Source: Bacteroidota bacterium (lineage in GTDB: Bacteria; Bacteroidota; Bacteroidia; B-17B0; Aurantibacillaceae). Taken from it: 64,000 bases of DNA. The number at the start of each line of letters is the position of its first letter. The first letter of the stretch is position 1. The notes below the pieces were generated by a model, which searched no databases, was not told where the DNA came from, and saw only the letters and a list, made by a program, of their open reading frames with translations. A program made the translations under genes and the position numbers. The stretch covers positions 1-64,000 of the forward strand of contig JAFLBH010000004.1 in the NCBI GenBank assembly GCA_017303905.1, in the 5' to 3' direction. Positions 1 to 64,000 of the stretch are shown here, piece by piece.

Positions 1-219
1 ATGTCTAAACACAATCCCTCAAGGGTATGATGAATCAGTTTCTCAACTAATATCATCTTCATGTGATAATCGTTTCTTCAACAAATTACCTGCTACATTT
101 TTGGCAATCATTTCCTTCAATGAACGTAATATCTTAAAACCGAGCTATTTAAACTAAAACTCCAGACTATTCATCCGGCTTTAGTTCTCATTTCTCAGCA
201 TTTCAATCAACTTTCCCAT
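1..219 (-). other. Structured leader or decayed gene running off the left edge
   Basis: Downstream of a leftward promoter an ATG at 219 opens a 12-codon frame, MGKLIEMLRNEN, ending in TAA. The same frame continues through two further stops into a protein-like run (GFKILRSLKEMIAKNVAGNL and onward) that ends in TGA near 43. An overlapping ATG at 62 opens a frame (MKMILVEKLIHHT...) still open at base 1. The last 60 bases also fold: GATGA/TCATC and TTAGTT/AACTGA arms around GAGA near 31-57, then CCCT/AGGG near 16-25. It may be a structured leader of a gene or stable-RNA operon to the left, or a pseudogene. The sequence cannot decide between these. Confidence 0.25.
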
Positions 220-231
220 AAATTGGGGCTG

Positions 232-263
232 CAAAAGTAATAACAACTTTAACAATCTCCAAA
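232..263 (-). promoter_or_regulatory. Leftward Bacteroidota-type promoter
   Basis: On the minus strand TTTG at 263-260 is followed, after 20 nt, by TACTTTTG at 239-232. This matches the Bacteroidota -33 TTTG / -7 TAnnTTTG consensus in both boxes and in spacing. It is the best complete promoter match seen in the window. It reads toward base 1, so its main gene lies outside. The rest of 264-515 holds nothing recognisable. Confidence 0.55.
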
Positions 264-515
264 TATTTCGATAAAATTTATTCTTTTTTCTTTCTCCTCT
301 ATCTCTAACAATGAGCCTCAGCTCATTACATTTTATCAATACTTAACTCAAAAAACGGGACGGCAAAGATACATACTTTCGAAGCTCTTTTCCAAATATT
401 TGTTGATAATTTCCTGATTCGTTTGATATCTAGTTGTTTATGAGACCTAAAATATCTAAAACTTTAGGTTCCCTCTGCAAAAAACCAAATAATATCTTTA
501 GTTTTAAAGCTCCTA

Positions 516-1823
516 ATGAAGCGTGTTCTCATCATAACTTATTATTGGCCTCCAAGTGGTGGTGCAGGCGTACAACGATGGCTAAAGTTCGTAAAATACT
601 TACGGGAATTTGGTTGGGAACCCATCGTTTATACTGCTGAAAATGCAGAAATGCCTGTGATTGACGCTTCGCTTGAAAAAGATATCCCCAATAACATTAC
701 TGTTTTAAAAACTAAAATTTGGGAACCGTATAGTTTTTACAAAACTTTCATTGGTAAAAAGCAAAATGAAAAAATAAATGCTTCCTTTCTGTCAGAAAAC
801 AAAAAGCCCAGTATAACGGAGAAAATTTCAGTATGGATCAGAGGTAATTTTTTTATTCCCGATGCACGTAAATTCTGGATTAATCCCTCTGTAAAATACT
901 TAAACGATTATCTGAAAAAGAATCCTGTGGATGCCATCATATCTACTGGTCCGCCCCATTCGATGCACCTCATAGCTTTGGGTGTAAAAAAGAATTTTCC
1001 TTCCATAAAATGGGTGGCTGACTTTCGCGATCCATGGACCAATATCGATTTCTATAAAGAATTAATGCTTTCTTCTTCGTCCGACAAAAAACATAAACGT
1101 CTCGAAAAAGAAGTGCTTAAAAACGCTGATTCTATTATCAGTATTGGTAACGGCATGAATGAAGAGTTTAAAACCATTCTTGGTTCAAATCCCGAAAAAT
1201 TTACGGTTATCACTAATGGTTTTGATGAAGATGATTTGTATAAAGGATCTATCGAAACCGATAAAAAATTCTCCATTGCACACATTGGTACCCTCGTAAA
1301 AAGCCGCAATCCGGAGACTTTATGGAAGGTTTTAAAATCATTGTGCGAAATTAATTCCGACTTTAAAAACAATCTCGAAATTAAATTGGTGGGGAAAGTG
1401 GATTATTATGTAATGGAACGCCTGAAACATTATCAACTCGATTCGTTTATCCGTAAAATCGATTACCTGCCACACAATGAAGTGATAAAAGAACAACAAA
1501 AAAGCAAAGTGCTTTTGCTTCTTGTCAATAATACACCAAACGCTAAAAGCATATTAACCGGAAAAATTTTCGAATACCTTGCGGCTAATGTGCCAATTCT
1601 TGCTATCGGACCAACTGACGGCGATTTAGCAGCGATATTGAAACAAACACAAAGCGGACTCATCTCCGACTTTAACGATGAAAATTTATTAAAAGAAAAT
1701 ATTCTTAAAATTTTCTCGGGACAGAATATAACACCGGATAAAAAAGCAATTTCACAGTATTCAAGAAAGGAATTAACACGTACTTTAAGTTCACTCTTGG
1801 AGAAACTTTGTAACAAAAATTAA
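516..1823 (+). CDS. Glycosyltransferase family 4-like protein
   Basis: A 435-residue GT-B fold glycosyltransferase, probably a cytosolic or membrane-associated enzyme that transfers a nucleotide-activated sugar during cell-surface polysaccharide synthesis. The N-terminus (ITYYWPPSGGAGVQR, residues 7-21) carries the glycine-rich nucleotide-sugar loop of GT4-type proteins. The C-terminal half has the second Rossmann domain with HIGTLVKSRNPETLW and a GKIFEYLAANVPILAIG segment, equivalent to the donor-binding E-x7-E region. Donor and acceptor cannot be told from sequence. It sits 24 bp upstream of yebC and looks unrelated to it. The ATG at 516 is chosen because the conserved N-terminal strand starts immediately after it. 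Confidence 0.85.
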   Translation: MKRVLIITYYWPPSGGAGVQRWLKFVKYLREFGWEPIVYTAENAEMPVIDASLEKDIPNNITVLKTKIWEPYSFYKTFIGKKQNEKINASFLSENKKPSITEKISVWIRGNFFIPDARKFWINPSVKYLNDYLKKNPVDAIISTGPPHSMHLIALGVKKNFPSIKWVADFRDPWTNIDFYKELMLSSSSDKKHKRLEKEVLKNADSIISIGNGMNEEFKTILGSNPEKFTVITNGFDEDDLYKGSIETDKKFSIAHIGTLVKSRNPETLWKVLKSLCEINSDFKNNLEIKLVGKVDYYVMERLKHYQLDSFIRKIDYLPHNEVIKEQQKSKVLLLLVNNTPNAKSILTGKIFEYLAANVPILAIGPTDGDLAAILKQTQSGLISDFNDENLLKENILKIFSGQNITPDKKAISQYSRKELTRTLSSLLEKLCNKN

Positions 1824-1831
1824 TACTTTTG
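1824..1831 (+). promoter_or_regulatory. -7 box (TACTTTTG) before yebC
   Basis: This is an exact TAnnTTTG match 17 nt ahead of the yebC ATG. A TTG at 1797-1799 lies 24 nt upstream, slightly longer than the usual spacing. If used, the mRNA would have a very short leader. Confidence 0.35.
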
Positions 1832-1847
1832 TAAAAAATAAGAACTC

Positions 1848-2561
1848 ATGGGAAGGATATTTGAAAAACGAAAAGCAACCATGTTTAAACGCTACGCTAA
1901 AATGGCAAAAGCGTTTACCAAACTTGGAAAAGATATAGCAATGGCCGTTAAGGCTGGCGGACCACACCCCGAAAGTAATCCGCGCTTGCGTATGATTATG
2001 CAAAATGCTAAGGCTATTAACATGCCAAAAGCTAATATTGACGGGGCTATCAAACGCGCTTCAGAAAAAGATTCGGCGAACTATGAAGAAGTTATTTACG
2101 AAGGATACGCACCACACGGAGTTCCTGTTTTAGTGGAATGCAGTACCGATAATCCTACCCGCACGGTAGCGAGTTTACGTATGTATTTTAACCGCGCTGA
2201 AGGCGCTTTGGGAACTTCCGGCTCTGTAAGCTTTATGTTCGACCGTAAGGTGATGTTTAAAGTAGATTCCACAGGCTTGGATAAGGATACTACCGAATTA
2301 GATTTAATTGATTTCGGTGCCGAAGAATTAAACTGGGATGATGAAAATCATGAGTTAGTGATTCAAACTGCATTTACCGATTTTGGTAAAATGCAAAGCG
2401 CTTTAGAAGAGAAAAAATACATTGTAAAAGAATCTTCTAAGGTTTTTATTCCAACTACCACCACCGAATTAAGCCCCGAGCAGGAAGCTGAAGTTATGGC
2501 CATGATTGAGAAGGTGGAAGATGATGATGATGTTGTTGCTGTTTACCATAACATAGCTTAA
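1848..2561 (+). CDS. yebC: YebC/PmpR family DNA-binding regulator / translation factor
   Basis: A 237-residue protein of the usual YebC length. It starts MGRIFEKRKATMFKRYAKM, the Bacteroidota variant of the family N-terminus (others start MAGHSKW). It then has the conserved NPRLRMIMQNAKAINMPKANIDGAIKRA helix region and an EGYAPHGVPVLVECSTDNPTRT segment. Family members were described as transcriptional regulators. More recent work links the YebC/TACO1 family to translation through proline-rich stretches. A run of aspartates (DDDD) lies near the C-terminus. recJ starts 11 bp downstream, so the two are probably co-transcribed. Confidence 0.95.
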   Translation: MGRIFEKRKATMFKRYAKMAKAFTKLGKDIAMAVKAGGPHPESNPRLRMIMQNAKAINMPKANIDGAIKRASEKDSANYEEVIYEGYAPHGVPVLVECSTDNPTRTVASLRMYFNRAEGALGTSGSVSFMFDRKVMFKVDSTGLDKDTTELDLIDFGAEELNWDDENHELVIQTAFTDFGKMQSALEEKKYIVKESSKVFIPTTTTELSPEQEAEVMAMIEKVEDDDDVVAVYHNIA

Positions 2562-2572
2562 TACCCTGCCCT

Positions 2573-4279
2573 TTGAAAAAAAACTGGAAGATTAAAGATA
2601 ATAGCAATGAGGAAACCGTTAGGAATTTGAAAGAAATCCTGAACGTCGACCGTATCATTGCTTCTCTCTTATTCCAGCGAAAAATATCAGGCTTCGACGA
2701 GGCAAAAAGTTTTTTCCGTCCCGATTTAAACGAACTACATGATCCGTTTTTGATGCGCGACATGGACAAAGCCATCGAACGCATTCAAAAAGCCATCAAC
2801 AATAACGAACGTATTTTAATTTTTGGTGATTACGATGTTGACGGCACCACCTCTGTTGCGCTTGTTTACAGTTTCTTCAGAAAAATCACTACAAATCTCG
2901 GTTATTATATTCCCGATCGTTACAAAGAAGGCTATGGCATTTCCTTTAAAGGAATTGATTACGCTGCCGACAATGATTTCAGTTTAATTATCGCGCTCGA
3001 TTGCGGTATTAAAGCCATTGATAAAATCAATTACGCCAATGAAAAAGGTGTAGATTTTATTATTTGTGATCATCACCTTCCGGGAGATGAATTACCAAAA
3101 GCACATGCGGTGCTCGATCCAAAACGAAACGATTGTCAATACCCTTACAAAGAGCTTTCCGGTTGCGGAATCGGGTTTAAATTAATTCAAGCGTATTGCC
3201 AAAAAAGCAATATTGCATTTGAGGAGTGTTTAAATTATTTAGACCTAGTTGCTACCAGCATTGCTGCCGATATCGTTCCTATAACCGGAGAAAACCGCAT
3301 TTTGGCGTATTATGGTTTGGAGAAAATGAACTCCAATCCTCGTCCTGGAATTAAAGCGCTTATCGACTCCAATAAAATAACAAAAGTCTTAACGATTACG
3401 ACCCTTGTTTTTATTGTGGGACCAAGAATAAATGCGGCAGGGCGATTGGAACACGGCTCTAAATCGGTTGAACTTTTAATAAGTGAAACTGAAGAAGAGG
3501 CCAACGAAATTGCTAAAAGCATCAATAACACCAATTCGCAGCGTAAAGATTTAGACCAAGGCACTACCATGGAAGCGCAGGTGATTCTGGAAAATGATCC
3601 GATGACCGAATTTAAAAAATCAACCGTGTTATTTAATCCGGGTTGGCATAAAGGTGTGATTGGAATTGTAGCCTCGCGTTTAATTGAAAAATATTACAAG
3701 CCTACCATTGTTTTAACCGAATCAGAAGGGAAAGCGACAGGCTCAGCACGCAGTGTGAAAGATTTTGATGTGTATGCCGCCATTGAGCAATGCAGCGATT
3801 TATTAGAGCAGTTTGGCGGACATAAATTTGCTGCGGGATTAACCATGAAGAAAGAAAATGTGCCTGCCTTTCAGGAAAAATTTGAACGTATAGTTGCCGG
3901 AAGTATTTTACCTGAGCAATTGATTCCTATTGTAGATATTGACATTGAAATTGAATTGCAGGAAATCAGTGAAAAAACCACACGCATATTACGTCAGTTT
4001 GCACCACACGGACCAGAAAACATGACGCCACTTTTTATGGCGAGAAATGTGTTGGATACAGGTTGGGGAAAAGTTGTAGGACAAAATCATTTGAAGCTTG
4101 AATTATTTCAAAGTGTAAATCCCAATGTACGCTTTCAGGCAATTGCCTATGATAAAGGAGACTTCTTAAGTTTCTTCCAGAAAAAAACACCGGTAGATAT
4201 TGTATTTAAAATCCAGGATAACGAATTCAGAGGGGTTGTAAGTACTCAGTTAGTAATTGAGGAAATAAGAGTGAGTTAG
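2573..4279 (+). CDS. recJ: Single-stranded-DNA-specific exonuclease RecJ
   Basis: A 568-residue 5'-3' ssDNA exonuclease for recombination and repair, in the DHH/DHHA1 phosphoesterase family. Visible motifs are DYDVDG (residues 86-91), DCG (143-145) and DHH (166-168), which bind the catalytic metals. GGHKFAAG near residue 417 in DHHA1 and a C-terminal OB-like domain follow. The start is a TTG at 2573, chosen because MKKNWKI... aligns with the usual RecJ start and there is no ATG before the first conserved block. Length is normal and no frameshift is seen. It lies 11 bp after yebC. Confidence 0.95.
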   Translation: MKKNWKIKDNSNEETVRNLKEILNVDRIIASLLFQRKISGFDEAKSFFRPDLNELHDPFLMRDMDKAIERIQKAINNNERILIFGDYDVDGTTSVALVYSFFRKITTNLGYYIPDRYKEGYGISFKGIDYAADNDFSLIIALDCGIKAIDKINYANEKGVDFIICDHHLPGDELPKAHAVLDPKRNDCQYPYKELSGCGIGFKLIQAYCQKSNIAFEECLNYLDLVATSIAADIVPITGENRILAYYGLEKMNSNPRPGIKALIDSNKITKVLTITTLVFIVGPRINAAGRLEHGSKSVELLISETEEEANEIAKSINNTNSQRKDLDQGTTMEAQVILENDPMTEFKKSTVLFNPGWHKGVIGIVASRLIEKYYKPTIVLTESEGKATGSARSVKDFDVYAAIEQCSDLLEQFGGHKFAAGLTMKKENVPAFQEKFERIVAGSILPEQLIPIVDIDIEIELQEISEKTTRILRQFAPHGPENMTPLFMARNVLDTGWGKVVGQNHLKLELFQSVNPNVRFQAIAYDKGDFLSFFQKKTPVDIVFKIQDNEFRGVVSTQLVIEEIRVS

Positions 4280-4328
4280 GATTTTTGTTTGATGTTTGAT
4301 GTTTGATGTCGCGAGGCGAAGCTCGTGA

Positions 4329-4360
4329 TGGCGAGTGTTACCTCGCCATTTCTTGTTTTG
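4329..4360 (+). terminator. Probable terminator after recJ
   Basis: A perfect 7-bp stem (TGGCGAG 4329-4335, CTCGCCA 4342-4348) with a 6-nt loop, followed by a T-rich tail. It lies 50 bp past the recJ stop and is preceded by another GC-rich imperfect inverted stretch. Confidence 0.5.
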
Positions 4361-4607
4361 TGTTAATCATTAAAGATAGCTTATTTTACCTTAAAAACAG
4401 TCCAACACTCAGTGTTCTCTGTTTCTCTGTGGTGAACATCAACAAACATATTACACTTAATATTTAACTCTTAATATAAAACACTAAACATATAACATTA
4501 AATAAAAAATGGTTAAGGATGCTTCTCATTTAGAATTTGTGATTCATTTAACACCATTACAATTATTTATTTCTTGTTTCACTTTAATTATTAATTGAGG
4601 GGTTAGA

Positions 4608-4629
4608 AATCTACGGTAGACCGCAGATT
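4608..4629 (+). repeat. Hairpin repeat, copy 1
   Basis: A 22-nt inverted repeat: AATCTACGG, loop TAGA, then CCGCAGATT, with one internal mismatch in the stem. A near-identical copy lies at 4874-4895. The two copies bracket the tRNA-like scrap at 4692-4723. Confidence 0.6.
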
Positions 4630-4691
4630 GGCATTCAGAAAAACCGGAGGAATTGATTATATTTGAGTTAATGAATGAGTTAAAAGAATGG

Positions 4692-4723
4692 AACACAGGT
4701 TCGATTCCCGTACGGGCTACTAC
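4692..4723 (+). other. tRNA 3'-end-like fragment
   Basis: ACAGG-TTCGATT-CCCGT reads as a T-arm with one A.C mismatch and a canonical TTCRANY loop. It is followed by ACGGGCT, which could be the 3' strand of an acceptor stem. No matching 5' acceptor (AGCCCGT), D-arm or anticodon arm is found upstream. It is therefore a fragment, as left by integration into a tRNA gene or by decay. Confidence 0.4.
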
Positions 4724-4873
4724 AGATAAATTTAATAGTCATTTTATGAATGATTATTTAGCGGGTAAGCTAAAAGCAAAAGAAACAAACGACTTGTTCA
4801 GCACTAAAGAAAAGAACGAAACCGCACCACTAGTTTTCTCCATGCTAAATTTTTATCCCAATTTCTGAATAAA

Positions 4874-4895
4874 AATCTACGATAGACCGTAGATT
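4874..4895 (+). repeat. Hairpin repeat, copy 2
   Basis: Second copy of the 22-nt hairpin: AATCTACGA, TAGA, CCGTAGATT. Compared with copy 1 it differs at only two positions, both in the stem, and the TAGA loop is unchanged. Confidence 0.6.
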
Positions 4896-5037
4896 ACTAA
4901 TGATAATTGTCCAATCATTGTATAATAGTAGGTTTAGTTATTATTTAAAAGGTTAATTTGAATTAATTCGAATACCCTTTGTTATGATAGGTATTTATGA
5001 TAATTTATCCGCATTAATGCAGATAAATATGAATTAA

Positions 5038-5178
5038 GGCCAATCCTATGGAATTATAGTAAAATCGATAATTCCAGAGGATTTAGATCCTGAAAATCCA
5101 GCAAAAATCAGTATAAATCCGGATTATAATGTTTCGCTTTTGCATCAACAAACAAACACCTACATCTATCCCTTTTAA
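5038..5178 (+). pseudogene. 3' remnant of an unidentified gene
   Basis: An open frame of 46 codons ending in TAA at 5176-5178 reads GQSYGIIVKSIIPEDLDPEN and later NPDYNVSLLHQQTNTYIYPF. It looks like the C-terminus of a real protein. A stop (TAA 5035-5037) lies directly upstream, there is no in-frame ATG or GTG, and the preceding 140 bp have stops in all frames. The rest of the gene is gone. The family is not recognised. Confidence 0.4.
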
Positions 5179-5448
5179 TTAAGCCTTATTTGTTCTAAAG
5201 TATTTTTTTACGTTCTTATATATCCGACTATTTTCTTTTGCCTGGGATAAATTTAATTCGTTTGGCCTTCTTCCGATTTGCCATGTTTTATCAAAACGAA
5301 ACTCAATAGCTTGTATAACTTTCATTTTGTCATTTACTTTAGCTTTAATTTCAATTAGCACATTGTCTTTTCCTAATTTTTTGAAAAGTTCCTTTTCAGC
5401 ACAAGTATATCCAACTGAATCGGTTTTCGGTTTTGTTTTTTTTACCAT
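5179..5448 (-). CDS. Small hypothetical basic protein
   Basis: An 89-residue, lysine-rich frame starting MVKKTKPKTDSVGYTC and ending KNVKKYFRTNKA. No signal peptide or membrane segment is visible and no family is recognised. Residues 25-55 alternate hydrophobic and charged positions (VLIEIKAKVND, IQAIEFRFDK), suggesting beta-strands. Its stop abuts the end of the 5038-5178 remnant on the other strand. It lies in the eroded accessory strip, so it may be a surviving cargo gene or a non-coding frame. No homologue can be checked here. Confidence 0.4.
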   Translation of the reverse strand: MVKKTKPKTDSVGYTCAEKELFKKLGKDNVLIEIKAKVNDKMKVIQAIEFRFDKTWQIGRRPNELNLSQAKENSRIYKNVKKYFRTNKA

Positions 5449-5510
5449 ATAATGAAGTTAAACCTTTAACGCTTTTTCTAAGCACTTGTTTATAAATTAA
5501 TTTATAAAGA

Positions 5511-5630
5511 ATGGCTAAACAAGTTACTATTCAAGATTTTCGATTTACATAAAAAGCTAAAGACTCACATTTATTCCTGTATCCTAAAGTAGATCTTTTA
5601 AAGTCATTTAAAAAAATAAATGATAAATAA
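5511..5630 (+). pseudogene. Short frame interrupted by one in-frame stop
   Basis: ATG at 5511 opens MAKQVTIQDFRFT, then TAA at 5550-5552. The same frame goes on with KAKDSHLFLYPKVDLLKSF and ends at TAA 5628-5630. Both halves look coding, so this is probably a small gene killed by a nonsense mutation. A chance frame in AT-rich DNA cannot be excluded. No family is recognised. Confidence 0.3.
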
Positions 5631-5684
5631 CGTTTTTAATTACTCATAAAATAGAAAAAAATAACCTTTAACTGCTTTTAACCC

Positions 5685-5752
5685 ATCCCCTCTTCCATAA
5701 CTAATAATTTACAATTAAAGGTTCTGTTATAGGTTCGATCAGGAACTCCTCA
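5685..5752 (+). repeat. 15-bp direct repeat (copy 1) next to a tRNA-like scrap
   Basis: ATCCCCTCTTCCATA at 5685-5699 recurs exactly at 11517-11531. About 30 bp downstream, TAGGTTCGATCAGGAACTCC resembles the end of a tRNA T-arm and acceptor, but weakly. Copy 2 also sits directly before a tRNA-like T-arm. The pair flanks the two-component/propeller block at 5835-11429. Confidence 0.4.
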
Positions 5753-5834
5753 TCAGTACAAAAAAAACATACGCCAGTACATTATAGAACTAAACTTTGA
5801 ATATTAATTTAAAATTTAGTATTTTCAATTTTCT

Positions 5835-7781
5835 ATGCGTAGAATCCTACACATAATATTAGTTATTTCCTTTTTCAATAATATTATTGCTCAAAACAAT
5901 ATAGATAGCCTTATAAAAATACTTCCAACTTTAAAAGAAGACACAAACAAGGTTAATGTACTCAAACAGATCAGTGTTAAAACCGTTTTCGGTGATCCTG
6001 CAAAAGGACTTATATACGGAGAAAAATCACTTGACCTTGCGAAAAAAATAAATTGGAAAAAAGGAATTGCCCTTGGTTATTCGTGTATTGGCGATGCTTA
6101 CGAAAATCAAGGAAACAACGCTAAAGCATTGGAGCTCCGTTTAATTGAAGTAAAATTGTGGGAAGAATTAGACGACAAAAAATCACTGAGTGGAACATTA
6201 GGAAATATTGGTGTTTCTTACAGTAACCTTAGTGATAATCTCAATGCACTAAAATACTATACCGCTGCACTTAAAGTTGCGGAAAATATAGGATACAAAA
6301 AAGTAATTACCAATATGCTGATTAACATCGCCACTGTTTTCCAAGATCAGAAAAATTACAAAAAAGCAAAAGAATATTTTAATAAAGCTCTTCCACTTGC
6401 AATCGAAAGAAATGCCAAAAATTCTATTTCCATAATAAAAACTAATCTTGGTGTGATCAGTGTAGAAGAAAAAGAATTTGCCTTGGGTAAAACTTATTAT
6501 TTTGAAGCTTTAAGCCTTGCCAAGGAGTTAGATAGAAAAATGTTTCAGGCTTTTATCTTGGCCAATATCGCTCAGGCTTATGCTTTACAAGGAGATTCCG
6601 CTTTATCAAAGAACAATATTGAGTATTCAAATAAAAAATTTAACGAAGCGATTGAATATCATGAAATGGCAAAAAGAGTAGCAAAAGAAATTGAACTTTA
6701 TAATCTTATTGCGGGAATAGAAGGAAGTATTTGTGACATTTATACAAAACAAAAGAAATACAACAATGCGTTCAGTCATTTAAAGATTGCTGAAAAACTT
6801 GCGAATGAAACGAATTCAGCAAATGAAATAAAACTCAATCACGAGAGGTATTATAGACTTTACAAACTCACTAATAAACATGATTTAGCTCTAATGCATT
6901 TTGAAAAATTAATCCTGTTAAAGGATAGTGCAAAAATTGAAGTAGATAAAAAAGACCTGCTTGAGTTGCAGATAAAATTTGAGACCGAAAAAAAAGAAGC
7001 TGAAATCAAATCACTGACACAATCTAACAATATTTTATTGCTCTCTGCTACAAACAAAAAATACTTGATCTACGGTCTATCGATTATCTTAATACTTTTA
7101 GTAGGAATCGGCTTATTAGTCTTCAATCAATTCAAATTAAGATTAAAACAGGAAACAATGAAACTGGAACAAAAATTATTGCGTACTCAAATGAACCCCC
7201 ATTTTCTATTTAACTCTATCACAAGCATACAAAATTTTATTTATGAACATCAGCCAAAAGAAGCTGGCGATTATCTTTCACGATTTGCATGGTTGATGAG
7301 ATTGATATTGGAAAATTCTGCAAATGAATATATAAGTCTTGACAAAGAGATTGAAACGTTGGAATATTATCTTTCATTACAAAAATTAAGAATGAATGAT
7401 AATCTAGATTACTCTATTGAAGTTGATTCTGATATCCAAACCAGTCAAATATCTTTGCCCCCAATGCTAACACAACCATTTATTGAAAACGCAATTGAAC
7501 ATGGTTTCAGAGGCATCAAAGAAACAGGAATAATTAAAATTCATTTTGCGATAAATAAAGATGTTTTACAAATTAAAATAATTGATAATGGAATCGGAAT
7601 TGCTAGTGCTCAGCAACAAAAAGAACTTTACCATTCACACAAGTCAATGGCTATGCAAATTACGCAGGAACGTTTGAAACTTCTAAACAGATCGAAGAAT
7701 AAAAAAATGATCTTTGAAATTAAAGAAATTGAACGTGAAGAAAAAAAAGGAACTGAAGTTATATTTTCAATACCTATCTAG
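5835..7781 (+). CDS. TPR-containing LytS-type sensor histidine kinase
   Basis: A 648-residue inner-membrane kinase. A signal peptide (residues 1-19) leads into a periplasmic array of tetratricopeptide repeats (about 40-390). A transmembrane helix lies at about 406-430, followed by a short coiled coil. The cytoplasmic LytS-type His_kinase domain carries QMNPHFLFNS with the likely phospho-His H456. A HATPase region follows, with FIENAIEHGF and DNGIGI. This TPR-TM-His_kinase layout is common in Bacteroidota and its ligands are mostly unknown. Its stop TAG shares one base with the GTG of the next gene, so the pair is translationally coupled. Confidence 0.93.
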   Translation: MRRILHIILVISFFNNIIAQNNIDSLIKILPTLKEDTNKVNVLKQISVKTVFGDPAKGLIYGEKSLDLAKKINWKKGIALGYSCIGDAYENQGNNAKALELRLIEVKLWEELDDKKSLSGTLGNIGVSYSNLSDNLNALKYYTAALKVAENIGYKKVITNMLINIATVFQDQKNYKKAKEYFNKALPLAIERNAKNSISIIKTNLGVISVEEKEFALGKTYYFEALSLAKELDRKMFQAFILANIAQAYALQGDSALSKNNIEYSNKKFNEAIEYHEMAKRVAKEIELYNLIAGIEGSICDIYTKQKKYNNAFSHLKIAEKLANETNSANEIKLNHERYYRLYKLTNKHDLALMHFEKLILLKDSAKIEVDKKDLLELQIKFETEKKEAEIKSLTQSNNILLLSATNKKYLIYGLSIILILLVGIGLLVFNQFKLRLKQETMKLEQKLLRTQMNPHFLFNSITSIQNFIYEHQPKEAGDYLSRFAWLMRLILENSANEYISLDKEIETLEYYLSLQKLRMNDNLDYSIEVDSDIQTSQISLPPMLTQPFIENAIEHGFRGIKETGIIKIHFAINKDVLQIKIIDNGIGIASAQQQKELYHSHKSMAMQITQERLKLLNRSKNKKMIFEIKEIEREEKKGTEVIFSIPI

Positions 7782-8533
7782 TGGGGAAGCTACAGATCAT
7801 ATTAGTTGATGATGAAAAAAGAGTAAGAAATTCTTTACGCAAAGTTTTGCAATTAAATTATCCCGAAGCAGACATCATTGCCGAAGCTGATAACATTGCT
7901 GATGCCGAGAGTTTTATACGTACACTAAAGCCGGATGTTGTACTTTTAGATATAAAAATGCCGGGAGGAACAGGTTTTGAACTTCTAAACAAATTATTCC
8001 CTTTACAATTCAAAGTTATCTTCATCACTGCATTTAATGAATTTGCGATCAAAGCTTTTAAATATAGTGCCATTGACTATCTCATGAAGCCTGTCATTGC
8101 TAACGAATTAATAGAGTCGCTCAACAAAGCCAAACAAAAAATAAATACCGAAGAAGAGAATATCAAATTAAAAACATTGATCGAAAATCTCGGCTTCAAA
8201 AACAAAAAGATTGTTCTTAATACGCATGAAGCAACTCATATTGTCAGTTTGAATGAAATAATCCGATGCGAAGCGGAAAGAAATTATACATATTTCTATC
8301 TCCTTGATAAAAAACCAATATTAATGTCAGGAGGATTAAAGGAATACGACGGCTTGCTAAGTCCTGATGGTTTTATCAGATGCCATCACTCGCATTTGGT
8401 GAACCTGAGTTTTGTATCCAAACTAGATAAGAAACAAGGAGGTGTTTTAATTCTCAAAGATGGTTCTCATGTTCCTGTATCGAGCCGTAAATACGCCGAA
8501 TTATCAGAGGCAATCAATAGTTTTAACAGCTAA
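7781..8533 (+). CDS. LytTR-family response regulator
   Basis: A 250-residue partner of the upstream kinase. The receiver domain spans about residues 4-120 with the acidic pair D10/D11, phospho-acceptor D57 (VVLLDIKMPG) and K103 (YLMKPV). The C-terminal LytTR DNA-binding domain (about 150-248) includes RCEAERNYTYFYL and FIRCHHSHLVNL. It starts at a GTG that overlaps the kinase stop by one base; no better start lies near. It probably regulates a nearby promoter; the closest downstream gene is the secreted propeller protein 100 bp away. Confidence 0.94.
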   Translation: MGKLQIILVDDEKRVRNSLRKVLQLNYPEADIIAEADNIADAESFIRTLKPDVVLLDIKMPGGTGFELLNKLFPLQFKVIFITAFNEFAIKAFKYSAIDYLMKPVIANELIESLNKAKQKINTEEENIKLKTLIENLGFKNKKIVLNTHEATHIVSLNEIIRCEAERNYTYFYLLDKKPILMSGGLKEYDGLLSPDGFIRCHHSHLVNLSFVSKLDKKQGGVLILKDGSHVPVSSRKYAELSEAINSFNS

Positions 8534-8590
8534 CTGTACAAAAAACACTTACTGCGGTACATTTTATCAAAAAGTAGTTCTTTTTTGCTT

Positions 8591-8598
8591 TAATTTTG
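8591..8598 (+). promoter_or_regulatory. -7 box (TAATTTTG) before the propeller gene
   Basis: An exact TAnnTTTG match 35 bp upstream of the ATG at 8634. No TTG is seen at the normal -33 spacing, which would fit a promoter that needs an activator such as the adjacent LytTR regulator. That link is inference. Confidence 0.35.
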
Positions 8599-8633
8599 AT
8601 TAGCCCTCTTTATCATTATTTAAACTAAATACA

Positions 8634-11429
8634 ATGAAAAATAATTTTACTATGTCAAAGATTAGCCTAATCACAGTTACTCTTTTTTCAATATTAAAGA
8701 TTAACTCACAAACTACCTTCCAGTGGGCCAAAAACATGGGTGGTCCTTCTGCTGATCGTGCATATGCAATAGCTACAGATGCATCAGGAAACGTATACAC
8801 AACAGGATCTTTTCAGGGTACATCAGATTTCGATCCGGGCGTAGGAATATTTAATTTAACTTCAACAGGAAGTAACGACATTTTTATTTCAAAATTAGAT
8901 GCTAATGGTAATTTTTTATGGGCAAAAACCATTGGTTCTGCAGGTTCAGATGTTGGTAAAGGAATAAATATTGATGGTACAGGAAATATTAATATAACTG
9001 GATCTTTCCAGGGTACTGTTGACTTTGACCCTAACACTGGTACTACTAATCTTACATCGTTTGGTAGTAATGATATATTTGTTCTAAAATTAAGCCCCGC
9101 CGGAAATTTAGTTTGGGCAAAAAATATGGGAGGATCCTCTGATGACGTAGGTTACTCTATTTCAGCAGACGCGTCCGGAAACGTATTTACCTCTGGTTAT
9201 TTTATGAGCACTGCAGATTTTGACCCTGCAGGAACAACTTATGCCCTTAACGCATCCGGAGGAAATCAGGATGGATTCATTTCTAAATTGGATGCTTCCG
9301 GAAATTTTGTATGGGCAAAACAAATCAGAGGAACAGGAAGCAGCCAGCAGGTTTTTGTAAACAGCATTACCTTAGACGGTGCAGGAAATATTTGTGTTGG
9401 CGGAAGTTTTATTGGAACAGTTGATTTCGATCCTTCTGCGACTTCATCTACAATCACTGCATTGAATATGGATATTTACATTATTAAACTTGATGCTTCA
9501 GGTAATCTGATTTGGACAAAAACAATGGGCGGTGTTAGCGGCAGCAATACAGCAAATAAAGTTGCAGTAGATGCGGCTAATAACATTTATGCTACTGGAT
9601 ATTTTGATCAAACAACAGATTTTGACCCAAGTGTTTCTGCGTTTACAATGACATCCGCCGGTGCAATTGATACTTATGTTTTGAAATTAGATGCTTCCGG
9701 GAATTTTGTTTGGGCAAAAAGAATGGGAAGTTCGTCATCTGATGAAGGAAAATCAATAGTAATAAGTTCAGCTGGCGAAGTATATACAACCGGATATTAT
9801 AGTAATAACGCTGATTTTGATCCTGGTGTAGGCACCTATACTCTTTCTACTATTGGTGGGACCGGTATTTTTATTTCAAAGCTTGATGCATCAGGAAATT
9901 TTGCTTTCGCAAATGGAATCGGTTATGCCGGAGCTTCTGGTTATGATATTTCAGTATCTCCTTTTTTTGATATTTATGCGACTGGAAACTTCAGTCAAAT
10001 TACAGATTTCGATCCAAGCGCCGGAACTTATACGCTTAATTCAAACGGTGGTGGTGGAAGTGATGATGTTTTTGTATTAAAGCTCGGTCAAACTGCTTGC
10101 CCTACTTTCAGTGTGAACTCATCAACTTCAAGCTTCACCTTAATGTGCGCTATTACATCACAAACATTGAACGCAATTAATACTAATAGTACAGCTAGTG
10201 TTACATATACCTGGACAGCCCCATCCTCAGCAACAACCACCGGGTCAAGTTATGTAGTGACTTCAGCTGGCGTTTATACAGTTTCTGCATCAGCACCAAG
10301 CACAACTTGCATCGTTACACAAACATTAGCTATTATACAAACTACAGGTAATGTTGCTTTTACAATTAATACAACAGGTTCAACATGTAACAATAATGGA
10401 ACAGCGACTGTAAGTGTTACGAGCGGTACCGCTCCTTTCACATATACATGGTCAACTGGAAGCAATACAACCACTGCTTCAAGTCTTGCGCCAGGTACAT
10501 ATAGTTTAACTGTAAAGGACGCTAATCAATGTACCAAAACAAATACATTTTCAGTGATCAATGCTGCTGCTTCATTCTCTTCAGTTCCTTTATGCTTTGT
10601 AACTGTAGATTCCCTTTCTCAATTTAATGTAATCACTTGGGAGAAAACTTTATTCCCAACTGCTGATAGTTTCTTTGTTTATCGTGAAACGTCATCTAAT
10701 GTTTACCAGCTCATCAAAGCATTACCATATAGTGCATTCAGTCAGGTAACAGATACTTTCCGCACAATGTATTTTCCTAGTACCGGCGATCCGAACATAG
10801 GAACTTATCGTTATAAGTTAATGACAAGAGACAGTTGCGGCAATTATAGTACTTACAGCCCTTATCATAATACTATCTTCATTGTTAACACAAGTGGTAC
10901 TTTCTCTTGGCCGCAACCTTATTCAATAGAGGGGCAAGCAAATCCTGTTTCTTCTTATGTTCTTGAAAGAGATAATTTGTCCAATGGGACATGGACAACC
11001 ATTGGCAGTGTAGCCGGAACCCAATCCTTTGTTATTGATCCTGCCTATACAACGTATCAATCAACTGCTTCATGGCGCGTAAGAACACTATGGAGCATTA
11101 CATGTACCCCGTCACAAAAATCTTCATCATTTAATAGCAAATCATATTCAAACCGTTTAAAATACAATACTATTGGAATTAAAGAAAACAGTTTAGATAC
11201 ATACTTTATCATTAGTCCAAACCCGAGCTCAGGTTTATTTAATATTCAAACTGCACTTCAGGATATTTATGATGTTATAGTTTACAACAACATTGGTCAA
11301 CTTGTTAAACAAAACACAAATTTAAAAGGCAACTATACATTTGACCTTTTTGGCTTTGCTAAAGGAATTTATAGTATTGTAATAAAGACAAATGGCAATT
11401 ACAAAACCATTAAGATAGTAATCGATTAA
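8634..11429 (+). CDS. Secreted seven-repeat propeller protein with SprB-like repeat and T9SS type A sorting domain
   Basis: A 931-residue exported protein. A Sec signal peptide (about 1-25) precedes exactly seven tandem repeats of about 65 residues (about 28-485). Each has the pattern WAKxMGG...[13 protein letters not shown]...DFDP......[13 protein letters not shown], as in SBBP/beta-propeller repeats. An Ig-like segment follows, then a SprB-type repeat ([32 protein letters not shown]). The C-terminal type A sorting domain carries [12 protein letters not shown] and ends KTIKIVID. It is expected on the cell surface or in the medium through T9SS. It lies just downstream of the two-component pair and is followed by a strong terminator, so it is monocistronic. 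Confidence 0.92.
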
Positions 11430-11444
11430 TTTTTTTTAAATTTT

Positions 11445-11481
11445 AAAACCAAAGGCTGCCTTTGGAGCAGCCTTTGGTTTT
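11445..11481 (+). terminator. Strong bidirectional terminator
   Basis: A perfect 15-bp stem (AAAACCAAAGGCTGC 11445-11459, GCAGCCTTTGGTTTT 11467-11481) around a 7-nt loop. A T-rich run precedes it and T follows it, 15 bp past the propeller gene stop. Confidence 0.85.
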
Positions 11482-11516
11482 AATCAATTACAAATTGTTT
11501 CACTTTGGCTTCACGT

Positions 11517-11566
11517 ATCCCCTCTTCCATACCGGCTGAGAGTTCGAATCTCTCAGTCTCCGCACA
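11517..11566 (+). repeat. 15-bp direct repeat (copy 2) fused to a tRNA 3'-end-like fragment
   Basis: ATCCCCTCTTCCATA (11517-11531) is identical to 5685-5699. Directly after it comes a perfect T-arm, GAGAG-TTCGAAT-CTCTC, and then AGTCTCCGCA, resembling the 3' acceptor strand of a serine-type tRNA. No D-arm, anticodon arm or 5' acceptor is present upstream, so it is a fragment. The rest of 11567-11681 holds nothing recognisable. Confidence 0.45.
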
Positions 11567-11681
11567 CCCTATCTCATTTTACAATAAATATATACAAATC
11601 TCCGCTTTTTCTGAATGCCAATCTTGAGTGTACCGTATATTTTTAACAATATCATACTAGAGCTTCTCAATTTTGAAAAAA

Positions 11682-12794
11682 TTACCTCAAAACATAACTT
11701 GTACTTCTACCGCCGCCTTCTTCTTTGGTAAGTATTTTCTTGTGCATTAAATCGTTTATATCGCGCAGGGCCGTATCGGCGGAGCATTTATTTATTTTGG
11801 CCCATTTAGAGGAGGTTAACTTACCTTCAAAGCCATCAAATAATTTATTGATCATTAAACGCTGGCGTTCGTTAATGATGGTTTTTGTATGCTTATCCCA
11901 AAATTTAGTTTTATTCAACACATTTTGTAAGCGTTTGTCGGTAGTAGTTAAAGCGCGTTGCAAACAATTTAAATACCACATTAACCATGGCGTGATGTCT
12001 AAATTTCCTTTCTGTGTTTTCTCCAGCATTTCGTAATACGCTTTTCGCTCCACACGTATCTGCGCCGACATACTATAAAATCGTTGCGCGTCTTCATCGG
12101 CGCGCGTTAATTGCATATCGGCTATGGCGCGCGCGATGCGTCCGTTACCATCATCAAAAGGATGTATGCTTACAAACCACAAATGCGCTATGCCCGATTT
12201 TATAACGGGATCTAATTCGTTTTGTGTGTTAAACCATTTCAGGAACAAAGTCATTTCTTTATTTAAACGCTTCGCATCAGGTGCTTCATAATGTACTTTT
12301 TCTTTTCCCAGCGCACCCGAAACAACCTGCATTGGACCTAAATCATTATCACGCCAGGCACCCGTTTTAATTTTATGCATACCGCTTCTTCCGGAAGGAA
12401 ACAAAGAGGCATGCCATGCAAATAAACGTTCTTTGGTAAGAGGTTTCTGGTATTTCTGCGTGGCATCCAGCATCATTTCCACTACACCCTCTACATCTCT
12501 GTCGGCGGGCACAAGTCCGACTATGTCCATTCCCAAACGACGCGCTATGGAAGAACGCACCTGATCGGAGTTGAGTATCTCACCTTCTATTTCGGTAGAT
12601 TTAAGCACATCCATGGTAAGCGTTTGTAAAGTAGATTCGTTACGCATGGCAAAACCCAGCAATTCCATGTAGCCTTTTAGCCGACCTTGTTGGTGACGAA
12701 CAGTGGTGAGTAATGGCAATAAGGTGTGGATGTCCCAGGTAAAATTGGGCCATTGTTTATTTTGATGGATATAAGGACTATATAATCTCCGCAT
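11682..12794 (-). CDS. Fic family AMP-transferase with N-terminal inhibitory motif and C-terminal winged helix
   Basis: A 370-residue protein that probably attaches AMP to target proteins. The DUF4172-like N-terminus carries STEIEG (residues 66-71), matching the (S/T)xxxE(G/N) inhibitory helix of class II Fic proteins in which E70 blocks ATP. The core has the complete Fic motif HPFDDGNGRIAR (211-222, catalytic H211). A flap region precedes it (about 140-160). The C-terminal 70 residues look like a winged-helix DNA-binding domain (SSKWAKINKCSADTALRDINDL). All key residues are intact. Its start codon lies in a repeat array that the DNA-binding domain could read for autoregulation; that is inference. 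It stands alone, with no small antitoxin partner. Confidence 0.93.
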   Translation of the reverse strand: MRRLYSPYIHQNKQWPNFTWDIHTLLPLLTTVRHQQGRLKGYMELLGFAMRNESTLQTLTMDVLKSTEIEGEILNSDQVRSSIARRLGMDIVGLVPADRDVEGVVEMMLDATQKYQKPLTKERLFAWHASLFPSGRSGMHKIKTGAWRDNDLGPMQVVSGALGKEKVHYEAPDAKRLNKEMTLFLKWFNTQNELDPVIKSGIAHLWFVSIHPFDDGNGRIARAIADMQLTRADEDAQRFYSMSAQIRVERKAYYEMLEKTQKGNLDITPWLMWYLNCLQRALTTTDKRLQNVLNKTKFWDKHTKTIINERQRLMINKLFDGFEGKLTSSKWAKINKCSADTALRDINDLMHKKILTKEEGGGRSTSYVLR

Positions 12795-12893
12795 TTATGC
12801 GGTAAATATACGGCGTATTCTCCGCATTTCCAAAATTATTCTCCGCATTTTTGCGGTGATTATAGTCGTTATTCTCCGCATTTACCAATGAAA
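12786..12893 (-). promoter_or_regulatory. 54-bp tandem repeat array with palindromes and an upstream reading frame over the fic start
   Basis: TCTCCGCATTT occurs four times (starts 12786, 12819, 12840, 12873; spacings 33, 21, 33). These form two 54-bp units with about 80% identity by eye. Two palindromes lie inside: CCGCAT-TT-ATGCGG and CCGCA-TTTT-TGCGG. On the coding strand each core reads AAATGCGGAGA; the last copy is the fic start itself. All four ATGs share one frame. From 12881 they give a 28-codon reading frame whose TAA directly abuts the fic ATG. It is likely an operator array, a coupled leader peptide, or both. Confidence 0.6.
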
Positions 12894-12905
12894 AGTGATT
12901 ATTTT

Positions 12906-13089
12906 ATTTCCCGCAGATGGCGCAGATTAACGCAGATAATTTATGAATGAAAGCGAGGCTTTGTGGTTTCACGCAGAGACGCAGAGATGTGGTATCACAC
13001 GGATTTATCCAACGTAACGCAATGAAGATGGAGACGTAAAGGCGCGGAGATTTTAATTTCCCGCTGATAGCGCAGATTAACGCAGATAA
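12906..13089. repeat. Pair of 34-bp direct repeats (CGCAGATTAACGCAGAT family)
   Basis: Copies at 12906-12939 and 13056-13089 differ at two positions and start exactly 150 bp apart. Related CGCAGAGACGCAGAGA-like words lie between them (12972-12987), with a CTCTGG...GGTGAAAC segment after (13102-13130) that resembles 4400-4435. Such degenerate repeats are scattered in intergenic DNA of many bacteria. No gene is supported in 12894-13145. Confidence 0.55.
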
Positions 13090-13145
13090 CAAACTAAAAC
13101 TCTGTGCTCTCTGGTTCTCAGTGGTGAAACACTAAACAAAACACA

Positions 13146-14360
13146 TCAGCCCACCGAACTCGCAGCCACATACGCTGTACTCCAAGCATTCTGAAAATTA
13201 AAACCACCGGTAATTCCGTCGATATCTATTACCTCCCCGCAGAAATATAAATTGGGCATGATTTTACTTTGCATGGTCCTGAAATCAATTTCCTTTAAGT
13301 TGACGCCACCACTGGTAACAAATTCTTCTTTAAAGGTTGTTTTTCCACGCATTTGGTAACGGTCGGCACACAGCACCTGCGCTAATTTATTTTGTTGTTT
13401 TTTACCAAGCTCTATCCAGGGTTTCGTTAAAGCTAATTCGGCTCTCAGTAAAATATACTCCCACAACCGCTTCGGAATATCAAACAATGGCGCATTCACC
13501 ATTAATGCTTTTGAAGCGGAATGCTTTTCAAATTCATTTTTCACTTGCTCCTCGCTTAAACTTCCTGTCCAATTAATTAAGATTCCCGCGTTATAATTCT
13601 TTTCGAAAAAGTCTTTTGCGGCGAAGGCTGAAAGTTTTAATACTGCCGGTCCACTAAATCCCCAATGCGTAATTAAAACCGGTCCCGTATATTGATGTTT
13701 GGTTGCTTCTACTCTCACCGTTGCATTCTTTACACTTAATCCCATCAACTCTGTAATGGCTTCGTTTTTCAGATTAATCGTAAATAAGCTTGGAATTAAT
13801 TCGGAAATCGTGTGACCTGCTTTCTCAATAAAATTATAGTTCTTTTTTTGATTATGTCCGCCGCTGGAGCAAATCACCGCATCGCAGGTATAAGTTGTAC
13901 GAATTGTAATTACTTGTATTTGGTCATTCTCGTGCTTAACTATATCCAACACCTCTTCTTCCAAATTAATTTTTACATTTAGTCGCTTCGCCTCATTTAA
14001 AAAACAATCGATGATCGTTTCAGAACTGTCAGTGACAGGGAACATTCTTCCGTCGGCTTCGGCTTTCAATTTCACGCCGCGTTTTTCAAACCAATCTATG
14101 GTATCCTGTACCGCAAAGCGACTAAAAACTTGTCTTAATTCTTTTGCCCCGCGCGGATAATTTTTCACTAATTCACTGGTCTCAAAAGTATGATTGGTAA
14201 CATTACAGCGTCCACCTCCTGAAATCCGAACTTTCGATAATAACTTATTGCTTTTTTCAAGAATAATGACACGGTAATCGGGATGCATCTCTGCCACATT
14301 AATAGCCGCAAAAAAACCTGCTGCACCGCCTCCTATTACTATTATTTGCTTTGTAGCCAT
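13146..14360 (-). CDS. HI0933/YhiN-type FAD-dependent flavoprotein
   Basis: A 404-residue cytosolic flavoprotein. The N-terminal dinucleotide fold has VIGGGAAG (about 8-15) and the family-typical SGGGRCNVTN (about 48-57). The C-terminus has YFCGEVIDIDGITGGFNFQN, the second FAD contact region of the HI0933 (BaiN-like) family. The true substrate is unknown for most members, so only 'NAD(P)/FAD-dependent oxidoreductase' is safe. The N-terminal ATG precedes the Rossmann strand directly. It is leftward and separated from the Fic gene by repeat-rich DNA, so it is probably its own unit. Confidence 0.9.
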   Translation of the reverse strand: MATKQIIVIGGGAAGFFAAINVAEMHPDYRVIILEKSNKLLSKVRISGGGRCNVTNHTFETSELVKNYPRGAKELRQVFSRFAVQDTIDWFEKRGVKLKAEADGRMFPVTDSSETIIDCFLNEAKRLNVKINLEEEVLDIVKHENDQIQVITIRTTYTCDAVICSSGGHNQKKNYNFIEKAGHTISELIPSLFTINLKNEAITELMGLSVKNATVRVEATKHQYTGPVLITHWGFSGPAVLKLSAFAAKDFFEKNYNAGILINWTGSLSEEQVKNEFEKHSASKALMVNAPLFDIPKRLWEYILLRAELALTKPWIELGKKQQNKLAQVLCADRYQMRGKTTFKEEFVTSGGVNLKEIDFRTMQSKIMPNLYFCGEVIDIDGITGGFNFQNAWSTAYVAASSVG

Positions 14361-14389
14361 TTACATTGCAAATATGAGGATTATCATTG

Positions 14390-14591
14390 TTACTTTTTGT
14401 CTTAACACAAAAAGTAACCAAAAAAGTCAAGGCTGCATAGTATTTTGCTAAAATTAGAATTTATCAAGCCGGTGCTACTGAGCGCAAAGCGAAAGGCAAC
14501 GTAGCACCTTCAGCACAGACCACGCGTTTGATAAATTCTATTTTTTTTACGCAAAATCCTATGAGGCCAATTCGGCAACTAACATCGTATT
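14390..14591. repeat. Dispersed structured repeat, copy A
   Basis: It opens with a perfect 11-bp hairpin (TTACTTTTTGT 14390-14400, ACAAAAAGTAA 14407-14417, 6-nt loop), then AAAGTCAAGGCTGCA. A larger nested hairpin follows: AGAATTTATCAA 14456-14467 pairs with TTGATAAATTCT 14528-14539, and inside it GGTGCTAC 14471-14478 pairs with GTAGCACC 14501-14508. ATGAGGCCA follows near 14561. The opening and closing modules recur at 35172 and near 35400. No gene is supported in 14361-14728. Confidence 0.55.
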
Positions 14592-14659
14592 CAAAACCAC
14601 CTCTTTATAAAATAAAGTTTAAGGCATTTTAACGAAAAGGGAATCGTAAAATTCTTTAC

Positions 14660-14714
14660 ATTTATACTAAAGTAGCCTGTATATAAAATAGAAACCAGAC
14701 ACTTTAGTATAAAT
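14660..14714. promoter_or_regulatory. 14-bp inverted repeat upstream of the SPFH gene
   Basis: ATTTATACTAAAGT (14660-14673) and ACTTTAGTATAAAT (14701-14714) are perfect reverse complements, 27 nt apart. They end 14 bp before the ATG at 14729. This could be a two-site operator or a hairpin in the 5' leader. No TAnnTTTG box is visible around it. Confidence 0.45.
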
Positions 14715-14728
14715 TAAAAACTATAATC

Positions 14729-15847
14729 ATGGGATTGTTTGATAAAATAAGAAATGAGTTCATTGATATTATCGAATGGACAGACAACACAAATGACACT
14801 TTGGTATGGAAATTTCCACGTTACCAAAATGAAATAAAAATGAACGCGAAGCTTACTGTTCGTGAGAGTCAGCAAGCTTTATTTTTAAATGAAGGTACGG
14901 TGGCCGATTTATTTCAGCCGGGTATGTATAATTTAACCACCCAAAACATGCCGATACTTACCACTTTAAAAGGTTGGAAGTATGGTTTTAACTCTCCATT
15001 TAAAGCGGATGTGTTTTTCTTTAACACTAAGCAATTCACCAATCAGAAATGGGGCACTAAAAACCCTGTTATGTTACGTGATGCTGAATTTGGTCCGTTA
15101 AGAATACGCGCTTTTGGTTCTTATGCTTTTAAATTAAATGATGCTGTTAAGTTTTATAAAGAGATAGCATCTACCAATGCTGAATTTACCGTTGATGAAA
15201 TCAATGAGCAATTACGCAATTTAGCTGTATCACGCGGAATGGATGCCATTGCCGAAAGTAAAATTCCGGTGCTTGACATGGCGAGCAATTATGATGAAGT
15301 TTCTAAAATCATTCACGAAAAAATCAAACCTGAGTTTAACGAAATTGGTTTAGAGTTAACAAAATTCTTAATTGAAAACATTTCTTTACCTGCTGAAGTG
15401 GAAGCCATGTTGGACAAACGCAGCAGTATGGGAATTGTTGGTAATCTGGGCGCATTTAATCAGTTCCAGGCCGGTGTGAGTATGGAAAAAGCTGCCGAAA
15501 ATTCTAACGGTGGTATCATGGGGGCAGGCATAGGTGCAGGTATGGGCTTCGGTATGGGCAATCAAATGGGCAACATGTATCAAAACAATCAGTTTAACGC
15601 GCAACAGGGCATGAATACGAATACCCCTCCTCCTATTACACCGCCGCCGATTGTTCAATTTCATGTGGCTGTAAACGGTCAGCAAACAGGCCCGTTTAAT
15701 TTGCAACAATTGCAAGCAATGGCTCAGCAAGGACAATTAACCAAACAAAGTTTAGTTTGGAAAGCAGGCATGACAGGCTGGTTAGCAGCAGAAACACAGC
15801 CGGAGTTAGCGGCTTTGTTTAATAATGTTCCGCCACCGATTGTATAA
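14729..15847 (+). CDS. SPFH (YdjI-like) domain protein with C-terminal GYF_2 domain
   Basis: A 372-residue protein. Residues about 20-240 form an SPFH domain of the YdjI/virion-core type, with no membrane helix; it opens MGLFDKIRNEFIDIIEWTDN, as is usual for the subfamily. A Gly/Met/Gln-rich linker (about 262-310) and proline runs lead to a GYF_2 domain (about 320-365: NGQQTGPFNLQQLQAMAQQG, WKAGMTGW), which binds peptides. In Bacillus, YdjI works with the zinc-ribbon protein YdjG and YdjH beside PspA in membrane stress. Here a zinc-ribbon homologue candidate lies at 60337-61473. A perfect inverted repeat just upstream suggests dedicated control. Confidence 0.85.
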   Translation: MGLFDKIRNEFIDIIEWTDNTNDTLVWKFPRYQNEIKMNAKLTVRESQQALFLNEGTVADLFQPGMYNLTTQNMPILTTLKGWKYGFNSPFKADVFFFNTKQFTNQKWGTKNPVMLRDAEFGPLRIRAFGSYAFKLNDAVKFYKEIASTNAEFTVDEINEQLRNLAVSRGMDAIAESKIPVLDMASNYDEVSKIIHEKIKPEFNEIGLELTKFLIENISLPAEVEAMLDKRSSMGIVGNLGAFNQFQAGVSMEKAAENSNGGIMGAGIGAGMGFGMGNQMGNMYQNNQFNAQQGMNTNTPPPITPPPIVQFHVAVNGQQTGPFNLQQLQAMAQQGQLTKQSLVWKAGMTGWLAAETQPELAALFNNVPPPIV

Positions 15848-15863
15848 TGACAAGTTCTTGTCT

Positions 15864-15899
15864 GGCGTTTCGTTTCGACAAGCTCGACGACCGGACTTT
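15864..15899. repeat. Dispersed GTTTCGACAAGCTCNACGACCGG repeat, copy 1
   Basis: It shares TTTCGACAAGCTC and ACGACCGGA with 22042-22072 and contains an extra CGTTT. Both copies sit just upstream of a hairpin terminator, at the end of a gene. REP-like intergenic repeats of this type occur in Bacteroidota. Confidence 0.5.
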
Positions 15900-15909
15900 C
15901 ATTCAACAA

Positions 15910-15940
15910 AAAAAGCCTGCAATACATTTGCAGGCTTTTT
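15910..15940. terminator. Bidirectional terminator between convergent genes
   Basis: A perfect 13-bp stem (AAAAAGCCTGCAA 15910-15922, TTGCAGGCTTTTT 15928-15940) around TACAT. The A and T runs serve both strands, ending the SPFH gene and the leftward T9SS gene. Confidence 0.85.
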
Positions 15941-15957
15941 CTTTTTATAAAGATGAG

Positions 15958-18609
15958 TTACTGTTTGGAAATTGTAATGACTTGTAATTTATCGTGCGTT
16001 TTTATCTTCACGAAGTAAATTCCATTGGCTAAGTTTGGAATTTCGAAATTAATTTTTGAATCGGAAGTTTCATCTGTTCTTAATACGCGCCCAAATAAAT
16101 CTACCACTTCAATAGTTTTCGGAAAACTATTATTCAATTCAATGGTAAATGCGCCGGGATTTGGATTTGGATATAACATCACACCTGAAATGGAAGGTCC
16201 CATCGTTAAAATGCTTGTACAAACACTAACCACTACATTGATTAATGTCCGCGGACCGTTAGTACAAGTTGAATCCTGAACGTAATAGCTGTATGTTCCG
16301 TTAGTTGTTAAGGTTGGCGTAATATAAACTGATCCCGTAGCTAAACTTACTGTAGATGTTGGTGAAGCGTACCAATTAAGATTACCAATTCCTCCGGCGG
16401 TTAATGTTGCTGTTTGCGCGACACAAATATTCAAATTTACTGTAGGAGTAAGATTGGTTGGAGCCGGTGGTACATTGCACTGTTCAAACTCAATAATAAA
16501 AGCGTCCAACACAGCATCAAAGTTTGGTTGATGCGAATTTGATGTGGATATACCAACTGCACTACTTGTATATCCACTTAAATATAGTTTACCCGCATTA
16601 CTTACCGTGCATCCAACACCAACATCATCTCCAAAATTACCATAATAGGTTCCATACATTCTTTGCCCTGAAGAATTGAACTCGGCAAAATACGCATCAC
16701 TTGGTCCGCCACCATGACTCGGTTGATGCGCATTCGTTGTTGCTATATCTGTTCCTCCCGTACTGGATGTCATTCCGGTTAAATAAATATTTGTATTGGT
16801 TCCTGTTGCCACACTAAATCCACGATCGCTTCCGATACCTCCATAATAGGTTCCCCACTGTCGAATTCCTGATGAATTAAACCGAACCAGAAAAGCATCT
16901 AATGATCCTCCGCCATAGCTAACCTGATGCGATGAAGGTGTGCTGATATTACTTCCGCCTTGTGTATAGCCCGTCAAATAAACATTTCCTAAATTATCAC
17001 AGGTGCATCCTTGTCCGTAATCCAATCCCGCACCTCCATAATACGTTCCCCATTGTTGAACACCTGACGAATTAAATTTCACTAAAAAACCATCGAATAT
17101 TCCACCACCATGAATTGGTTGATGTGATCCTGAACTTGAAATGCTACTTGTACTTGCTGTGTATCCGCTGATATAAACATTATTACTTGCATCGGTGCAA
17201 ACTTTATTACTGAATTCATCATCGCCTCCTCCGTAATAGGTTCCCCATTGACGAACACCGGCAGAATTAAACTTAACTAAAAAGCAATCTTGCATACCAC
17301 TTATATTCGTTTGATGTGAACCAATAGTTGCAATATCATTTGTACTGTAAGTATTTCCTATTAAATAGATATTTCCGGAATTATCGGTGCTACATTGTTG
17401 CCCGATATCATCCGCGCTTCCTCCATAATAGGTAGCCCATTGAAGCGCTCCGGTTGAACCAAATTGGGCTAAAAAAGCATCCGTTATTCCACCACCAAAA
17501 ACAGTTTGATGCGCGGTACTTGTTGCAATATACGACGGACTTTGTGTATCACCGGATATATAAACGTTACCGGAATTATCAACGGCACAACCATAAGCAT
17601 GATCGTCAACTATGGTACCATAATATGTTGCCCACTGACGAACGCCGGCTGAATTAAACTTTACCACATAAGCATCTTCAATTCCCATCCAGCTTGTTTG
17701 ATGCGCACCAACAGTAGCGATGGATGTACCTGTTGTAGAACTGGTATAACCACTCTGAAAAATGTTTCCTGACACATCAGTTGTGCATGCTTGTCCAAAA
17801 TCTGTCATGTCTCCACCATAGTAGGTACCCCAAACACGAACCATCGGATCGATAATCAGAGATTGGTTGCTATTGTAATTAGGAATGTCGAAACTTAATA
17901 TATTATTCTCAAGCTTCCAGGAAGCCTTAATTTGTTTACCATTTTGAAAAACAATAGGCGCGCCTTCCTGAACTTCTCCAATTGGTGTACTTAAGATAAC
18001 ACTTCCATCCGGTTGAATTCTAACATCCGCGCCTTTCACTTCAATTTGAATGAGTTTATAATTGGTATGCGGTGCTACTAAGTAATCATGCTTTAATGTT
18101 CCGTTTTTTTGATAATAATGTACATCAATTCCATTGTACAAATTTTCTAAAGAAACGCCTTCATAAGATGGAACGTTTAACACACCATTTGGACAGGCCG
18201 GTAAATAATAGTTTGTAAAACCGGCATGAGCTTTATCTGTTTTAATTTTTAAACTTGTGTTACAATTTTTCCAATAGGTATCAATTCGATAGAGTGTAAT
18301 TTTATCGGGTAATTTAATATCCGGAATCTCTTTATTTAAAATATCCGTGTTTTTATTTTGTTTCCAGGAATCAACTTTTGTTAATTGATAACTTACACCA
18401 TTATTACGAATATGAAAATTGATTTCTCCATCAGAACCTGCAAAAAGTACATCCGTACGCGGTTTATAATGTTGATCGGAAATCTGTCCCTTGTTTTCGG
18501 TAAATGAAATAAGATTTTTGTTTGGTTTATCTTCCTTTATACTTTTACTGCTATAACCAAAACACGTGTATGATAACAATACCAGACCTATAAAAAATCC
18601 TTTATTCAT
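15958..18609 (-). CDS. Secreted seven-repeat SBBP propeller protein with T9SS type A sorting domain
   Basis: An 883-residue exported protein. A signal peptide (about 1-19) leads to a conserved DUF7948-like N-terminal region (FTENKGQISD..., DVLFAGSDGEINFHI; about 30-255). Seven tandem repeats of about 65 residues follow. Each reads WGTYYGG...D.G..C..D..GN.Y..G.T.S...I....HQ...GG..DAFLVKFNSSG.RQ (SBBP type), consistent with a seven-bladed propeller. An Ig-like domain (about 715-800) and a type A sorting domain (YPNPNPGAFTIEL, ending VITISKQ) complete it. It should be delivered to the surface by T9SS. Its repeats differ in motif from those of the 8634 protein, so the two are not a recent duplication. 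Confidence 0.92.
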   Translation of the reverse strand: MNKGFFIGLVLLSYTCFGYSSKSIKEDKPNKNLISFTENKGQISDQHYKPRTDVLFAGSDGEINFHIRNNGVSYQLTKVDSWKQNKNTDILNKEIPDIKLPDKITLYRIDTYWKNCNTSLKIKTDKAHAGFTNYYLPACPNGVLNVPSYEGVSLENLYNGIDVHYYQKNGTLKHDYLVAPHTNYKLIQIEVKGADVRIQPDGSVILSTPIGEVQEGAPIVFQNGKQIKASWKLENNILSFDIPNYNSNQSLIIDPMVRVWGTYYGGDMTDFGQACTTDVSGNIFQSGYTSSTTGTSIATVGAHQTSWMGIEDAYVVKFNSAGVRQWATYYGTIVDDHAYGCAVDNSGNVYISGDTQSPSYIATSTAHQTVFGGGITDAFLAQFGSTGALQWATYYGGSADDIGQQCSTDNSGNIYLIGNTYSTNDIATIGSHQTNISGMQDCFLVKFNSAGVRQWGTYYGGGDDEFSNKVCTDASNNVYISGYTASTSSISSSGSHQPIHGGGIFDGFLVKFNSSGVQQWGTYYGGAGLDYGQGCTCDNLGNVYLTGYTQGGSNISTPSSHQVSYGGGSLDAFLVRFNSSGIRQWGTYYGGIGSDRGFSVATGTNTNIYLTGMTSSTGGTDIATTNAHQPSHGGGPSDAYFAEFNSSGQRMYGTYYGNFGDDVGVGCTVSNAGKLYLSGYTSSAVGISTSNSHQPNFDAVLDAFIIEFEQCNVPPAPTNLTPTVNLNICVAQTATLTAGGIGNLNWYASPTSTVSLATGSVYITPTLTTNGTYSYYVQDSTCTNGPRTLINVVVSVCTSILTMGPSISGVMLYPNPNPGAFTIELNNSFPKTIEVVDLFGRVLRTDETSDSKINFEIPNLANGIYFVKIKTHDKLQVITISKQ

Positions 18610-18673
18610 TTTAAATGTTAAACAACATTGTTTCAGATAAAGATAGTAATTAAAAGATTTTTTATGGTAAGTA

Positions 18674-21600
18674 TTATCTTATAAGGGTAACATGTCCCTT
18701 TAACTCGTGCGCTTTTGAGAATACGGATGTGCATCGAATCAACCACACATAAGTACCTTGTTCGCATCCCTTATTTCCACGACCCTGAAAAGTGCCATCC
18801 CAACCTTCTTCAAATTTTTTGGTACTAAATACTTTTTCTCCCCAACGATCAAAAACAAATAATTCATAGTCAACAACTCCAAATCCCTTTGGTTGAAACA
18901 CATCATTTAATCCATCGCTGTTAGGTGTAAATGCATTAGGCACATAAATTCCGAAGTCTTCACCAACCACAAGTGGTCTAAGAATTGTATCAACACAACC
19001 TTTATCGCTCTTTACAACTAAAGCTACAACATAGTTACCGGGTTCGGTATACATGAAGGTAGGATTTTGTTGAACTGAAGTATATTGAGCTGTATTCATG
19101 AAATACCATTGCCAGCCTGTAATATTTGCACCGTGAGAAGCGTCAGTAAATACAACTTCGCCATCAATATTTATAATTGGTTTAATTGGTGCGTGATTAA
19201 AATCTGCTACAGGTACCGGATAAACTTCAACCGTGTGCGTTGTAGAGTTTACACAACCATAAATACTTGTTGCTTGAACATTGATAGTATAAATACCTAT
19301 TGCGTCATAACATCCTTGAGCAGTAGATGCAGTACCTGAAAAACCATTCCCTAAGTTCCAATTATATGTTTGAATAGTTGCAGAACTTGAGAAGGTGAAA
19401 TCAGTACAGAAAGGTGGACAACCATTATTTTTAGTAGAAGCAATAGCAACATCAGGAATTGGATGTACAACTACCGCTGCAGTAGTTGTGTTAACACAGC
19501 CATTTGCATCCGTTACGGTTAAATTATAAGTACCGGTGTATCCAACGGTGTGAGCCATAATGGTTGGATTTTGAACTGCAGAGAAAAATCCATTCGGACC
19601 GGTCCAAGAGTACGATACGCCACCAATTCCACTTAAGTTTAACATATTGTCGATACAAATAGGACTATTTGAATTGATTTGTGGTACCGGTAATGAATTA
19701 ACGATTAAGTTCGTTACAAGTGTATCAGAACAAGTGTTTGCATCTGTAATGATCACCTGATACTGCCCTGCATTACTTAATTGTGCATTGATAATAGCTG
19801 GATTTTGACTCGTTGATGTAAATCCTGCAGGACCTGTCCAGCTATAGGAAGTTCCGCCATTTGCACTTAAGCTTGTGTTTAAATTTAAACAAACTGTATT
19901 TCCGGAAACGGAAACTATAGGCTGAGGATTAACCACAACATTTTGATTAGTGGAATTCACACAACCATTCGCATCAGTAACAGTTAATACATAATTTCCG
20001 TTATTAGACATTGATGCATTTGTAATGGTTGGATTTTGTAATGAACTGGATAAACCCGGACCACTCCATGAATAACTTACCCCTCCACTTCCTGTAAAAC
20101 TGATAGGGAAATTAATACAAACCGGACTATTCGTTACTATATTTGGCGTTGGCAATGGATTTATCACTACAGTGTAAGTAGAACCCGCTGTACATGTTCC
20201 TACACCGGCAATTAATGTATAAACACCGGCGGCAGACATAGGTACGTTGGTAATGACAGGATTTACAGTTGTGCCGCTATAACCCGGACCGACCCATGTA
20301 TAATTTGAACCTCCGGAAGAAAACAAATTCAAAGTATTACCAACGCAAACCGGACTATTACTGGTTATGGTAGGACTAGGAAGTGCGAAAACTGTAACAC
20401 TCGCTGTTTCGGTATTCACGCAATTATTTGCATCCGTAACAGTCACCGTATAAATTCCGGTCATGTTTAATTGCGCTGACGGTATTGAAGGATTCTGCAC
20501 ATTTGAAGTATACGCGTTAGGTCCCGACCAAGAATAAGTTACTCCACCACTCGACGTTAAATTGATAGTTGAATTAATACAATTGGTTGGATGAGTTACT
20601 GCAATAATCGGCAATGGGTTCACGACTACATTGGTTGTTCCGGAACCAACACATCCATTTGCATCAGTTACCGATACTGTATAGATACCGGCGTTTGCAA
20701 TTTGGGTATTCGCTTGTGTAGGATTTTGCAAATTGGAATTAAAGGAGCCTGGTCCTGTCCAAGTAAACGTACTATAGGCACCTCCATTCAATTGCATGGT
20801 AGTTCCAACACAATAAGGACCTGTGTTAGTTGGTGTAGGTACCGGTAAAGGATTCACTAATATATTAAGAGTCGACGTTCTTGTACAACCACTCGCGCTT
20901 GTAGAAGAAACCGAATAAGTACCACTAGCTAATGTTGATGCGTTTGGAATGGTAGGATTTTGCAAATTAGAGGTAAATCCATTTGGACCTGTCCAAGTGT
21001 AAGAAGTCAAAGAATTACAGTTTAAGTTAATCGGACTTCCCGCACAAACAGTATTAGCCAAAGCAGATGGAGTTACCGTAATATTAGGAACAGTTGTAAG
21101 AGTTGTATTTGTTACACCACAACCGGTTGTATAGGTTATTACAGATGTGTTAGGGCCAACAACAGGAAATGGAGCAATTGAGCCGGTACCTGAAGCAGGT
21201 AATCCAATTGCTGGGTTACTGTTTGTCCATGCAACACCGGCCGGAACATTTATGGCAGGGGTTAGATTTCCTTCACACACAACAACGGGCACATTATTAG
21301 TAGTTGGCAAGGGTATTGTAAAAGTTACAGTTAGAGGGAACATACTACAACCATCCGCAGTAAATACGTTACTTCCACTTAAAATAGTAAAAGAAATAGG
21401 CACTCCTGCAGGCAATCCGGTGTAATCAAAATAAACCCAATCATTATAGGTGTTCATTTGTCCGGTACAACCAGCAACAGATAATATAGTGGTTGCGCAG
21501 CCGGGTAATTGACTCATGGGTATGTTTTGCAAATTAGCAAGAGGCGAAGCAGTTTGGGTAGTTGTAACTGAACCTACCGCTAAACTAATTGTCATACTTG

Positions 21601-21766
21601 TTGAGTTCGCTGCAGCGTTACCATGCCAATGCTCAACGAAAATTCTCAAATTACCCGCACAATCTACGCAATAGGCAATCTGAACCGAATGCGATTTAAC
21701 AGAATATTGAATACCAATAAAAAAAAGTAAGAACAGAAATAATTTGTAATGTAATTTTAACTTCAT
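18674..21766 (-). CDS. Giant Ig-like/PKD repeat protein with T9SS type B (gliding-associated) C-terminal domain
   Basis: A 1030-residue secreted protein. A signal peptide (about 1-26) and a unique N-terminal domain (about 27-230) precede seven Ig-like repeats of about 77 residues. Each follows NSPVCVGNxLNLxxSGGxxYxWxGPxGFxSxxQNPxIxNAxxxxxGxYxVTVTDANGCVNxxxxxVVVNPLP. Two PKD-like domains follow (YNWNLGNG; GWQWYFMN). The C-terminus is a type B sorting domain: YVPNAFTPNSDGLNDVFQ, FDRWGEKVF and W.G...G...GTYVW. This class is exported by T9SS, often as an adhesin. It lies 64 bp upstream of the leftward propeller gene and may be co-transcribed with it. Confidence 0.92.
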   Translation of the reverse strand: MKLKLHYKLFLFLLFFIGIQYSVKSHSVQIAYCVDCAGNLRIFVEHWHGNAAANSTSMTISLAVGSVTTTQTASPLANLQNIPMSQLPGCATTILSVAGCTGQMNTYNDWVYFDYTGLPAGVPISFTILSGSNVFTADGCSMFPLTVTFTIPLPTTNNVPVVVCEGNLTPAINVPAGVAWTNSNPAIGLPASGTGSIAPFPVVGPNTSVITYTTGCGVTNTTLTTVPNITVTPSALANTVCAGSPINLNCNSLTSYTWTGPNGFTSNLQNPTIPNASTLASGTYSVSSTSASGCTRTSTLNILVNPLPVPTPTNTGPYCVGTTMQLNGGAYSTFTWTGPGSFNSNLQNPTQANTQIANAGIYTVSVTDANGCVGSGTTNVVVNPLPIIAVTHPTNCINSTINLTSSGGVTYSWSGPNAYTSNVQNPSIPSAQLNMTGIYTVTVTDANNCVNTETASVTVFALPSPTITSNSPVCVGNTLNLFSSGGSNYTWVGPGYSGTTVNPVITNVPMSAAGVYTLIAGVGTCTAGSTYTVVINPLPTPNIVTNSPVCINFPISFTGSGGVSYSWSGPGLSSSLQNPTITNASMSNNGNYVLTVTDANGCVNSTNQNVVVNPQPIVSVSGNTVCLNLNTSLSANGGTSYSWTGPAGFTSTSQNPAIINAQLSNAGQYQVIITDANTCSDTLVTNLIVNSLPVPQINSNSPICIDNMLNLSGIGGVSYSWTGPNGFFSAVQNPTIMAHTVGYTGTYNLTVTDANGCVNTTTAAVVVHPIPDVAIASTKNNGCPPFCTDFTFSSSATIQTYNWNLGNGFSGTASTAQGCYDAIGIYTINVQATSIYGCVNSTTHTVEVYPVPVADFNHAPIKPIINIDGEVVFTDASHGANITGWQWYFMNTAQYTSVQQNPTFMYTEPGNYVVALVVKSDKGCVDTILRPLVVGEDFGIYVPNAFTPNSDGLNDVFQPKGFGVVDYELFVFDRWGEKVFSTKKFEEGWDGTFQGRGNKGCEQGTYVWLIRCTSVFSKAHELKGHVTLIR

Positions 21767-22041
21767 AATGCTCTGCTTTTTAATTATAATTTCATATTTG
21801 ATTAATTAAACCGTCTTCAATTCTTTAAAATTATTTAATAAGACTAAAATAACAAGTCTGTTACCTAATTAATAAGCTCAGTTCACTCAATCTAAAACGA
21901 AGTTTAGATTAATTAACATACTGTTAACAAAGCTGTTTCTTAAAAATCACATCGTCATAACGATTAAAAAAGGATATTAAACCAAGAAAGATTAAAAAAC
22001 ACACAAATACATTTATAGAAGTATTTATGTGATTCAAGCCC
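21767..22041. other. Gene-free spacer between ftsH and the giant adhesin
   Basis: An AT-rich stretch with no supported gene. It must hold the promoter of the leftward 18674-21766 gene, but no clean TAnnTTTG box stands out. Confidence 0.3.
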
Positions 22042-22072
22042 GGCGTTTCGACAAGCTCAACGACCGGATTTT
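22042..22072. repeat. Dispersed GTTTCGACAAGCTCNACGACCGG repeat, copy 2
   Basis: Second copy of the element at 15864-15899, lacking the CGTTT insertion. It lies directly beside the ftsH terminator. Confidence 0.5.
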
Positions 22073-22081
22073 AATCAAAAC

Positions 22082-22113
22082 AAAAATCCCCGACTAAACA
22101 GCCGGGGATTTTT
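22082..22113 (-). terminator. ftsH terminator
   Basis: An 11-bp stem (AAAAATCCCCG 22082-22092, CGGGGATTTTT 22103-22113) with a 10-nt loop, 21 bp past the ftsH stop. T runs occur on both sides. Confidence 0.85.
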
Positions 22114-22133
22114 TATGAATTGATTTAATTTAA

Positions 22134-24242
22134 TTAAGCGATTGGATTCTCAGGATTGGTGTTCTCAATTGTTTTTACCTGAGGCGAAACGTCTTCCTTC
22201 TTATCGAACGGACGTTTACCGAAAATCTCTTCTAAATCTTCTTTAAAGATAACTTCTTTCTCCAATAACTTCTCGGCAAGTGTAGTCAGTTTCTCCTTAT
22301 TTAAGGTCAAGATTTGTTTTGTTCTCGCGTAGGCTACATCTACCATCTTCTTCACCTCTTCATCAATGGTTTTAGCGGTTGATTCACTATACGGTTTACC
22401 AAATGAATATTCTGATTGCCCTGAACTATCATAATAACTGATGTTACCTACTTTGTCATTTAATCCGTAATACACAATACTTGCATAAGCTTGTTTGGTG
22501 ATTTTTTCCAAATCGCTTAATGCACCTGTACTTACTTTTCCGAATACTATTTCTTCAGCCACACGTCCGCCTAAAGCAGCGCACATTTCATCCATAATTT
22601 GATCGGCAGTTGTAATCTGACGTTCTTCCGGTAAATACCAGGCTGCGCCTAAAGAACGACCACGTGGTACAATGGTTACTTTAACTAGCGGTGAAGCATG
22701 CTCCAACATCCAGCTAACCGTAGCGTGTCCTGCTTCATGGAATGCAATCACACGTTTTTCATGTGGTGTAATAATTTTATTTTTCTTTTCAAGACCTGCG
22801 ATAATTCTATCCACCGCATCTAAGAAATCTTGTTTAGTAACTTGTTTCTTATTGGCACGCGCCGCAATTAAAGCCGCCTCATTACAAATGTTTGCGATAT
22901 CAGCTCCGCTAAATCCGGGAGTTTGACGAGCCATGAATTCAACATCTACACTATCATCAATTTTAATACGCTTTAAATGCACTTTAAAGATTTGCTGACG
23001 CTCTATAACATCCGGCATATCTACATAAATCTGACGATCGAAACGTCCGGCACGTAATAAAGCGCGGTCTAAGATATCAGCACGGTTAGTGGCTGCTAAA
23101 ATAATAACACCGCTATTAGTTCCGAAACCATCCATCTCAGTCAATAACTGATTCAATGTGTTTTCACGCTCATCGTTAGCGCCTGCAGAAATGCTTTTTC
23201 CGCGCGCACGACCAATCGCATCAATCTCATCAATGAAAATGATACAAGGCGCTTTTTCTTTCGCGTTTTTAAATAAATCTCTAACCCTCGACGCACCTAC
23301 CCCAACAAACATTTCCACAAAGTCAGAACCTGACAAAGAGAAGAAAGGTACTTTCGCTTCACCGGCTACGGCTTTTGCCAATAAGGTTTTACCGGTACCC
23401 GGAGGCCCTACTAATAAGGCTCCCTTCGGAATCTTTGCACCTAAGTCGGTGTATTTTTTCGGATTCTTTAAAAAATCAACAATCTCTTTAATCTCAATTT
23501 TTGCACCTTCTAAGCCGGCCACATCATCAAATGTAATGTTCACATTGGTGTCTTTATCGAACAATACAGCTTTTGATTTTCCGATATTGAAGATCTGACC
23601 GGGACCGCCTGCTCCGCCGCTCATACGACGCATCATGAATAACCATAATACCACCATTATTAAAATCGGTGCAATCCAAGTCATTTCATTCATCCAATTG
23701 GTTTCTTCAATAGAATGAGGATACACACGACGCTCTTTAGCAATTTGTGCTTCATCTTGCACCTTTTCTATACGACGTAAGAAATCATCCACGGATGATA
23801 CTGTAAGTACGAAATGTGGTCCGCGGAATTTCTTATCGGTAAAATAAGCACGACCTGTGTTAGGGTCTTTATAACGGTCAAGCGTTACCAAACTATCTAC
23901 ATTGATATAAACACGTGCATATTTCTCATTAACGATGTCGATGTTAACTACATCACCTTTCGCCAACATTTCCTGTTCAAATTTAACCTGACTAATTTCG
24001 ATGGCACGCGATGAAAAGTTAGTGCCGAAAAAAGTAATGAATAGTAATCCAACAATTACCAAACCGTAAATCCAGTAAAAGTTATTACCGCTGTTGCTGT
24101 TTTTGTTAGAGCCTGAGTTAGACTGTTTGGAAAATTTTTCTTTCATTTTCTCAAACTGCTTTCTTCTCGCCTCTTCCTGATCGTTCTGTTGATTATCCGA
24201 CTGATGATTGGTATTGTCGGTATTTTTAATTTCGTCGCTCAT
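22134..24242 (-). CDS. ftsH: ATP-dependent zinc metalloprotease FtsH
   Basis: A 702-residue membrane AAA+ protease that degrades misfolded or short-lived membrane and regulatory proteins. A Q/N/S-rich cytoplasmic tail (1-54) precedes TM1 (about 55-75). A periplasmic domain and TM2 (about 189-204) follow. The AAA module has Walker A GPPGTGKT (279-286), Walker B IIFIDEID (334-341) and arginine fingers in LLRAGRFDR (395-403). The protease domain has HEAGH (502-506) with third ligand D577. All catalytic residues are present. The polar N-terminal tail is longer than in E. coli. rsfS lies 19 bp upstream on the same strand, a pairing usual in Bacteroidota, so they are probably one operon. Confidence 0.98.
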
Positions 24243-24261
24243 TATTTTAGTATCATTTAAA

Positions 24262-24837
24262 TTATGCTGTTGTTATTTCAGCGTCTGCCCACAAAGCTTC
24301 CAAATTGTAATAATCTCTTATTTCTTTCTGAAACACATGAGCCACAATATTTATATAGTCAATTAAAATCCATTCTGCATTTTCATAACCCTCTGCATGG
24401 AAAGGCTTTTCTCCTGTTGTCTTTCTTACTACTTCTTCTACTGAATCTGCAATCGCTTCGACATGTGTTTTACTGTCGGCATCACAAATAACAAAGAAAT
24501 CGCACACACTGTTCTCAACATCCGATAAATTAACAATCGTTATGTTCTTCGCCTTCTTTTCCTGCATACCGTCGATAATCGCATCCAAAAGATTGGTTGT
24601 TTGTTCGGCGGTAGCTGTTTTCTTAGGACGTTTCGATTTTTTCTTCTTTTCGGAATTGGCAATTAGGTTCGCTTGCTTGGTCATTACATCCTTTTCTTTC
24701 ACCGGCTTTTTAGCCGCTGCTTTTTTCGTTGGCTTCTTTTTTCCGCCAACCGATAATGATGTACGTTTTTTTGCCGGCTTTGCCGAAGATTTTTTGGCTG
24801 ATTTAGCAGCCGACTTTTTTACAATTTTTTTAGCCAT
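24262..24837 (-). CDS. rsfS: Ribosome silencing factor RsfS with a Lys/Ala-rich N-terminal extension
   Basis: A 191-residue protein. Residues about 80-188 are a typical RsfS domain (LLDAIIDGMQEKKAKNITIV, CDFFVICDADSKTHVEAIAD, ENAEWILIDYINIVAHVF). It binds ribosomal protein L14 and blocks joining of the subunits when nutrients are scarce. Residues 1-80 are very rich in Lys, Ala and Ser (KKSAAKSAKKSSAKPAKKR, KPTKKAAAKKPVKEK), resembling a histone H1-like tail; RsfS is usually 105-130 residues. An internal ATG at codon 52 could give a shorter form. The upstream ATG is kept because the frame is open and strongly codon-biased. Head-to-head with birA. Confidence 0.93.
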   Translation of the reverse strand: MAKKIVKKSAAKSAKKSSAKPAKKRTSLSVGGKKKPTKKAAAKKPVKEKDVMTKQANLIANSEKKKKSKRPKKTATAEQTTNLLDAIIDGMQEKKAKNITIVNLSDVENSVCDFFVICDADSKTHVEAIADSVEEVVRKTTGEKPFHAEGYENAEWILIDYINIVAHVFQKEIRDYYNLEALWADAEITTA

Positions 24838-24877
24838 AAAGGATATTAAATACTTAGCTTTATTTGCTTACTTTATC

Positions 24878-24885
24878 TAAGTTTG
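24878..24885 (+). promoter_or_regulatory. -7 box (TAAGTTTG) before birA
   Basis: An exact TAnnTTTG match 32 bp upstream of the ATG at 24918. This supports that start over the upstream TTG at 24864, which would lie ahead of the promoter. No correctly spaced -33 TTG is seen. Confidence 0.35.
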
Positions 24886-24917
24886 CACTAACCAACAAAA
24901 TTAACCTTTTTGGCTTA

Positions 24918-25679
24918 ATGGCAACACTTTTTATAGGGCAAAACAAAGTTTTTTTACCTGAAACAGATAGTACCAATTCTTATGCCATTAGCTTGTTAAA
25001 GAACGTTAACTGCCCTGAAGGCACTGTTGTTTACACCCATCATCAAACCGCTGGAAGAGGACAAAGAGGTAACAGTTGGATTGCAAATCCCTCTCTCAAT
25101 ATCACTCTTTCTCTTGTTGTAAAACCAAATTTTTTAGCCCCCAAAAACGCTTTCTATTTGAGCAAAATTACTGCTTTGGCATTGCATGACGTATTGACGG
25201 AAATATTAGCCAATAGTCAATTTGACATAAAAATCAAATGGCCAAATGACATACTTGTAAACAGAAAAAAAATTGCAGGCGTCCTCATCGAAAACAGTTT
25301 TCATGAGCAACATATTAACTGGAGTGTTATCGGGATTGGGCTTAATGTCATGCAGACAGAATTCGGTTCCTTAATGAATAGCGCTACTTCATTGCTTTTG
25401 TTAGGAAACTCTGATGCAAATCCTGATGCAGTGAGTGAAAACCTTTTTGTGTATTTTGAAAAATGGTATTTAAAATTAAAGCAAAACAAACTAAAGGAAA
25501 TTGACGAACAATACCATGCGCATTTATTCGGCATTCATCAATCCATGCGATTTAAGCATGATACGGAAGAGTTTAATGCTCGTATAAAAGGTGTGAGTGA
25601 ACAGGGACTGCTGCAATTAATTCATGAAAATGGAGAGGAGAAAAGCTACGATATTAAAACGTTAAGCTTTGTCATGTAA
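24918..25679 (+). CDS. birA: Biotin--[acetyl-CoA-carboxylase] ligase
   Basis: A 253-residue monofunctional (class I) biotin protein ligase. It joins biotin to AMP and then to the biotin carboxyl carrier protein. Motifs from the ATG at 24918: ETDSTNSYA (15-23), GRGQRG biotinyl-AMP loop (46-51), KWPND (107-111) and KIAGVLIE with the catalytic lysine K118. There is no N-terminal helix-turn-helix, so it is not a repressor. The start at 24918 puts the family N-terminus (MATLFIGQNKVFL) in the usual place. Its 3' end overlaps the convergent gene at 25662 by 18 bp. Confidence 0.95.
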   Translation: MATLFIGQNKVFLPETDSTNSYAISLLKNVNCPEGTVVYTHHQTAGRGQRGNSWIANPSLNITLSLVVKPNFLAPKNAFYLSKITALALHDVLTEILANSQFDIKIKWPNDILVNRKKIAGVLIENSFHEQHINWSVIGIGLNVMQTEFGSLMNSATSLLLLGNSDANPDAVSENLFVYFEKWYLKLKQNKLKEIDEQYHAHLFGIHQSMRFKHDTEEFNARIKGVSEQGLLQLIHENGEEKSYDIKTLSFVM

Positions 25680-26090
25680 TCCCAGCAACTCTTTCACATT
25701 GCCGAGTTTGGTATGCATATCGAGCGAAAAATCCGATTCCAGGGCATTTTGCTGAACGTAAGTATATAACACGAATACTTTTTGAAATGCGTTTTTTGCT
25801 GCCTCTGCTCTATCCGTTGCCAAGTACATTAAGCCTTTTTCGTACAATAAATCTCCTAACATTTTAAGGTTTTCCGAATTCAGACTATGATTTTTCATTA
25901 AATATTCCGGAAGACCTTTTGTTTCCAAAGATTCTGCAAACTCCACTTCAACCAAGGAATATTTTTGAGCAGATGTTTTAATTAATTCTTCCAACTCCGG
26001 CCAATTCCCCATCTTGCGTAAACCAAAAAGAGTTCCTAAAAACTTCCCGAACTCTTCATACATCCGCATGATATAATCTTTCCTAAGCAT
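25662..26090 (-). CDS. Conserved hypothetical helical protein (DUF6483-like)
   Basis: A 142-residue, all-helical soluble protein beginning MLRKDYIMRMYEEFGKFLGT; the (K/R)DYIMRM(I/Y) opening resembles DUF6483 proteins. Residues 85-140 look like one or two TPR-like helical hairpins (LGDLLYEKGLMYLATDRAEAAKNAFQKVF). Function is unknown. It overlaps coaE by 8 bp, so the two are in one leftward operon. It also overlaps the end of birA by 18 bp on the opposite strand. Confidence 0.75.
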   Translation of the reverse strand: MLRKDYIMRMYEEFGKFLGTLFGLRKMGNWPELEELIKTSAQKYSLVEVEFAESLETKGLPEYLMKNHSLNSENLKMLGDLLYEKGLMYLATDRAEAAKNAFQKVFVLYTYVQQNALESDFSLDMHTKLGNVKELLGLHDKA

Positions 26091-26664
26091 TTTGCAGTTT
26101 TTGATGGATAGCCAAAACCTGAGGAATTAATCCTTCTGTTTCATTATTATCAATCACAAAATCGCTGATGGGTTGCTTTTCTTCATCGGGCATTTGATGA
26201 CTGATACGCTTTAAAACATCTTCACGGCTACTTTTATCTCTTTGCATTACGCGGTTCAAGCGCTCTTCAAGCGGCGCCATTACCAGAATAATTTTATCTA
26301 CTTTTTTGTATAAACCAGTTTCAAATAAAAGCGCGGTTTCTTTAATAATGTATTTGTGAGATTTGTATTCTTCCTTAAAAGATGTAAAATCCTTTTCTAC
26401 TGCCGGATGAATGATACCGTTTATCTTAGAAAGCAACGATGAATCGGAAAATATTTTCTGAGATATATAAGCCCTGTTTAAACTGCCATCTGCATGATAG
26501 ACTTCATTTCCTAAAAGTGCGATTACTTTTTCTTTGACCTCGGGTAAAAAGTACATTTCCTTGGCTCTGTAGTCGGAATTATATACAGGCACTCCCAACA
26601 CCTGAAACAACTTTCCAACGGTTGATTTACCTGTACCGATGCCTCCTGTTAAGCCTACTATCAT
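26083..26664 (-). CDS. coaE: Dephospho-CoA kinase
   Basis: A 193-residue kinase catalysing the last step of coenzyme A synthesis: ATP-dependent 3'-phosphorylation of dephospho-CoA. The P-loop is GLTGGIGTGKST (4-15). The CoaE lid and substrate region is represented by VPVYNSDYRAKEMY (D31 equivalent to the family base) and HPAVEKDF; the adenine-side motif is QMPDEEK...DFVIDNN. Its start overlaps the ybbR stop by 4 bp and its end overlaps the next gene by 8 bp, so translation of the three is coupled. Confidence 0.96.
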   Translation of the reverse strand: MIVGLTGGIGTGKSTVGKLFQVLGVPVYNSDYRAKEMYFLPEVKEKVIALLGNEVYHADGSLNRAYISQKIFSDSSLLSKINGIIHPAVEKDFTSFKEEYKSHKYIIKETALLFETGLYKKVDKIILVMAPLEERLNRVMQRDKSSREDVLKRISHQMPDEEKQPISDFVIDNNETEGLIPQVLAIHQKLQNA

Positions 26665-27623
26665 TTTGTTTTAAAGAGTAAAAATTCAACTTCGGTTGGC
26701 TCGATGGATAAAATTTTGGCTTGCGTTGGAACTGTACTTAATTCTACCATCATTTTATTGTTATGATGCTTGGAATAATTCACCACAGCTTTAAAATCAT
26801 CGGAGGAAATTTCACTAAAATCATTTCGTGCAGCAGAGTATGTGATTTTTACTTTTGATGGAAACAATTTTGCAACTGTTGAAGGCGCTATTCCTAAAGC
26901 GGTTAATGGCACTTCAATTTGTTTTTCCAAAAGCTTATCGGCTTTAATGCTTATGTTAACCTCATTGATATTCAGAAATACATTTTCCGACGGACGCAAC
27001 AATGCGAGTTGTCCGTTATAATTAGCATTCACCTGATTTAAGTAAAGTGGTGCTGTTGAAATACTATCAATTCCATTTACAGAAATACTATCGCCGTTAA
27101 TAGTAATAAAGGCAGGACTGATAACAGGTTTTGATAGCACATAACCCTTTTCGGGATTCGCGGAAATAATTGCTTTAACGGCTACGTTTTTAGTGATACC
27201 CGTTTTACTCACAAAAAACAAAGTATCCGGACTGATCCGCTTAACATCCACATTTAATTTTGTGGTTTCACTTAATTTAATGTTACCGGAACTGATTGAA
27301 TAAGCCTGTTGTTTGTTATCGCTTTTCAGTTTATTAAAGTCGATAGTGATTTCATTAAACGGACGGCGCAACAAAACAAAAAACAATTTCAAGCCGTTTG
27401 TTTTAATATCAAAACGCAAATGATCGGGAAGTTCGTTAATCAGCGCTTTGTTAGCGGGCAGATTAACAAACTTAACCGGTACATTAATCGAATAAAAATA
27501 CGTTTGATTTAAACGATGGGAAATCCACAAAAAAGCGGAAATAGCAAGGCAAATAAGGAAGGCTGATAATTTCCCCCGCATTAACTTTGGTTTAATGCCA
27601 TATGAAGAATTACCGCCTGCCAA
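26661..27623 (-). CDS. YbbR-like (CdaR-type) domain protein
   Basis: A 320-residue protein with a single N-terminal membrane anchor (LSAFLICLAISAFLWISHRL, about 19-38). YbbR-type beta repeats follow on the outer side (YSINVPVKFVNLPANKA near 43; SAVKIT-like strands later). In Firmicutes, YbbR/CdaR regulates the diadenylate cyclase CdaA. In Bacteroidota the gene sits in the fixed DUF1573-yajC-ybbR-coaE cluster and its role is not established. Seven bp separate it from yajC. Confidence 0.88.
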   Translation of the reverse strand: MAGGNSSYGIKPKLMRGKLSAFLICLAISAFLWISHRLNQTYFYSINVPVKFVNLPANKALINELPDHLRFDIKTNGLKLFFVLLRRPFNEITIDFNKLKSDNKQQAYSISSGNIKLSETTKLNVDVKRISPDTLFFVSKTGITKNVAVKAIISANPEKGYVLSKPVISPAFITINGDSISVNGIDSISTAPLYLNQVNANYNGQLALLRPSENVFLNINEVNISIKADKLLEKQIEVPLTALGIAPSTVAKLFPSKVKITYSAARNDFSEISSDDFKAVVNYSKHHNNKMMVELSTVPTQAKILSIEPTEVEFLLFKTK

Positions 27624-27629
27624 TAGTTA

Positions 27630-27959
27630 TTATGCGTTTTGGTTTAAAGTAGCAGAAGCGTCTTGAGAAATGGCGTTCTTAGAAATCTTCATCTTTGTGC
27701 CATCTTCTACTTCCATAATTACAGTAGCATCATCGCGCATTTCTACAATTTTACCGTAGATACCGCCAATGGTTAAAATTTTATCGCCCTTTTTTAAAGC
27801 CTCAATGTATTTCTTTTGATCTTTTGCTTTTTTCACTTGCGGACGAATCATAAAAAAGTAGAATACCACAATGATTAATACGAGTGGTAAAATTTGCATG
27901 ATTGGGTTTCCGCCTTGAGCGCCCCCTTGAGGAGCCATTAAAATGAATTGTTGTAACAT
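27630..27959 (-). CDS. yajC: Preprotein translocase subunit YajC
   Basis: A 109-residue protein with one membrane helix (IMQILPLVLIIVVFYFFMIRPQ, about 20-41) and the family signature RPQVKKAKDQKKYIEALKKGDKI...GGIYGKIVE. YajC associates with SecDF at the Sec translocon. The N-terminal 19 residues are Gln/Gly-rich (GGAQGGNP). It lies 27 bp from the DUF1573 gene and 6 bp from ybbR in the same leftward operon. Confidence 0.96.
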   Translation of the reverse strand: MLQQFILMAPQGGAQGGNPIMQILPLVLIIVVFYFFMIRPQVKKAKDQKKYIEALKKGDKILTIGGIYGKIVEMRDDATVIMEVEDGTKMKISKNAISQDASATLNQNA

Positions 27960-27986
27960 ATTTGATTGATTAGATAAATTTATTAA

Positions 27987-28460
27987 TTAAAAACCTTCGT
28001 CCTTTACAGCTTCCGCAACAATAACATCGGTTTTGATTCGGATAACACGGGTACTAGGCTCGCAATTGGTAACAACTGTAATTGTTTTTTCCTGAATGCC
28101 GCTTTTACCTTCGCTATTAAAAACAACATTAATTTTTCCTTCTTGTCCTGGTAAAACAGGCTCTTTTGGAAATTCAGGAACCGTACAACCACAACTACCT
28201 GCAGCTGATGCAATGATTAAGTTACCTTTACCGATATTCTTAAATTTAAAGGCATAAGATACCTTTTCGCCTTGAGTAATTCGGCCAAAATCATGTTCCT
28301 CTTCTTCAAACTTAATTTCAGGTAAACTTCCCTTATCCTCTCCGTTAGCAGAGGCTGAATTAGTGATATCATTGGTAGAAACACCTTGTTCCTGATTATC
28401 ATTGGCACAGGATGTCACTAAAACACTGATTGCGGTTATTAATACTAATTTGCGATACAT
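27987..28460 (-). CDS. DUF1573 lipoprotein
   Basis: A 157-residue probable lipoprotein. The signal ends in a lipobox-like VTSC (C18) followed by an acidic linker. One DUF1573 Ig-like domain (about 47-145) shows EHDFGRITQGEKVSYAFKFKN and SCGCTVPEFP, with the family CGC motif. Role unknown. It starts the operon that continues with yajC, ybbR and coaE; in relatives nusB often precedes it, but here a T9SS gene does. Confidence 0.9.
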   Translation of the reverse strand: MYRKLVLITAISVLVTSCANDNQEQGVSTNDITNSASANGEDKGSLPEIKFEEEEHDFGRITQGEKVSYAFKFKNIGKGNLIIASAAGSCGCTVPEFPKEPVLPGQEGKINVVFNSEGKSGIQEKTITVVTNCEPSTRVIRIKTDVIVAEAVKDEGF

Positions 28461-28537
28461 ACTCGTTATATGTGCCGCAAAGATAGCAATTAAAATGGTT
28501 TATGTCTTTTAGACCTTTATTAAAAAATATTAAACAA

Positions 28538-29689
28538 TTACTGGCGTATATATTTAATAAACGTTGGAGTTTCAGAGTCATTTAACTCTAAAAGGTAGGC
28601 ACCGGGTGTTAGATCTAACTTATCTACGCCGTTTTTATAATCATCGGTAATTAATGAAGTAATTAGAATTCCGGTAACAGAATAAACATTAATTTTAATT
28701 TCCTTCGGCTCATACAGACAAGTAATCATATCATGAATTTTAAAATCATCGTTTACGTCCACCTGCTTTATACGGTAATAATTAACGCCACGCTTAGGTA
28801 AATTATCCTTGAAAGAATAATTAATAATTTGATTAGAATTTATGGCTCCTTCTACCCGTCCGATTTCTTCAAAATCCGCTCCGTTTTGTGAGCGCTGTAC
28901 ACTAAAATACGCATTGTTTTTTTCACTGTAGGTGGCCCAATTTAATTGAGTGCCTGTTTTGTCGGAAGCACATTTAAAATTCCCTAACTCAACAGGAAGC
29001 GGATTGTAAATGGAATAATAAATCTGGAAACTTGGTCTCCTTACACCAACCTGCGGAAGAAAAAACACATCGCAATATGTAGCTTCTGTAACTTGTAGAT
29101 TAGCATCAGAAGAATAAACTGTTGTTCCCGCGGTTCCACTTCCGGAAATATACATATGCCTGTTAGCAACAACATTGTCTTCACGTGTTAAATAAAAAGC
29201 TCGAGTTGTACCAGGATTAATATTAACATTAACCGCTATTGGAATTGGAGAAGAAGTTGTAGTTGAGGCACCTGTAACATTCGCAGCACTTCCCACTAAA
29301 GTCCACGAAGCTGCATTACCCTCAAATCCTACAAAGGTTCCTGTTTTTGTATAAATTCTATATCCGGTTGTGCCCCCAAATCTTGCTTCAAAACAATTTA
29401 TTGTAATTGTGTTAGTTGAGATATTATTAATATTAACCATCCAACCTGCATAATAATTGGTCCATGCCGGATAACCGGTAACTAAGGTATTAGCAGAAGC
29501 ACACCACATGATTTTTTCACCCGAAAATTGTTCAGGTGACTTCACAAAGTTTTGAGAGTTTATCGCATCAATGTCTCCTTGCAAAGCTTGGTCAGGAACC
29601 TCAGAGTTAGTTACAATAATATTACTTTGTGAGAAAACAGTTAGATTTAAAAAAATTAAACAAATGCAAGATTGGATTTGTTTCTTCAT
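28538..29689 (-). CDS. Secreted protein with T9SS type A sorting domain
   Basis: A 383-residue exported protein. A signal peptide (about 1-20) is followed by a unique beta-rich domain (21-230) with no recognised fold. A fibronectin-like segment typical of T9SS cargo comes next (LPVELGNFKCASDKTGTQLNWATYSEKNNAYFSVQRS, about 232-270). A short type A-like sorting domain (INVYSVTGILITSL, ending TPTFIKYIRQ) closes it. Function unknown. It lies between the DUF1573 operon and the divergent guaB, and appears monocistronic. Confidence 0.85.
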   Translation of the reverse strand: MKKQIQSCICLIFLNLTVFSQSNIIVTNSEVPDQALQGDIDAINSQNFVKSPEQFSGEKIMWCASANTLVTGYPAWTNYYAGWMVNINNISTNTITINCFEARFGGTTGYRIYTKTGTFVGFEGNAASWTLVGSAANVTGASTTTSSPIPIAVNVNINPGTTRAFYLTREDNVVANRHMYISGSGTAGTTVYSSDANLQVTEATYCDVFFLPQVGVRRPSFQIYYSIYNPLPVELGNFKCASDKTGTQLNWATYSEKNNAYFSVQRSQNGADFEEIGRVEGAINSNQIINYSFKDNLPKRGVNYYRIKQVDVNDDFKIHDMITCLYEPKEIKINVYSVTGILITSLITDDYKNGVDKLDLTPGAYLLELNDSETPTFIKYIRQ

Positions 29690-29843
29690 AATTAAGGAGA
29701 TTAATTTGTTAAATGTATAAGAATATCAGATAGTTACTAAAATGATTTAGCAAAAGTGTTGTATAAACGAGTGTATTTGAATTAATCTTGAGTAAAACAA
29801 AAAACAATAATTCCCAAAAAGCCCAATTGCTGATTATTTTCAT

Positions 29844-29851
29844 TAACTTTG
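29844..29851 (+). promoter_or_regulatory. -7 box (TAACTTTG) before guaB
   Basis: An exact TAnnTTTG match 31 bp upstream of the guaB ATG. No TTG lies at the expected -33 spacing. No purine riboswitch-like structure is seen between it and the start. Confidence 0.4.
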
Positions 29852-29882
29852 CCCGAATTTTATAATCTTAAAATTCATTTCT

Positions 29883-31361
29883 ATGGCTTCATCTATTAAC
29901 TCTCAAAAGTTTGTTCAAGAAGGACTTACTTACGATGACGTTTTATTAGTTCCCGATTATTCGGAAGTATTGCCTCGTGATGTTAACATTTCGAGTCATT
30001 TTACCCGTAATATAAAACTAAATACTCCTATTGTTTCGGCGGCTATGGACACTGTTACTGAGTATCAATTGGCAATTGCCATTGCTCAGGAAGGTGGAAT
30101 TGGTGTGTTACATAAAAACATGAGTATCGAGGATCAAGCTATGCACGTGCGTAAGGTTAAACGCAGTGAAAGCGGAATGATTTTAGATCCTGTAACTTTA
30201 TTTGAAGATGCCACTATTGGTGATGCTTTAAACATTATGGCTGAAAACAAAATTGGCGGTATTCCTGTGATTGATAAATCCAATAAACTTGTTGGTATTA
30301 TTACAAACCGCGATTTACGTTTTGAGAAGAACCTTAAACGTCCGGTTACTCAAGTTATGACTCCTGCCAGTAAAGCGATCACTGCGCAACAAGGTATTAA
30401 CCTTAAAAAAGCAGAAGAGATTTTACAAGAACACAAGATTGAAAAACTTCCCATCACCGATAAAAACCAAAAATTAGTTGGTTTAATTACTTACAAAGAC
30501 ATTATCAAAATTAAAGTTAGACCAAATGCTTGTAAGGATGAAATGGGACGTTTACGTGTAGCTGCAGCGGTTGGTGTAACTGCCGATGCCATTGAACGTG
30601 TTGATGCTTTAGTGAAAGCAAATGTTGATGCTATTATCATTGATACAGCGCACGGTCATTCTAAAGGTGTTATCGATAAATTAAAAGAAGTAAAGAAGAA
30701 ACATAAAGATTTACAAGTGGTAATTGGAAACATCGCTACGGGTAAAGCTGCATTAGATTTATATAAAGCAGGTGCTGATGCCGTTAAAGTTGGTATCGGT
30801 CCTGGTTCAATTTGTACTACACGCGTTATTGCCGGCGTGGGTGTACCTCAATTATCCGCTATTATGGATGTTGCTGCGGCACTAAAAGGTAAAAATATTC
30901 CATTAATCGCCGATGGTGGTATTCGTTTTACCGGTGATGTGGTTAAAGCACTTGCCGCAGGTGCGGGAACCGTTATGATGGGCGGAATGTTCGCAGGTGT
31001 GGAAGAAAGTCCGGGAGAAACAATCATTTTCGAGGGTCGTAAATTTAAATCTTACCGTGGCATGGGCTCTTTGGAAGCCATGCAAAAAGGTTCCAAAGAC
31101 CGCTACTTCCAGGATGCGGAAGACGATATTAAGAAATTAGTACCGGAAGGTATTAGTGGTCGAGTGCCTTTTAAAGGGTATTTATCGGAAGTAATCTATC
31201 AAATCATTGGTGGTTTACGTGCCGGAATGGGCTACTGTGGTGCAAAAGATATTAAGGCATTACAAAACGCTAAATTCATCCGCATAACTTCAGCAGGTGT
31301 GAAAGAAGGACATCCGCACGATGTTGTAATTACACGCGAAGCTCCAAACTATAGCAGATAA
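29883..31361 (+). CDS. guaB: Inosine-5'-monophosphate dehydrogenase
   Basis: A 492-residue enzyme that converts IMP to XMP with NAD+, the committed step to GTP. The TIM barrel is split by two CBS domains (about 100-205), which bind regulatory nucleotides. The active-site loop GPGSICTT carries catalytic C311. FTYDDVLL-type start ([15 protein letters not shown]), the flap region ([13 protein letters not shown]) and a normal length all fit. It is a single rightward gene with def 73 bp downstream. Confidence 0.98.
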
Positions 31362-31434
31362 TTATTATTCATTATTAGAAGTTTCTTGATTCTGTAATAA
31401 AACCCGAAACAAGAAACAGTAAACAAGAAATAAA

Positions 31435-32034
31435 ATGGTACTACCAATAGTTGTATATGGCGATCCGGTTTTAAGAAAGGTGTGCGAGGATATTACACCT
31501 GATTATGAAGGCTTGGATCAGTTGATAAAAGACATGTTCGAAACCATGTACGCGGCTAACGGTGTTGGACTGGCGGCACCTCAAATTAACAGAGCTATTC
31601 GTTTGTTTATTGTTGACGCTACTCCGTTTGCGGAAGTGGAAGAAGATGAAGAAAGCGAGTTTACGAAAAAGGAACTCGAGGAAATGAAGGATTTCAAGAA
31701 AATCTTTATTAATGCCCGCATCTTAGAAGAAGACGGCGAAGAATGGAAATTCAGCGAAGGCTGCTTGAGTATTCCTAAAATACGTGAAGATGTTCTAAGA
31801 AAGCCTACTATTAAAATCGAGTACCTCGATGAGAATTTTAAGAAACACACTGAGACTTACGATGGCGTGATTGCTCGTGTTATTCAGCACGAGTATGATC
31901 ACATAGAAGGAGTTCTTTTCACTGATAAGGTGAGCCCGCTTAAGCGTCGTTTAATCTCCGGCAAACTTTCAGATATCAGTAAAGGTAAAGTAAGTGCCGA
32001 CTATAAAATTCGTGTATATAAAGCCAAAAGATAA
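31435..32034 (+). CDS. def: Peptide deformylase
   Basis: A 199-residue metal enzyme that removes the formyl group from nascent proteins. All three motifs are present: GVGLAAPQ (43-50), EGCLSIP with metal ligand C110, and QHEYDHIEG with ligands H152 and H156 and catalytic E153. An acidic insertion (EVEEDEESEFTKKELEEMKD, about 67-86) lies between motifs 1 and 2, as in other Bacteroidota deformylases. The next gene starts 1 bp after its stop. Confidence 0.97.
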   Translation: MVLPIVVYGDPVLRKVCEDITPDYEGLDQLIKDMFETMYAANGVGLAAPQINRAIRLFIVDATPFAEVEEDEESEFTKKELEEMKDFKKIFINARILEEDGEEWKFSEGCLSIPKIREDVLRKPTIKIEYLDENFKKHTETYDGVIARVIQHEYDHIEGVLFTDKVSPLKRRLISGKLSDISKGKVSADYKIRVYKAKR

Positions 32035-32035
32035 A

Positions 32036-32644
32036 ATGAAAAACATCATTAAACAATTAATCATTCTAATTTTCGTTGCCTTAATTGTTTTCTTTTTATT
32101 TTATAACTGCAGCGGCAACAAAACAGAAACTACAAAAGAGGAAACAGTTAAAACTGAAACGGTTCAAAACCCAAGCCTCACCAACGATTGCAGAACACTT
32201 TATTTGGATGCACTCAAAAACGACAGCATCATTTTATCCGCTACTCAAATTGATGTTGTAGTCGCTAACAAAGCCATAAAGTCATTCGCTGATTTCGCAC
32301 AGTATTGTAATACGGATAGCTTAGCGCCTGTCTTTCTTTTAAAAGCCGGACAAATAGCGCAAAGCATCAATAACATGCCGCAAGCTAAAGTCAGTTATGA
32401 AAAAGTAATTGAAGAATTTCCGGAGTTTAAAAACAGAGGAGCTGCCATGTTCTTATTGGCACAATTGTATGATGAGCCGCAATATCTAAACAATGAGGAT
32501 CGCGCGCTTGAATTATATAATCAAATCATTAGTTTATATGGCGGTACTGAATGGGCTGCCAATGCCGCTGCTGCGCGTGATTTACTGGGAAAAAGCGATG
32601 ATCAAATCGTGAAAGAATTCCTGAAAAAGAATAAAGGAAAATAA
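32036..32644 (+). CDS. Membrane-anchored tetratricopeptide protein
   Basis: A 202-residue protein from the ATG at 32036. An N-terminal hydrophobic segment (about 5-22, LIILIFVALIVFFLFY) is followed by C25, a poor lipobox (FYNC), so it is either an anchored protein or an atypical lipoprotein. Residues about 75-195 form TPR-like helices (FLLKAGQIAQSINNMPQAKVSYEKVIEEFP, AMFLLAQLYDE...). Function unknown. It abuts def by 1 bp and converges with the asparaginase gene, whose stop lies 1 bp away. Confidence 0.8.
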   Translation: MKNIIKQLIILIFVALIVFFLFYNCSGNKTETTKEETVKTETVQNPSLTNDCRTLYLDALKNDSIILSATQIDVVVANKAIKSFADFAQYCNTDSLAPVFLLKAGQIAQSINNMPQAKVSYEKVIEEFPEFKNRGAAMFLLAQLYDEPQYLNNEDRALELYNQIISLYGGTEWAANAAAARDLLGKSDDQIVKEFLKKNKGK

Positions 32645-32645
32645 A

Positions 32646-33677
32646 TTATTCCGATAATTCTCCTCTTAAATTTTTCTCCAATTGCTGTTTTAATTTTGCA
32701 TGCGGTAATTTTTGTCCGAGCAAAAACATCAATTTAGCCACAGCACTTTCATAGGTAATATCGTGTCCGCTAATGACACCAATATTTTTAAGCTGACGGC
32801 TCGTTTCATACATGCCCTGCACTACTCTACCCTCATGACATTGCGTAACATTTAAAATCACCACACCACGCGCAATAGCCGCTTTCAATTCATTCACAAA
32901 CCATTCCTGAGTACTGGCATTTCCTGCACCAAACGTTTCGAGAACAATGGCTTTTACACCTTTGGTATTAATGATGGATGTAGTTAATTTTTTACTGAGT
33001 CCGGGAAATAATTTTAAAACGATAATGTCGTTATCCAACTCTGAATACACCTTCAACTTTCCGTTACCGCGTTTTAAAAGTGCATTCTTGTTATAGGCAA
33101 TTTCAACGCCTGCCTCTGCTAAAGGAGGATAATTTGGAGATTTGAAGGCATCGAAATGTTCTGAATTATATTTAAAGGTGCGATTACCTCTGTAAAGTTT
33201 ATACTCAAAATAAATACAAACCTCCGTGACAATACTCTTTCCCTTTTCTTTAGCGCCTGCAATTTCAATGGCTGTAATTAAATTTTCCTTACCATCAGTA
33301 CGAATAATACCAATTGGTAATTGAGAGCCGGTTAGGATTACCGGTTTATCTAAACTCTCTAACATAAAACTCAAGGCACTTGCCGTAAACGACATCGTGT
33401 CGGAGCCATGTAAAATCACAAATCCGTCGTAGGCTTTGTAATGGTCCTTAATCATGTTCGCCAATTTCACCCACACGTCTTTATGCATATTGGATGAATC
33501 GATTGGTTTTTCAAAAGCGATGGATGATAGTTCAATATCAAATTTATTTAACTCAGGAACCTGATTGGTAAGCGATTTAAAATCGAACGGTTTGAGAGAA
33601 CCTGTTTTCGGATCTTGCATCATTCCAATTGTTCCACCTGTATAAATCAGCAGTACTTTTGATTTTGACTTGGCCAT
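32646..33677 (-). CDS. ansA: Type I L-asparaginase
   Basis: A 343-residue cytosolic enzyme that hydrolyses asparagine to aspartate and ammonia. The first active-site block is YTGGTIGM with the nucleophilic Thr. The second is VILHGSDTMSFTASALSFML, containing the Asp and the (T/S)DT-type signature; a lysine follows later. The start at 33677 (MAKSKSKVLLIYTGG) is preferred over an upstream one at 33704, because the longer version would run into the terminator hairpin at 33694-33727. Length fits the family. Confidence 0.93.
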   Translation of the reverse strand: MAKSKSKVLLIYTGGTIGMMQDPKTGSLKPFDFKSLTNQVPELNKFDIELSSIAFEKPIDSSNMHKDVWVKLANMIKDHYKAYDGFVILHGSDTMSFTASALSFMLESLDKPVILTGSQLPIGIIRTDGKENLITAIEIAGAKEKGKSIVTEVCIYFEYKLYRGNRTFKYNSEHFDAFKSPNYPPLAEAGVEIAYNKNALLKRGNGKLKVYSELDNDIIVLKLFPGLSKKLTTSIINTKGVKAIVLETFGAGNASTQEWFVNELKAAIARGVVILNVTQCHEGRVVQGMYETSRQLKNIGVISGHDITYESAVAKLMFLLGQKLPHAKLKQQLEKNLRGELSE

Positions 33678-33693
33678 AAATTGCTTTTTAAAA

Positions 33694-33727
33694 AAAAGAC
33701 ACAAGTTAATTTTATCTTGTGTCTTTT
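33694..33727 (-). terminator. Terminator between the DUF3127 gene and asparaginase
   Basis: A perfect 12-bp stem (AAAAGACACAAG 33694-33705, CTTGTGTCTTTT 33716-33727) with a 10-nt loop, 20 bp past the stop of the DUF3127 gene. A/T runs occur on both sides. Confidence 0.8.
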
Positions 33728-33746
33728 AATTGATTCGTTTTATTTT

Positions 33747-34127
33747 TTAGAAAGGTAGATCATCATTATCACTGATGTTTGATGTAAACACCGGTGATGC
33801 TGTTTCTGTATTATTGCTTTGTGCTTGCGAATTTTGATTAGATGCTCCGCCATTCATTTTCTCAATTCTCCAAGCTTCTAAAGTATTGAAATATTTTATG
33901 CCTTGCGGACCATTCCATTCGCGACCACGAAGATTAAATTGAATTTTCATTTCGTCACCAATGTTATATTGGTCTAATAAATTACACTTGTCTTGAGTTA
34001 ATTGAAAACTTACGTGCTGAGGATACGGAGATGTAGCCTCTGTAGTTAAAACGAATTCACGTTTCGAAAAACGATCGCTTACTTTTTGCGTATCGAATTT
34101 CATTTTTAAGATACCTGTTACTTCCAT
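33747..34127 (-). CDS. DUF3127 ssDNA-binding-like protein with SSB-type acidic tip
   Basis: A 126-residue protein. Residues 1-95 match DUF3127 (MEVTGILKMKFDTQKVSDRFSKREFVL..., FNLRGREWNGPQGIKYFNTLEAWRIEK), a predicted OB-like fold related to single-stranded DNA binding. A Ser/Asn/Gln-rich linker follows, ending DNDDLPF. This closely resembles the D-D-D-I-P-F tip by which SSB recruits repair and replication proteins. Function in Bacteroidota is not established. It is followed by its own terminator and lies 24 bp after the flavin reductase gene. Confidence 0.85.
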   Translation of the reverse strand: MEVTGILKMKFDTQKVSDRFSKREFVLTTEATSPYPQHVSFQLTQDKCNLLDQYNIGDEMKIQFNLRGREWNGPQGIKYFNTLEAWRIEKMNGGASNQNSQAQSNNTETASPVFTSNISDNDDLPF

Positions 34128-34151
34128 GATATATTTATTTTTTATTTTTTA

Positions 34152-35054
34152 CTAATCAATATGCTCCACTGCCAATAACACTTTCCATGCCTCTGCCACT
34201 TTATTTTCTTTTAATAAGCGTTGTGCCATGTGGTGCAAATGCTCTTCCAATTTATGACGGTCTTTGCTGTATAGCTCAAACATTTCATTAATAGCCCCTG
34301 AGTTTTTATACTGAACAACTTCCTCCTTTGTAGGTAAATGTTCAATATTTCCCAACTGCCCTAAATTATTTCCTGTTAATACATGACTTTTCTTGATATA
34401 ATCAGGCATGTTATCAAAACCAATTCCGATAGTTGTAATTGGTTTTTCAATTTCAAACAAAGCATCGCCATGTGCTCTGCAATAATAATTTCCGCCCATG
34501 CGTGCCACCAAATCAATCTTTTGCTGATCAATCATTTTATTGGCATCTAATACATCTTCACTTACATGTATCATCACCACTTCACAAATCACCAGATTCC
34601 CTGCGCCACCTTGTTGTCCGAGCTCAATAATATCCTTTACCTTACACTCTAATTGTACCGGTGATTCTTTTACACGAAAAGGTTTTACTAATTGCGATTC
34701 GATTGGTGTTAAACCGGCCTTTGTAAATTCACTTACACCTTTTGGAAACGGACTACTTGCTAAACTGGTTTGATAAACCATGTTGTAATTAACGATATTA
34801 ATCACGCATTCCGGTACTTCTTTCACATTCTCAAATGTATCTTTCGTTGCACCGGTTCTTCCGCTGCGTGCGGGCGAAAAAACCGCAATTGGAGGCGCTG
34901 CAGAAAACACATTAAAAAAACTAAAAGGCGCCACATTTGGATTCCCATTTTTATCGATGGTACTCGCAAAACAAATCGGACGCGGTCCGACTGCACCCAA
35001 CAAATACTGATGTACTTGCGGTATGGTAAGATCTTTAGGATTGAGGCTTAACAT
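34152..35054 (-). CDS. Flavin reductase family (FMN-binding split barrel) protein
   Basis: A 301-residue protein from the ATG at 35054. Residues about 5-205 are a flavin reductase-like split barrel (VGPRPICFASTIDKNGNPNVAPFSFFN, SGRTGATKDTFENVKEVPECVIN) that binds FMN. The C-terminal 90 residues (GFDNMPDYIKKSHVLTGNNLGQLGN...) are a helical extension seen in Bacteroidota homologues. The natural acceptor is unknown. The in-frame start at 35120 is rejected, because the family N-terminus begins at MLSLNPKDLT. Confidence 0.88.
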   Translation of the reverse strand: MLSLNPKDLTIPQVHQYLLGAVGPRPICFASTIDKNGNPNVAPFSFFNVFSAAPPIAVFSPARSGRTGATKDTFENVKEVPECVINIVNYNMVYQTSLASSPFPKGVSEFTKAGLTPIESQLVKPFRVKESPVQLECKVKDIIELGQQGGAGNLVICEVVMIHVSEDVLDANKMIDQQKIDLVARMGGNYYCRAHGDALFEIEKPITTIGIGFDNMPDYIKKSHVLTGNNLGQLGNIEHLPTKEEVVQYKNSGAINEMFELYSKDRHKLEEHLHHMAQRLLKENKVAEAWKVLLAVEHID

Positions 35055-35171
35055 AAGTAACAAATTTACTGAATTGGCAGGGCTTTGGCGAGAGATGTTG
35101 ATAATTGACGAAATTGTCAATAAGCTTGGAAATATACTTCTTTCTTTTTTGCTGCCATCAAATTATCTTAC

Positions 35172-35657
35172 TTACTTTCTGCCTTGACGCAGAAAGTAAC
35201 AAAGAAGTCAAGGCTTCATTTTATCCTTTACTCTCTACGGTCGTAATTTTTTATGCACAACAGCCATTGCCGGGCGCTAAAAATGTGCACTGCACATTTT
35301 CTTAACGCTGGCAAGCTACCAAATGGGTGATCTCCTTGGCCCGCCTGCGGAGCTTCCCATTTGGCTTAACGCAATTTGTTGCGCATAAAAAACCGTATAA
35401 AATGAGGCCAGTATTCGGTAATATCGTCTTCGAGGAACGCTCCGAATGGAGAATGTAGAATATTGGGAACGTTTGGATTAAATGGAGTAAAATGCTAATC
35501 GGAGGGTTGATGCCGGGCAGCGATAGCGGGAAAATTGCCTTCTCCGAGGCCTAAGCCGACGGCAATTTTAACCGCGGTTTGCGCCTGCCTCTTGCGCAAA
35601 ATCGCCTTTCGGCATCAAGAGTTTTTTGGTTACTTTTTGGCGAACCAAAAAGTGACA
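35172..35657. repeat. Dispersed structured repeat, copy B (486 bp, hairpin-bounded)
   Basis: The left end is a perfect 11-bp hairpin (TTACTTTCTGC 35172-35182, GCAGAAAGTAA 35189-35199). The right end is a related 12-bp hairpin (35629-35656: GTTACTTTTTGG / CCAAAAAGTGAC, one G.T). Inside are two long hairpins: AAAATGTGC/GCACATTTT near 35280-35301, and CCAAATGGG/CCCATTTGG near 35319-35364. GCCTTGAC (35181-35188) can instead pair with GTCAAGGC (35207-35214), giving a competing fold. ATGAGGCCA occurs near 35402. It shares its start with 14390-14440. No protein gene is supported in 35121-35803. Confidence 0.6.
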
Positions 35658-35803
35658 TAAAGAAATTCGTCTAAGTTTTCATCAAGGCAGAAAAGAAAAT
35701 AAAACACCCTTCCATAAAAGCGTTAATTTTTTACAAAATGAGCAATTTATTATTATTGTGAACGTTATGCAGAACTGACACAATTTGTATATTAGCAGAA
35801 TTA

Positions 35804-36517
35804 ATGAGCCAGAGCTTAGTCATAATTCCTACCTACAACGAAATCGAGAACATCGAAAAGATGATCCGTAAAGTTTTTTCGCTGAAGCGGGAATTTCACG
35901 TGTTGATTGTAGACGATGGCTCTCCTGATGGAACAGCTCAGAAAGTAAAAGAACTTCAAAACGAATTTGGCGGTAAACTCCACATTGAGGAGAGAAAAGG
36001 AAAGTTAGGATTGGGAACAGCCTATATTCACGGATTTAAATGGGCATTAGCTAAAAATTACGAATACATTTTTGAAATGGATTGCGATTTTAGTCACAAT
36101 CCGGATGATTTGATACGCTTGCAGGAAGCCTGTGAAAAAGGCGCTGATGTTTCGATTGGTTCCAGATATTGCAGCGGAGGAAAAGTGAGCAACTGGCCTT
36201 TAGGTCGCATTTTAATGAGTTATTTTGCCTCGGTTTACGTGCGCATTGTATTGTGGCTTCCGGTGAAAGATACGACTGCCGGCTTTAAATGTTATAAGCG
36301 AAAAGTTTTAGAAACCATTAATCTGGATGGTATAAAATTTATGGGATATGCCTTTCAGATTGAAATGAAATACACCGCCTACAAAAAAGGATTTAAATTG
36401 GTTGAAGTGCCGATTATGTTTGTTGACCGTGTTGAAGGCGTAAGCAAAATGAGCACCAAAATTTTCAAAGAAGCCTTCTGGGGCGTATTGCAAATGCGCT
36501 TTAAGAAAATGGATTAA
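35804..36517 (+). CDS. Polyprenol monophosphomannose synthase (GT2)
   Basis: A 237-residue GT-A glycosyltransferase, similar to dolichol-phosphate mannose synthase. Motifs are VIIPTYNEIENIEKM at the start, VDDGSPDGTA (nucleotide and metal), EMDCDFSHNPDDL (DxD-like catalytic region), and GSRYCSGGKVSNWP with DTTAGFKCYKR. There is no C-terminal membrane region, so it belongs to the soluble class. It probably makes lipid-linked mannose for protein or surface glycosylation. It stands alone after the repeat element. Confidence 0.9.
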   Translation: MSQSLVIIPTYNEIENIEKMIRKVFSLKREFHVLIVDDGSPDGTAQKVKELQNEFGGKLHIEERKGKLGLGTAYIHGFKWALAKNYEYIFEMDCDFSHNPDDLIRLQEACEKGADVSIGSRYCSGGKVSNWPLGRILMSYFASVYVRIVLWLPVKDTTAGFKCYKRKVLETINLDGIKFMGYAFQIEMKYTAYKKGFKLVEVPIMFVDRVEGVSKMSTKIFKEAFWGVLQMRFKKMD

Positions 36518-36562
36518 ATTTTTCCTTATAGGAAAACTACCTTCAAAAAAGTCTCAATAAAT

Positions 36563-36964
36563 TTACTTACACTCTTCGCAGTTCCACTTTGGATCGTGGA
36601 CGTTAATATCGAGAATCTTTGAAGTAGTATCGCAATCGTTGATGACAAAATCAAATTTGTATTTGTCTTTAAACTCTTCTTTTGGCTGAATAAAATACGT
36701 ACCGCAAGGATCTGCATGTACATCGGTTAAATCGTAATTCACTTCAAAATTGCGCATTTCTATTTTCAGTAAAGCGCCATTGTAATGCATGCATTTTAAT
36801 TTACACAAGGCCTTATCGCTAAATTCAAAATGCTGAAACACGAGCTCCTGCATTTTCATTTCATTGGTTGTAACACAACTGCGATTGCCAACCGTTGCAA
36901 ACACAATCAAACATCCAATTAAAAAACCAATTCCGTAAAATTTTAAACGTTGTAGAAATGTCAT
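36563..36964 (-). CDS. Hypothetical membrane-anchored protein
   Basis: A 133-residue protein from the ATG at 36964 (MTFLQRLKFYG). A single N-terminal hydrophobic helix (about 8-27, GIGFLIGCLIVFATVG) is followed by a soluble domain with several cysteines (RSC, LCKLKCMHY, ADPCGTY, NDCDTT) and a C-terminal CEECK. Family not recognised. The start is chosen because it lies 1 bp after the stop of the DinB-like gene, in the operon ald - dinB-like - this gene. Confidence 0.7.
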   Translation of the reverse strand: MTFLQRLKFYGIGFLIGCLIVFATVGNRSCVTTNEMKMQELVFQHFEFSDKALCKLKCMHYNGALLKIEMRNFEVNYDLTDVHADPCGTYFIQPKEEFKDKYKFDFVINDCDTTSKILDINVHDPKWNCEECK

Positions 36965-36965
36965 T

Positions 36966-37508
36966 TTAAGTTCCTTTATAAATTTTCTCAATCAACTTTA
37001 ATTGCCCGTAATGATGCTCACCATGCCAGGTATAATTTGCCAATAATTCTGCCACCGTAAACATATGCTTGCTGCCCGGATGATACGCTGTCAATTGCCA
37101 CTCCTCATTATTCAGATTATTAAATAAATCTGTCATCCGCGCATGTATGCCATGTAACATTTGTAAACTCGGTTTAATATCCGAATAAGTTCCATCATAC
37201 AAGGCAATCCATCGGTTCTCATCGTATGGTTTTATTTGTGATGGCTCTTCGGTTAGTGCGCCTTTCACACGAATTACAAAGTTTCCGTGACTGTCACCTA
37301 AATGATGTATAATTTGACGGGCATTCCAACCTCCGGGACGATAAGTGGTAGCAAGTATAGATGAGTTCCAATCTTTCACTAAGGTTTCCAGCTTAACGGG
37401 AAACGCCGAAAAAACTTTTAGATTATTCTTTACGTCAGTTAAGGTATAATCCTTACCATAAACAAATGGTTCAACCGGATATTCTAAATTTCCTAAAGTA
37501 TCAGACAT
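36966..37508 (-). CDS. YfiT/DinB-like metal-dependent hydrolase or thiol transferase
   Basis: A 180-residue four-helix DinB-fold protein of the YfiT (BstA) group. Typical features are LEYPVEPFVYG at the start, YRPGGWNARQIIHHLGDSH with metal-binding histidines, IKPYDENRW, and WHGEHHYGQLKLI, which supplies the C-terminal histidine. In Firmicutes, relatives are bacillithiol S-transferases; the thiol used in this organism is unknown. It starts 1 bp after the ald stop, so it is co-transcribed with ald. Confidence 0.88.
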   Translation of the reverse strand: MSDTLGNLEYPVEPFVYGKDYTLTDVKNNLKVFSAFPVKLETLVKDWNSSILATTYRPGGWNARQIIHHLGDSHGNFVIRVKGALTEEPSQIKPYDENRWIALYDGTYSDIKPSLQMLHGIHARMTDLFNNLNNEEWQLTAYHPGSKHMFTVAELLANYTWHGEHHYGQLKLIEKIYKGT

Positions 37509-37509
37509 G

Positions 37510-38727
37510 CTATATAGCCGCCATTAAGAGATTAATATCTTTAAATGGAAGATTAAACGCTTCTCCCATATATTGGTTGGTAAGAATTCCATTATAAATA
37601 TAAACGCCGTTTCGAACACCGGCATCCTTACGTACTAAACTATCAAAGCCGCCTTCATCACCCATATTTAAAATAATCTGTGAGAAGATACTGCTGAATG
37701 CGTAAGATGCAGTGCGTGCTACGCGTGAAGCAATGTTTGGCACACAATAATGAATAACACCATGCTTGCGGAATACAGGCTTGGTATGATTCGTTACTTT
37801 AGAAGTTTCAAACACACCACCCTGATCAATACTCACATCAATAATAACCGAGCCTGCTTTCATTTCAGAAACCATGGTATCGGTTACAATGCAAGGGGTA
37901 CGACCTTTATGCGCACGTAAAGCTCCAATAGCTACGTCGGCTGTTTTTAAATGTTTCTCTAACACTTTCGGCACAATTACAGAAGTAAATACGCGTGTAC
38001 CTAATGAGTTTTGCAAACGACGTAAACGTGAAACAGATGAATCAAATACTTTTACGGATGCGCCTAATCCTAATGCGGCACGTGCTGCAAATTCACCCAC
38101 TGTACCTGCACCAATAATTACCACTTCGGTTGGAGAAATACCGCTGATACCTCCTAAAATGGAACCAACGCCATTGTTTACGTTGCTCAATAATTCGGCA
38201 GCAATTAAAATACTGGCGCCACCTGCGATTTCTCCCATCGAACGAATGATCGGATAAATACCCACATCATCGGTGATTAAATCAAAGGCTACGCAGTTTA
38301 ATTTCTTACCAATTAACTTCTTTAAAAAATCTTCAGGCTGAACGGTTAATTGTAATGCAGAAAACAAAGTTTGCTTGTGCTGCATCATCTCAATTTCTTC
38401 TAAAGTGGGAGGTGCAATTTTAAAAATCACATCCGCCTTATATACATCTTGCGGCGAATAAACTATTTCAGCACCTGCTTCACTGTAATCATTGTCTTCG
38501 AAGTGTGCCGCTTTACCGGCACCGGCCTCAATAACAACACGGTGACCGTTATTCACTAAAAGTGCAACTGCATCGGGAACAAGTGGCACACGGTTTTCCT
38601 GAAAAGCAATTTCCTTTGGAATACCAATGTAAAGTTTTCCTTTTTTACGTGCTACCTCCAGCATTTCTTCTTGCGGAGCAAGCGCGCCTTTAGTCAGCGA
38701 AAACAAAACATCTTTATTCATTACCAT
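37510..38727 (-). CDS. ald: Alanine dehydrogenase / AlaDH-PNT family
   Basis: A 405-residue NAD-dependent enzyme that interconverts alanine with pyruvate plus ammonia. The N-terminal domain has IGIPKEIAFQENRVPLVPDAV with the substrate-binding Arg and Lys region. The Rossmann fold has VIIGAGTVGEFAARAALGLGASV with a following acidic residue (VFDSS). VIIDVSIDQGG and VPNIASRVARTASYAFS are family signatures. It is longer than classic Ald (about 370) by an N-terminal segment common in Bacteroidota. First gene of a three-gene leftward operon. Confidence 0.92.
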   Translation of the reverse strand: MVMNKDVLFSLTKGALAPQEEMLEVARKKGKLYIGIPKEIAFQENRVPLVPDAVALLVNNGHRVVIEAGAGKAAHFEDNDYSEAGAEIVYSPQDVYKADVIFKIAPPTLEEIEMMQHKQTLFSALQLTVQPEDFLKKLIGKKLNCVAFDLITDDVGIYPIIRSMGEIAGGASILIAAELLSNVNNGVGSILGGISGISPTEVVIIGAGTVGEFAARAALGLGASVKVFDSSVSRLRRLQNSLGTRVFTSVIVPKVLEKHLKTADVAIGALRAHKGRTPCIVTDTMVSEMKAGSVIIDVSIDQGGVFETSKVTNHTKPVFRKHGVIHYCVPNIASRVARTASYAFSSIFSQIILNMGDEGGFDSLVRKDAGVRNGVYIYNGILTNQYMGEAFNLPFKDINLLMAAI

Positions 38728-38746
38728 AATTAGTTTCTTTTATAAA

Positions 38747-39478
38747 TTAATAATAGGTGCCGTGATATACCGGCGCATTACAATCGTCAATACTTTTTGG
38801 CATTGGTCGGAAAATAATTCCAACTCTTAATTCAAAAGTACGGCTGCGAACGCTGCTTGCGCCTAAGCGAGGTGGTTGATAAATCAAATCCGGATTATAA
38901 TGGAATTCCACAAACGGATGCCATTTTTTCCATGTGAAAAATTCATACCCCGCACCGGCATCGCCACTGAACCAAATTTTTGGGAATGTACCTGACATTT
39001 CAGGAAATACAGTAACCGCGAATGAATATAAATACTCTAATCTTACGCCCAACATAGTGTACCATTGTCCTTTTCGAGTGGTATTACCCATAAACTTCAA
39101 ATAATTATTCCATTGAATGTATTGGTAAACATTGGCACCTACTCTTCCACTCAATTCACCGGTATATAAATTCCCGATTTCCTTTTCAACGGCACCTTTC
39201 ATAGTGTATTCAAATTCTGTTTGCCAGCGTATATGATCGTAACGTAAAAATTCTGCCAGCAATCCTACACCGAAACTTTGGTAATCGCGTGAGTAATGGT
39301 TTTGCGGATAATAATACTCATACACAAAAACATTCGGATCTTTTTTAGTTGAATTTAAATTACGGTAACGATGAGCGGTACTGTTTCCTGCCACAAAAAT
39401 TCCAATTCCTCTGAAAAACTGAGCGTTTGTTTCAACCGAAACAAAAATCAGACTTAATATAACGAGTAGTTTCTTCAT
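38747..39478 (-). CDS. Hypothetical outer-membrane beta-barrel protein
   Basis: A 243-residue protein with a signal peptide (about 1-19, ending ETNAQ). Alternating aromatic and polar strands follow (SFGVGLLAEFLRY, IRWQTEFEYTMKG, WYTMLGVRLEYLYSFAV, WHPFVEFHYNPDL, FELRVGIIFRP), as expected for a small outer-membrane barrel. Family not recognised. It lies between fabD (9 bp upstream) and ald (19 bp downstream) on the same strand. Confidence 0.75.
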   Translation of the reverse strand: MKKLLVILSLIFVSVETNAQFFRGIGIFVAGNSTAHRYRNLNSTKKDPNVFVYEYYYPQNHYSRDYQSFGVGLLAEFLRYDHIRWQTEFEYTMKGAVEKEIGNLYTGELSGRVGANVYQYIQWNNYLKFMGNTTRKGQWYTMLGVRLEYLYSFAVTVFPEMSGTFPKIWFSGDAGAGYEFFTWKKWHPFVEFHYNPDLIYQPPRLGASSVRSRTFELRVGIIFRPMPKSIDDCNAPVYHGTYY

Positions 39479-39487
39479 TTAAATGAA

Positions 39488-40375
39488 TTAAGCACTAACG
39501 GTCTCCATCCCTGCGTTTACTTTCTTAACCAAACCTTGTAAAACTTTACCCGGACCAACCTCAGTAAATGAAGTGGCGCCATCGTTAATCATTTGGATAA
39601 CAGTTTGAGTCCATTTTACAGGAGCGGTTAATTGAGCAATTAAGTTTTTCTTGATTTCATCCGGATTAGTAACCGCGTTGGCTGTTACATTTTGGTAAAC
39701 CGGACAAATTGGATTGTTGAAGGTTGTGGAGTTAATCGCTGCTTCAAGTTCAACGCGAGCCGGTTCCATTAATGGCGAGTGAAATGCTCCGCCAACAGGT
39801 AAAACCAATGCACGTTTAGCGCCAGCCGCCTTCATTTTTTCGCAGGCAATGTTAATGCCTTCGATACTTCCGGAAATAACTAATTGTCCGGGACAATTAT
39901 AATTAGCTGCAACAACAGTATGACCTGATGCTGTGATTTCTTTACAAATATCTTCTACGACTTTATCATCTAGATTTAAGATGGCAGCCATGGTAGAAGG
40001 ATTTATTTCGCAGGCTTTTTGCATGGCCATAGCACGTTTGTATACTAATTGCAAAGCATCTTCGAAACTCAACGTTTTATTTGCAACTAATGCGGAGAAC
40101 TCTCCCAAAGAGTGACCTGCTACCATATCCGGTTTAAAATCGGCGCCTTTTGTAGCAGCCAACACAACTGAATGTAAAAAAATAGCGGGTTGAGTTACTT
40201 TTGTTTGCTTAAGCTCTTCATCTGTACCACCAAACATGGTATCGGTAATGCGGAAACCCAAAATAGAGTTCGCTTTTTCAAATAAGTCTTTAGCTAAAGG
40301 GGACGAATCATAAAGATCTTTTCCCATACCGGAAAATTGAGAACCTTGTCCGGGGAATACATAGGCTTTTTTCAT
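39488..40375 (-). CDS. fabD: Malonyl-CoA:ACP S-malonyltransferase
   Basis: A 295-residue acyltransferase that loads malonyl onto acyl carrier protein for fatty-acid synthesis. VFPGQGSQFSGMGKDL opens the protein. GHSLGE carries the nucleophile S89, and VGGAFHSPLMEPA carries the catalytic His. GPGKVLQGLVKK closes the fold. Length is normal. The neighbours are not fatty-acid genes, so it is not in a fab cluster here. Confidence 0.97.
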   Translation of the reverse strand: MKKAYVFPGQGSQFSGMGKDLYDSSPLAKDLFEKANSILGFRITDTMFGGTDEELKQTKVTQPAIFLHSVVLAATKGADFKPDMVAGHSLGEFSALVANKTLSFEDALQLVYKRAMAMQKACEINPSTMAAILNLDDKVVEDICKEITASGHTVVAANYNCPGQLVISGSIEGINIACEKMKAAGAKRALVLPVGGAFHSPLMEPARVELEAAINSTTFNNPICPVYQNVTANAVTNPDEIKKNLIAQLTAPVKWTQTVIQMINDGATSFTEVGPGKVLQGLVKKVNAGMETVSA

Positions 40376-40464
40376 AATGATAGTAAAATAGTAAAATTAG
40401 GCTATTTTACCCCACGTTATACGCAAAAGCCTGAAATAGAGTTAACCGTAAATTGTTAAAAACG

Positions 40465-41151
40465 CTATTGAACGATGTTCCAAGCAACCAAATCCCATAC
40501 GTCTGTTTGACTTGGACCTACAAGTATCTCCTTACGGATGATACCAATATTTTTAGCTAGGAAAAACGACACATTATTATATCCAGTTGGTGCGTTAAAG
40601 ACAGAACCTAAAGCATTATAGGTGCTATTTGTTGCTTTTACCTTAGTAACATGTGAAAAGGTATTACTCAATACAGTAATTGTTGCGTAATTATAATGAA
40701 CGTAAATGTAAGGTGAGCCTATACTATCACCACCATTTTGATTTAATAAGTGAATAGGATAATTCTCACACCAAGTTCCAACACCTGTTGAAATAGTATT
40801 TTTGCAAAAAGATAATACACGATGATTGGCAAAGAAACTGGATTTCAGCTCCATAATCGTCCAATGGTATGTACGACAAGTATCCACCTTCAAGCCATGT
40901 ACGCTACAAGGACCCTGAGTACAATTAAATTCCCTAATTGAAGAGACTTTAACGGTATCAACATCAGAAGACGTGGTTTTTTTATATATCCAATAAGTAC
41001 CTGGCTTGAAAATATATTGCTTTAAACTATCGCTTGGATAGATATCCAACATAACACTATTACTAGGTTCAGGTTCCTTCTTTTTTTCCTTCTTACAAGA
41101 AAAAAAGCCCAAAACAATAGCAATAAATAGTATGCAACTATATTTTATCAT
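40465..41151 (-). CDS. Hypothetical lipoprotein
   Basis: A 228-residue lipoprotein. The signal (MIKYSCILFIAIVLGFFSCKK) ends in the lipobox FFSC (C19), followed by a lysine/glutamate linker. The body is beta-rich with FKPGTYWIYKKTTSSDVDTV, a common pattern in small Bacteroidota lipoproteins, and a late KNIGIIRKEI motif. Function unknown. It starts 7 bp after phaC on the same strand, so it may be co-transcribed with it by chance or as a late operon member. Confidence 0.75.
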   Translation of the reverse strand: MIKYSCILFIAIVLGFFSCKKEKKKEPEPSNSVMLDIYPSDSLKQYIFKPGTYWIYKKTTSSDVDTVKVSSIREFNCTQGPCSVHGLKVDTCRTYHWTIMELKSSFFANHRVLSFCKNTISTGVGTWCENYPIHLLNQNGGDSIGSPYIYVHYNYATITVLSNTFSHVTKVKATNSTYNALGSVFNAPTGYNNVSFFLAKNIGIIRKEILVGPSQTDVWDLVAWNIVQ

Positions 41152-41158
41152 TAAAACC

Positions 41159-42202
41159 TTAATCCCTCTTTTTCAACCAAGCAGTAACAGCAGGTGCCAA
41201 TTCTTTTTGAGATTTACCACCAACAAACACCCCGATATGCCCACCTTTGAAGCTGTAAAGTTCTTTGTCTTTACTGCCAACATGGTCGTTTAACGGGATA
41301 GTTGCGGCAGGAGGCACTAAATGATCTTCGGTTGCGTAAATATTTAATAAAGGTGAAGTCAGATTTTTAAGATTCACTTTCTTTCCTCCTACTTCCAGTT
41401 CACCCTTTACTAATTTATTTTGCTGATATAATTCTTTCATGAACTGACGGAAACATTCGCCGGCTTGTGCAGGACTTTCGCTAATCCATTTTTCCATGCG
41501 AAGGAAATTCAGAAGCTTGTCTTTATCATCCAACACATTCACTAAACTCTGTTGTTTCTGAACTTTCATCATTGGTTTCAATAAATCAAAACCTTGGTTT
41601 AAGAAATCACCCGGAATTAATCCATTGTTTCCATCTACCAGTTTATCAAAGTCCATATTTTTACTCCAACGGAATAATAAACCATCATTGGTAGAGAAAT
41701 CGATTGGTGTTACATGGGTAACCAAATTCTTTACCTTGTTAGGATATAAAGAAGAATAAATTACACTGAGCGTTCCACCCTGGCAAATACTTAAAATATT
41801 GACTTTATCGATGCGGTGTTTTTTACGGATGAAGTCTACACAATTATTGATGTAGCCATTTACATAATCATCCAAATCCAAATAGCGATCGCTTTTAGAA
41901 GGATAACCCCAATCGATGAGATACACATCCAAACCTGCATTTAATAGATTTTTAATATAGCTGCGATCAGGTTGTAAATCGAGCATTTTATAGGTGTTTA
42001 CCAAAGCGTAAACAATAAGTACCGGTGTTTTATAAGTTGCAGTTGTCTCGCGGTCGTAACGATACAAAGTGAGTTTATCTTCTTTATAAACGGAAGTTTT
42101 AGGTGAAGTAGCGATATCTACTTCTTTAATTTGCTGAAGGGTGTCGTAACTCTTCATCATTTTCTGGCTCATGTCGGCCAGTTCCTTTATCATGTTTTCC
42201 AT
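41159..42202 (-). CDS. phaC: Class III poly(3-hydroxyalkanoate) synthase subunit PhaC
   Basis: A 347-residue alpha/beta-hydrolase that polymerises (R)-3-hydroxyacyl-CoA into PHA. The nucleophile box is SICQGG with C140, matching (G/S)xCx(G/A)G. Acid D293 (ATEDHLVPP) and H322 (GGHIG) complete the triad. PVLIVYALVNTYKMLDLQPDRS and YLIDWGYPSKSD are PhaC signatures. The size fits class III, which needs PhaE; a PhaE-like gene lies directly upstream. The ATG at 42202 is preferred over one at 42232, because the shorter form starts like class III enzymes. Confidence 0.93.
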   Translation of the reverse strand: MENMIKELADMSQKMMKSYDTLQQIKEVDIATSPKTSVYKEDKLTLYRYDRETTATYKTPVLIVYALVNTYKMLDLQPDRSYIKNLLNAGLDVYLIDWGYPSKSDRYLDLDDYVNGYINNCVDFIRKKHRIDKVNILSICQGGTLSVIYSSLYPNKVKNLVTHVTPIDFSTNDGLLFRWSKNMDFDKLVDGNNGLIPGDFLNQGFDLLKPMMKVQKQQSLVNVLDDKDKLLNFLRMEKWISESPAQAGECFRQFMKELYQQNKLVKGELEVGGKKVNLKNLTSPLLNIYATEDHLVPPAATIPLNDHVGSKDKELYSFKGGHIGVFVGGKSQKELAPAVTAWLKKRD

Positions 42203-42280
42203 AGTACAGAAATTGGTTTTTAAATATAGCAAAAAAAACGATTAATTATAGTTGAGTGCAGGAAGAAGGTTGTGCGAAAC

Positions 42281-42310
42281 AAAAAATCCCGGGTTACCCC
42301 GGGATTTATT
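42281..42310 (-). terminator. Hairpin terminator between phaE and phaC
   Basis: A perfect 10-bp stem (AAATCCCGGG 42284-42293, CCCGGGATTT 42298-42307) around TTAC, flanked by A and T runs. It lies in the 168-bp gap within the leftward phaE-phaC pair, so it may reduce phaC expression relative to phaE. Confidence 0.75.
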
Positions 42311-42370
42311 TACATCAAGCTGTTCCACAAACACTAAAAGAACAACCTGCTTTGCTATGAGTAACCGTTA

Positions 42371-43723
42371 TTATTTTTTCTTTGCTTTTGAAGCTTTTTC
42401 TTCTTCAAAAAGTTCAGTATTTCCGGTAAGAGCTAATTTATTTTGTAACTCTTTTACGGTTTTCTTTAAATCATGGATGGTTTTATATAACTCATCAACT
42501 TCTGAACGGAAAACTACAGGATAATTTTCATAAACATTTTCGAATTGTTTTTCGAATTGCTTTTTCACATCCATTCCTAAGCTAATCGTTTCAGCTTTGA
42601 TTTTTGAAAAATCTTCAGTAGCCAATAATTCGCCTAAGAATTTTTCGCTGGTTTTAACCCACTCGTTATAAACCTCATTCATGTTAGGCATTTCGCCCGG
42701 TTTTACATTCTTATATTTCTCAGAATATTCTTTTGCAATGGTTTCAAAAGCCTTTTGAGTTGTAGTCATTAAGTTATACTGTAACTCATTTTGCTTAATT
42801 GAATATTCAGCGATTTTATCCATTAAATTAATGGCAGCTTCCACATTTTCTTTTTCCTTACCGGGATTAGCTAATTTCATAATCGGTTCAAATGTTTTAC
42901 CGAATACGTTATTAACCTGACTGTAAAGTTCTTTTACTTTTTCAAAGTTACCGCTGAATAACTGAGGAAACTCAGCCGACATACCTTGAATTTGCTGGAA
43001 GTATTCTTTGCTCAAATTATTTTGTTGAGTAAAGAAATCACGTACTTGTTTAGTAGCGTTATCGTAAACATCCTTCATGTTTGCACCTGAATAAAAGCTA
43101 CCAAACAATTGTTCAGTTACTTTTTTATAGTTCTCAACATTATAAATGTTTTTCCAAGTTTCAGCAGTGAAGTCTTGATTTTGGATTGCTTTCATCATTG
43201 GTTGGAAAGCTTCCTGAACTTTTAAAAACACCTGATTGCTTTCAAACATATTCTTAAACATATCTTTATTAAAAGATGAGTTGAAGTTTTTTGTATAAGT
43301 ATCGTAAGTGTTATTTAATGTATTGATCCAGCTGTTGTAGATGTTAGTCCAAGAACTGTTCATAGCTCCAAAACTGTTCATGTATTCGTTAGCAGGTTTA
43401 CCGTAATTAGCAAAGCTGTTATATAAGCTTTGGTTAAAATCGGTCATTTGCTTTACAGCATTTAATTGTTGGTTATACCAGTTTTTGAAAAACTCTTCAG
43501 GTTTATTTTCAGCAGCATTAAACGCATTTGGCATACCCGCTTGCATTCCGCCTAATAAATTCATTTGTTTCTCAAACCACTCCTTGTAAATGTTTTGACC
43601 TTCAGTAGTAATATTACCGCTGGTCATTGCATTTTGGAATTTTTTGGTTGAGTCCATCCAATTATTCATAACGGTAGTTTGTGTCTCCAGCAAACTGTCG
43701 AAAAATGGATTGTTTGTTTTCAT
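42371..43723 (-). CDS. phaE: PhaE-like PHA synthase subunit
   Basis: A 450-residue, helix-rich protein with many Asn, Gln, Phe and Trp. Repeated YxxWxxxLN-like segments (NSSWTNIYNSWINTLNNTYDTYTKNF) and a central QPMMKAIQ...QLFGSFYSG region fit PhaE. The C-terminus (PVVFRSEVDELYKTIHDLKKTVKELQNKL) is a coiled coil typical of PhaE, then a basic KAKKK tail. It should form the class III synthase with PhaC and may coat granules. It is longer than the usual 350-400 residues. It is transcribed divergently from phaJ. Confidence 0.85.
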   Translation of the reverse strand: MKTNNPFFDSLLETQTTVMNNWMDSTKKFQNAMTSGNITTEGQNIYKEWFEKQMNLLGGMQAGMPNAFNAAENKPEEFFKNWYNQQLNAVKQMTDFNQSLYNSFANYGKPANEYMNSFGAMNSSWTNIYNSWINTLNNTYDTYTKNFNSSFNKDMFKNMFESNQVFLKVQEAFQPMMKAIQNQDFTAETWKNIYNVENYKKVTEQLFGSFYSGANMKDVYDNATKQVRDFFTQQNNLSKEYFQQIQGMSAEFPQLFSGNFEKVKELYSQVNNVFGKTFEPIMKLANPGKEKENVEAAINLMDKIAEYSIKQNELQYNLMTTTQKAFETIAKEYSEKYKNVKPGEMPNMNEVYNEWVKTSEKFLGELLATEDFSKIKAETISLGMDVKKQFEKQFENVYENYPVVFRSEVDELYKTIHDLKKTVKELQNKLALTGNTELFEEEKASKAKKK

Positions 43724-43956
43724 TTTAAATTAAAGTTAAATTATTATTATTCAATTATTTACTATTTTTCTATCTGATTTCCAGTAACTTACAGCGTTAT
43801 TTGGAAATTTTATGCAAATATCGGAATTTTTTAGCATACATGTCAAGTATTTATATTAAAAAAACATTAAATAATCGACTAAAAGCATTTATTAGTCTAA
43901 ATTAAATTTTTATCTATACCTTCGAAACCTATTATTATACAAACAATTACAGCCCC
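43724..43956. promoter_or_regulatory. Divergent phaE/phaJ control region
   Basis: A 233-bp, very AT-rich gap between divergent phaE and phaJ, which must hold both promoters. A -7-like TACCTTCG (one mismatch to TAnnTTTG) lies about 40 bp before phaJ, overlapping a TTCGAA core. No clear operator repeat is seen. Confidence 0.35.
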
Positions 43957-44364
43957 ATGATTGAAGTAGGACAAATTTATACACACGATTTCAACTTTTC
44001 ACAAGATGAAGTAAATCGCTTTGCCGAGGTAACAGGCGATAAAAATCCGGTGCACTTAGATGCTGACTACGCAGCAAAAACCATGTTTAAAAAACCGATT
44101 ATGCATGGTATGCTAAGTGCTTCCTTATTCAGCAAAGTTTTCGGAACTCTTTTCCCGGGAGAAGGAACCATTTATTTAAAACAATCGCTTAGTTTTTTAA
44201 AACCAATGTATGTTGATGTTAAGTATGAAGCTGTTTTCACAGTGAAAGAAGTTTTAAAAGACAAAAACCGCGCGATTGTAGAAACATTAATTAAGGATAA
44301 ATCAACGGGTATTGTATGTACAAGCGGTGAAGCTACCGTTATGAACGTTGATAAAATTAAATAG
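43957..44364 (+). CDS. phaJ: (R)-specific enoyl-CoA hydratase (MaoC family)
   Basis: A 135-residue hot-dog fold hydratase. The hydratase-2 motif FAEVTGDKNPVHLD carries catalytic D28 and H33. It turns trans-2-enoyl-CoA from beta-oxidation into (R)-3-hydroxyacyl-CoA, the PhaC substrate. The single-domain size fits PhaJ rather than larger MaoC fusions. It lies 35 bp ahead of phaB and divergent from phaE, so the PHA assignment rests on motif plus context. Confidence 0.9.
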   Translation: MIEVGQIYTHDFNFSQDEVNRFAEVTGDKNPVHLDADYAAKTMFKKPIMHGMLSASLFSKVFGTLFPGEGTIYLKQSLSFLKPMYVDVKYEAVFTVKEVLKDKNRAIVETLIKDKSTGIVCTSGEATVMNVDKIK

Positions 44365-44399
44365 ACATATAACACTTCTAATTCATTCATCATTTTTTT

Positions 44400-45137
44400 A
44401 TGAGTAAAAGAACGGTATTAGTAACAGGAGCAACTGGTGGTCTGGGAACTGCCATGTGTAAGAAATTATATAAAGACGGATTTAATGTGGTGGGTAATTA
44501 TCACACCAAAGAAAAAGCCGATAAATGGATGGAGCAAATGAAAAGCGAAGGCTTCAACATTAAATTGTTTTACGGAGACGTGAGTGATTTCGACAGCGCT
44601 GCTGATATGATTAAAAAAATTGAAGTGGAGGTTGGTCCGATTGATACTTTGGTAAACAATGCCGGTATCACACGCGATAGTCGCTTAGTCAATATGAAAA
44701 AAGAAGATTGGTATGCCGTTATTAATACCAACTTAAACAGTGTTTTTAACTGTACAAAAAATGTAATCGATGGAATGATCGAACGTAAGTTCGGTCGAAT
44801 TATCAATATCTCCTCTGTAAACGGTCAGCGCGGACAATTCGGACAAACCAATTACAGCGCAGCCAAAGCCGGCATGCATGGTTTTACAAAATCATTGGCG
44901 ATGGAAGTGGCTAAGTATGGTGTAACTGTAAATACTATTTCTCCCGGTTATATTGGTACGGATATGGTAATGGCCGTTCCTGAAAAAGTATTGAATCAAA
45001 TTGTAGCGCAAGTTCCAATGGGTCGTTTAGGCGGAACACATGAAGTGGCTTCATTAGTTAGCTTTTTAGCCAGCGAAGAAACCAGCTTTATTACAGGTGC
45101 CAACTACTCTATCAACGGCGGTCAGCACGTTTATTAG
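44400..45137 (+). CDS. phaB: Acetoacetyl-CoA reductase (SDR)
   Basis: A 245-residue short-chain dehydrogenase. It has the cofactor motif TGATGGLG (9-16), NNAG (86-89), catalytic S139, and Y152/K156 in YSAAKAG, followed by the PhaB-like NTISPGYIGTDMVMAVP. It reduces acetoacetyl-CoA with NADPH to (R)-3-hydroxybutyryl-CoA. FabG is the main alternative by sequence alone; the place beside phaJ and phaE/phaC favours PhaB. No phaA thiolase is in the window. Confidence 0.9.
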   Translation: MSKRTVLVTGATGGLGTAMCKKLYKDGFNVVGNYHTKEKADKWMEQMKSEGFNIKLFYGDVSDFDSAADMIKKIEVEVGPIDTLVNNAGITRDSRLVNMKKEDWYAVINTNLNSVFNCTKNVIDGMIERKFGRIINISSVNGQRGQFGQTNYSAAKAGMHGFTKSLAMEVAKYGVTVNTISPGYIGTDMVMAVPEKVLNQIVAQVPMGRLGGTHEVASLVSFLASEETSFITGANYSINGGQHVY

Positions 45138-45282
45138 TATTAAGGATGCAGGAGTTAGGATGTAGTATAAAACAAAATCACTAAATCCTTCATTCTCAAA
45201 CCCTATATCCTCCTTATATCCCCCATTATGGGGTTGTTATACTCAACTAAAACTTCTATTTTAGGGCCACTAATTAAAAACT

Positions 45283-46812
45283 ATGGCACACACATCAGCT
45301 AAAAAAGGGCATCCTAAAGGACTCTATTTCTTATTCTTCACAGAAATGTGGGAACGTTTCAGTTATTACGGAATGAGAGCAATCTTCATTTTGTTCATGA
45401 CAAAAGTTTTAATGTTGCAAGACAAAGATGCTTCTGAAATTTATGGTAGTTATACAGGCTTAGTGTATTTAACTCCGCTTTTAGGAGGGTATTTATGCGA
45501 TAAATTTTTAGGAAACAGAAGAAGTATTATCATTGGTGGTATCTTAATGGCTATTGGTCAGTTTTGCATGTTCTTAAGTGCGAATATTGGTGCCGAGGGC
45601 GGTGTAACCATTATGTGGGCAGGATTAACAGCCTTAATTATCGGAAACGGTTTTTTCAAACCAAACATTTCTACAATGGTTGGTCAGTTATACCCTGAGG
45701 GCGACAGAAGAATTGACAGCGCGTTTACCATTTTTTACATGGGTATCAATTTAGGTGCCTTTTTCTCACCGTTAATCTGTGGTTCTATGGATTTCAAATG
45801 GGGATTCTTAGCAGCTTGTTTAGGAATGGTAGCCAGCTTAGTGAGCTTTATACTTTTCCAAAAGAAATATTTAATCTCTGAAGATGGAAAAGAAGTTGGT
45901 TTACCGGTTAAAAAACTGGACATGGGCAGCATCTTGATGATTATCGGATCAATCGGAATTGTATTCTTCATGTTAAACTTCAAACAAATGTTTAAGAGCG
46001 AAGTTGACGTAATCAGTTATTTCATTTATGGCGCTATGATTATTATGCCATTAATTATCTTAACGGATAAAAGTCTCACCAAATTAGAAAGAAACAGAAT
46101 CATTGTGATTTTCATTCTTGCATTCTTTGTGATCTTCTTCTGGGGTGCGTTTGAACAAGCCGGTGCTTCATTGACATTGTTTGCCGATCGTCAAACCGAG
46201 AGAACCATCTTTGGTTGGGAAATGCCTGCATCTTATTTCCAATCTGTAAATCCACTTGCCGTTATTATTCTGGCTCCGGTGTTTTCAATTATCTGGGGTT
46301 ATTTATATAGCAAGAAACTAGAACCGTCTTCTCCTAAGAAAATGGCTTTAGGTTTAACTTTAGTTTCATTAGGATATATCATTATCGCAATTGCTGTAAA
46401 AGGTTTAGCTCCTGATGCAAAAGTGAGCATGATGTGGTTACTTTCTCTTTACATCATCCACTCAATGGGTGAATTATGTTTATCACCAATCGGTTTATCC
46501 ATGGTATCTAAATTAGCGCCATTACGTTTATCATCTTTAATGATGGGAACATGGTTCTTAGCGAATGCTGCCGCTAATAAATTTGCCGGAACCTTAAGCG
46601 CATTAATTCCTCCAACTGTAGAACCCGGAGCGCCAGCTCCAACTGAATTCCCTTCTTTCTTCGGATTTCAAATTACCAACCTATATGAATTCTTTATGTT
46701 ATTCATAGTTATGACAGGAATTGCGGCTGGTATTTTATTTGTTTTAAGCTCATGGCTTGAAAAAATGATGAAGGAAAAACATTCAGAAACCGTTGATGTT
46801 ACCAGAGCATAA
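45283..46812 (+). CDS. POT family proton-dependent peptide transporter (first of tandem pair)
   Basis: A 509-residue inner-membrane transporter with 12-14 helices, importing di- and tripeptides with protons. The POT signature ExxERFxYYG appears as EMWERFSYYGMR (about 22-33). GNGFFKPNIST and FYMGINLGAFFSP in helices 4-5 and GELCLSPIGLSMVSKLAP late in the protein are further family blocks. The second copy starts 64 bp downstream after a terminator. They share the fold but are clearly diverged. Confidence 0.95.
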   Translation: MAHTSAKKGHPKGLYFLFFTEMWERFSYYGMRAIFILFMTKVLMLQDKDASEIYGSYTGLVYLTPLLGGYLCDKFLGNRRSIIIGGILMAIGQFCMFLSANIGAEGGVTIMWAGLTALIIGNGFFKPNISTMVGQLYPEGDRRIDSAFTIFYMGINLGAFFSPLICGSMDFKWGFLAACLGMVASLVSFILFQKKYLISEDGKEVGLPVKKLDMGSILMIIGSIGIVFFMLNFKQMFKSEVDVISYFIYGAMIIMPLIILTDKSLTKLERNRIIVIFILAFFVIFFWGAFEQAGASLTLFADRQTERTIFGWEMPASYFQSVNPLAVIILAPVFSIIWGYLYSKKLEPSSPKKMALGLTLVSLGYIIIAIAVKGLAPDAKVSMMWLLSLYIIHSMGELCLSPIGLSMVSKLAPLRLSSLMMGTWFLANAAANKFAGTLSALIPPTVEPGAPAPTEFPSFFGFQITNLYEFFMLFIVMTGIAAGILFVLSSWLEKMMKEKHSETVDVTRA

Positions 46813-46835
46813 TTAATTTTATAATTCATATCTTC

Positions 46836-46866
46836 AAAACCTACAAGTTAACTTGTAGGTTTTTTA
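46836..46866 (+). terminator. Terminator between the two POT genes
   Basis: A perfect palindrome (AAAACCTACAAGTT 46836-46849, AACTTGTAGGTTTT 46850-46863) with a T run after it, 23 bp past the first POT stop. Confidence 0.8.
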
Positions 46867-46876
46867 TTTATATACA

Positions 46877-48388
46877 ATGGAAAAGGAAATAACTCTCGAG
46901 GAAATTCAAAATTTTAAAGGCAAATATCCAAAGCAACTATGGTACTTGTTTTTTAGTGAGATGTGGGAGCGCTTTAGCTTTTACGGCATGCGCGGCATGT
47001 TGGTTTTCTTCATGATAAATCATTTAAATTTTGATGAAGTATCGGCCAACTTACAATATGGAGCCTCTCAAGCTTTCGTATATGCCTTTACCTTCATCGG
47101 TGGTTTTTTCGCGGATAAACTTTTAGGATATCGTCGCTCTTTGTTTTGGGGCGGCTTACTAATGATTGTGGGAAGTATTGTACTCGCCATTGACCCTGAA
47201 AGATTTTTTTTCATGGGCATTGGTTTTAATATAGTAGGAACAGGTTTTTTTAAACCCAACATTTCATCTATTGTTGGACGTTTATATAAAGATGAAGACC
47301 CACGCACTGACGCCGGCTTCTCTTTGTTTTATGCAGGTGTAAACTTAGGTGCTTTAATTGGAGGTTATTTATGCATTGCTATTGGTAAACGTGCCTTGTT
47401 TGGTGATTATATTCCTGAAGGAAAAGAATGGAATATCGCCTTCGGACTCGCTGCTATTGTTATGATTGTTAGCTTGCTCACTTTTGTCCGTACACAAAAA
47501 AGTTTATCGGTGATTGGAAATTCACCTTTGCAACATCTGCCCGATTCAAAAAGAAAAATGTATGAATACTTAACCTTTGCAGGCTCCTTACTTTTAGTTC
47601 CCGTAATTATTACCATGGTTTCTAAAACGGAATACACCGATTGGTTTATGTACATCATCGGACCTGTTTCGCTCATTTATCTCATTTATGAGATGAAAAA
47701 TTATTCGGCTGCCGAGAACAAAAAATTAGTAGCGGCTATTTTATTCATGTTCTTCTCCATCTTCTTCTGGGCCTTCTTCGAGCAAAGCGGAGGCTCCTTA
47801 AGTATTTTTGCCGCCAATCATTTAGGAAATTCAGTTGCCGGCATTCCTCTCGATCCAAACAGCGTAAACAATTCTGCCAATTCATTATTTGTTATCGCTT
47901 TTGCAGCACCATTAGGCATGTTATGGATTTGGCTCAACAAGAAAAAAATCGAACCCAACACCATTGTAAAATTCGGGTTGGGATTTGTATTTCTGGCATT
48001 GGGCTTTTATATGTTTTTTTATACCCGTTTCTTAGGCAATGAAAATGGTGTTACCTCACTCGGCGCGTTTGCTTTCGGTTGGTTCATTATCACTTTTGGT
48101 GAGCTCTGCTTATCACCAATCGGCATGTCGGTTATGACAAAACTTTCACCACAAAAATTGCAGGCAGTTACCATGGGCATGTGGTTTTTAGCCAGTGCCT
48201 ACGGACAATATTTTGCAGGATTATTAGGCGCTAATATTGCAGAAGCCTCGGCCAATGCAAATAATTATGAAAAATTGGTAACTTATACGGAAGGCTATAA
48301 GCAACTCGGATTATACTCCTTAATTATTGGTATTCTGATAATTATCCTTTCTCCGGCTATTAAAAAATTGATGGGAGGAGTAAAATAA
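46877..48388 (+). CDS. POT family proton-dependent peptide transporter (second of tandem pair)
   Basis: A 503-residue POT transporter. EMWERFSFYGMRGMLVFF (about 29-46) holds the proton-coupling signature. GTGFFKPNISSIVG and FYAGVNLGALIGG are the matching helix 4-5 blocks, and GELCLSPIGMSVMTKLSP the late block. Compared with its neighbour it has a different N-terminal stretch (MEKEITLEEIQNFKGKYPK) and a different helix 6-7 linker. Different peptide preferences are plausible but unproven. It starts 10 bp after a terminator, so it has its own promoter or depends on read-through. Confidence 0.95.
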   Translation: MEKEITLEEIQNFKGKYPKQLWYLFFSEMWERFSFYGMRGMLVFFMINHLNFDEVSANLQYGASQAFVYAFTFIGGFFADKLLGYRRSLFWGGLLMIVGSIVLAIDPERFFFMGIGFNIVGTGFFKPNISSIVGRLYKDEDPRTDAGFSLFYAGVNLGALIGGYLCIAIGKRALFGDYIPEGKEWNIAFGLAAIVMIVSLLTFVRTQKSLSVIGNSPLQHLPDSKRKMYEYLTFAGSLLLVPVIITMVSKTEYTDWFMYIIGPVSLIYLIYEMKNYSAAENKKLVAAILFMFFSIFFWAFFEQSGGSLSIFAANHLGNSVAGIPLDPNSVNNSANSLFVIAFAAPLGMLWIWLNKKKIEPNTIVKFGLGFVFLALGFYMFFYTRFLGNENGVTSLGAFAFGWFIITFGELCLSPIGMSVMTKLSPQKLQAVTMGMWFLASAYGQYFAGLLGANIAEASANANNYEKLVTYTEGYKQLGLYSLIIGILIIILSPAIKKLMGGVK

Positions 48389-48446
48389 TTAGCTAAAAGT
48401 CGGTCGTAAAAAATCGCTTTTTTTTGCTACTTTTACTCTTACAATT

Positions 48447-48791
48447 ATGAACCTAAAAGAGAAAGTTTTAGAAATATTAGAAAAAGAAAAATACTCGTTT
48501 AAAGATTTAGCCGAGTATGTGAATATGAGCGAACAGGAATTAAGTACTGCCCTTGAAACAAAAAAATTAGAATTACGTACACTCGAATTAATTTCAAAGG
48601 GACTTAAAATTCCTCTCTATAGTTTTTTCCGTTCAGACAAACCGTATTTCAATCCTAACGAGGAGCCTTATTATATCAATAAATTATGGGAAGGTGAAGC
48701 TTCGGCGCACAAAAACGAATTAACCGAAGAGATTGCTCTACTCAAACAAATTTTAGTTCAAAAACAGGCACAACTAGACAGCCTGAAATAA
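48447..48791 (+). CDS. Small XRE-like helix-turn-helix protein with coiled-coil tail
   Basis: A 114-residue protein. Residues about 1-65 fold like a Cro/CI HTH: FKDLAEYVNMSEQELSTALETKKLELRTLELISKGLKIPLYSFF. The C-terminal 30 residues (ALLKQILVQKQAQLDSLK) form a coiled coil for dimerisation. This layout is common in Bacteroidota regulators of unknown target. It lies between the second POT gene and corC-like, both 45-58 bp away, so its target could be either. Confidence 0.75.
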   Translation: MNLKEKVLEILEKEKYSFKDLAEYVNMSEQELSTALETKKLELRTLELISKGLKIPLYSFFRSDKPYFNPNEEPYYINKLWEGEASAHKNELTEEIALLKQILVQKQAQLDSLK

Positions 48792-48836
48792 CATGTTTAA
48801 AGAAATTAAATTACATCCCTCTTTAAACAATACATT

Positions 48837-50132
48837 ATGTTAGCAGATATACTTATTACTTTATTACTTGTACTACTTAACGGATTTTTTGTAGCCGCCG
48901 AATTTGCTTTAGTGAAGGTACGCTCATCTCAATTGGATATTAAAATTCAAAAGGGAAGCACACGCGCTAAAATGGCAAAAACCTTAATCGATAAATTAGA
49001 TGCTTATTTATCAGCAACACAATTAGGAATTACTTTAGCAAGCTTAGCCTTAGGTTGGATTGGAGAACGTGTTGTTGCGGCAATGGTTATTACTATTTTT
49101 CATAAGTTCGGCTCTACACTTGATCCGAAAACCATTCACAGTATTTCTATACCGGTAGCATTTACTTTAATCACTTTTATGCATATTACTTTTGGTGAAC
49201 AAATTCCAAAGATGATGGGAATTAAATTTCCACTTGAAACTACCTTGATTATTTCCTGGCCAATGCGCGCATTTTATTTTGTGTTTGGTCCGTTTATTTG
49301 GTTACTTAATAAGTCATCCAATATTTTTTTACGATTGTTTGGAATTAAATCCGTTGGCGAAGAAGAGGTTCATACAGAAGAAGAATTACGCTTAATATTA
49401 ACGGAAAGTGAAGAAGGCGGCGCTATTAAGCCAAGCGAAAACGAATTAATTCAAAACGTTTTTGATTTTGACGATCGCATTGTAAAACAAATTTTAGTAC
49501 CTACAAACAGAATTGCTGCTGTTGATGTGGAATCAGGAAGAGATGAAATTGTAAAACAGATTTTAGAAGAAGGTTTTTCCAGAATGCCGGTGTTTTTGGG
49601 CGACATTAATAATATTATAGGTATTGTTCACAGTAAAGATCTATTAAAGAGTGTGGTTGAAAATAAATACAAAACCATTAGAGATATTATGCGTCCGGTA
49701 CATTTTGTACCTGAAAGCATGAAAATTAATGAACTACTTCGCGATTTTCAAAAGCATCATATTCAAATGGCCATTGTAACAGATGAGTTTGGTACAACAG
49801 CTGGTGTAATCACCATGGAAGACATCATTGAAGAATTGGTTGGTGAAATACAGGATGAGCATGATGAAGAAAAACCTAATGTAGAGCAAAAAAGCGATTC
49901 AGAATTTATAGTGAATGCGCAGGCAAGTATTGTCGACGTAAATAACATTTTACCATTGGCACTTCCGGAGAATCCGCATTATGAAACAATATCAGGATAT
50001 GTGAATTATATTTTCGGAAGAATTCCTGCCGTGAACGATAAACGCGTTCGTGATGGATACGAAATCACCATTCTGAAAAGGAATCGCCAGAGTATCGAAA
50101 GCATTCGTCTTAAAGTAACCAATAACGAATAA
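48837..50132 (+). CDS. CNNM/CorC-HlyC family membrane protein (hemolysin family)
   Basis: A 431-residue protein. The CNNM/DUF21 membrane domain (about 1-185) has several helices, the first being DILITLLLVLLNGFFVAAEFALVKVR. A pair of CBS domains (about 205-330; RMPVFLGDINNIIGIVHSKD, VTDEFGTTAGVITMEDIIEELVG) follows, then a CorC_HlyC domain (about 345-425). Family members take part in magnesium or cobalt handling; the 'hemolysin' name is historical. It begins a run in which the next two genes are 1 bp and 0 bp apart. Confidence 0.9.
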   Translation: MLADILITLLLVLLNGFFVAAEFALVKVRSSQLDIKIQKGSTRAKMAKTLIDKLDAYLSATQLGITLASLALGWIGERVVAAMVITIFHKFGSTLDPKTIHSISIPVAFTLITFMHITFGEQIPKMMGIKFPLETTLIISWPMRAFYFVFGPFIWLLNKSSNIFLRLFGIKSVGEEEVHTEEELRLILTESEEGGAIKPSENELIQNVFDFDDRIVKQILVPTNRIAAVDVESGRDEIVKQILEEGFSRMPVFLGDINNIIGIVHSKDLLKSVVENKYKTIRDIMRPVHFVPESMKINELLRDFQKHHIQMAIVTDEFGTTAGVITMEDIIEELVGEIQDEHDEEKPNVEQKSDSEFIVNAQASIVDVNNILPLALPENPHYETISGYVNYIFGRIPAVNDKRVRDGYEITILKRNRQSIESIRLKVTNNE

Positions 50133-50133
50133 C

Positions 50134-50715
50134 ATGTTTTTAAGCGCCGAATATTGGAATACCCGTTATAAGGAAAACGAATTTGGCTGGGATACCGGAA
50201 GTATTACCGAACCTTTGAAAATCTATTTTGATCAGTTAGAAAATAAAAACATTAGCATTCTTATTCCTGGTGCGGGTAACTCTTACGAAGCAGAATATTT
50301 GTTTAATAAAGGATTCGAAAATGTAACCGTTGTTGATTTTGCGCAAGAACCTTTAACAAATATCAAAAACAGAGTTCCTGATTTTCCGGTAAACAATTTG
50401 GTGAAAGACGATTTTTTTAACCATAAAGGACAATACGATTTAATAGTGGAGCAAACATTCTTTTGTGCCATTGATCCAAAATTAAGAGCTCAATATGCTA
50501 AACATATGCATTCACTTTTAAAACCGGGTGGAAAATTAGTTGGGCTTTTATTCGATACGGTATTTGAAAAAGATGGTCCGCCTTTTGGAGGAAATAAGGA
50601 AGAATTCAGAACTTATTTCGACCCTTACTTCACCTACAAAACCTTTGCACCTTGTTATAATTCCATTGCACCACGTGCCGGAAGAGAGTTGTTTATTCTT
50701 TTAATTAAAAAATAA
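50134..50715 (+). CDS. TPMT-like SAM-dependent methyltransferase
   Basis: A 193-residue Rossmann methyltransferase of the thiopurine-methyltransferase type. Typical are YWNTRYKENEFGWDTGSITEPL at the start, ILIPGAGNSYEAEYLFNKGF (SAM motif I), DLIVEQTFFCAIDP, and PPFGGNKEEFRTYF. The substrate in bacteria is often a small thiol, selenium or tellurium compound, not identifiable here. It starts 1 bp after the CorC-like gene and ends directly on the ATG of the aminotransferase. Confidence 0.88.
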   Translation: MFLSAEYWNTRYKENEFGWDTGSITEPLKIYFDQLENKNISILIPGAGNSYEAEYLFNKGFENVTVVDFAQEPLTNIKNRVPDFPVNNLVKDDFFNHKGQYDLIVEQTFFCAIDPKLRAQYAKHMHSLLKPGGKLVGLLFDTVFEKDGPPFGGNKEEFRTYFDPYFTYKTFAPCYNSIAPRAGRELFILLIKK

Positions 50716-51903
50716 ATGAACGTCAATCATCGCCATATATTTTTACATAACGTAGCGCAAACCTCTCCCACTCCATTGGCATTGGAAATTGTAAAAGCGG
50801 AAGGTATTTACATGACAGATGCCAATGGGAAACAGTACATTGATTTAATCAGTGGTATATCTGTGAGTAATTTAGGGCATTGCCATCCAAAAGTTGTTGA
50901 AGCAATTAATAAACAAGCGCAAACATACATGCACTTAATGGTGTATGGTGAATATGTTCAATATCCTCAAACGCAGTACGCGAAATTACTCACCTCTTTA
51001 TTGCCGCCTCAACTCAACTGCATTTACTTTACCAATTCGGGAACAGAAGCAACCGAAGGCGCCTTAAAATTAGCTAAGCGCGTAACTGGAAGAAGTGAAA
51101 TAATTTCCTTTAAGAACTCTTATCACGGCAGCACACATGGCGCATTAAGCGTAATGGGAAATGAAGAATATAAAAATTCGTTTCGCCCCTTATTACCGGA
51201 CGTAAAGCAATTAGAATTCAATAATTTTTCTCAGCTCGAACAAATTAGCAGTAAAACGGCTTGCGTTATCATTGAACCAATACAAGGAGAAGCCGGTGTA
51301 CACATTGCTAATGCAGAATATTTAAAAGCTTTACGCAAAAAATGTGACGACCACTGTGTACTCTTAATATTTGACGAAATACAAAGCGGATTCGGAAGAA
51401 CCGGAGCCCTGTTTGCATTTGAAAACTACGGTGTGGTTCCGGATGTAATGCTGATTGCGAAAGGTATGGGCGGAGGATTGCCGATTGGTGCTTTTGTAGC
51501 TTCAGAAAAATTAATGAGTTGTTTAACCAACAATCCGGTGCTTGGGCATATAACCACATTTGGCGGTAATGCCGTTTGCGTTGCCGCGGCGCAAGCTACG
51601 TTAGAGGTTTTGGTAGATAAAAAATTATACTTACGTGCACTTGAAATTGAAAAAGTGATGAAAGAAGTGTTGGTGCATCCAAAAATAAAAGAAGTAAGAT
51701 GCGTTGGTGCCTTATGCGCCATTGAGTTTGAAGACACGGAATTAAACATGAAAATCATTTCGAAGTGTATAGAAAAAGGAGTTATCACCGATTGGTTTTT
51801 ACATTGCAGCACCGCGATGCGCCTGGCACCGCCATTAATCATTTCCAATAAAGAACTTCGCTTCGCTTTGCAGCAAATTATAGCAAGCATTAATGAAGCA
51901 TAA
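50716..51903 (+). CDS. Class III PLP-dependent aminotransferase
   Basis: A 395-residue enzyme. DLISGISVSNLGHCHPKVVEAI, the phosphate cup NSGTEATEGALKLAKRVTGR, and LIFDEIQSGFGRTGALFAFE with PLP-binding Asp fit the acetylornithine/GABA/beta-alanine group. The Schiff-base lysine is K249 in IAKGMGGGLPIG. The substrate cannot be chosen between acetylornithine and omega-amino acids; there are no arginine-biosynthesis genes nearby. It is directly fused in position to the methyltransferase gene (TAA-ATG). Confidence 0.9.
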   Translation: MNVNHRHIFLHNVAQTSPTPLALEIVKAEGIYMTDANGKQYIDLISGISVSNLGHCHPKVVEAINKQAQTYMHLMVYGEYVQYPQTQYAKLLTSLLPPQLNCIYFTNSGTEATEGALKLAKRVTGRSEIISFKNSYHGSTHGALSVMGNEEYKNSFRPLLPDVKQLEFNNFSQLEQISSKTACVIIEPIQGEAGVHIANAEYLKALRKKCDDHCVLLIFDEIQSGFGRTGALFAFENYGVVPDVMLIAKGMGGGLPIGAFVASEKLMSCLTNNPVLGHITTFGGNAVCVAAAQATLEVLVDKKLYLRALEIEKVMKEVLVHPKIKEVRCVGALCAIEFEDTELNMKIISKCIEKGVITDWFLHCSTAMRLAPPLIISNKELRFALQQIIASINEA

Positions 51904-51953
51904 GTTCTCCATAATCACAAATAACTCATTTACAAACACTTAGATTATTTAAT

Positions 51954-52000
51954 TTGCTACAAAACGTAGCAACACTTCGCTTTAATTCGTAGTAATTTTG
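51954..52000 (+). promoter_or_regulatory. Palindrome and -7 box before the integrase-like gene
   Basis: TTGCTAC-AAAAC-GTAGCAA (51954-51972) is a perfect 7-bp inverted repeat. TAATTTTG at 51993-52000 matches the -7 consensus, 23 bp before the ATG at 52024. The palindrome sits where a -33 region should be, so it may be an operator, perhaps for the gene product itself. Confidence 0.4.
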
Positions 52001-52023
52001 TTATATCAAAAACAATATTAATT

Positions 52024-52410
52024 ATGAATTATTCAGTAGTACATGTTAACAAGATGGTATATGAGCACAGAGAGGTTGTAAAACTTGAGTTTTCATATAG
52101 CGATGAATTAGTAAAATTAGTAAAGAGCCTTCCGGGTGCCAAGTGGGATAAGTTATACCGCATGTGGTACATCGAGAAGCGTACCGGCTTACTTAATGAG
52201 GTGTTGAATTGTTTTAAAGGCAAAGCTTATTTAGATTATAAAGCACTTAAAAATGAAGCGATGCTTACAGCACAGCCGGTTTTAGAATGCAAAACAGAAG
52301 TGCCGCAACCGGTTAAAAGCGTTTATTATAACAACAGTAAAACCTCTCCGGTTAAGCAACCAGCAAAAAAGCAAAGTGCCAAGGTAAAACAATACGCTTT
52401 GTTTATTTGA
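52024..52410 (+). CDS. Lone HARP-like / integrase N-terminal-type DNA-binding protein
   Basis: A 128-residue protein. Residues about 15-75 (VVKLEFSYSDELVKLVKSLPGAKWDKLYRMWYI, then LNCFKGKAYLDYKAL) match the pattern of the N-terminal domain found in Bacteroidota tyrosine recombinases and of HARP domains: hydrophobic strand, F.Y, helix, pG.+Wd...+.W.I. The tail (90-128) is rich in Lys, Pro and Ser and has no R-H-R-Y catalytic domain. It may be a stand-alone DNA-binding protein or the remnant of an integrase; the clean start and stop favour a working gene. No neighbouring integrase is present. Confidence 0.6.
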   Translation: MNYSVVHVNKMVYEHREVVKLEFSYSDELVKLVKSLPGAKWDKLYRMWYIEKRTGLLNEVLNCFKGKAYLDYKALKNEAMLTAQPVLECKTEVPQPVKSVYYNNSKTSPVKQPAKKQSAKVKQYALFI

Positions 52411-52456
52411 TTTTATGAGGCATAATTGATAATTTTATTTTCCAACAATTTCAATT

Positions 52457-52912
52457 ATGCGCTCAGAAGCCAAAACTCCGAATGAATATTTTAAATCTTT
52501 ACCGGAAGAACGTAAAGAAGCAATGGATGAATTGCGAAAAAACATTCTGAAAAATTTACCGAAGGGTTTTCAGGAAGCCATGGGTTATGGCATGGTTGGC
52601 TATTGTGTACCGCATTCAATTTATCCAAATGGCTATCATTGCGATCCTAAACAACCACTTCCTTTTATGGGATTGGCTTCACAAAAAAACTTCATTGCAT
52701 TTTATCACATGGGGATTTATGCCAATAAAGACTTACACGATTGGTTTGTGAGCGAATTTCCAAAACACAGTAAATACAAATTAGACATGGGGAAAAGTTG
52801 TATTCGCTTTAAGAAAACAGACGGAATTCCTTATAAATTAATTGGAGAACTAGTAAAAAAAGTAAGTGTGAAAGATTGGATTTCTACTTATGAAAAAGCG
52901 TTTAAAAAATAA
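52457..52912 (+). CDS. DUF1801 domain protein
   Basis: A 151-residue soluble protein of the DUF1801/YdhG type: TPNEYFKSLPEERKEAMDELRKNILKNLP, EAMGYGMVGYCVPHSIYP, FIAFYHMGIYAN, and SCIRFKKTDGIPYKLIGELVK. Function is not established. The variant with the internal P...YHCDPKQPLPFMGLA segment is typical of Bacteroidota. It converges with the metallophosphoesterase gene, with stops abutting. Confidence 0.88.
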   Translation: MRSEAKTPNEYFKSLPEERKEAMDELRKNILKNLPKGFQEAMGYGMVGYCVPHSIYPNGYHCDPKQPLPFMGLASQKNFIAFYHMGIYANKDLHDWFVSEFPKHSKYKLDMGKSCIRFKKTDGIPYKLIGELVKKVSVKDWISTYEKAFKK

Positions 52913-54160
52913 TTAAGCGCGTTTTAATTCGATAACAGTTATCTCAGGCCAAATTCCTACTCTGCCCGGATAACCTAAAAAGCCTAAGCCTCTGTTTACG
53001 TATAAATGCTGATTATCCTGCTTGTATAAACCGGCCCATTGTTTGTATATATATTGCACCGGACTCCATTTAAATCCCGGAATTTCAATTCCAAACTGCA
53101 TTCCGTGTGTATGTCCGCTTAAGGTTAAATCAATATCAGGATACTCTGTGCGTATTTGTTTATCCCAATGCGATGGATCGTGACTCATTAATATTTTAAA
53201 CGGATACTCATTAGCGCCTTCATACGCCAAATGCATTTTTCCATATTTAGGAAAATGCATGTTTGCACCCCAATTTTCTATTCCCAATAAAGCAATTTTT
53301 TGTCCGTCTTTTTCCAATGCCACATGCTCATTCATCATTAATTTCCATCCCGAATCGGCATGTACCTTTTTGAGTGCATCCAGATTTTGTTTCTTAGCTT
53401 CCTCTGTTGGCCAACTTACATAGTCACCATAATCATGATTACCTAAAACGGAATACACACCATGGGGTGCTTTTAAACTTTTTAATTGCTCTTCGAAGCC
53501 ACGTGTTTCATCTGCAATGTTGTTTACCAAATCACCGGTAAATAAAATCACATCCGCGCCTTGTTGCATCACGATATCAAATGCTTTTTTTACCGGCTCA
53601 TTATCCATAAATGAACCAATATGAATATCGGATATCTGAACAATTTTAAATCCGTCGAATGCTTCCGGTAAATTCGGACTTCTCACTTCTGCTTTATGAA
53701 CACGATACTTATAGGCTCCTTTTATCATGCCGTATAAAAAGGAAACTGCAGGAATAACTGTAAAAGTGATGGCTAACTGACTTAAGAATTTTATGCGGGA
53801 AATGCCATTCTCGTTAATGGTTTCGTTGGCCTGTGCTTTTACAAAAATGATTTGGTAAAGCCATTTAAACATGCGGATAATATCATCAATTAATAAAAAA
53901 CTAATGCCAAACAGCTTACAAATTACAAGTATTAACCCTGCGGCAGAGATAAAACGAAACTTCGCGCTCCATTCAGGAACCGGATGAAATAAGGAGATTA
54001 CAGCAATGGCAATGTTATAAAAAGCTAATGCATAAGCCACCCAAAGAACGGCCTTCTTTTTTCCATCACTAAAATCCTGGCTAAATGTTTTAACAGCCTG
54101 TAAGAAATAGATTTCGATTACAGTTACAATAATAAAGAATATGAAAAACCGCCAAAACAT
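52913..54160 (-). CDS. Membrane metallophosphoesterase (YkuE-like)
   Basis: A 415-residue protein. The N-terminal 150 residues contain about four hydrophobic helices (FWRFFIFFIIVTVIEIYFL, VLWVAYALAFYNIAIAVI, ...). The C-terminal calcineurin-like domain has all metal motifs: QISDIHIGSF, FTGDLVNN, LGNHDYGDY, MSHDPSHWD and LSGHTHGMQFG. Relatives act on lipid or nucleotide phosphates; the true substrate is unknown. The upstream gene has its own terminator, so this is probably a single unit. Confidence 0.92.
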   Translation of the reverse strand: MFWRFFIFFIIVTVIEIYFLQAVKTFSQDFSDGKKKAVLWVAYALAFYNIAIAVISLFHPVPEWSAKFRFISAAGLILVICKLFGISFLLIDDIIRMFKWLYQIIFVKAQANETINENGISRIKFLSQLAITFTVIPAVSFLYGMIKGAYKYRVHKAEVRSPNLPEAFDGFKIVQISDIHIGSFMDNEPVKKAFDIVMQQGADVILFTGDLVNNIADETRGFEEQLKSLKAPHGVYSVLGNHDYGDYVSWPTEEAKKQNLDALKKVHADSGWKLMMNEHVALEKDGQKIALLGIENWGANMHFPKYGKMHLAYEGANEYPFKILMSHDPSHWDKQIRTEYPDIDLTLSGHTHGMQFGIEIPGFKWSPVQYIYKQWAGLYKQDNQHLYVNRGLGFLGYPGRVGIWPEITVIELKRA

Positions 54161-54221
54161 GATACAAAAGTAGGTTTATGTTTTAATTGGGTGTGGATTT
54201 TGTGATTTTTTATAAATAAAA

Positions 54222-54250
54222 AAACCGCGGGACAAAGCCCGCGGTTTATA
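54222..54250 (-). terminator. Terminator after the 54270-55250 gene
   Basis: A perfect 10-bp GC-rich stem (AAACCGCGGG 54222-54231, CCCGCGGTTT 54238-54247) with a 6-nt loop and A-rich sequence beside it, 23 bp past the stop. Confidence 0.85.
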
Positions 54251-54269
54251 TAGAGAGAATGTTTAAAGA

Positions 54270-55250
54270 CTAGAAATGGAAGTTTAAACGTAATGTTCCG
54301 TTTGGAGTTAAGTTATACTGAGAACCTGCAGCTGCGTTACGGTCAGTATCAAGAATTAACTGCATACCACGCTTTGCTGTGTTTTCGATTTCTCCTTTTA
54401 CCTCGTCACCTGCACTATTTAAACCTTCAGCTTCATAAACTGTTTTTGATTTAAGGTTCATTGCAACACCAACACCCCAACCGAATTCACCAGCTAAAGA
54501 TATTTTAGGTAAGATAAAATATTCAGCACCAATAAATGCACGTACTCCTAAACCAAATTGTCCACCTGATTTCTCAGACAATTTACGCCATTGAACTGCA
54601 CCTGCATTTAAACCGGTATTACCGGTATTAGCTGTAGCTAAACCAGCAGCCGGAATTGTAGACCAATCAGTAGAGTGTGTTACCGGATCAACATCTGGGT
54701 CGATTGTACTAGCTGCATTTTGCTGAACTAAATCGTTACCATATTTGAATTTGTCTTTACTTGAAGAGAACCAAATAAACACGTCAGCACCATAGAAACC
54801 TTGTAGACGAGTTTTTCCCTTACGCTTTTCCATACCTACACCAACACCCACAAATGTGCTTGAGCGGCTGTATTTATCTTCAACCATTTCAGGCTTATTA
54901 GGAAATGTAGGAGGTGTAGAAGTAGATGCAACAGGCTTCGCGATCTCGTTCTTCCAAGATTGGTTGCTGTAACCAATACGAACAATTGCACGGTAAGCGT
55001 TTTGTGCATCCTTAAATTTTTTACCTACGATAGTTTGGTTTGCACCGTAGTTATTCCATGTTGGAGCAACGTTGTTAGCAGTTTTGCCAAACATGTTACC
55101 AACATAGTTTAAAAAAGGAGTAGCGTCAACACCAATTGACCAGTCTTCGGCCTCTGGTAAAATCGGCTCACCTTTCTTAGAGGTTAAATCTTGCGCATAT
55201 GCACCGGTTACACCGAATGCTAATGCTAATAGAGCGATTGATTTTTTCAT
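54270..55250 (-). CDS. Hypothetical outer-membrane beta-barrel protein
   Basis: A 326-residue protein with a Sec signal (1-19, cleaved after AYA). Amphipathic strands follow (AYRAIVRIGYSNQ, SRSSTFVGVGVGMEKRK, TRLQGFYGADVFIWFSS, GQFGLGVRAFIGAEYFILPKISLAGEFGWGVGVAMNL). It ends with NGTLRLNFHF, whose terminal Phe is usual in outer-membrane barrels. Family not recognised. It has its own strong terminator and appears monocistronic. Confidence 0.8.
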   Translation of the reverse strand: MKKSIALLALAFGVTGAYAQDLTSKKGEPILPEAEDWSIGVDATPFLNYVGNMFGKTANNVAPTWNNYGANQTIVGKKFKDAQNAYRAIVRIGYSNQSWKNEIAKPVASTSTPPTFPNKPEMVEDKYSRSSTFVGVGVGMEKRKGKTRLQGFYGADVFIWFSSSKDKFKYGNDLVQQNAASTIDPDVDPVTHSTDWSTIPAAGLATANTGNTGLNAGAVQWRKLSEKSGGQFGLGVRAFIGAEYFILPKISLAGEFGWGVGVAMNLKSKTVYEAEGLNSAGDEVKGEIENTAKRGMQLILDTDRNAAAGSQYNLTPNGTLRLNFHF

Positions 55251-55363
55251 AGTTTTGTTTAGTTTTATGATTGAGCAAATTTACCTGTTATATTAGACAC
55301 GCTAAACTGATTTAAGTTAGTTTTTTAACAAAGAAATGTTAAATGCTTGTTAAACAGTGATTA

Positions 55364-56041
55364 TCAGACCTTGTTTTGAAGTAGAGGTACAAATTTAAAC
55401 TTGCCTAAAACCTGTCTTTCGAAGGTTGTTTCGCTCGTTTTCTTAAGAATATACATTTCCTGCTGTTCCCCCTCTCCAATAGGAATTACCATAATGCCGC
55501 CGGTTTTTAGCTGAACCAATAAATCATTGGGCAGATAAGGTGCGCCGGCCGTTACAATTATTTTATCAAATGGTGCGTGTTGCGGCAAACCTTTATACCC
55601 ATCACCGTAAAAAAAACGGACTGATTTGTAACCGAGGTATGGAAGAAACAATTTTGTTTTATCGTATAAAGATTTTTGACGCTCAATGGTAAAAACTTTT
55701 GCGCCCATTTCAACTAACACGGCTGTTTGATACCCGCATCCACTTCCTATCTCCAATACTTTCTCTCCGCTTTTAATTTCCAATTTTTCGGTTTGAAAAG
55801 CAACTGTAAAGGGATGTGAGATGGTTTGACCCGCGCCTATTGGCAACGCTTTATCCGAATACGCATGTTCTAACATGGCGGGACGGGCTGTACTTTGGTC
55901 AAAAAACAAATGACGCGGAATTTTCTCAATGGCTTTTAATACAGCCTCATCTAAAATTCCCTTTAATTTGAGCTGCTCAACCAACCTTCTTCGCTTTCCC
56001 TGAAAAAGATACTCGTCTTCTTTACTTACGTGATAAAACAC
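55364..56041 (-). CDS. pcm: Protein-L-isoaspartate O-methyltransferase
   Basis: A 225-residue enzyme that methylates isoaspartate in damaged proteins to allow repair. PIGAGQTISHPFTVAFQTEKL is the family block. EKVLEIGSGCGYQTAVLVEMG is SAM motif I and IIVTAGAPYLPNDLL motif II. The start is a GTG at 56041; no ATG lies before the conserved KRRRLVEQLKLKGI region. Transcribed leftward, divergent from the oxidoreductase gene. Confidence 0.95.
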   Translation of the reverse strand: MFYHVSKEDEYLFQGKRRRLVEQLKLKGILDEAVLKAIEKIPRHLFFDQSTARPAMLEHAYSDKALPIGAGQTISHPFTVAFQTEKLEIKSGEKVLEIGSGCGYQTAVLVEMGAKVFTIERQKSLYDKTKLFLPYLGYKSVRFFYGDGYKGLPQHAPFDKIIVTAGAPYLPNDLLVQLKTGGIMVIPIGEGEQQEMYILKKTSETTFERQVLGKFKFVPLLQNKV

Positions 56042-56104
56042 TTTTTTTGTTTAGATTTCAAATTTAAGGGGCAATTCAGTTATCTTTTAAACTATTAAAT
56101 TTTA

Positions 56105-56137
56105 TTGCTAACAATTAAACTTTAAAACATATTTTTG
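56105..56137 (+). promoter_or_regulatory. Promoter giving a near-leaderless mRNA
   Basis: TTG at 56105-56107 and TATTTTTG at 56130-56137 are 22 nt apart, within the Bacteroidota range. The ATG at 56144 lies only 6 nt past the -7 box, so the transcript would start at or next to the start codon. Confidence 0.45.
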
Positions 56138-56143
56138 CTTTGG

Positions 56144-57103
56144 ATGATAAAAATTGGAATAATCGGTTTAGGCCACCTTGGTAAAACTCACTTGAAACTT
56201 TTACAAGAGATCGATGGATTCGAAATTGTTGGTCTTTACGATATCGATACTCAATTAACGAATGATTTAGCAAAACAATTTAATTTACGCGCTTGCAACA
56301 GCTACCGGGAGTTGCTTGAAATCAGCGAAGCCATTGATATCATTACCCCAAGTGTTACTCACTTTAAACTGGCAGCATTTGCCCTCGAACAAGGAAAGCA
56401 CGTATTTATTGAAAAACCTGTCACCCCGACAGTAGAGGAAGCTTTGAAGCTTTTGATGCTAAACCAAAAAAATGCAGTTATTCAAATCGGACACGTGGAG
56501 CGTTTTAATCCCGCTTACACTTCATGTGTTTCTCTATTTAAAACACCACATTTAATTGAATTTAAACGCTTTGCTATTTATAACCCGAGAGGCACTGACG
56601 TATCTGTAACACTCGATTTAATGGTGCATGATTTAGATATATTGTTAGATATTGTAAAAAGTCAGGTAAAAAACATTACAGCTCATGGCCGTACAGAAAT
56701 TAGTAATAGCTCGGATGTAGCCGAAGCCACTCTTGAGTTTGAAAATGGTTGTATCGCCACACTCATCACTAACAGAAACGCTTCCTATAACCAAAGAGAA
56801 ACAATTGTATATCAGGATAATAACATCATTCAAATTGATTTACTTCATAAAAAATCCATTGTAACTGAATTTAAGAATCTAACTAAAACCAATAGTGATT
56901 CTTTGCGAAACTCAAAGGATACAGATGTGTTAATAAAATACCCGAATATTTCCCCTTCTAACGCAATAAAAGACGAGTTAATAGCGTTTCATAAGAGTAT
57001 AACAACAGGTGAAAAGCCGGCCGTTACTCTTGAAGAAGCGATTGAGGTTTTAAAAATGGTGCAAATCATTGATGAAAAAATACTCAATCAGACGATAAAA
57101 TAA
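56144..57103 (+). CDS. Gfo/Idh/MocA family oxidoreductase
   Basis: A 319-residue NAD(P)-dependent sugar-type oxidoreductase. The Rossmann motif is IGIIGLGHLGKTHLKLL (about 4-20). EKPVTPTVEEA carries the conserved EKP lysine, and DLMVHDLDILLDI the HD(L/I)D motif. In polysaccharide loci such enzymes oxidise UDP-HexNAc or related sugars. The start is the ATG at 56144; an upstream TTG at 56135 would overlap the promoter. Two genes downstream is a sugar transferase, which supports a role in surface sugar synthesis. Confidence 0.9.
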   Translation: MIKIGIIGLGHLGKTHLKLLQEIDGFEIVGLYDIDTQLTNDLAKQFNLRACNSYRELLEISEAIDIITPSVTHFKLAAFALEQGKHVFIEKPVTPTVEEALKLLMLNQKNAVIQIGHVERFNPAYTSCVSLFKTPHLIEFKRFAIYNPRGTDVSVTLDLMVHDLDILLDIVKSQVKNITAHGRTEISNSSDVAEATLEFENGCIATLITNRNASYNQRETIVYQDNNIIQIDLLHKKSIVTEFKNLTKTNSDSLRNSKDTDVLIKYPNISPSNAIKDELIAFHKSITTGEKPAVTLEEAIEVLKMVQIIDEKILNQTIK

Positions 57104-57127
57104 CTTCCTCAATAAGTAAATGTACCT

Positions 57128-57135
57128 TACTTTTG
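57128..57135 (+). promoter_or_regulatory. -7 box (TACTTTTG) before the lipoprotein gene
   Basis: An exact TAnnTTTG match 16 bp before the ATG at 57152, in the gap after the oxidoreductase gene. No -33 TTG is visible at the usual distance. Confidence 0.35.
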
Positions 57136-57151
57136 CGCCTTTAAATTTTAT

Positions 57152-57994
57152 ATGAGGTTATTGAAATATTTTTTACTCTTTATTTTATTTTACGGCTGTA
57201 CCAAAGACAAATACAAAGCACCCGATGCTTTTTTTGTGAAGCCGCAAACCATTGCTGTGGCAACTAACACCCTACAAGGAAGTACCAGTCATAATATTAC
57301 CGACATTTGGTATTACATTAACGGACAATTTAAAGGAGCGTATCCAGTTGGAAATATCATGCCTTTTCCTGTTTCAGGAAATAATACTTTAAGCTTCTTT
57401 GCCGGCATAAAAAACAATGGAATTTCGGCTACCCGCCAACCCTACGAGTTTTATCAGCCAATTATAATTGACACAGCTGTTGAGCCAGGTGTTACCGTTA
57501 ATCGAAATTTTACGTTTAAATACAAAGACGCTTGTGTATTTCATTGGATTGAAAGTTTTGAAGGCTATGGAACCACAACCGGTATTACAATTCAGAATTC
57601 CATCAATACAGATACGACTTATCAAATTTTGAATTCAGCAGCAAGTGCGTTTGAAGGTACTAAATGCCTTTATGCGGCGCTTGATGATGATCACCCGATT
57701 TTTCAGTGTCAATCTACAGCCTCGTTTACATTACCAAAAGGTGGCGCACCGGTTTATTTAGAAATGAATTATAAATGCAATCAACCTTTTGATGTTGGTG
57801 TGTACAATGGAAGTAGCTTTACTTATGTTTCATCCGTGAACTCAAGTGATGGCGAATGGAAGAAAATCTATATCCAATTGAGTGCGGGCGTTACTATTAA
57901 TCTCGCAGCAACTGCCGGATGGTTTATGAAGGCTGTTAAACAAACAGATACACCACAAATTTATATCGACAACATCAAGATCATCAGTTACTAA
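57152..57994 (+). CDS. Hypothetical lipoprotein
   Basis: A 280-residue lipoprotein. The signal ends in FYGC (C16), followed by TKDKYKAPDAFF. The N-terminal part (about 30-120) is an Ig-like beta domain (IWYYINGQFKGAYPVGNIMPFPVSGNNTL). The C-terminal part (about 130-280) resembles a carbohydrate-binding-type jelly roll (ESFEGYGTTTG, LEMNYKCNQPFDVGVYNGS, YIDNIKIISY). Function unknown. It abuts the sugar transferase gene (TAA-ATG), so the two are co-transcribed. Confidence 0.8.
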   Translation: MRLLKYFLLFILFYGCTKDKYKAPDAFFVKPQTIAVATNTLQGSTSHNITDIWYYINGQFKGAYPVGNIMPFPVSGNNTLSFFAGIKNNGISATRQPYEFYQPIIIDTAVEPGVTVNRNFTFKYKDACVFHWIESFEGYGTTTGITIQNSINTDTTYQILNSAASAFEGTKCLYAALDDDHPIFQCQSTASFTLPKGGAPVYLEMNYKCNQPFDVGVYNGSSFTYVSSVNSSDGEWKKIYIQLSAGVTINLAATAGWFMKAVKQTDTPQIYIDNIKIISY

Positions 57995-59416
57995 ATGAAC
58001 AAAACGGTACATACCATAAAATATGTGTTGTTCGATTTCTTCTCGGCTTCAACGGCATGGACCGCTTTTTACCTGTACCGTAAAAACTTTATCGATCCGT
58101 TCAAAATAGGCACAATGCCGGATGTATTGTTCGATACCCAATACTACAAAAGCATTATCATCATTCCTCTACTCTGGATATTGTTTTATTATTTAGTTGG
58201 AACTTACAACAATGTCTTACGCCGTTCACGTATTAACGAATTTGTGCAAACTTTTGCAGTTTCATTACTTGGCGTTACGGTTTTGTTCTTTGCGCTCTTA
58301 TTAGATGATTATGTAACGAATTATAAATTCTACTATAAACTCTTTTTTGCCTTATTCGGATTGCATTTTATAATCACCGCTTTCTTCCGTTTAATTTTAT
58401 CGAGTATTACCAATTACAAAATCGCGAACCGAAGTTTTGGTTTCAGAACTGTTATTATCGGTAGCAATGAGCGCGCATTAAGTACTCTTAATGAAATTAA
58501 TTCCTTGAAAAAAGGAATTGGCAATACGTTTATAGGTTACGTACACATTGAAGGTAAAAACGGTTACTCGGAGGTGTTAAAAAAACAATTGCCTCACTTG
58601 GGTGAATATCATGAGATAAAGGACATTATTGAAAAAAACAATGTTGAAGAGGTAATCATTGCCCTCGAAACTTTTGAACACGAATACTTAAAAGCCATTG
58701 TTAACGAGCTAAGCGATCTTGGCGTTGTCATCAAAATTATTCCGGATATGTACGATATTTTATCCGGACAGGTGAAGATGAATTCCATATTCGGAACACC
58801 ACTTATCGAAATTAAAAACCAAATCATTCCCGATTGGCAAATTGCCGTGAAACGTTTTATTGATGTGTTCTTATCATTATTCGTGTTGGTGTGCTTCAGC
58901 TGGTTGTATTTAATCCTAATTCTTGCCGTAAAACTTTCTTCTAAAGGTCCGGCATTTTTCAAACAAGTTCGCGTAGGTATTCATGGTCGCCCGTTCTACA
59001 TTTATAAATTCCGAACTATGTATTGCGATGCCGAGAAAATGGGCCCTGCTCTATCCAGCGAAAATGATCCTCGTGTTACTAAGGTCGGACGCTTTTTACG
59101 CAAGGTAAGACTGGATGAAATGCCTCAGTTTTTAAACGTTCTAAAAGGCGATATGAGTTTGGTTGGACCTCGTCCGGAAAGACAATTCTTTATCGATCAA
59201 ATCGTACAGCGTGCGCCGCATTATAAACATTTGCATAAAGTAAGACCGGGTATCACCTCATGGGGACAAGTAAAATACGGTTATGCGGAGAATGTTGACC
59301 AAATGATTGACCGCTTAAAGTTTGATATTTTATATATTGAGAACATGAGTCTCCTACTCGATTTCAAAATTCTGGTTCACACCATTCTTATAGTGATTCA
59401 GGGAAGAGGAAAATAG
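57995..59416 (+). CDS. Polyprenyl-phosphate sugar transferase (initiating exopolysaccharide glycosylphosphotransferase)
   Basis: A 473-residue membrane enzyme of the WbaP/WcaJ type. Four to five N-terminal helices lead to a CoA_binding_3-like domain (about 145-270; FRTVIIGSNERALSTL). A further helix follows (RFIDVFLSLFVLVCFSWLYL), then the catalytic domain with KFRTMYCDAE, FLRKVRLDEMPQFLNVLKGDMSLVGPRPER and PGITSWGQV. It loads the first sugar phosphate onto undecaprenyl phosphate for exopolysaccharide or O-antigen. No Wzx/Wzy genes are nearby, so the pathway is split in the genome. Confidence 0.93.
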   Translation: MNKTVHTIKYVLFDFFSASTAWTAFYLYRKNFIDPFKIGTMPDVLFDTQYYKSIIIIPLLWILFYYLVGTYNNVLRRSRINEFVQTFAVSLLGVTVLFFALLLDDYVTNYKFYYKLFFALFGLHFIITAFFRLILSSITNYKIANRSFGFRTVIIGSNERALSTLNEINSLKKGIGNTFIGYVHIEGKNGYSEVLKKQLPHLGEYHEIKDIIEKNNVEEVIIALETFEHEYLKAIVNELSDLGVVIKIIPDMYDILSGQVKMNSIFGTPLIEIKNQIIPDWQIAVKRFIDVFLSLFVLVCFSWLYLILILAVKLSSKGPAFFKQVRVGIHGRPFYIYKFRTMYCDAEKMGPALSSENDPRVTKVGRFLRKVRLDEMPQFLNVLKGDMSLVGPRPERQFFIDQIVQRAPHYKHLHKVRPGITSWGQVKYGYAENVDQMIDRLKFDILYIENMSLLLDFKILVHTILIVIQGRGK

Positions 59417-59502
59417 CTCACTTTTCCTTCCGAATTATTCGTTCCGATAAATCAGTTTTCTTAACTATATTTACTTTAATTAATCTGTATAAACTAATAA
59501 TT

Positions 59503-59697
59503 ATGAAAAAATTATTTATTTGTTTGACAACGCTTCTTGTCATTTCTTGTAGCCAAGAGAATACTAAGGAAGAAGAAAAATCAACTAAGGAGCCCCAGGT
59601 AATTTGTGATACCATAATTGAATCTAATTTTGATTCGCTTGGGAATGAAATGTTAACTAAAAAATGGCATTGTGATACCATAAAGGAAAAGCAGTAA
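59503..59697 (+). CDS. Small lipoprotein
   Basis: A 64-residue lipoprotein. The signal MKKLFICLTTLLVISC ends in the lipobox VISC (C16). The short acidic mature part contains the word CDTI twice (VICDTIIES, WHCDTIKEK), about 23 residues apart, with SNFDSLGNE between. Function unknown. It lies 8 bp before the methyltransferase gene, so it is likely translated from the same mRNA. Confidence 0.65.
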   Translation: MKKLFICLTTLLVISCSQENTKEEEKSTKEPQVICDTIIESNFDSLGNEMLTKKWHCDTIKEKQ

Positions 59698-59704
59698 TCC
59701 GGAC

Positions 59705-60340
59705 TTGAATAAAAATCAAATAGCCGTCGACATCTTTAACAAATACGCTCAGCAATACAGTGAGCGTTTTATGGATGTAAGTTTATACCATAAAACTTTT
59801 GATTCTTTTTTATCCCGATTACCACTAAAAAAAGCTGAACTATTGGAAGTGGCTTGCGGTCCGGGTAACATCACAAAATATCTTCTATCTCAAAATTCTG
59901 AATTGAAGATAACAGGCACCGACCTTGCACCACAAATGATTGAAATTGCAAAGCAACATAACCCTACTGCTTCGTTTAAATTATTGGATGCGCGTGAAAT
60001 CAAATCACTCAATAAAAAATTTCACGGTATCATGTGCGGGTTTTGCTTTCCTTATTTTTCAAAAGAAGAAGCTTTGCGTTTCATTCAGGATGCAGCTACT
60101 GTATTATTGAAAGATGGTGTTATTTACATTAGTACCATGGAAGATGATTATTCTAAATCCGGCCCGAAAAAAGGAAGTCAGGGTGATGAGATATTCATGC
60201 ACTTTCATGAAGCGGCTTATTTAACAGAAGAGCTCCTCAAAAATGGTTTCACAAACATTGATACACATCGTTTAGAAAGCAAAGGCACAGATGGCTTAAC
60301 TTATACGGATCTTGTTTTAATCGCTAAAAAAACAATTTAA
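59705..60340 (+). CDS. Class I SAM-dependent methyltransferase
   Basis: A 211-residue methyltransferase. LEVACGPGNITKYLL (about 47-61) is SAM motif I, with the acidic TGTDLAPQMIEIAKQ as motif post-I and IMCGFCFPYFS in the substrate region. Substrate unknown; it is of the Methyltransf_25/11 type. The start is a TTG at 59705. The frame has no ATG before motif I except M at codon 20 (FMDVSLYHKT), so a shorter form is possible. It overlaps the end of the convergent zinc-ribbon gene by 4 bp. Confidence 0.85.
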   Translation: MNKNQIAVDIFNKYAQQYSERFMDVSLYHKTFDSFLSRLPLKKAELLEVACGPGNITKYLLSQNSELKITGTDLAPQMIEIAKQHNPTASFKLLDAREIKSLNKKFHGIMCGFCFPYFSKEEALRFIQDAATVLLKDGVIYISTMEDDYSKSGPKKGSQGDEIFMHFHEAAYLTEELLKNGFTNIDTHRLESKGTDGLTYTDLVLIAKKTI

Positions 60341-61473
60341 TAATTAGTTGGGTGATTGTATTGTGTTGCAAAATACCAAATACCAACACCTACGGCAACT
60401 ATACCTAATACCAATAATAAAATTTTAGCCGTACTCCATGGTCGTTCACCTTGTACCTCTCCTGTTCTGGCATTAATCATAAAACGATATACTTTATCAT
60501 TGTAGCGGTAAGCGCTTAACCAAACCGGTAGTAAGATGTGTTTAAACTTAATATCATTATACTGATTATTTAAAGATAAAATTTGTTGTTCGTCACCTCC
60601 AATATCACTTCTTACGCTCGAGCGAATAGTACCATCCATTCTACCCTTTGCTTTTTCAAATCCGTCTTTTAAATTAACCTGGTAACTCTCACTTACAAAT
60701 CCGCTTAAATATTTATCGTTGAAAGCTTTCAATTCATGTAAATCCCAAGGTTCTAAATCATGTGCCATTTTTTCCGGCAATGAATGTGAAGCTACAATTA
60801 ACACATCATCAAATTTATTGTAAACCGTTCCACTGGCTGATGTCCAACGTGTTTTACGCACCTGTCGTGTTTGTCGTTTTCCTTGAGAGTCGGTATACGT
60901 CTCCGTTACGTAATAATGATCGCCGCGCATACCGCTGTATTGACTAATTGTATTGGTATCATAGGTCCAGTAAGGCATGTAAATACCATTCAGTTTTTCG
61001 GCGCTGTGTTGAGCGTATTCCTTTAATTTGTTTGGAGCAAACCATAAACCTCCTACCCACTTCACAAAACATTCATTCGCGCCCTTCCTCTCTATTTTAA
61101 AAGGCAATAAATAACTAGGCTTAATGATGCTGGATGTTGTAGCATTCTTCACAACTAATGGCGTATCGCAATACGGACAATTACTTGCTGTAATATTTTG
61201 ACCAAGAGTAGTTGCGGCACCACAGTTATCACACTTTACAGTACTTACTTCTTGTTTATCTTCCTTGTGAGCTTGCTCATTTAAAAAACTCTCAAAATCA
61301 TTTTCAACAACAGCTGTGGCAGCTTCAGCACCTTCATGAATATCATTCTTGGCGCCACAATACTCGCAATTGAGATGCTCAGTACCGGGCAGGTATTTTA
61401 AATTGGCACCACAGTCTTTACACTTAATAAAGTTGCCTACCTCGGCTGTTTTTTCACTGAATTCGTTGCTCAT
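60337..61473 (-). CDS. Double zinc-ribbon membrane protein (YdjG-like)
   Basis: A 378-residue protein. Two N-terminal zinc ribbons are seen: CKDCGANL...CEYCGAKN (about 18-43) and CDNCGAATT...CPYCDTPLV (about 80-107). A central beta domain follows (GGLWFAPNKLKEYA, GIYMPYWTYDTNTISQYSGMRGDHYYVTETYTD). One C-terminal membrane helix (about 350-368) closes it. It resembles the TFIIB-type zinc-ribbon partner of YdjI-like SPFH proteins (Bacillus YdjG). An SPFH protein of that type lies at 14729-15847. A link between them is inference. Confidence 0.82.
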   Translation of the reverse strand: MSNEFSEKTAEVGNFIKCKDCGANLKYLPGTEHLNCEYCGAKNDIHEGAEAATAVVENDFESFLNEQAHKEDKQEVSTVKCDNCGAATTLGQNITASNCPYCDTPLVVKNATTSSIIKPSYLLPFKIERKGANECFVKWVGGLWFAPNKLKEYAQHSAEKLNGIYMPYWTYDTNTISQYSGMRGDHYYVTETYTDSQGKRQTRQVRKTRWTSASGTVYNKFDDVLIVASHSLPEKMAHDLEPWDLHELKAFNDKYLSGFVSESYQVNLKDGFEKAKGRMDGTIRSSVRSDIGGDEQQILSLNNQYNDIKFKHILLPVWLSAYRYNDKVYRFMINARTGEVQGERPWSTAKILLLVLGIVAVGVGIWYFATQYNHPTNY

Positions 61474-61531
61474 ACTCTTTGTTGTTGCTTGTTTAATTAT
61501 TGATGTTTAGTTTAACATCTAACATCATAAC

Positions 61532-62398
61532 CTATTTTGGTATAACTAAAGTATCAAAACTTGGCGAATATCCAAAGAATCCTCCAACAACGTCTTGCGA
61601 TTCAAACGTGCTCATAATATTGGAAGGTGAAGAAAACGGATTTCCGTTGCTGGATTTATTGAGGTAATAAGAATTCCAGAATAAATATTCTTTCCTTCCT
61701 ATAGTACAAAACTTCACTACAACCGTATCGCCTCTTTTATAAAACCCACGCTCAGGATCATCATTGTATTCTTGTATCTCATTAGGTTGCGGACCTCTTT
61801 CATAACCAAACTCAAAGGATTTACCATCTACAAACTTATCATCAAACACCGAACTGAATGGCGCGGCATATAAATCGTCTTTATTTAATCTTGTAGCAAA
61901 CCAACGGTAGTTATTGCCAAGTCCCGCCGGCTCTGTTAAACGTGCCCACATAAAACCTAAACTATCTTGTTCGCCTTTAAAAAACAAACTATCCAAGGCG
62001 ATCGGAGGATTGATAAAAGTATCGGCTGTATAAGTCTTCCCGTTTACTGTTACTGTTAAGTAATACAATTTCCCAACCTGCCCTGTGATTTTTGTACCAA
62101 CATAAATGTAACCAGTGTTGGGATCTAACTCTTTTAAAGTATCGGTAATAGTTCCGTCACTAACGGTTATAAAAGCTCCCTTTACAAAAGCATTTCCGGG
62201 CTGACTGAAATCAAAGTCGCCAAAGAATGGAACCGACCACGACAAAAGCACAATTGGAAATCCATTAGTTTCTATGCTCGCTTCTACTATCAGTTTTTGT
62301 TTGTACTCGGGTAACTTTACATCAATATCCTTTCGGCAGGAGGTGAATATGACCGCCAAAACAAATACGATGAATGAATATATAACTAACTTTTTCAT
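61532..62398 (-). CDS. DUF4249 lipoprotein (TonB receptor partner)
   Basis: A 288-residue lipoprotein. The signal ends TSC (C21), followed by RKDIDVKLPEYKQKLIVEASIETNGFPIVLLSWSVPF, the DUF4249 start. GKLYYLTVTVNGKTYTADTFINPPI and CTIGRKEYLFWNSYYLNKSSNGNPFSSPSNI are the later family blocks. DUF4249 genes sit directly after TonB-dependent receptors in Bacteroidota and are thought to work with them in import. Here the ATG follows the receptor stop with no gap. Confidence 0.92.
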   Translation of the reverse strand: MKKLVIYSFIVFVLAVIFTSCRKDIDVKLPEYKQKLIVEASIETNGFPIVLLSWSVPFFGDFDFSQPGNAFVKGAFITVSDGTITDTLKELDPNTGYIYVGTKITGQVGKLYYLTVTVNGKTYTADTFINPPIALDSLFFKGEQDSLGFMWARLTEPAGLGNNYRWFATRLNKDDLYAAPFSSVFDDKFVDGKSFEFGYERGPQPNEIQEYNDDPERGFYKRGDTVVVKFCTIGRKEYLFWNSYYLNKSSNGNPFSSPSNIMSTFESQDVVGGFFGYSPSFDTLVIPK

Positions 62399-64000
62399 TT
62401 AAAATTTAAAATTCCAGGTTACACTCGGTAAAATCGGAAATAAAGAAACCTGTCTGGCAGTTACCTTTAAATTTCCATTCATAAAATCACCTTCGCGTTT
62501 ATAATAAATAAAATAAGGATTGTAACGATTATAAGCATTGAAGATGCTGAGCGTATAACTATTCTCGAAATTTTTCATCCATTTTTTCGGAAGCTCAATG
62601 GTATTAACATCCTTTCCTTTCCTGGTGTAACGTTTCACTAATCTTTCCCGTTTCCTTAACAAATGCTTCTCTCTGTCGGGCGTAAACGTAATATTTAAAT
62701 CCATGCGGTGATATGCCGGAAATTCATAGGAATTACGTAATCCATAATCATAACTTACACTTCCTTCATAAATAAAAAATCCGCCGGGTAAAGTTCCTCT
62801 GTTACCGGTTCCGTAAACCCAAATCAAACCGAAATTCCATTTTTTACTATGATCATAGGTTAATACCAAGGAAGCATCATGTCTTCTGTCGTATTTCGCT
62901 AAATACTTTTGTCCGTAGTTAATCTCATTAAATTGTCGCCATGTCCACGATAATGTATATCCAATCCAACCTGTAAACTTCCCTACACTTTTCTTCACAA
63001 AAAATTCAGCGCCATAGGCCCAGCCTTTTCCGAAGGTGAAAGCATTATCCGGATTATCATACACATTATCGGATGGTTGTGCGCCTTCCTTATAATCCAC
63101 CTGATTTTGCATGGTTTTGTAGTAAGCTTCGATAGAAGTCTCAAATTCATTGTCTTTAAAATTTTTGAATATTCCTATAGCATACTGATCAGAAATTTGT
63201 GGTTTAATCACTTCCGTGCTCGGCATCCAAACATCAGTTGGTAAACTCACCGACGACATTGTTGCCAAGTGTATGTATTGATAATTGTGAGTATAAGATG
63301 CTTTAACAGATAAGGATTTGGTAAATGCATAACGGAGTGATAAGCGCGGCTCCAATCCGTAATAATCAACCACCTTTTTACCCTTTTTATAAATGATGGT
63401 ATCAGCAGGCTGTCCCACTTGCGCTTTAATATAGCGTGTAAACGGACCAAACTGCTGGAAATAACTAAAGCGCAGCCCTGCATTTACTTTCAGTTTTTCG
63501 GTAATCTCCCAATCGTCACCTGCATAAATAGCAGCATCGTGTGAATACAATTTAATAATGTTTCCTAAGTCAAACTCTGTATCGCCTTGCTTTGCTGAAA
63601 CGCTGGTAGGAATAAACGTATGGAAAATATAATTTAATCCTACTTTTATATTGTGGCGCGGATTCGGAAAATAATTGACATCGTACTTAAAATTCCAATC
63701 TTTTATTCCCGACTTAATAGTCATTTCAAAATTATCTTGCTCTGCACCAAACGCGAAATCATAATTTGTAAATATGACTGAAGCGTTAGAAAATAACTTC
63801 GAACTAAATAAATGGTTCCAGCGTAAGCAGGCTGTTGCATTTCCCCAGGGAATAGTTGTTTTAAAATCCGCTTCCGTATCATTAAACTTAAAGATATCAC
63901 GTCCGAAATAAGAGCTGAAAAACAAACGGTCTTTATCCGAAAACTTATAATTGATTTTAGCATTCAAATCATAGAAGTAATAAGTGGTGCCTGCAAATTC
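62399..64000 (-). CDS. TonB-dependent receptor, C-terminal part (5' end outside the window)
   Basis: 534 codons of an outer-membrane barrel. The reading frame is open to base 64000, where it enters with EFAGTTYYFYDLNAKI, so the plug domain and N-terminus lie beyond the edge. It has repeated barrel strands (LFFSSYFGRDIFKF, SVKASYTHNYQYIHL, FETSIEAYYKTMQNQVDYKEG, WIGYTLSWTWRQFNEI) and ends SVTWNFKF with the terminal Phe. It forms a receptor-lipoprotein pair with the DUF4249 gene. The ligand cannot be told. Confidence 0.92.
   Translation of the reverse strand, partial: EFAGTTYYFYDLNAKINYKFSDKDRLFFSSYFGRDIFKFNDTEADFKTTIPWGNATACLRWNHLFSSKLFSNASVIFTNYDFAFGAEQDNFEMTIKSGIKDWNFKYDVNYFPNPRHNIKVGLNYIFHTFIPTSVSAKQGDTEFDLGNIIKLYSHDAAIYAGDDWEITEKLKVNAGLRFSYFQQFGPFTRYIKAQVGQPADTIIYKKGKKVVDYYGLEPRLSLRYAFTKSLSVKASYTHNYQYIHLATMSSVSLPTDVWMPSTEVIKPQISDQYAIGIFKNFKDNEFETSIEAYYKTMQNQVDYKEGAQPSDNVYDNPDNAFTFGKGWAYGAEFFVKKSVGKFTGWIGYTLSWTWRQFNEINYGQKYLAKYDRRHDASLVLTYDHSKKWNFGLIWVYGTGNRGTLPGGFFIYEGSVSYDYGLRNSYEFPAYHRMDLNITFTPDREKHLLRKRERLVKRYTRKGKDVNTIELPKKWMKNFENSYTLSIFNAYNRYNPYFIYYKREGDFMNGNLKVTARQVSLFPILPSVTWNFKF

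Follow-up and report, generated by a model that had tools for sequence, protein, structure and literature searches.

Proteins that combine an HTH with an S24 domain have been shown experimentally to run the SOS response in other Bacteroidetes, as non-canonical LexA repressors (PMC8565304). The boxes published for them are CTAA-N5-TTAG and GGA-N5-TCC, with TTAC-N5-GTAA in Elizabethkingia (PMC8565304). SOS boxes also precede tyrosine recombinase genes, as described for integron integrases under LexA (PMC3108266). Proteins that bind the beta sliding clamp do so through a QLxLF motif, which is mostly C-terminal according to PMC4549789.

The window, a 64,000-nucleotide stretch of the 3.95-Mb genome G000 from an uncultured Bacteroidota lineage, contains a stand-alone gene for the front domain of a tyrosine recombinase. 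This gene (52,024–52,410, plus strand) runs from an ATG start to a TGA stop and encodes a 128-residue protein with a Lys/Pro-rich tail, from which the core-binding and catalytic domains are missing. Searches of PHROGs and NCBIfam returned no match for it. The product is probably a DNA-binding helper at times of repair and not a broken enzyme. The explanation that covers the evidence best, and that is modestly favoured, is a domesticated, damage-induced protein that binds DNA structures and is possibly tethered to the clamp. In comparison with the integron integrases (PMC3108266), here the front domain alone appears to have been kept as a gene, and the related recombinases carry an additional N-terminal domain.

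Three features of this system are not joined in the literature searched: the CTAC-N5-GTAG element, apparently a further SOS-box variant in an uncultured Bacteroidota lineage; the putative family-wide SOS control of recombinases with a HARP-like front domain; and that front domain's likely domestication into a damage-response gene of its own.

Promoter and candidate operator of the window gene

Bacteroidota promoters have consensus elements at -33 and -7. The -7 box of the window gene, TAATTTTG (51,993–52,000, plus strand), is of this Bacteroidota type. Upstream lies the 19-bp palindrome TTGCTACAAAACGTAGCAA (51,954–51,972, unstranded), in which the arms TTGCTAC and GTAGCAA, with 0 mismatches between them, flank the spacer AAAAC and form a candidate SOS operator of the CTAC-N5-GTAG type. 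Its 3′ half ends about 20 nt ahead of the -7 box, which is the expected -33 position, and the -7 box follows the 17-nt palindrome core by 21 nt. The earlier note had described a stand-alone integrase N-domain gene with clean ends and its own promoter, and a perfect repeat at the -33 position; both descriptions hold.

The window site is the sole zero-mismatch match to operator plus promoter in G000. The palindrome is retained in six orthologous promoters, with one mismatch in G003, while the surrounding sequence drifts. This conservation, together with the site counts and the operator-plus-promoter search described below, rules out a chance palindrome. A third half-site-like element, GTAGTAA (51,989–51,995, plus strand), runs into the -7 box. 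All six stand-alone promoters keep it, as RTAGTAA joined to the -7 box, and a second operator that overlaps the first may include it.

A predicted genus-wide SOS regulon

Across the eight genus genomes, exact matches to TGCTAC-N5-GTAGCA number 43, compared with a single match to the reversed control. Among 85 oriented readings of about 43 sites, a TAnnTTTG box begins 21 nt (25 cases) or 22 nt (4 cases) past the core in 29, and at three other offsets once each. Searches for the operator and -7 box at fixed spacing, with up to three mismatches, gave 154 strand-hits across the eight genomes (33 in the control) and 20 in G000 alone (5 in the control). The search of G000 with 22-nt spacing gave 12 hits versus 9 in the control; because this is near the control, the recA and radC sites of G000 rest on the identity of their targets and not on the count. 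Most other boxes in the genus have an AATTT-like spacer, unlike the window box.

Among the genes that boxed promoters face across the genus are recA, radA, ruvB, dinB with a dnaE-like gene behind it, and SplB-like radical-SAM, ORF6N and GIY-YIG genes. Pfam matches confirm RecA, RuvB, the IMS polymerase, ORF6N, RNaseT+GIY-YIG and radical SAM. The radA target matches AAA_25/Lon_C, with the name radA assigned by the reader, and targets lacking Pfam matches were named by eye from their sequence. Targets in G000 include recA, radC, dinB, ruvB, a SplB-like (photoproduct-lyase-like) gene and a full-length integrase, along with Vsr-like, ComM-like, RNaseT+GIY-YIG exonuclease and DUF559-type genes. Among the 15 candidate sites in G000, L116 is internal to a gene and L117 and L118 stand ahead of membrane proteins, and not all 15 are believable.

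Although integrases lie near several sites, the fixed promoter spacing before recA, dinB, radA and ruvB excludes an attachment or recombination site. GyrB and PriA were also rejected as targets: their genes end at the site in L069 and L085, and the boxed promoters there face GIY-YIG and ORF6N genes. Small mobile-looking genes (ORF6N, GIY-YIG, DUF559-like, four-helix-bundle and HigBA-like) recur behind SOS boxes at places that differ between genomes (L060, L065, L067, L069, L080, L084, L085, L090 and L105–L119). In many of these SOS promoters, about 4 nt separate the end of the -7 box from the ATG, which predicts an mRNA start at or near the start codon, that is, a leaderless transcript (L007, L023, L124, L125, L127, L129, L131 and other family integrases; L034 at 6179).

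Each of the eight genomes encodes one HTH_3+S24 protein of about 260 residues, with both domains above the Pfam cut-off; a ninth S24 match lies inside a 731-residue frame in G007. By inspection, all eight have the SAG, GDSM and YKR residues that S24 repressors should carry, and two CTAy-N5-GTAG boxes lie upstream of the repressor gene in every genome. In G000 and G006, the core of one of these two boxes, CTACAAAACGTAG, is identical to that of the window gene's box. The HTH+S24 protein thus looks like a non-canonical LexA-like repressor. Because sites occur throughout the regulon and two similar boxes precede the S24 repressor, the palindrome is read as an SOS box and the window gene as an SOS gene, and SOS control of the window gene is judged highly likely from these sequence patterns.

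The system shares several features with the Bacteroidetes SOS described in PMC8565304: an HTH_3+S24 repressor whose own promoter carries boxes, a palindrome with an N5 spacer, and targets that include recA, dinB, ruvB, splB, radC and a GIY-YIG exonuclease. The box itself differs, as CTAC-N5-GTAG with TTG/CAA flanks corresponds neither to CTAA-N5-TTAG, nor to GGA-N5-TCC, nor to TTAC-N5-GTAA, and the main text of PMC8565304 names neither an integrase target nor a CTAC/GTAG box. Since the layout of a dyad around N5 is the same, CTAC-N5-GTAG fits a divergent variant of the Bacteroidetes SOS system, outside either published motif class.

The proposed regulation would run as follows. The CI-like HTH+S24 repressor would occupy the palindrome, covering the -33 region, and hold the gene silent; upon DNA damage, RecA-stimulated self-cleavage of the repressor would release it. 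The palindrome adjoins the gene, and the earlier note had suggested a private operator, which would make the 128-residue protein its own regulator. However, the same palindrome precedes recA, dinB, ruvB and others, and in other genera of the family, which yielded no intact stand-alone gene, the box is found ahead of integrases. With the palindrome a regulon-wide SOS box, autoregulation is the least probable of the readings considered. Among the roles proposed in the earlier note, that of a DNA-repair accessory protein fits best, because the gene belongs to the SOS regulon.

Full-length recombinases with the same front domain

The window protein matches the first 100–110 or so residues of a 382-residue tyrosine recombinase in G000 (29% identity, E 1.3e-11). 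In this recombinase, Phage_int_SAM_4 starts at residue 113 and Phage_integrase at 208, so the N-domain precedes the core-binding domain. The homologue L110 likewise holds PF13495 and PF00589, and dozens of other tyrosine recombinases match the window protein by their N-terminal part. Full-length relatives reach 207 bits against TIGR02249, for which the cut-off is 265.

A CTAY-N5-RTAG element lies within 160 nt upstream of 18 of 32 family members with the N-domain, in 16 cases at promoter spacing, versus 0 of 36 such members outside the family. Reversed controls gave 0 in both groups and shuffles 1.2%; the count excludes the stand-alones, and one row was dropped for which the upstream sequence was too short. 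In L060 and L084 the integrase has no box of its own, and a box precedes the GIY-YIG gene just upstream. A tyrosine recombinase gene behind an SOS box is the arrangement also described for integron integrases in PMC3108266. Most simply, the stand-alone gene inherited its SOS promoter along with the domain.

A shared domain and SOS box would also suit a modulator of recombination, one that competes for arm-type DNA or heterodimerises with full-length recombinases and so limits them during SOS. A full-length relative (58–100% identity to the query) is co-resident in six of the eight genus genomes (G000, G002, G003, G004, G005 and G006). G007, however, keeps the stand-alone gene and has no full-length relative carrying the domain, and the reverse applies to G004 and G005, both incomplete genomes, in which an integrase is present and no stand-alone gene was detected. 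The earlier note had listed an anti-integrase or excision factor among its options, and no positive evidence for either emerged; nor were any att or arm sites identified. Anti-integrase action is unsupported, and as an account of the gene it is distinctly unlikely.

The domain also occurs in other architectures, of about 500–560 residues and of 1022 residues. Examples include L135, L141 and L144 (in the family, about 540 residues), L166 and L169 (about 480 residues) and L164. In L135 and L144, apparent repeated copies of the N-domain stand before a core-binding-like segment. Among viral contigs, one integrase, covered by the overlapping loci L263 and L341, shows a weak N-domain match.

Single origin and conservation of the stand-alone gene

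Orthologues were sought in 41 genomes (G000 and 40 relatives), eight of which make up the genus. Intact stand-alone orthologues are present in five of these eight: G000, G006 (97%), G007 (68%), G003 (67%) and G001 (63%). The contig of G002 ends after 22 codons of the gene, and the gene was not detected in G004 (84% complete) or G005 (75% complete). An upstream aminotransferase is common to G000, G006, G007, G003 and G002; the context in G001 differs. Relatives hold the stand-alone gene, four of them behind the same aminotransferase, so the window gene is no piece of a full integrase that persists at that site, the outcome that the earlier note had named as refuting its reading.

Searches of 87 family genomes and 395 phylum genomes found no other clear stand-alone gene, so that among the genomes searched the form is confined to one genus. 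With the stand-alone protein as query, a phage search gave no match and a plasmid search only weak, unrelated-looking ones.

Six short-frame matches in the family were inspected, five of which are broken or cut integrases; in the sixth (G092) the linker is followed by an unrelated tail, where the frame ends. The five rejected as stand-alones are a frameshift within an otherwise complete integrase (G048), two frames that run into contig ends (G094 and G099), a frame that breaks off within the core-binding domain (G069), and an integrase interrupted by a GIY-YIG reading frame between its two parts (G096). In the last case (L414; G096:C41:10000-12200), the GIY-YIG frame splits the broken N-domain integrase as if it had been inserted.

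In a tree of 36 N-domains, the five stand-alones form one clade with support of 100/99. Four ortholog pairs have finite dS and give Nei-Gojobori dN/dS values of 0.042 (G000–G006), 0.060 (G007–G003), 0.093 and 0.103; dS is saturated in the remaining 6 of 10 pairs. Between G000 and G006 (window 52,024–52,407 against L031 5063–5446), the first 240 nt of the gene hold just 3 changes, and 15 of 19 synonymous changes fall in codons 82–113. This pattern possibly marks a recombination edge or extra constraint at the 5′ end.

The gene aligns with the integrase front end as far as core-binding helix 1, and the family does contain integrases that are truncated or interrupted, which would suit a non-functional remnant of a decayed integrase with an inherited SOS promoter. 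Against this stand dN/dS values of 0.04–0.10, a conserved stop and C-terminus, a single clade, and a promoter block conserved across saturated synonymous distances, and a remnant is highly improbable. One origin and conservation, with five of eight copies intact and dN/dS this low, indicate that the gene is not debris. The window gene looks like an integrase front end that was truncated once, inside helix 1, and kept afterwards, and the best explanation dates the truncation to the ancestor of the genus or earlier. The ancestor would have been an SOS-controlled tyrosine recombinase whose core-binding and catalytic domains were lost once, with selection preserving the remainder. A domesticated, functional gene, as the earlier note had considered, is very likely.

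Domain, linker and tail

Conservation divides the protein into three parts. Residues 1–81 (52,024–52,266, plus strand) share homology with the N-domain found in tyrosine recombinases of Bacteroidota, with a predicted beta-beta-alpha-beta-beta-alpha order and a pN of 0.13–0.17 among distant orthologues. Conservation is lost in residues 82–113 (52,267–52,362, plus strand), a variable linker with a pN of 0.55–0.72 in the same comparisons, and is high again in the last 15 or so residues. This conserved C-terminal peptide (residues 114–128; 52,363–52,407, plus strand) ends in KQYALFI and is colinear with helix 1 of the core-binding domain in the recombinases.

A possible HARP-like fold

The N-domain carries the signature F/Y..eL...vKslpg.rW....k.W, a likeness to the HARP domain of SMARCAL1 (PDB entry 4o66), whose structure was reportedly described by Mason et al. 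in 2014. HARP and DUF5710 are the sole Pfam families matched recurrently (by more than two members) among the 36 N-domains, and both fall below cut-off for the window protein. The Pfam HARP model (PF07443) gives the window protein 16.6 bits against a gathering cut-off of 25; at E values up to 0.1 it matches 7 of the 36 (best 1.1e-4), and DUF5710 matches 16 (best 6.6e-5). A profile search of PDB sequences also returned 4o66 as its best match, at E 0.12.

Structure prediction from the single sequence gave a poor model, with a mean pLDDT of 47.8. A model of residues 1–84 made without templates from three alignment rows has a mean pLDDT of 67.5. With this model, Foldseek ranked 4o66 first (E 0.12, probability 0.82). 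A second aligner given the same pLDDT-67.5 model placed the XPB N-terminal region (Z 6.0) and eIF1-like folds (5.9) in a tie, and 4o66 was absent from the 50 rows it listed. In a comparison with viral models, a HepA-related phage protein came fourth (E 0.012).

These hints are weak, mutually consistent and all below strict thresholds, and the N-domain looks HARP-like. The resemblance proposed in the earlier note stands insofar as 4o66 is the best match by both profile and Foldseek, with every score sub-threshold. A HARP-like DNA-binding fold is considered likely, and such a domain would bind branched, single-stranded or damaged DNA. The difference from SMARCAL1 is that here the domain forms a stand-alone bacterial protein that lacks the SNF2 ATPase, matched at E 0.12.

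The C-terminal peptide and a possible sliding-clamp motif

The tail reads KQYALFI in four of the five intact orthologues and KQYALLI in the fifth (G001), so that the conserved QYAL[FL]I fits a Q-x-x-L-F-like clamp-binding pattern. The arrangement resembles that of the clamp clients in PMC4549789, with a short C-terminal motif, here QYALF, behind a flexible linker; it differs in the Y at position 2 and the extra final I. The DinB proteins of the genus carry an internal YQF[ED]LF.

In the window and loci, a set of 522 ORFs biased toward SOS regions, Q-x-x-L-[FL] falls within the last nine residues of nine: the five stand-alones and four SplB-like proteins. A wider sample of G000, comprising the window and 60 stretches of 20 kb (1025 ORFs), held four carriers against 1.8 expected and five for the reversed motif. 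Named by eye, the four are the window protein, an Ogt-like protein (QASLF), a photolyase-like protein (QLTLL) and a membrane protein, in which the motif is not at the very end. The number of motifs is not above chance, and the identity of the carrier proteins is suggestive.

On its flexible linker, the C-terminal peptide would anchor the protein at stalled or repaired forks by binding a partner there, for which the beta sliding clamp is a plausible candidate. Judged from the motif, a clamp tether is tenable but open to doubt. A slightly more doubtful account keeps the SOS-induced DNA-binding protein and makes the tail a dimerisation element, a protease tag or a leftover helix. The tail aligns gap-free to core-binding helix 1 of the integrases and such C-termini are no commoner in the genome than chance, both of which favour this account; as a relic of that helix, the tail may be conserved for another reason. 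Yet where the tail departs from the integrases (Q, L and F/L), it has the residues of the clamp motif, and most of the other proteins with a C-terminal match belong to DNA repair. At the aligned helix-1 position, W is found in 33 and Y in 5 of the 38 readable integrases, and F or L in the stand-alones; the pattern failed to read 22 of the 60 long homologues.

The favoured reading of a damage-induced DNA-structure-binding protein has a more specific form, in which a clamp-riding, damage-inducible HARP-like protein acts on stalled or branched forks as a bacterial, ATPase-free counterpart of the substrate-recognition module of SMARCAL1. This form is rather unlikely. If a clamp or fork role were true, the protein would be a new small SOS effector and offer a simple test system for a HARP-like domain free of a motor. 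Clamp-like C-terminal ends (QLSLF, QMSLF, QASLF and QLTLL) are seen on DNA-repair proteins of this lineage, at SplB-like (L058, L045, L080 and L106), Ogt-like (L205, 7022–7516) and photolyase-like (L230, 16220–17545) loci.
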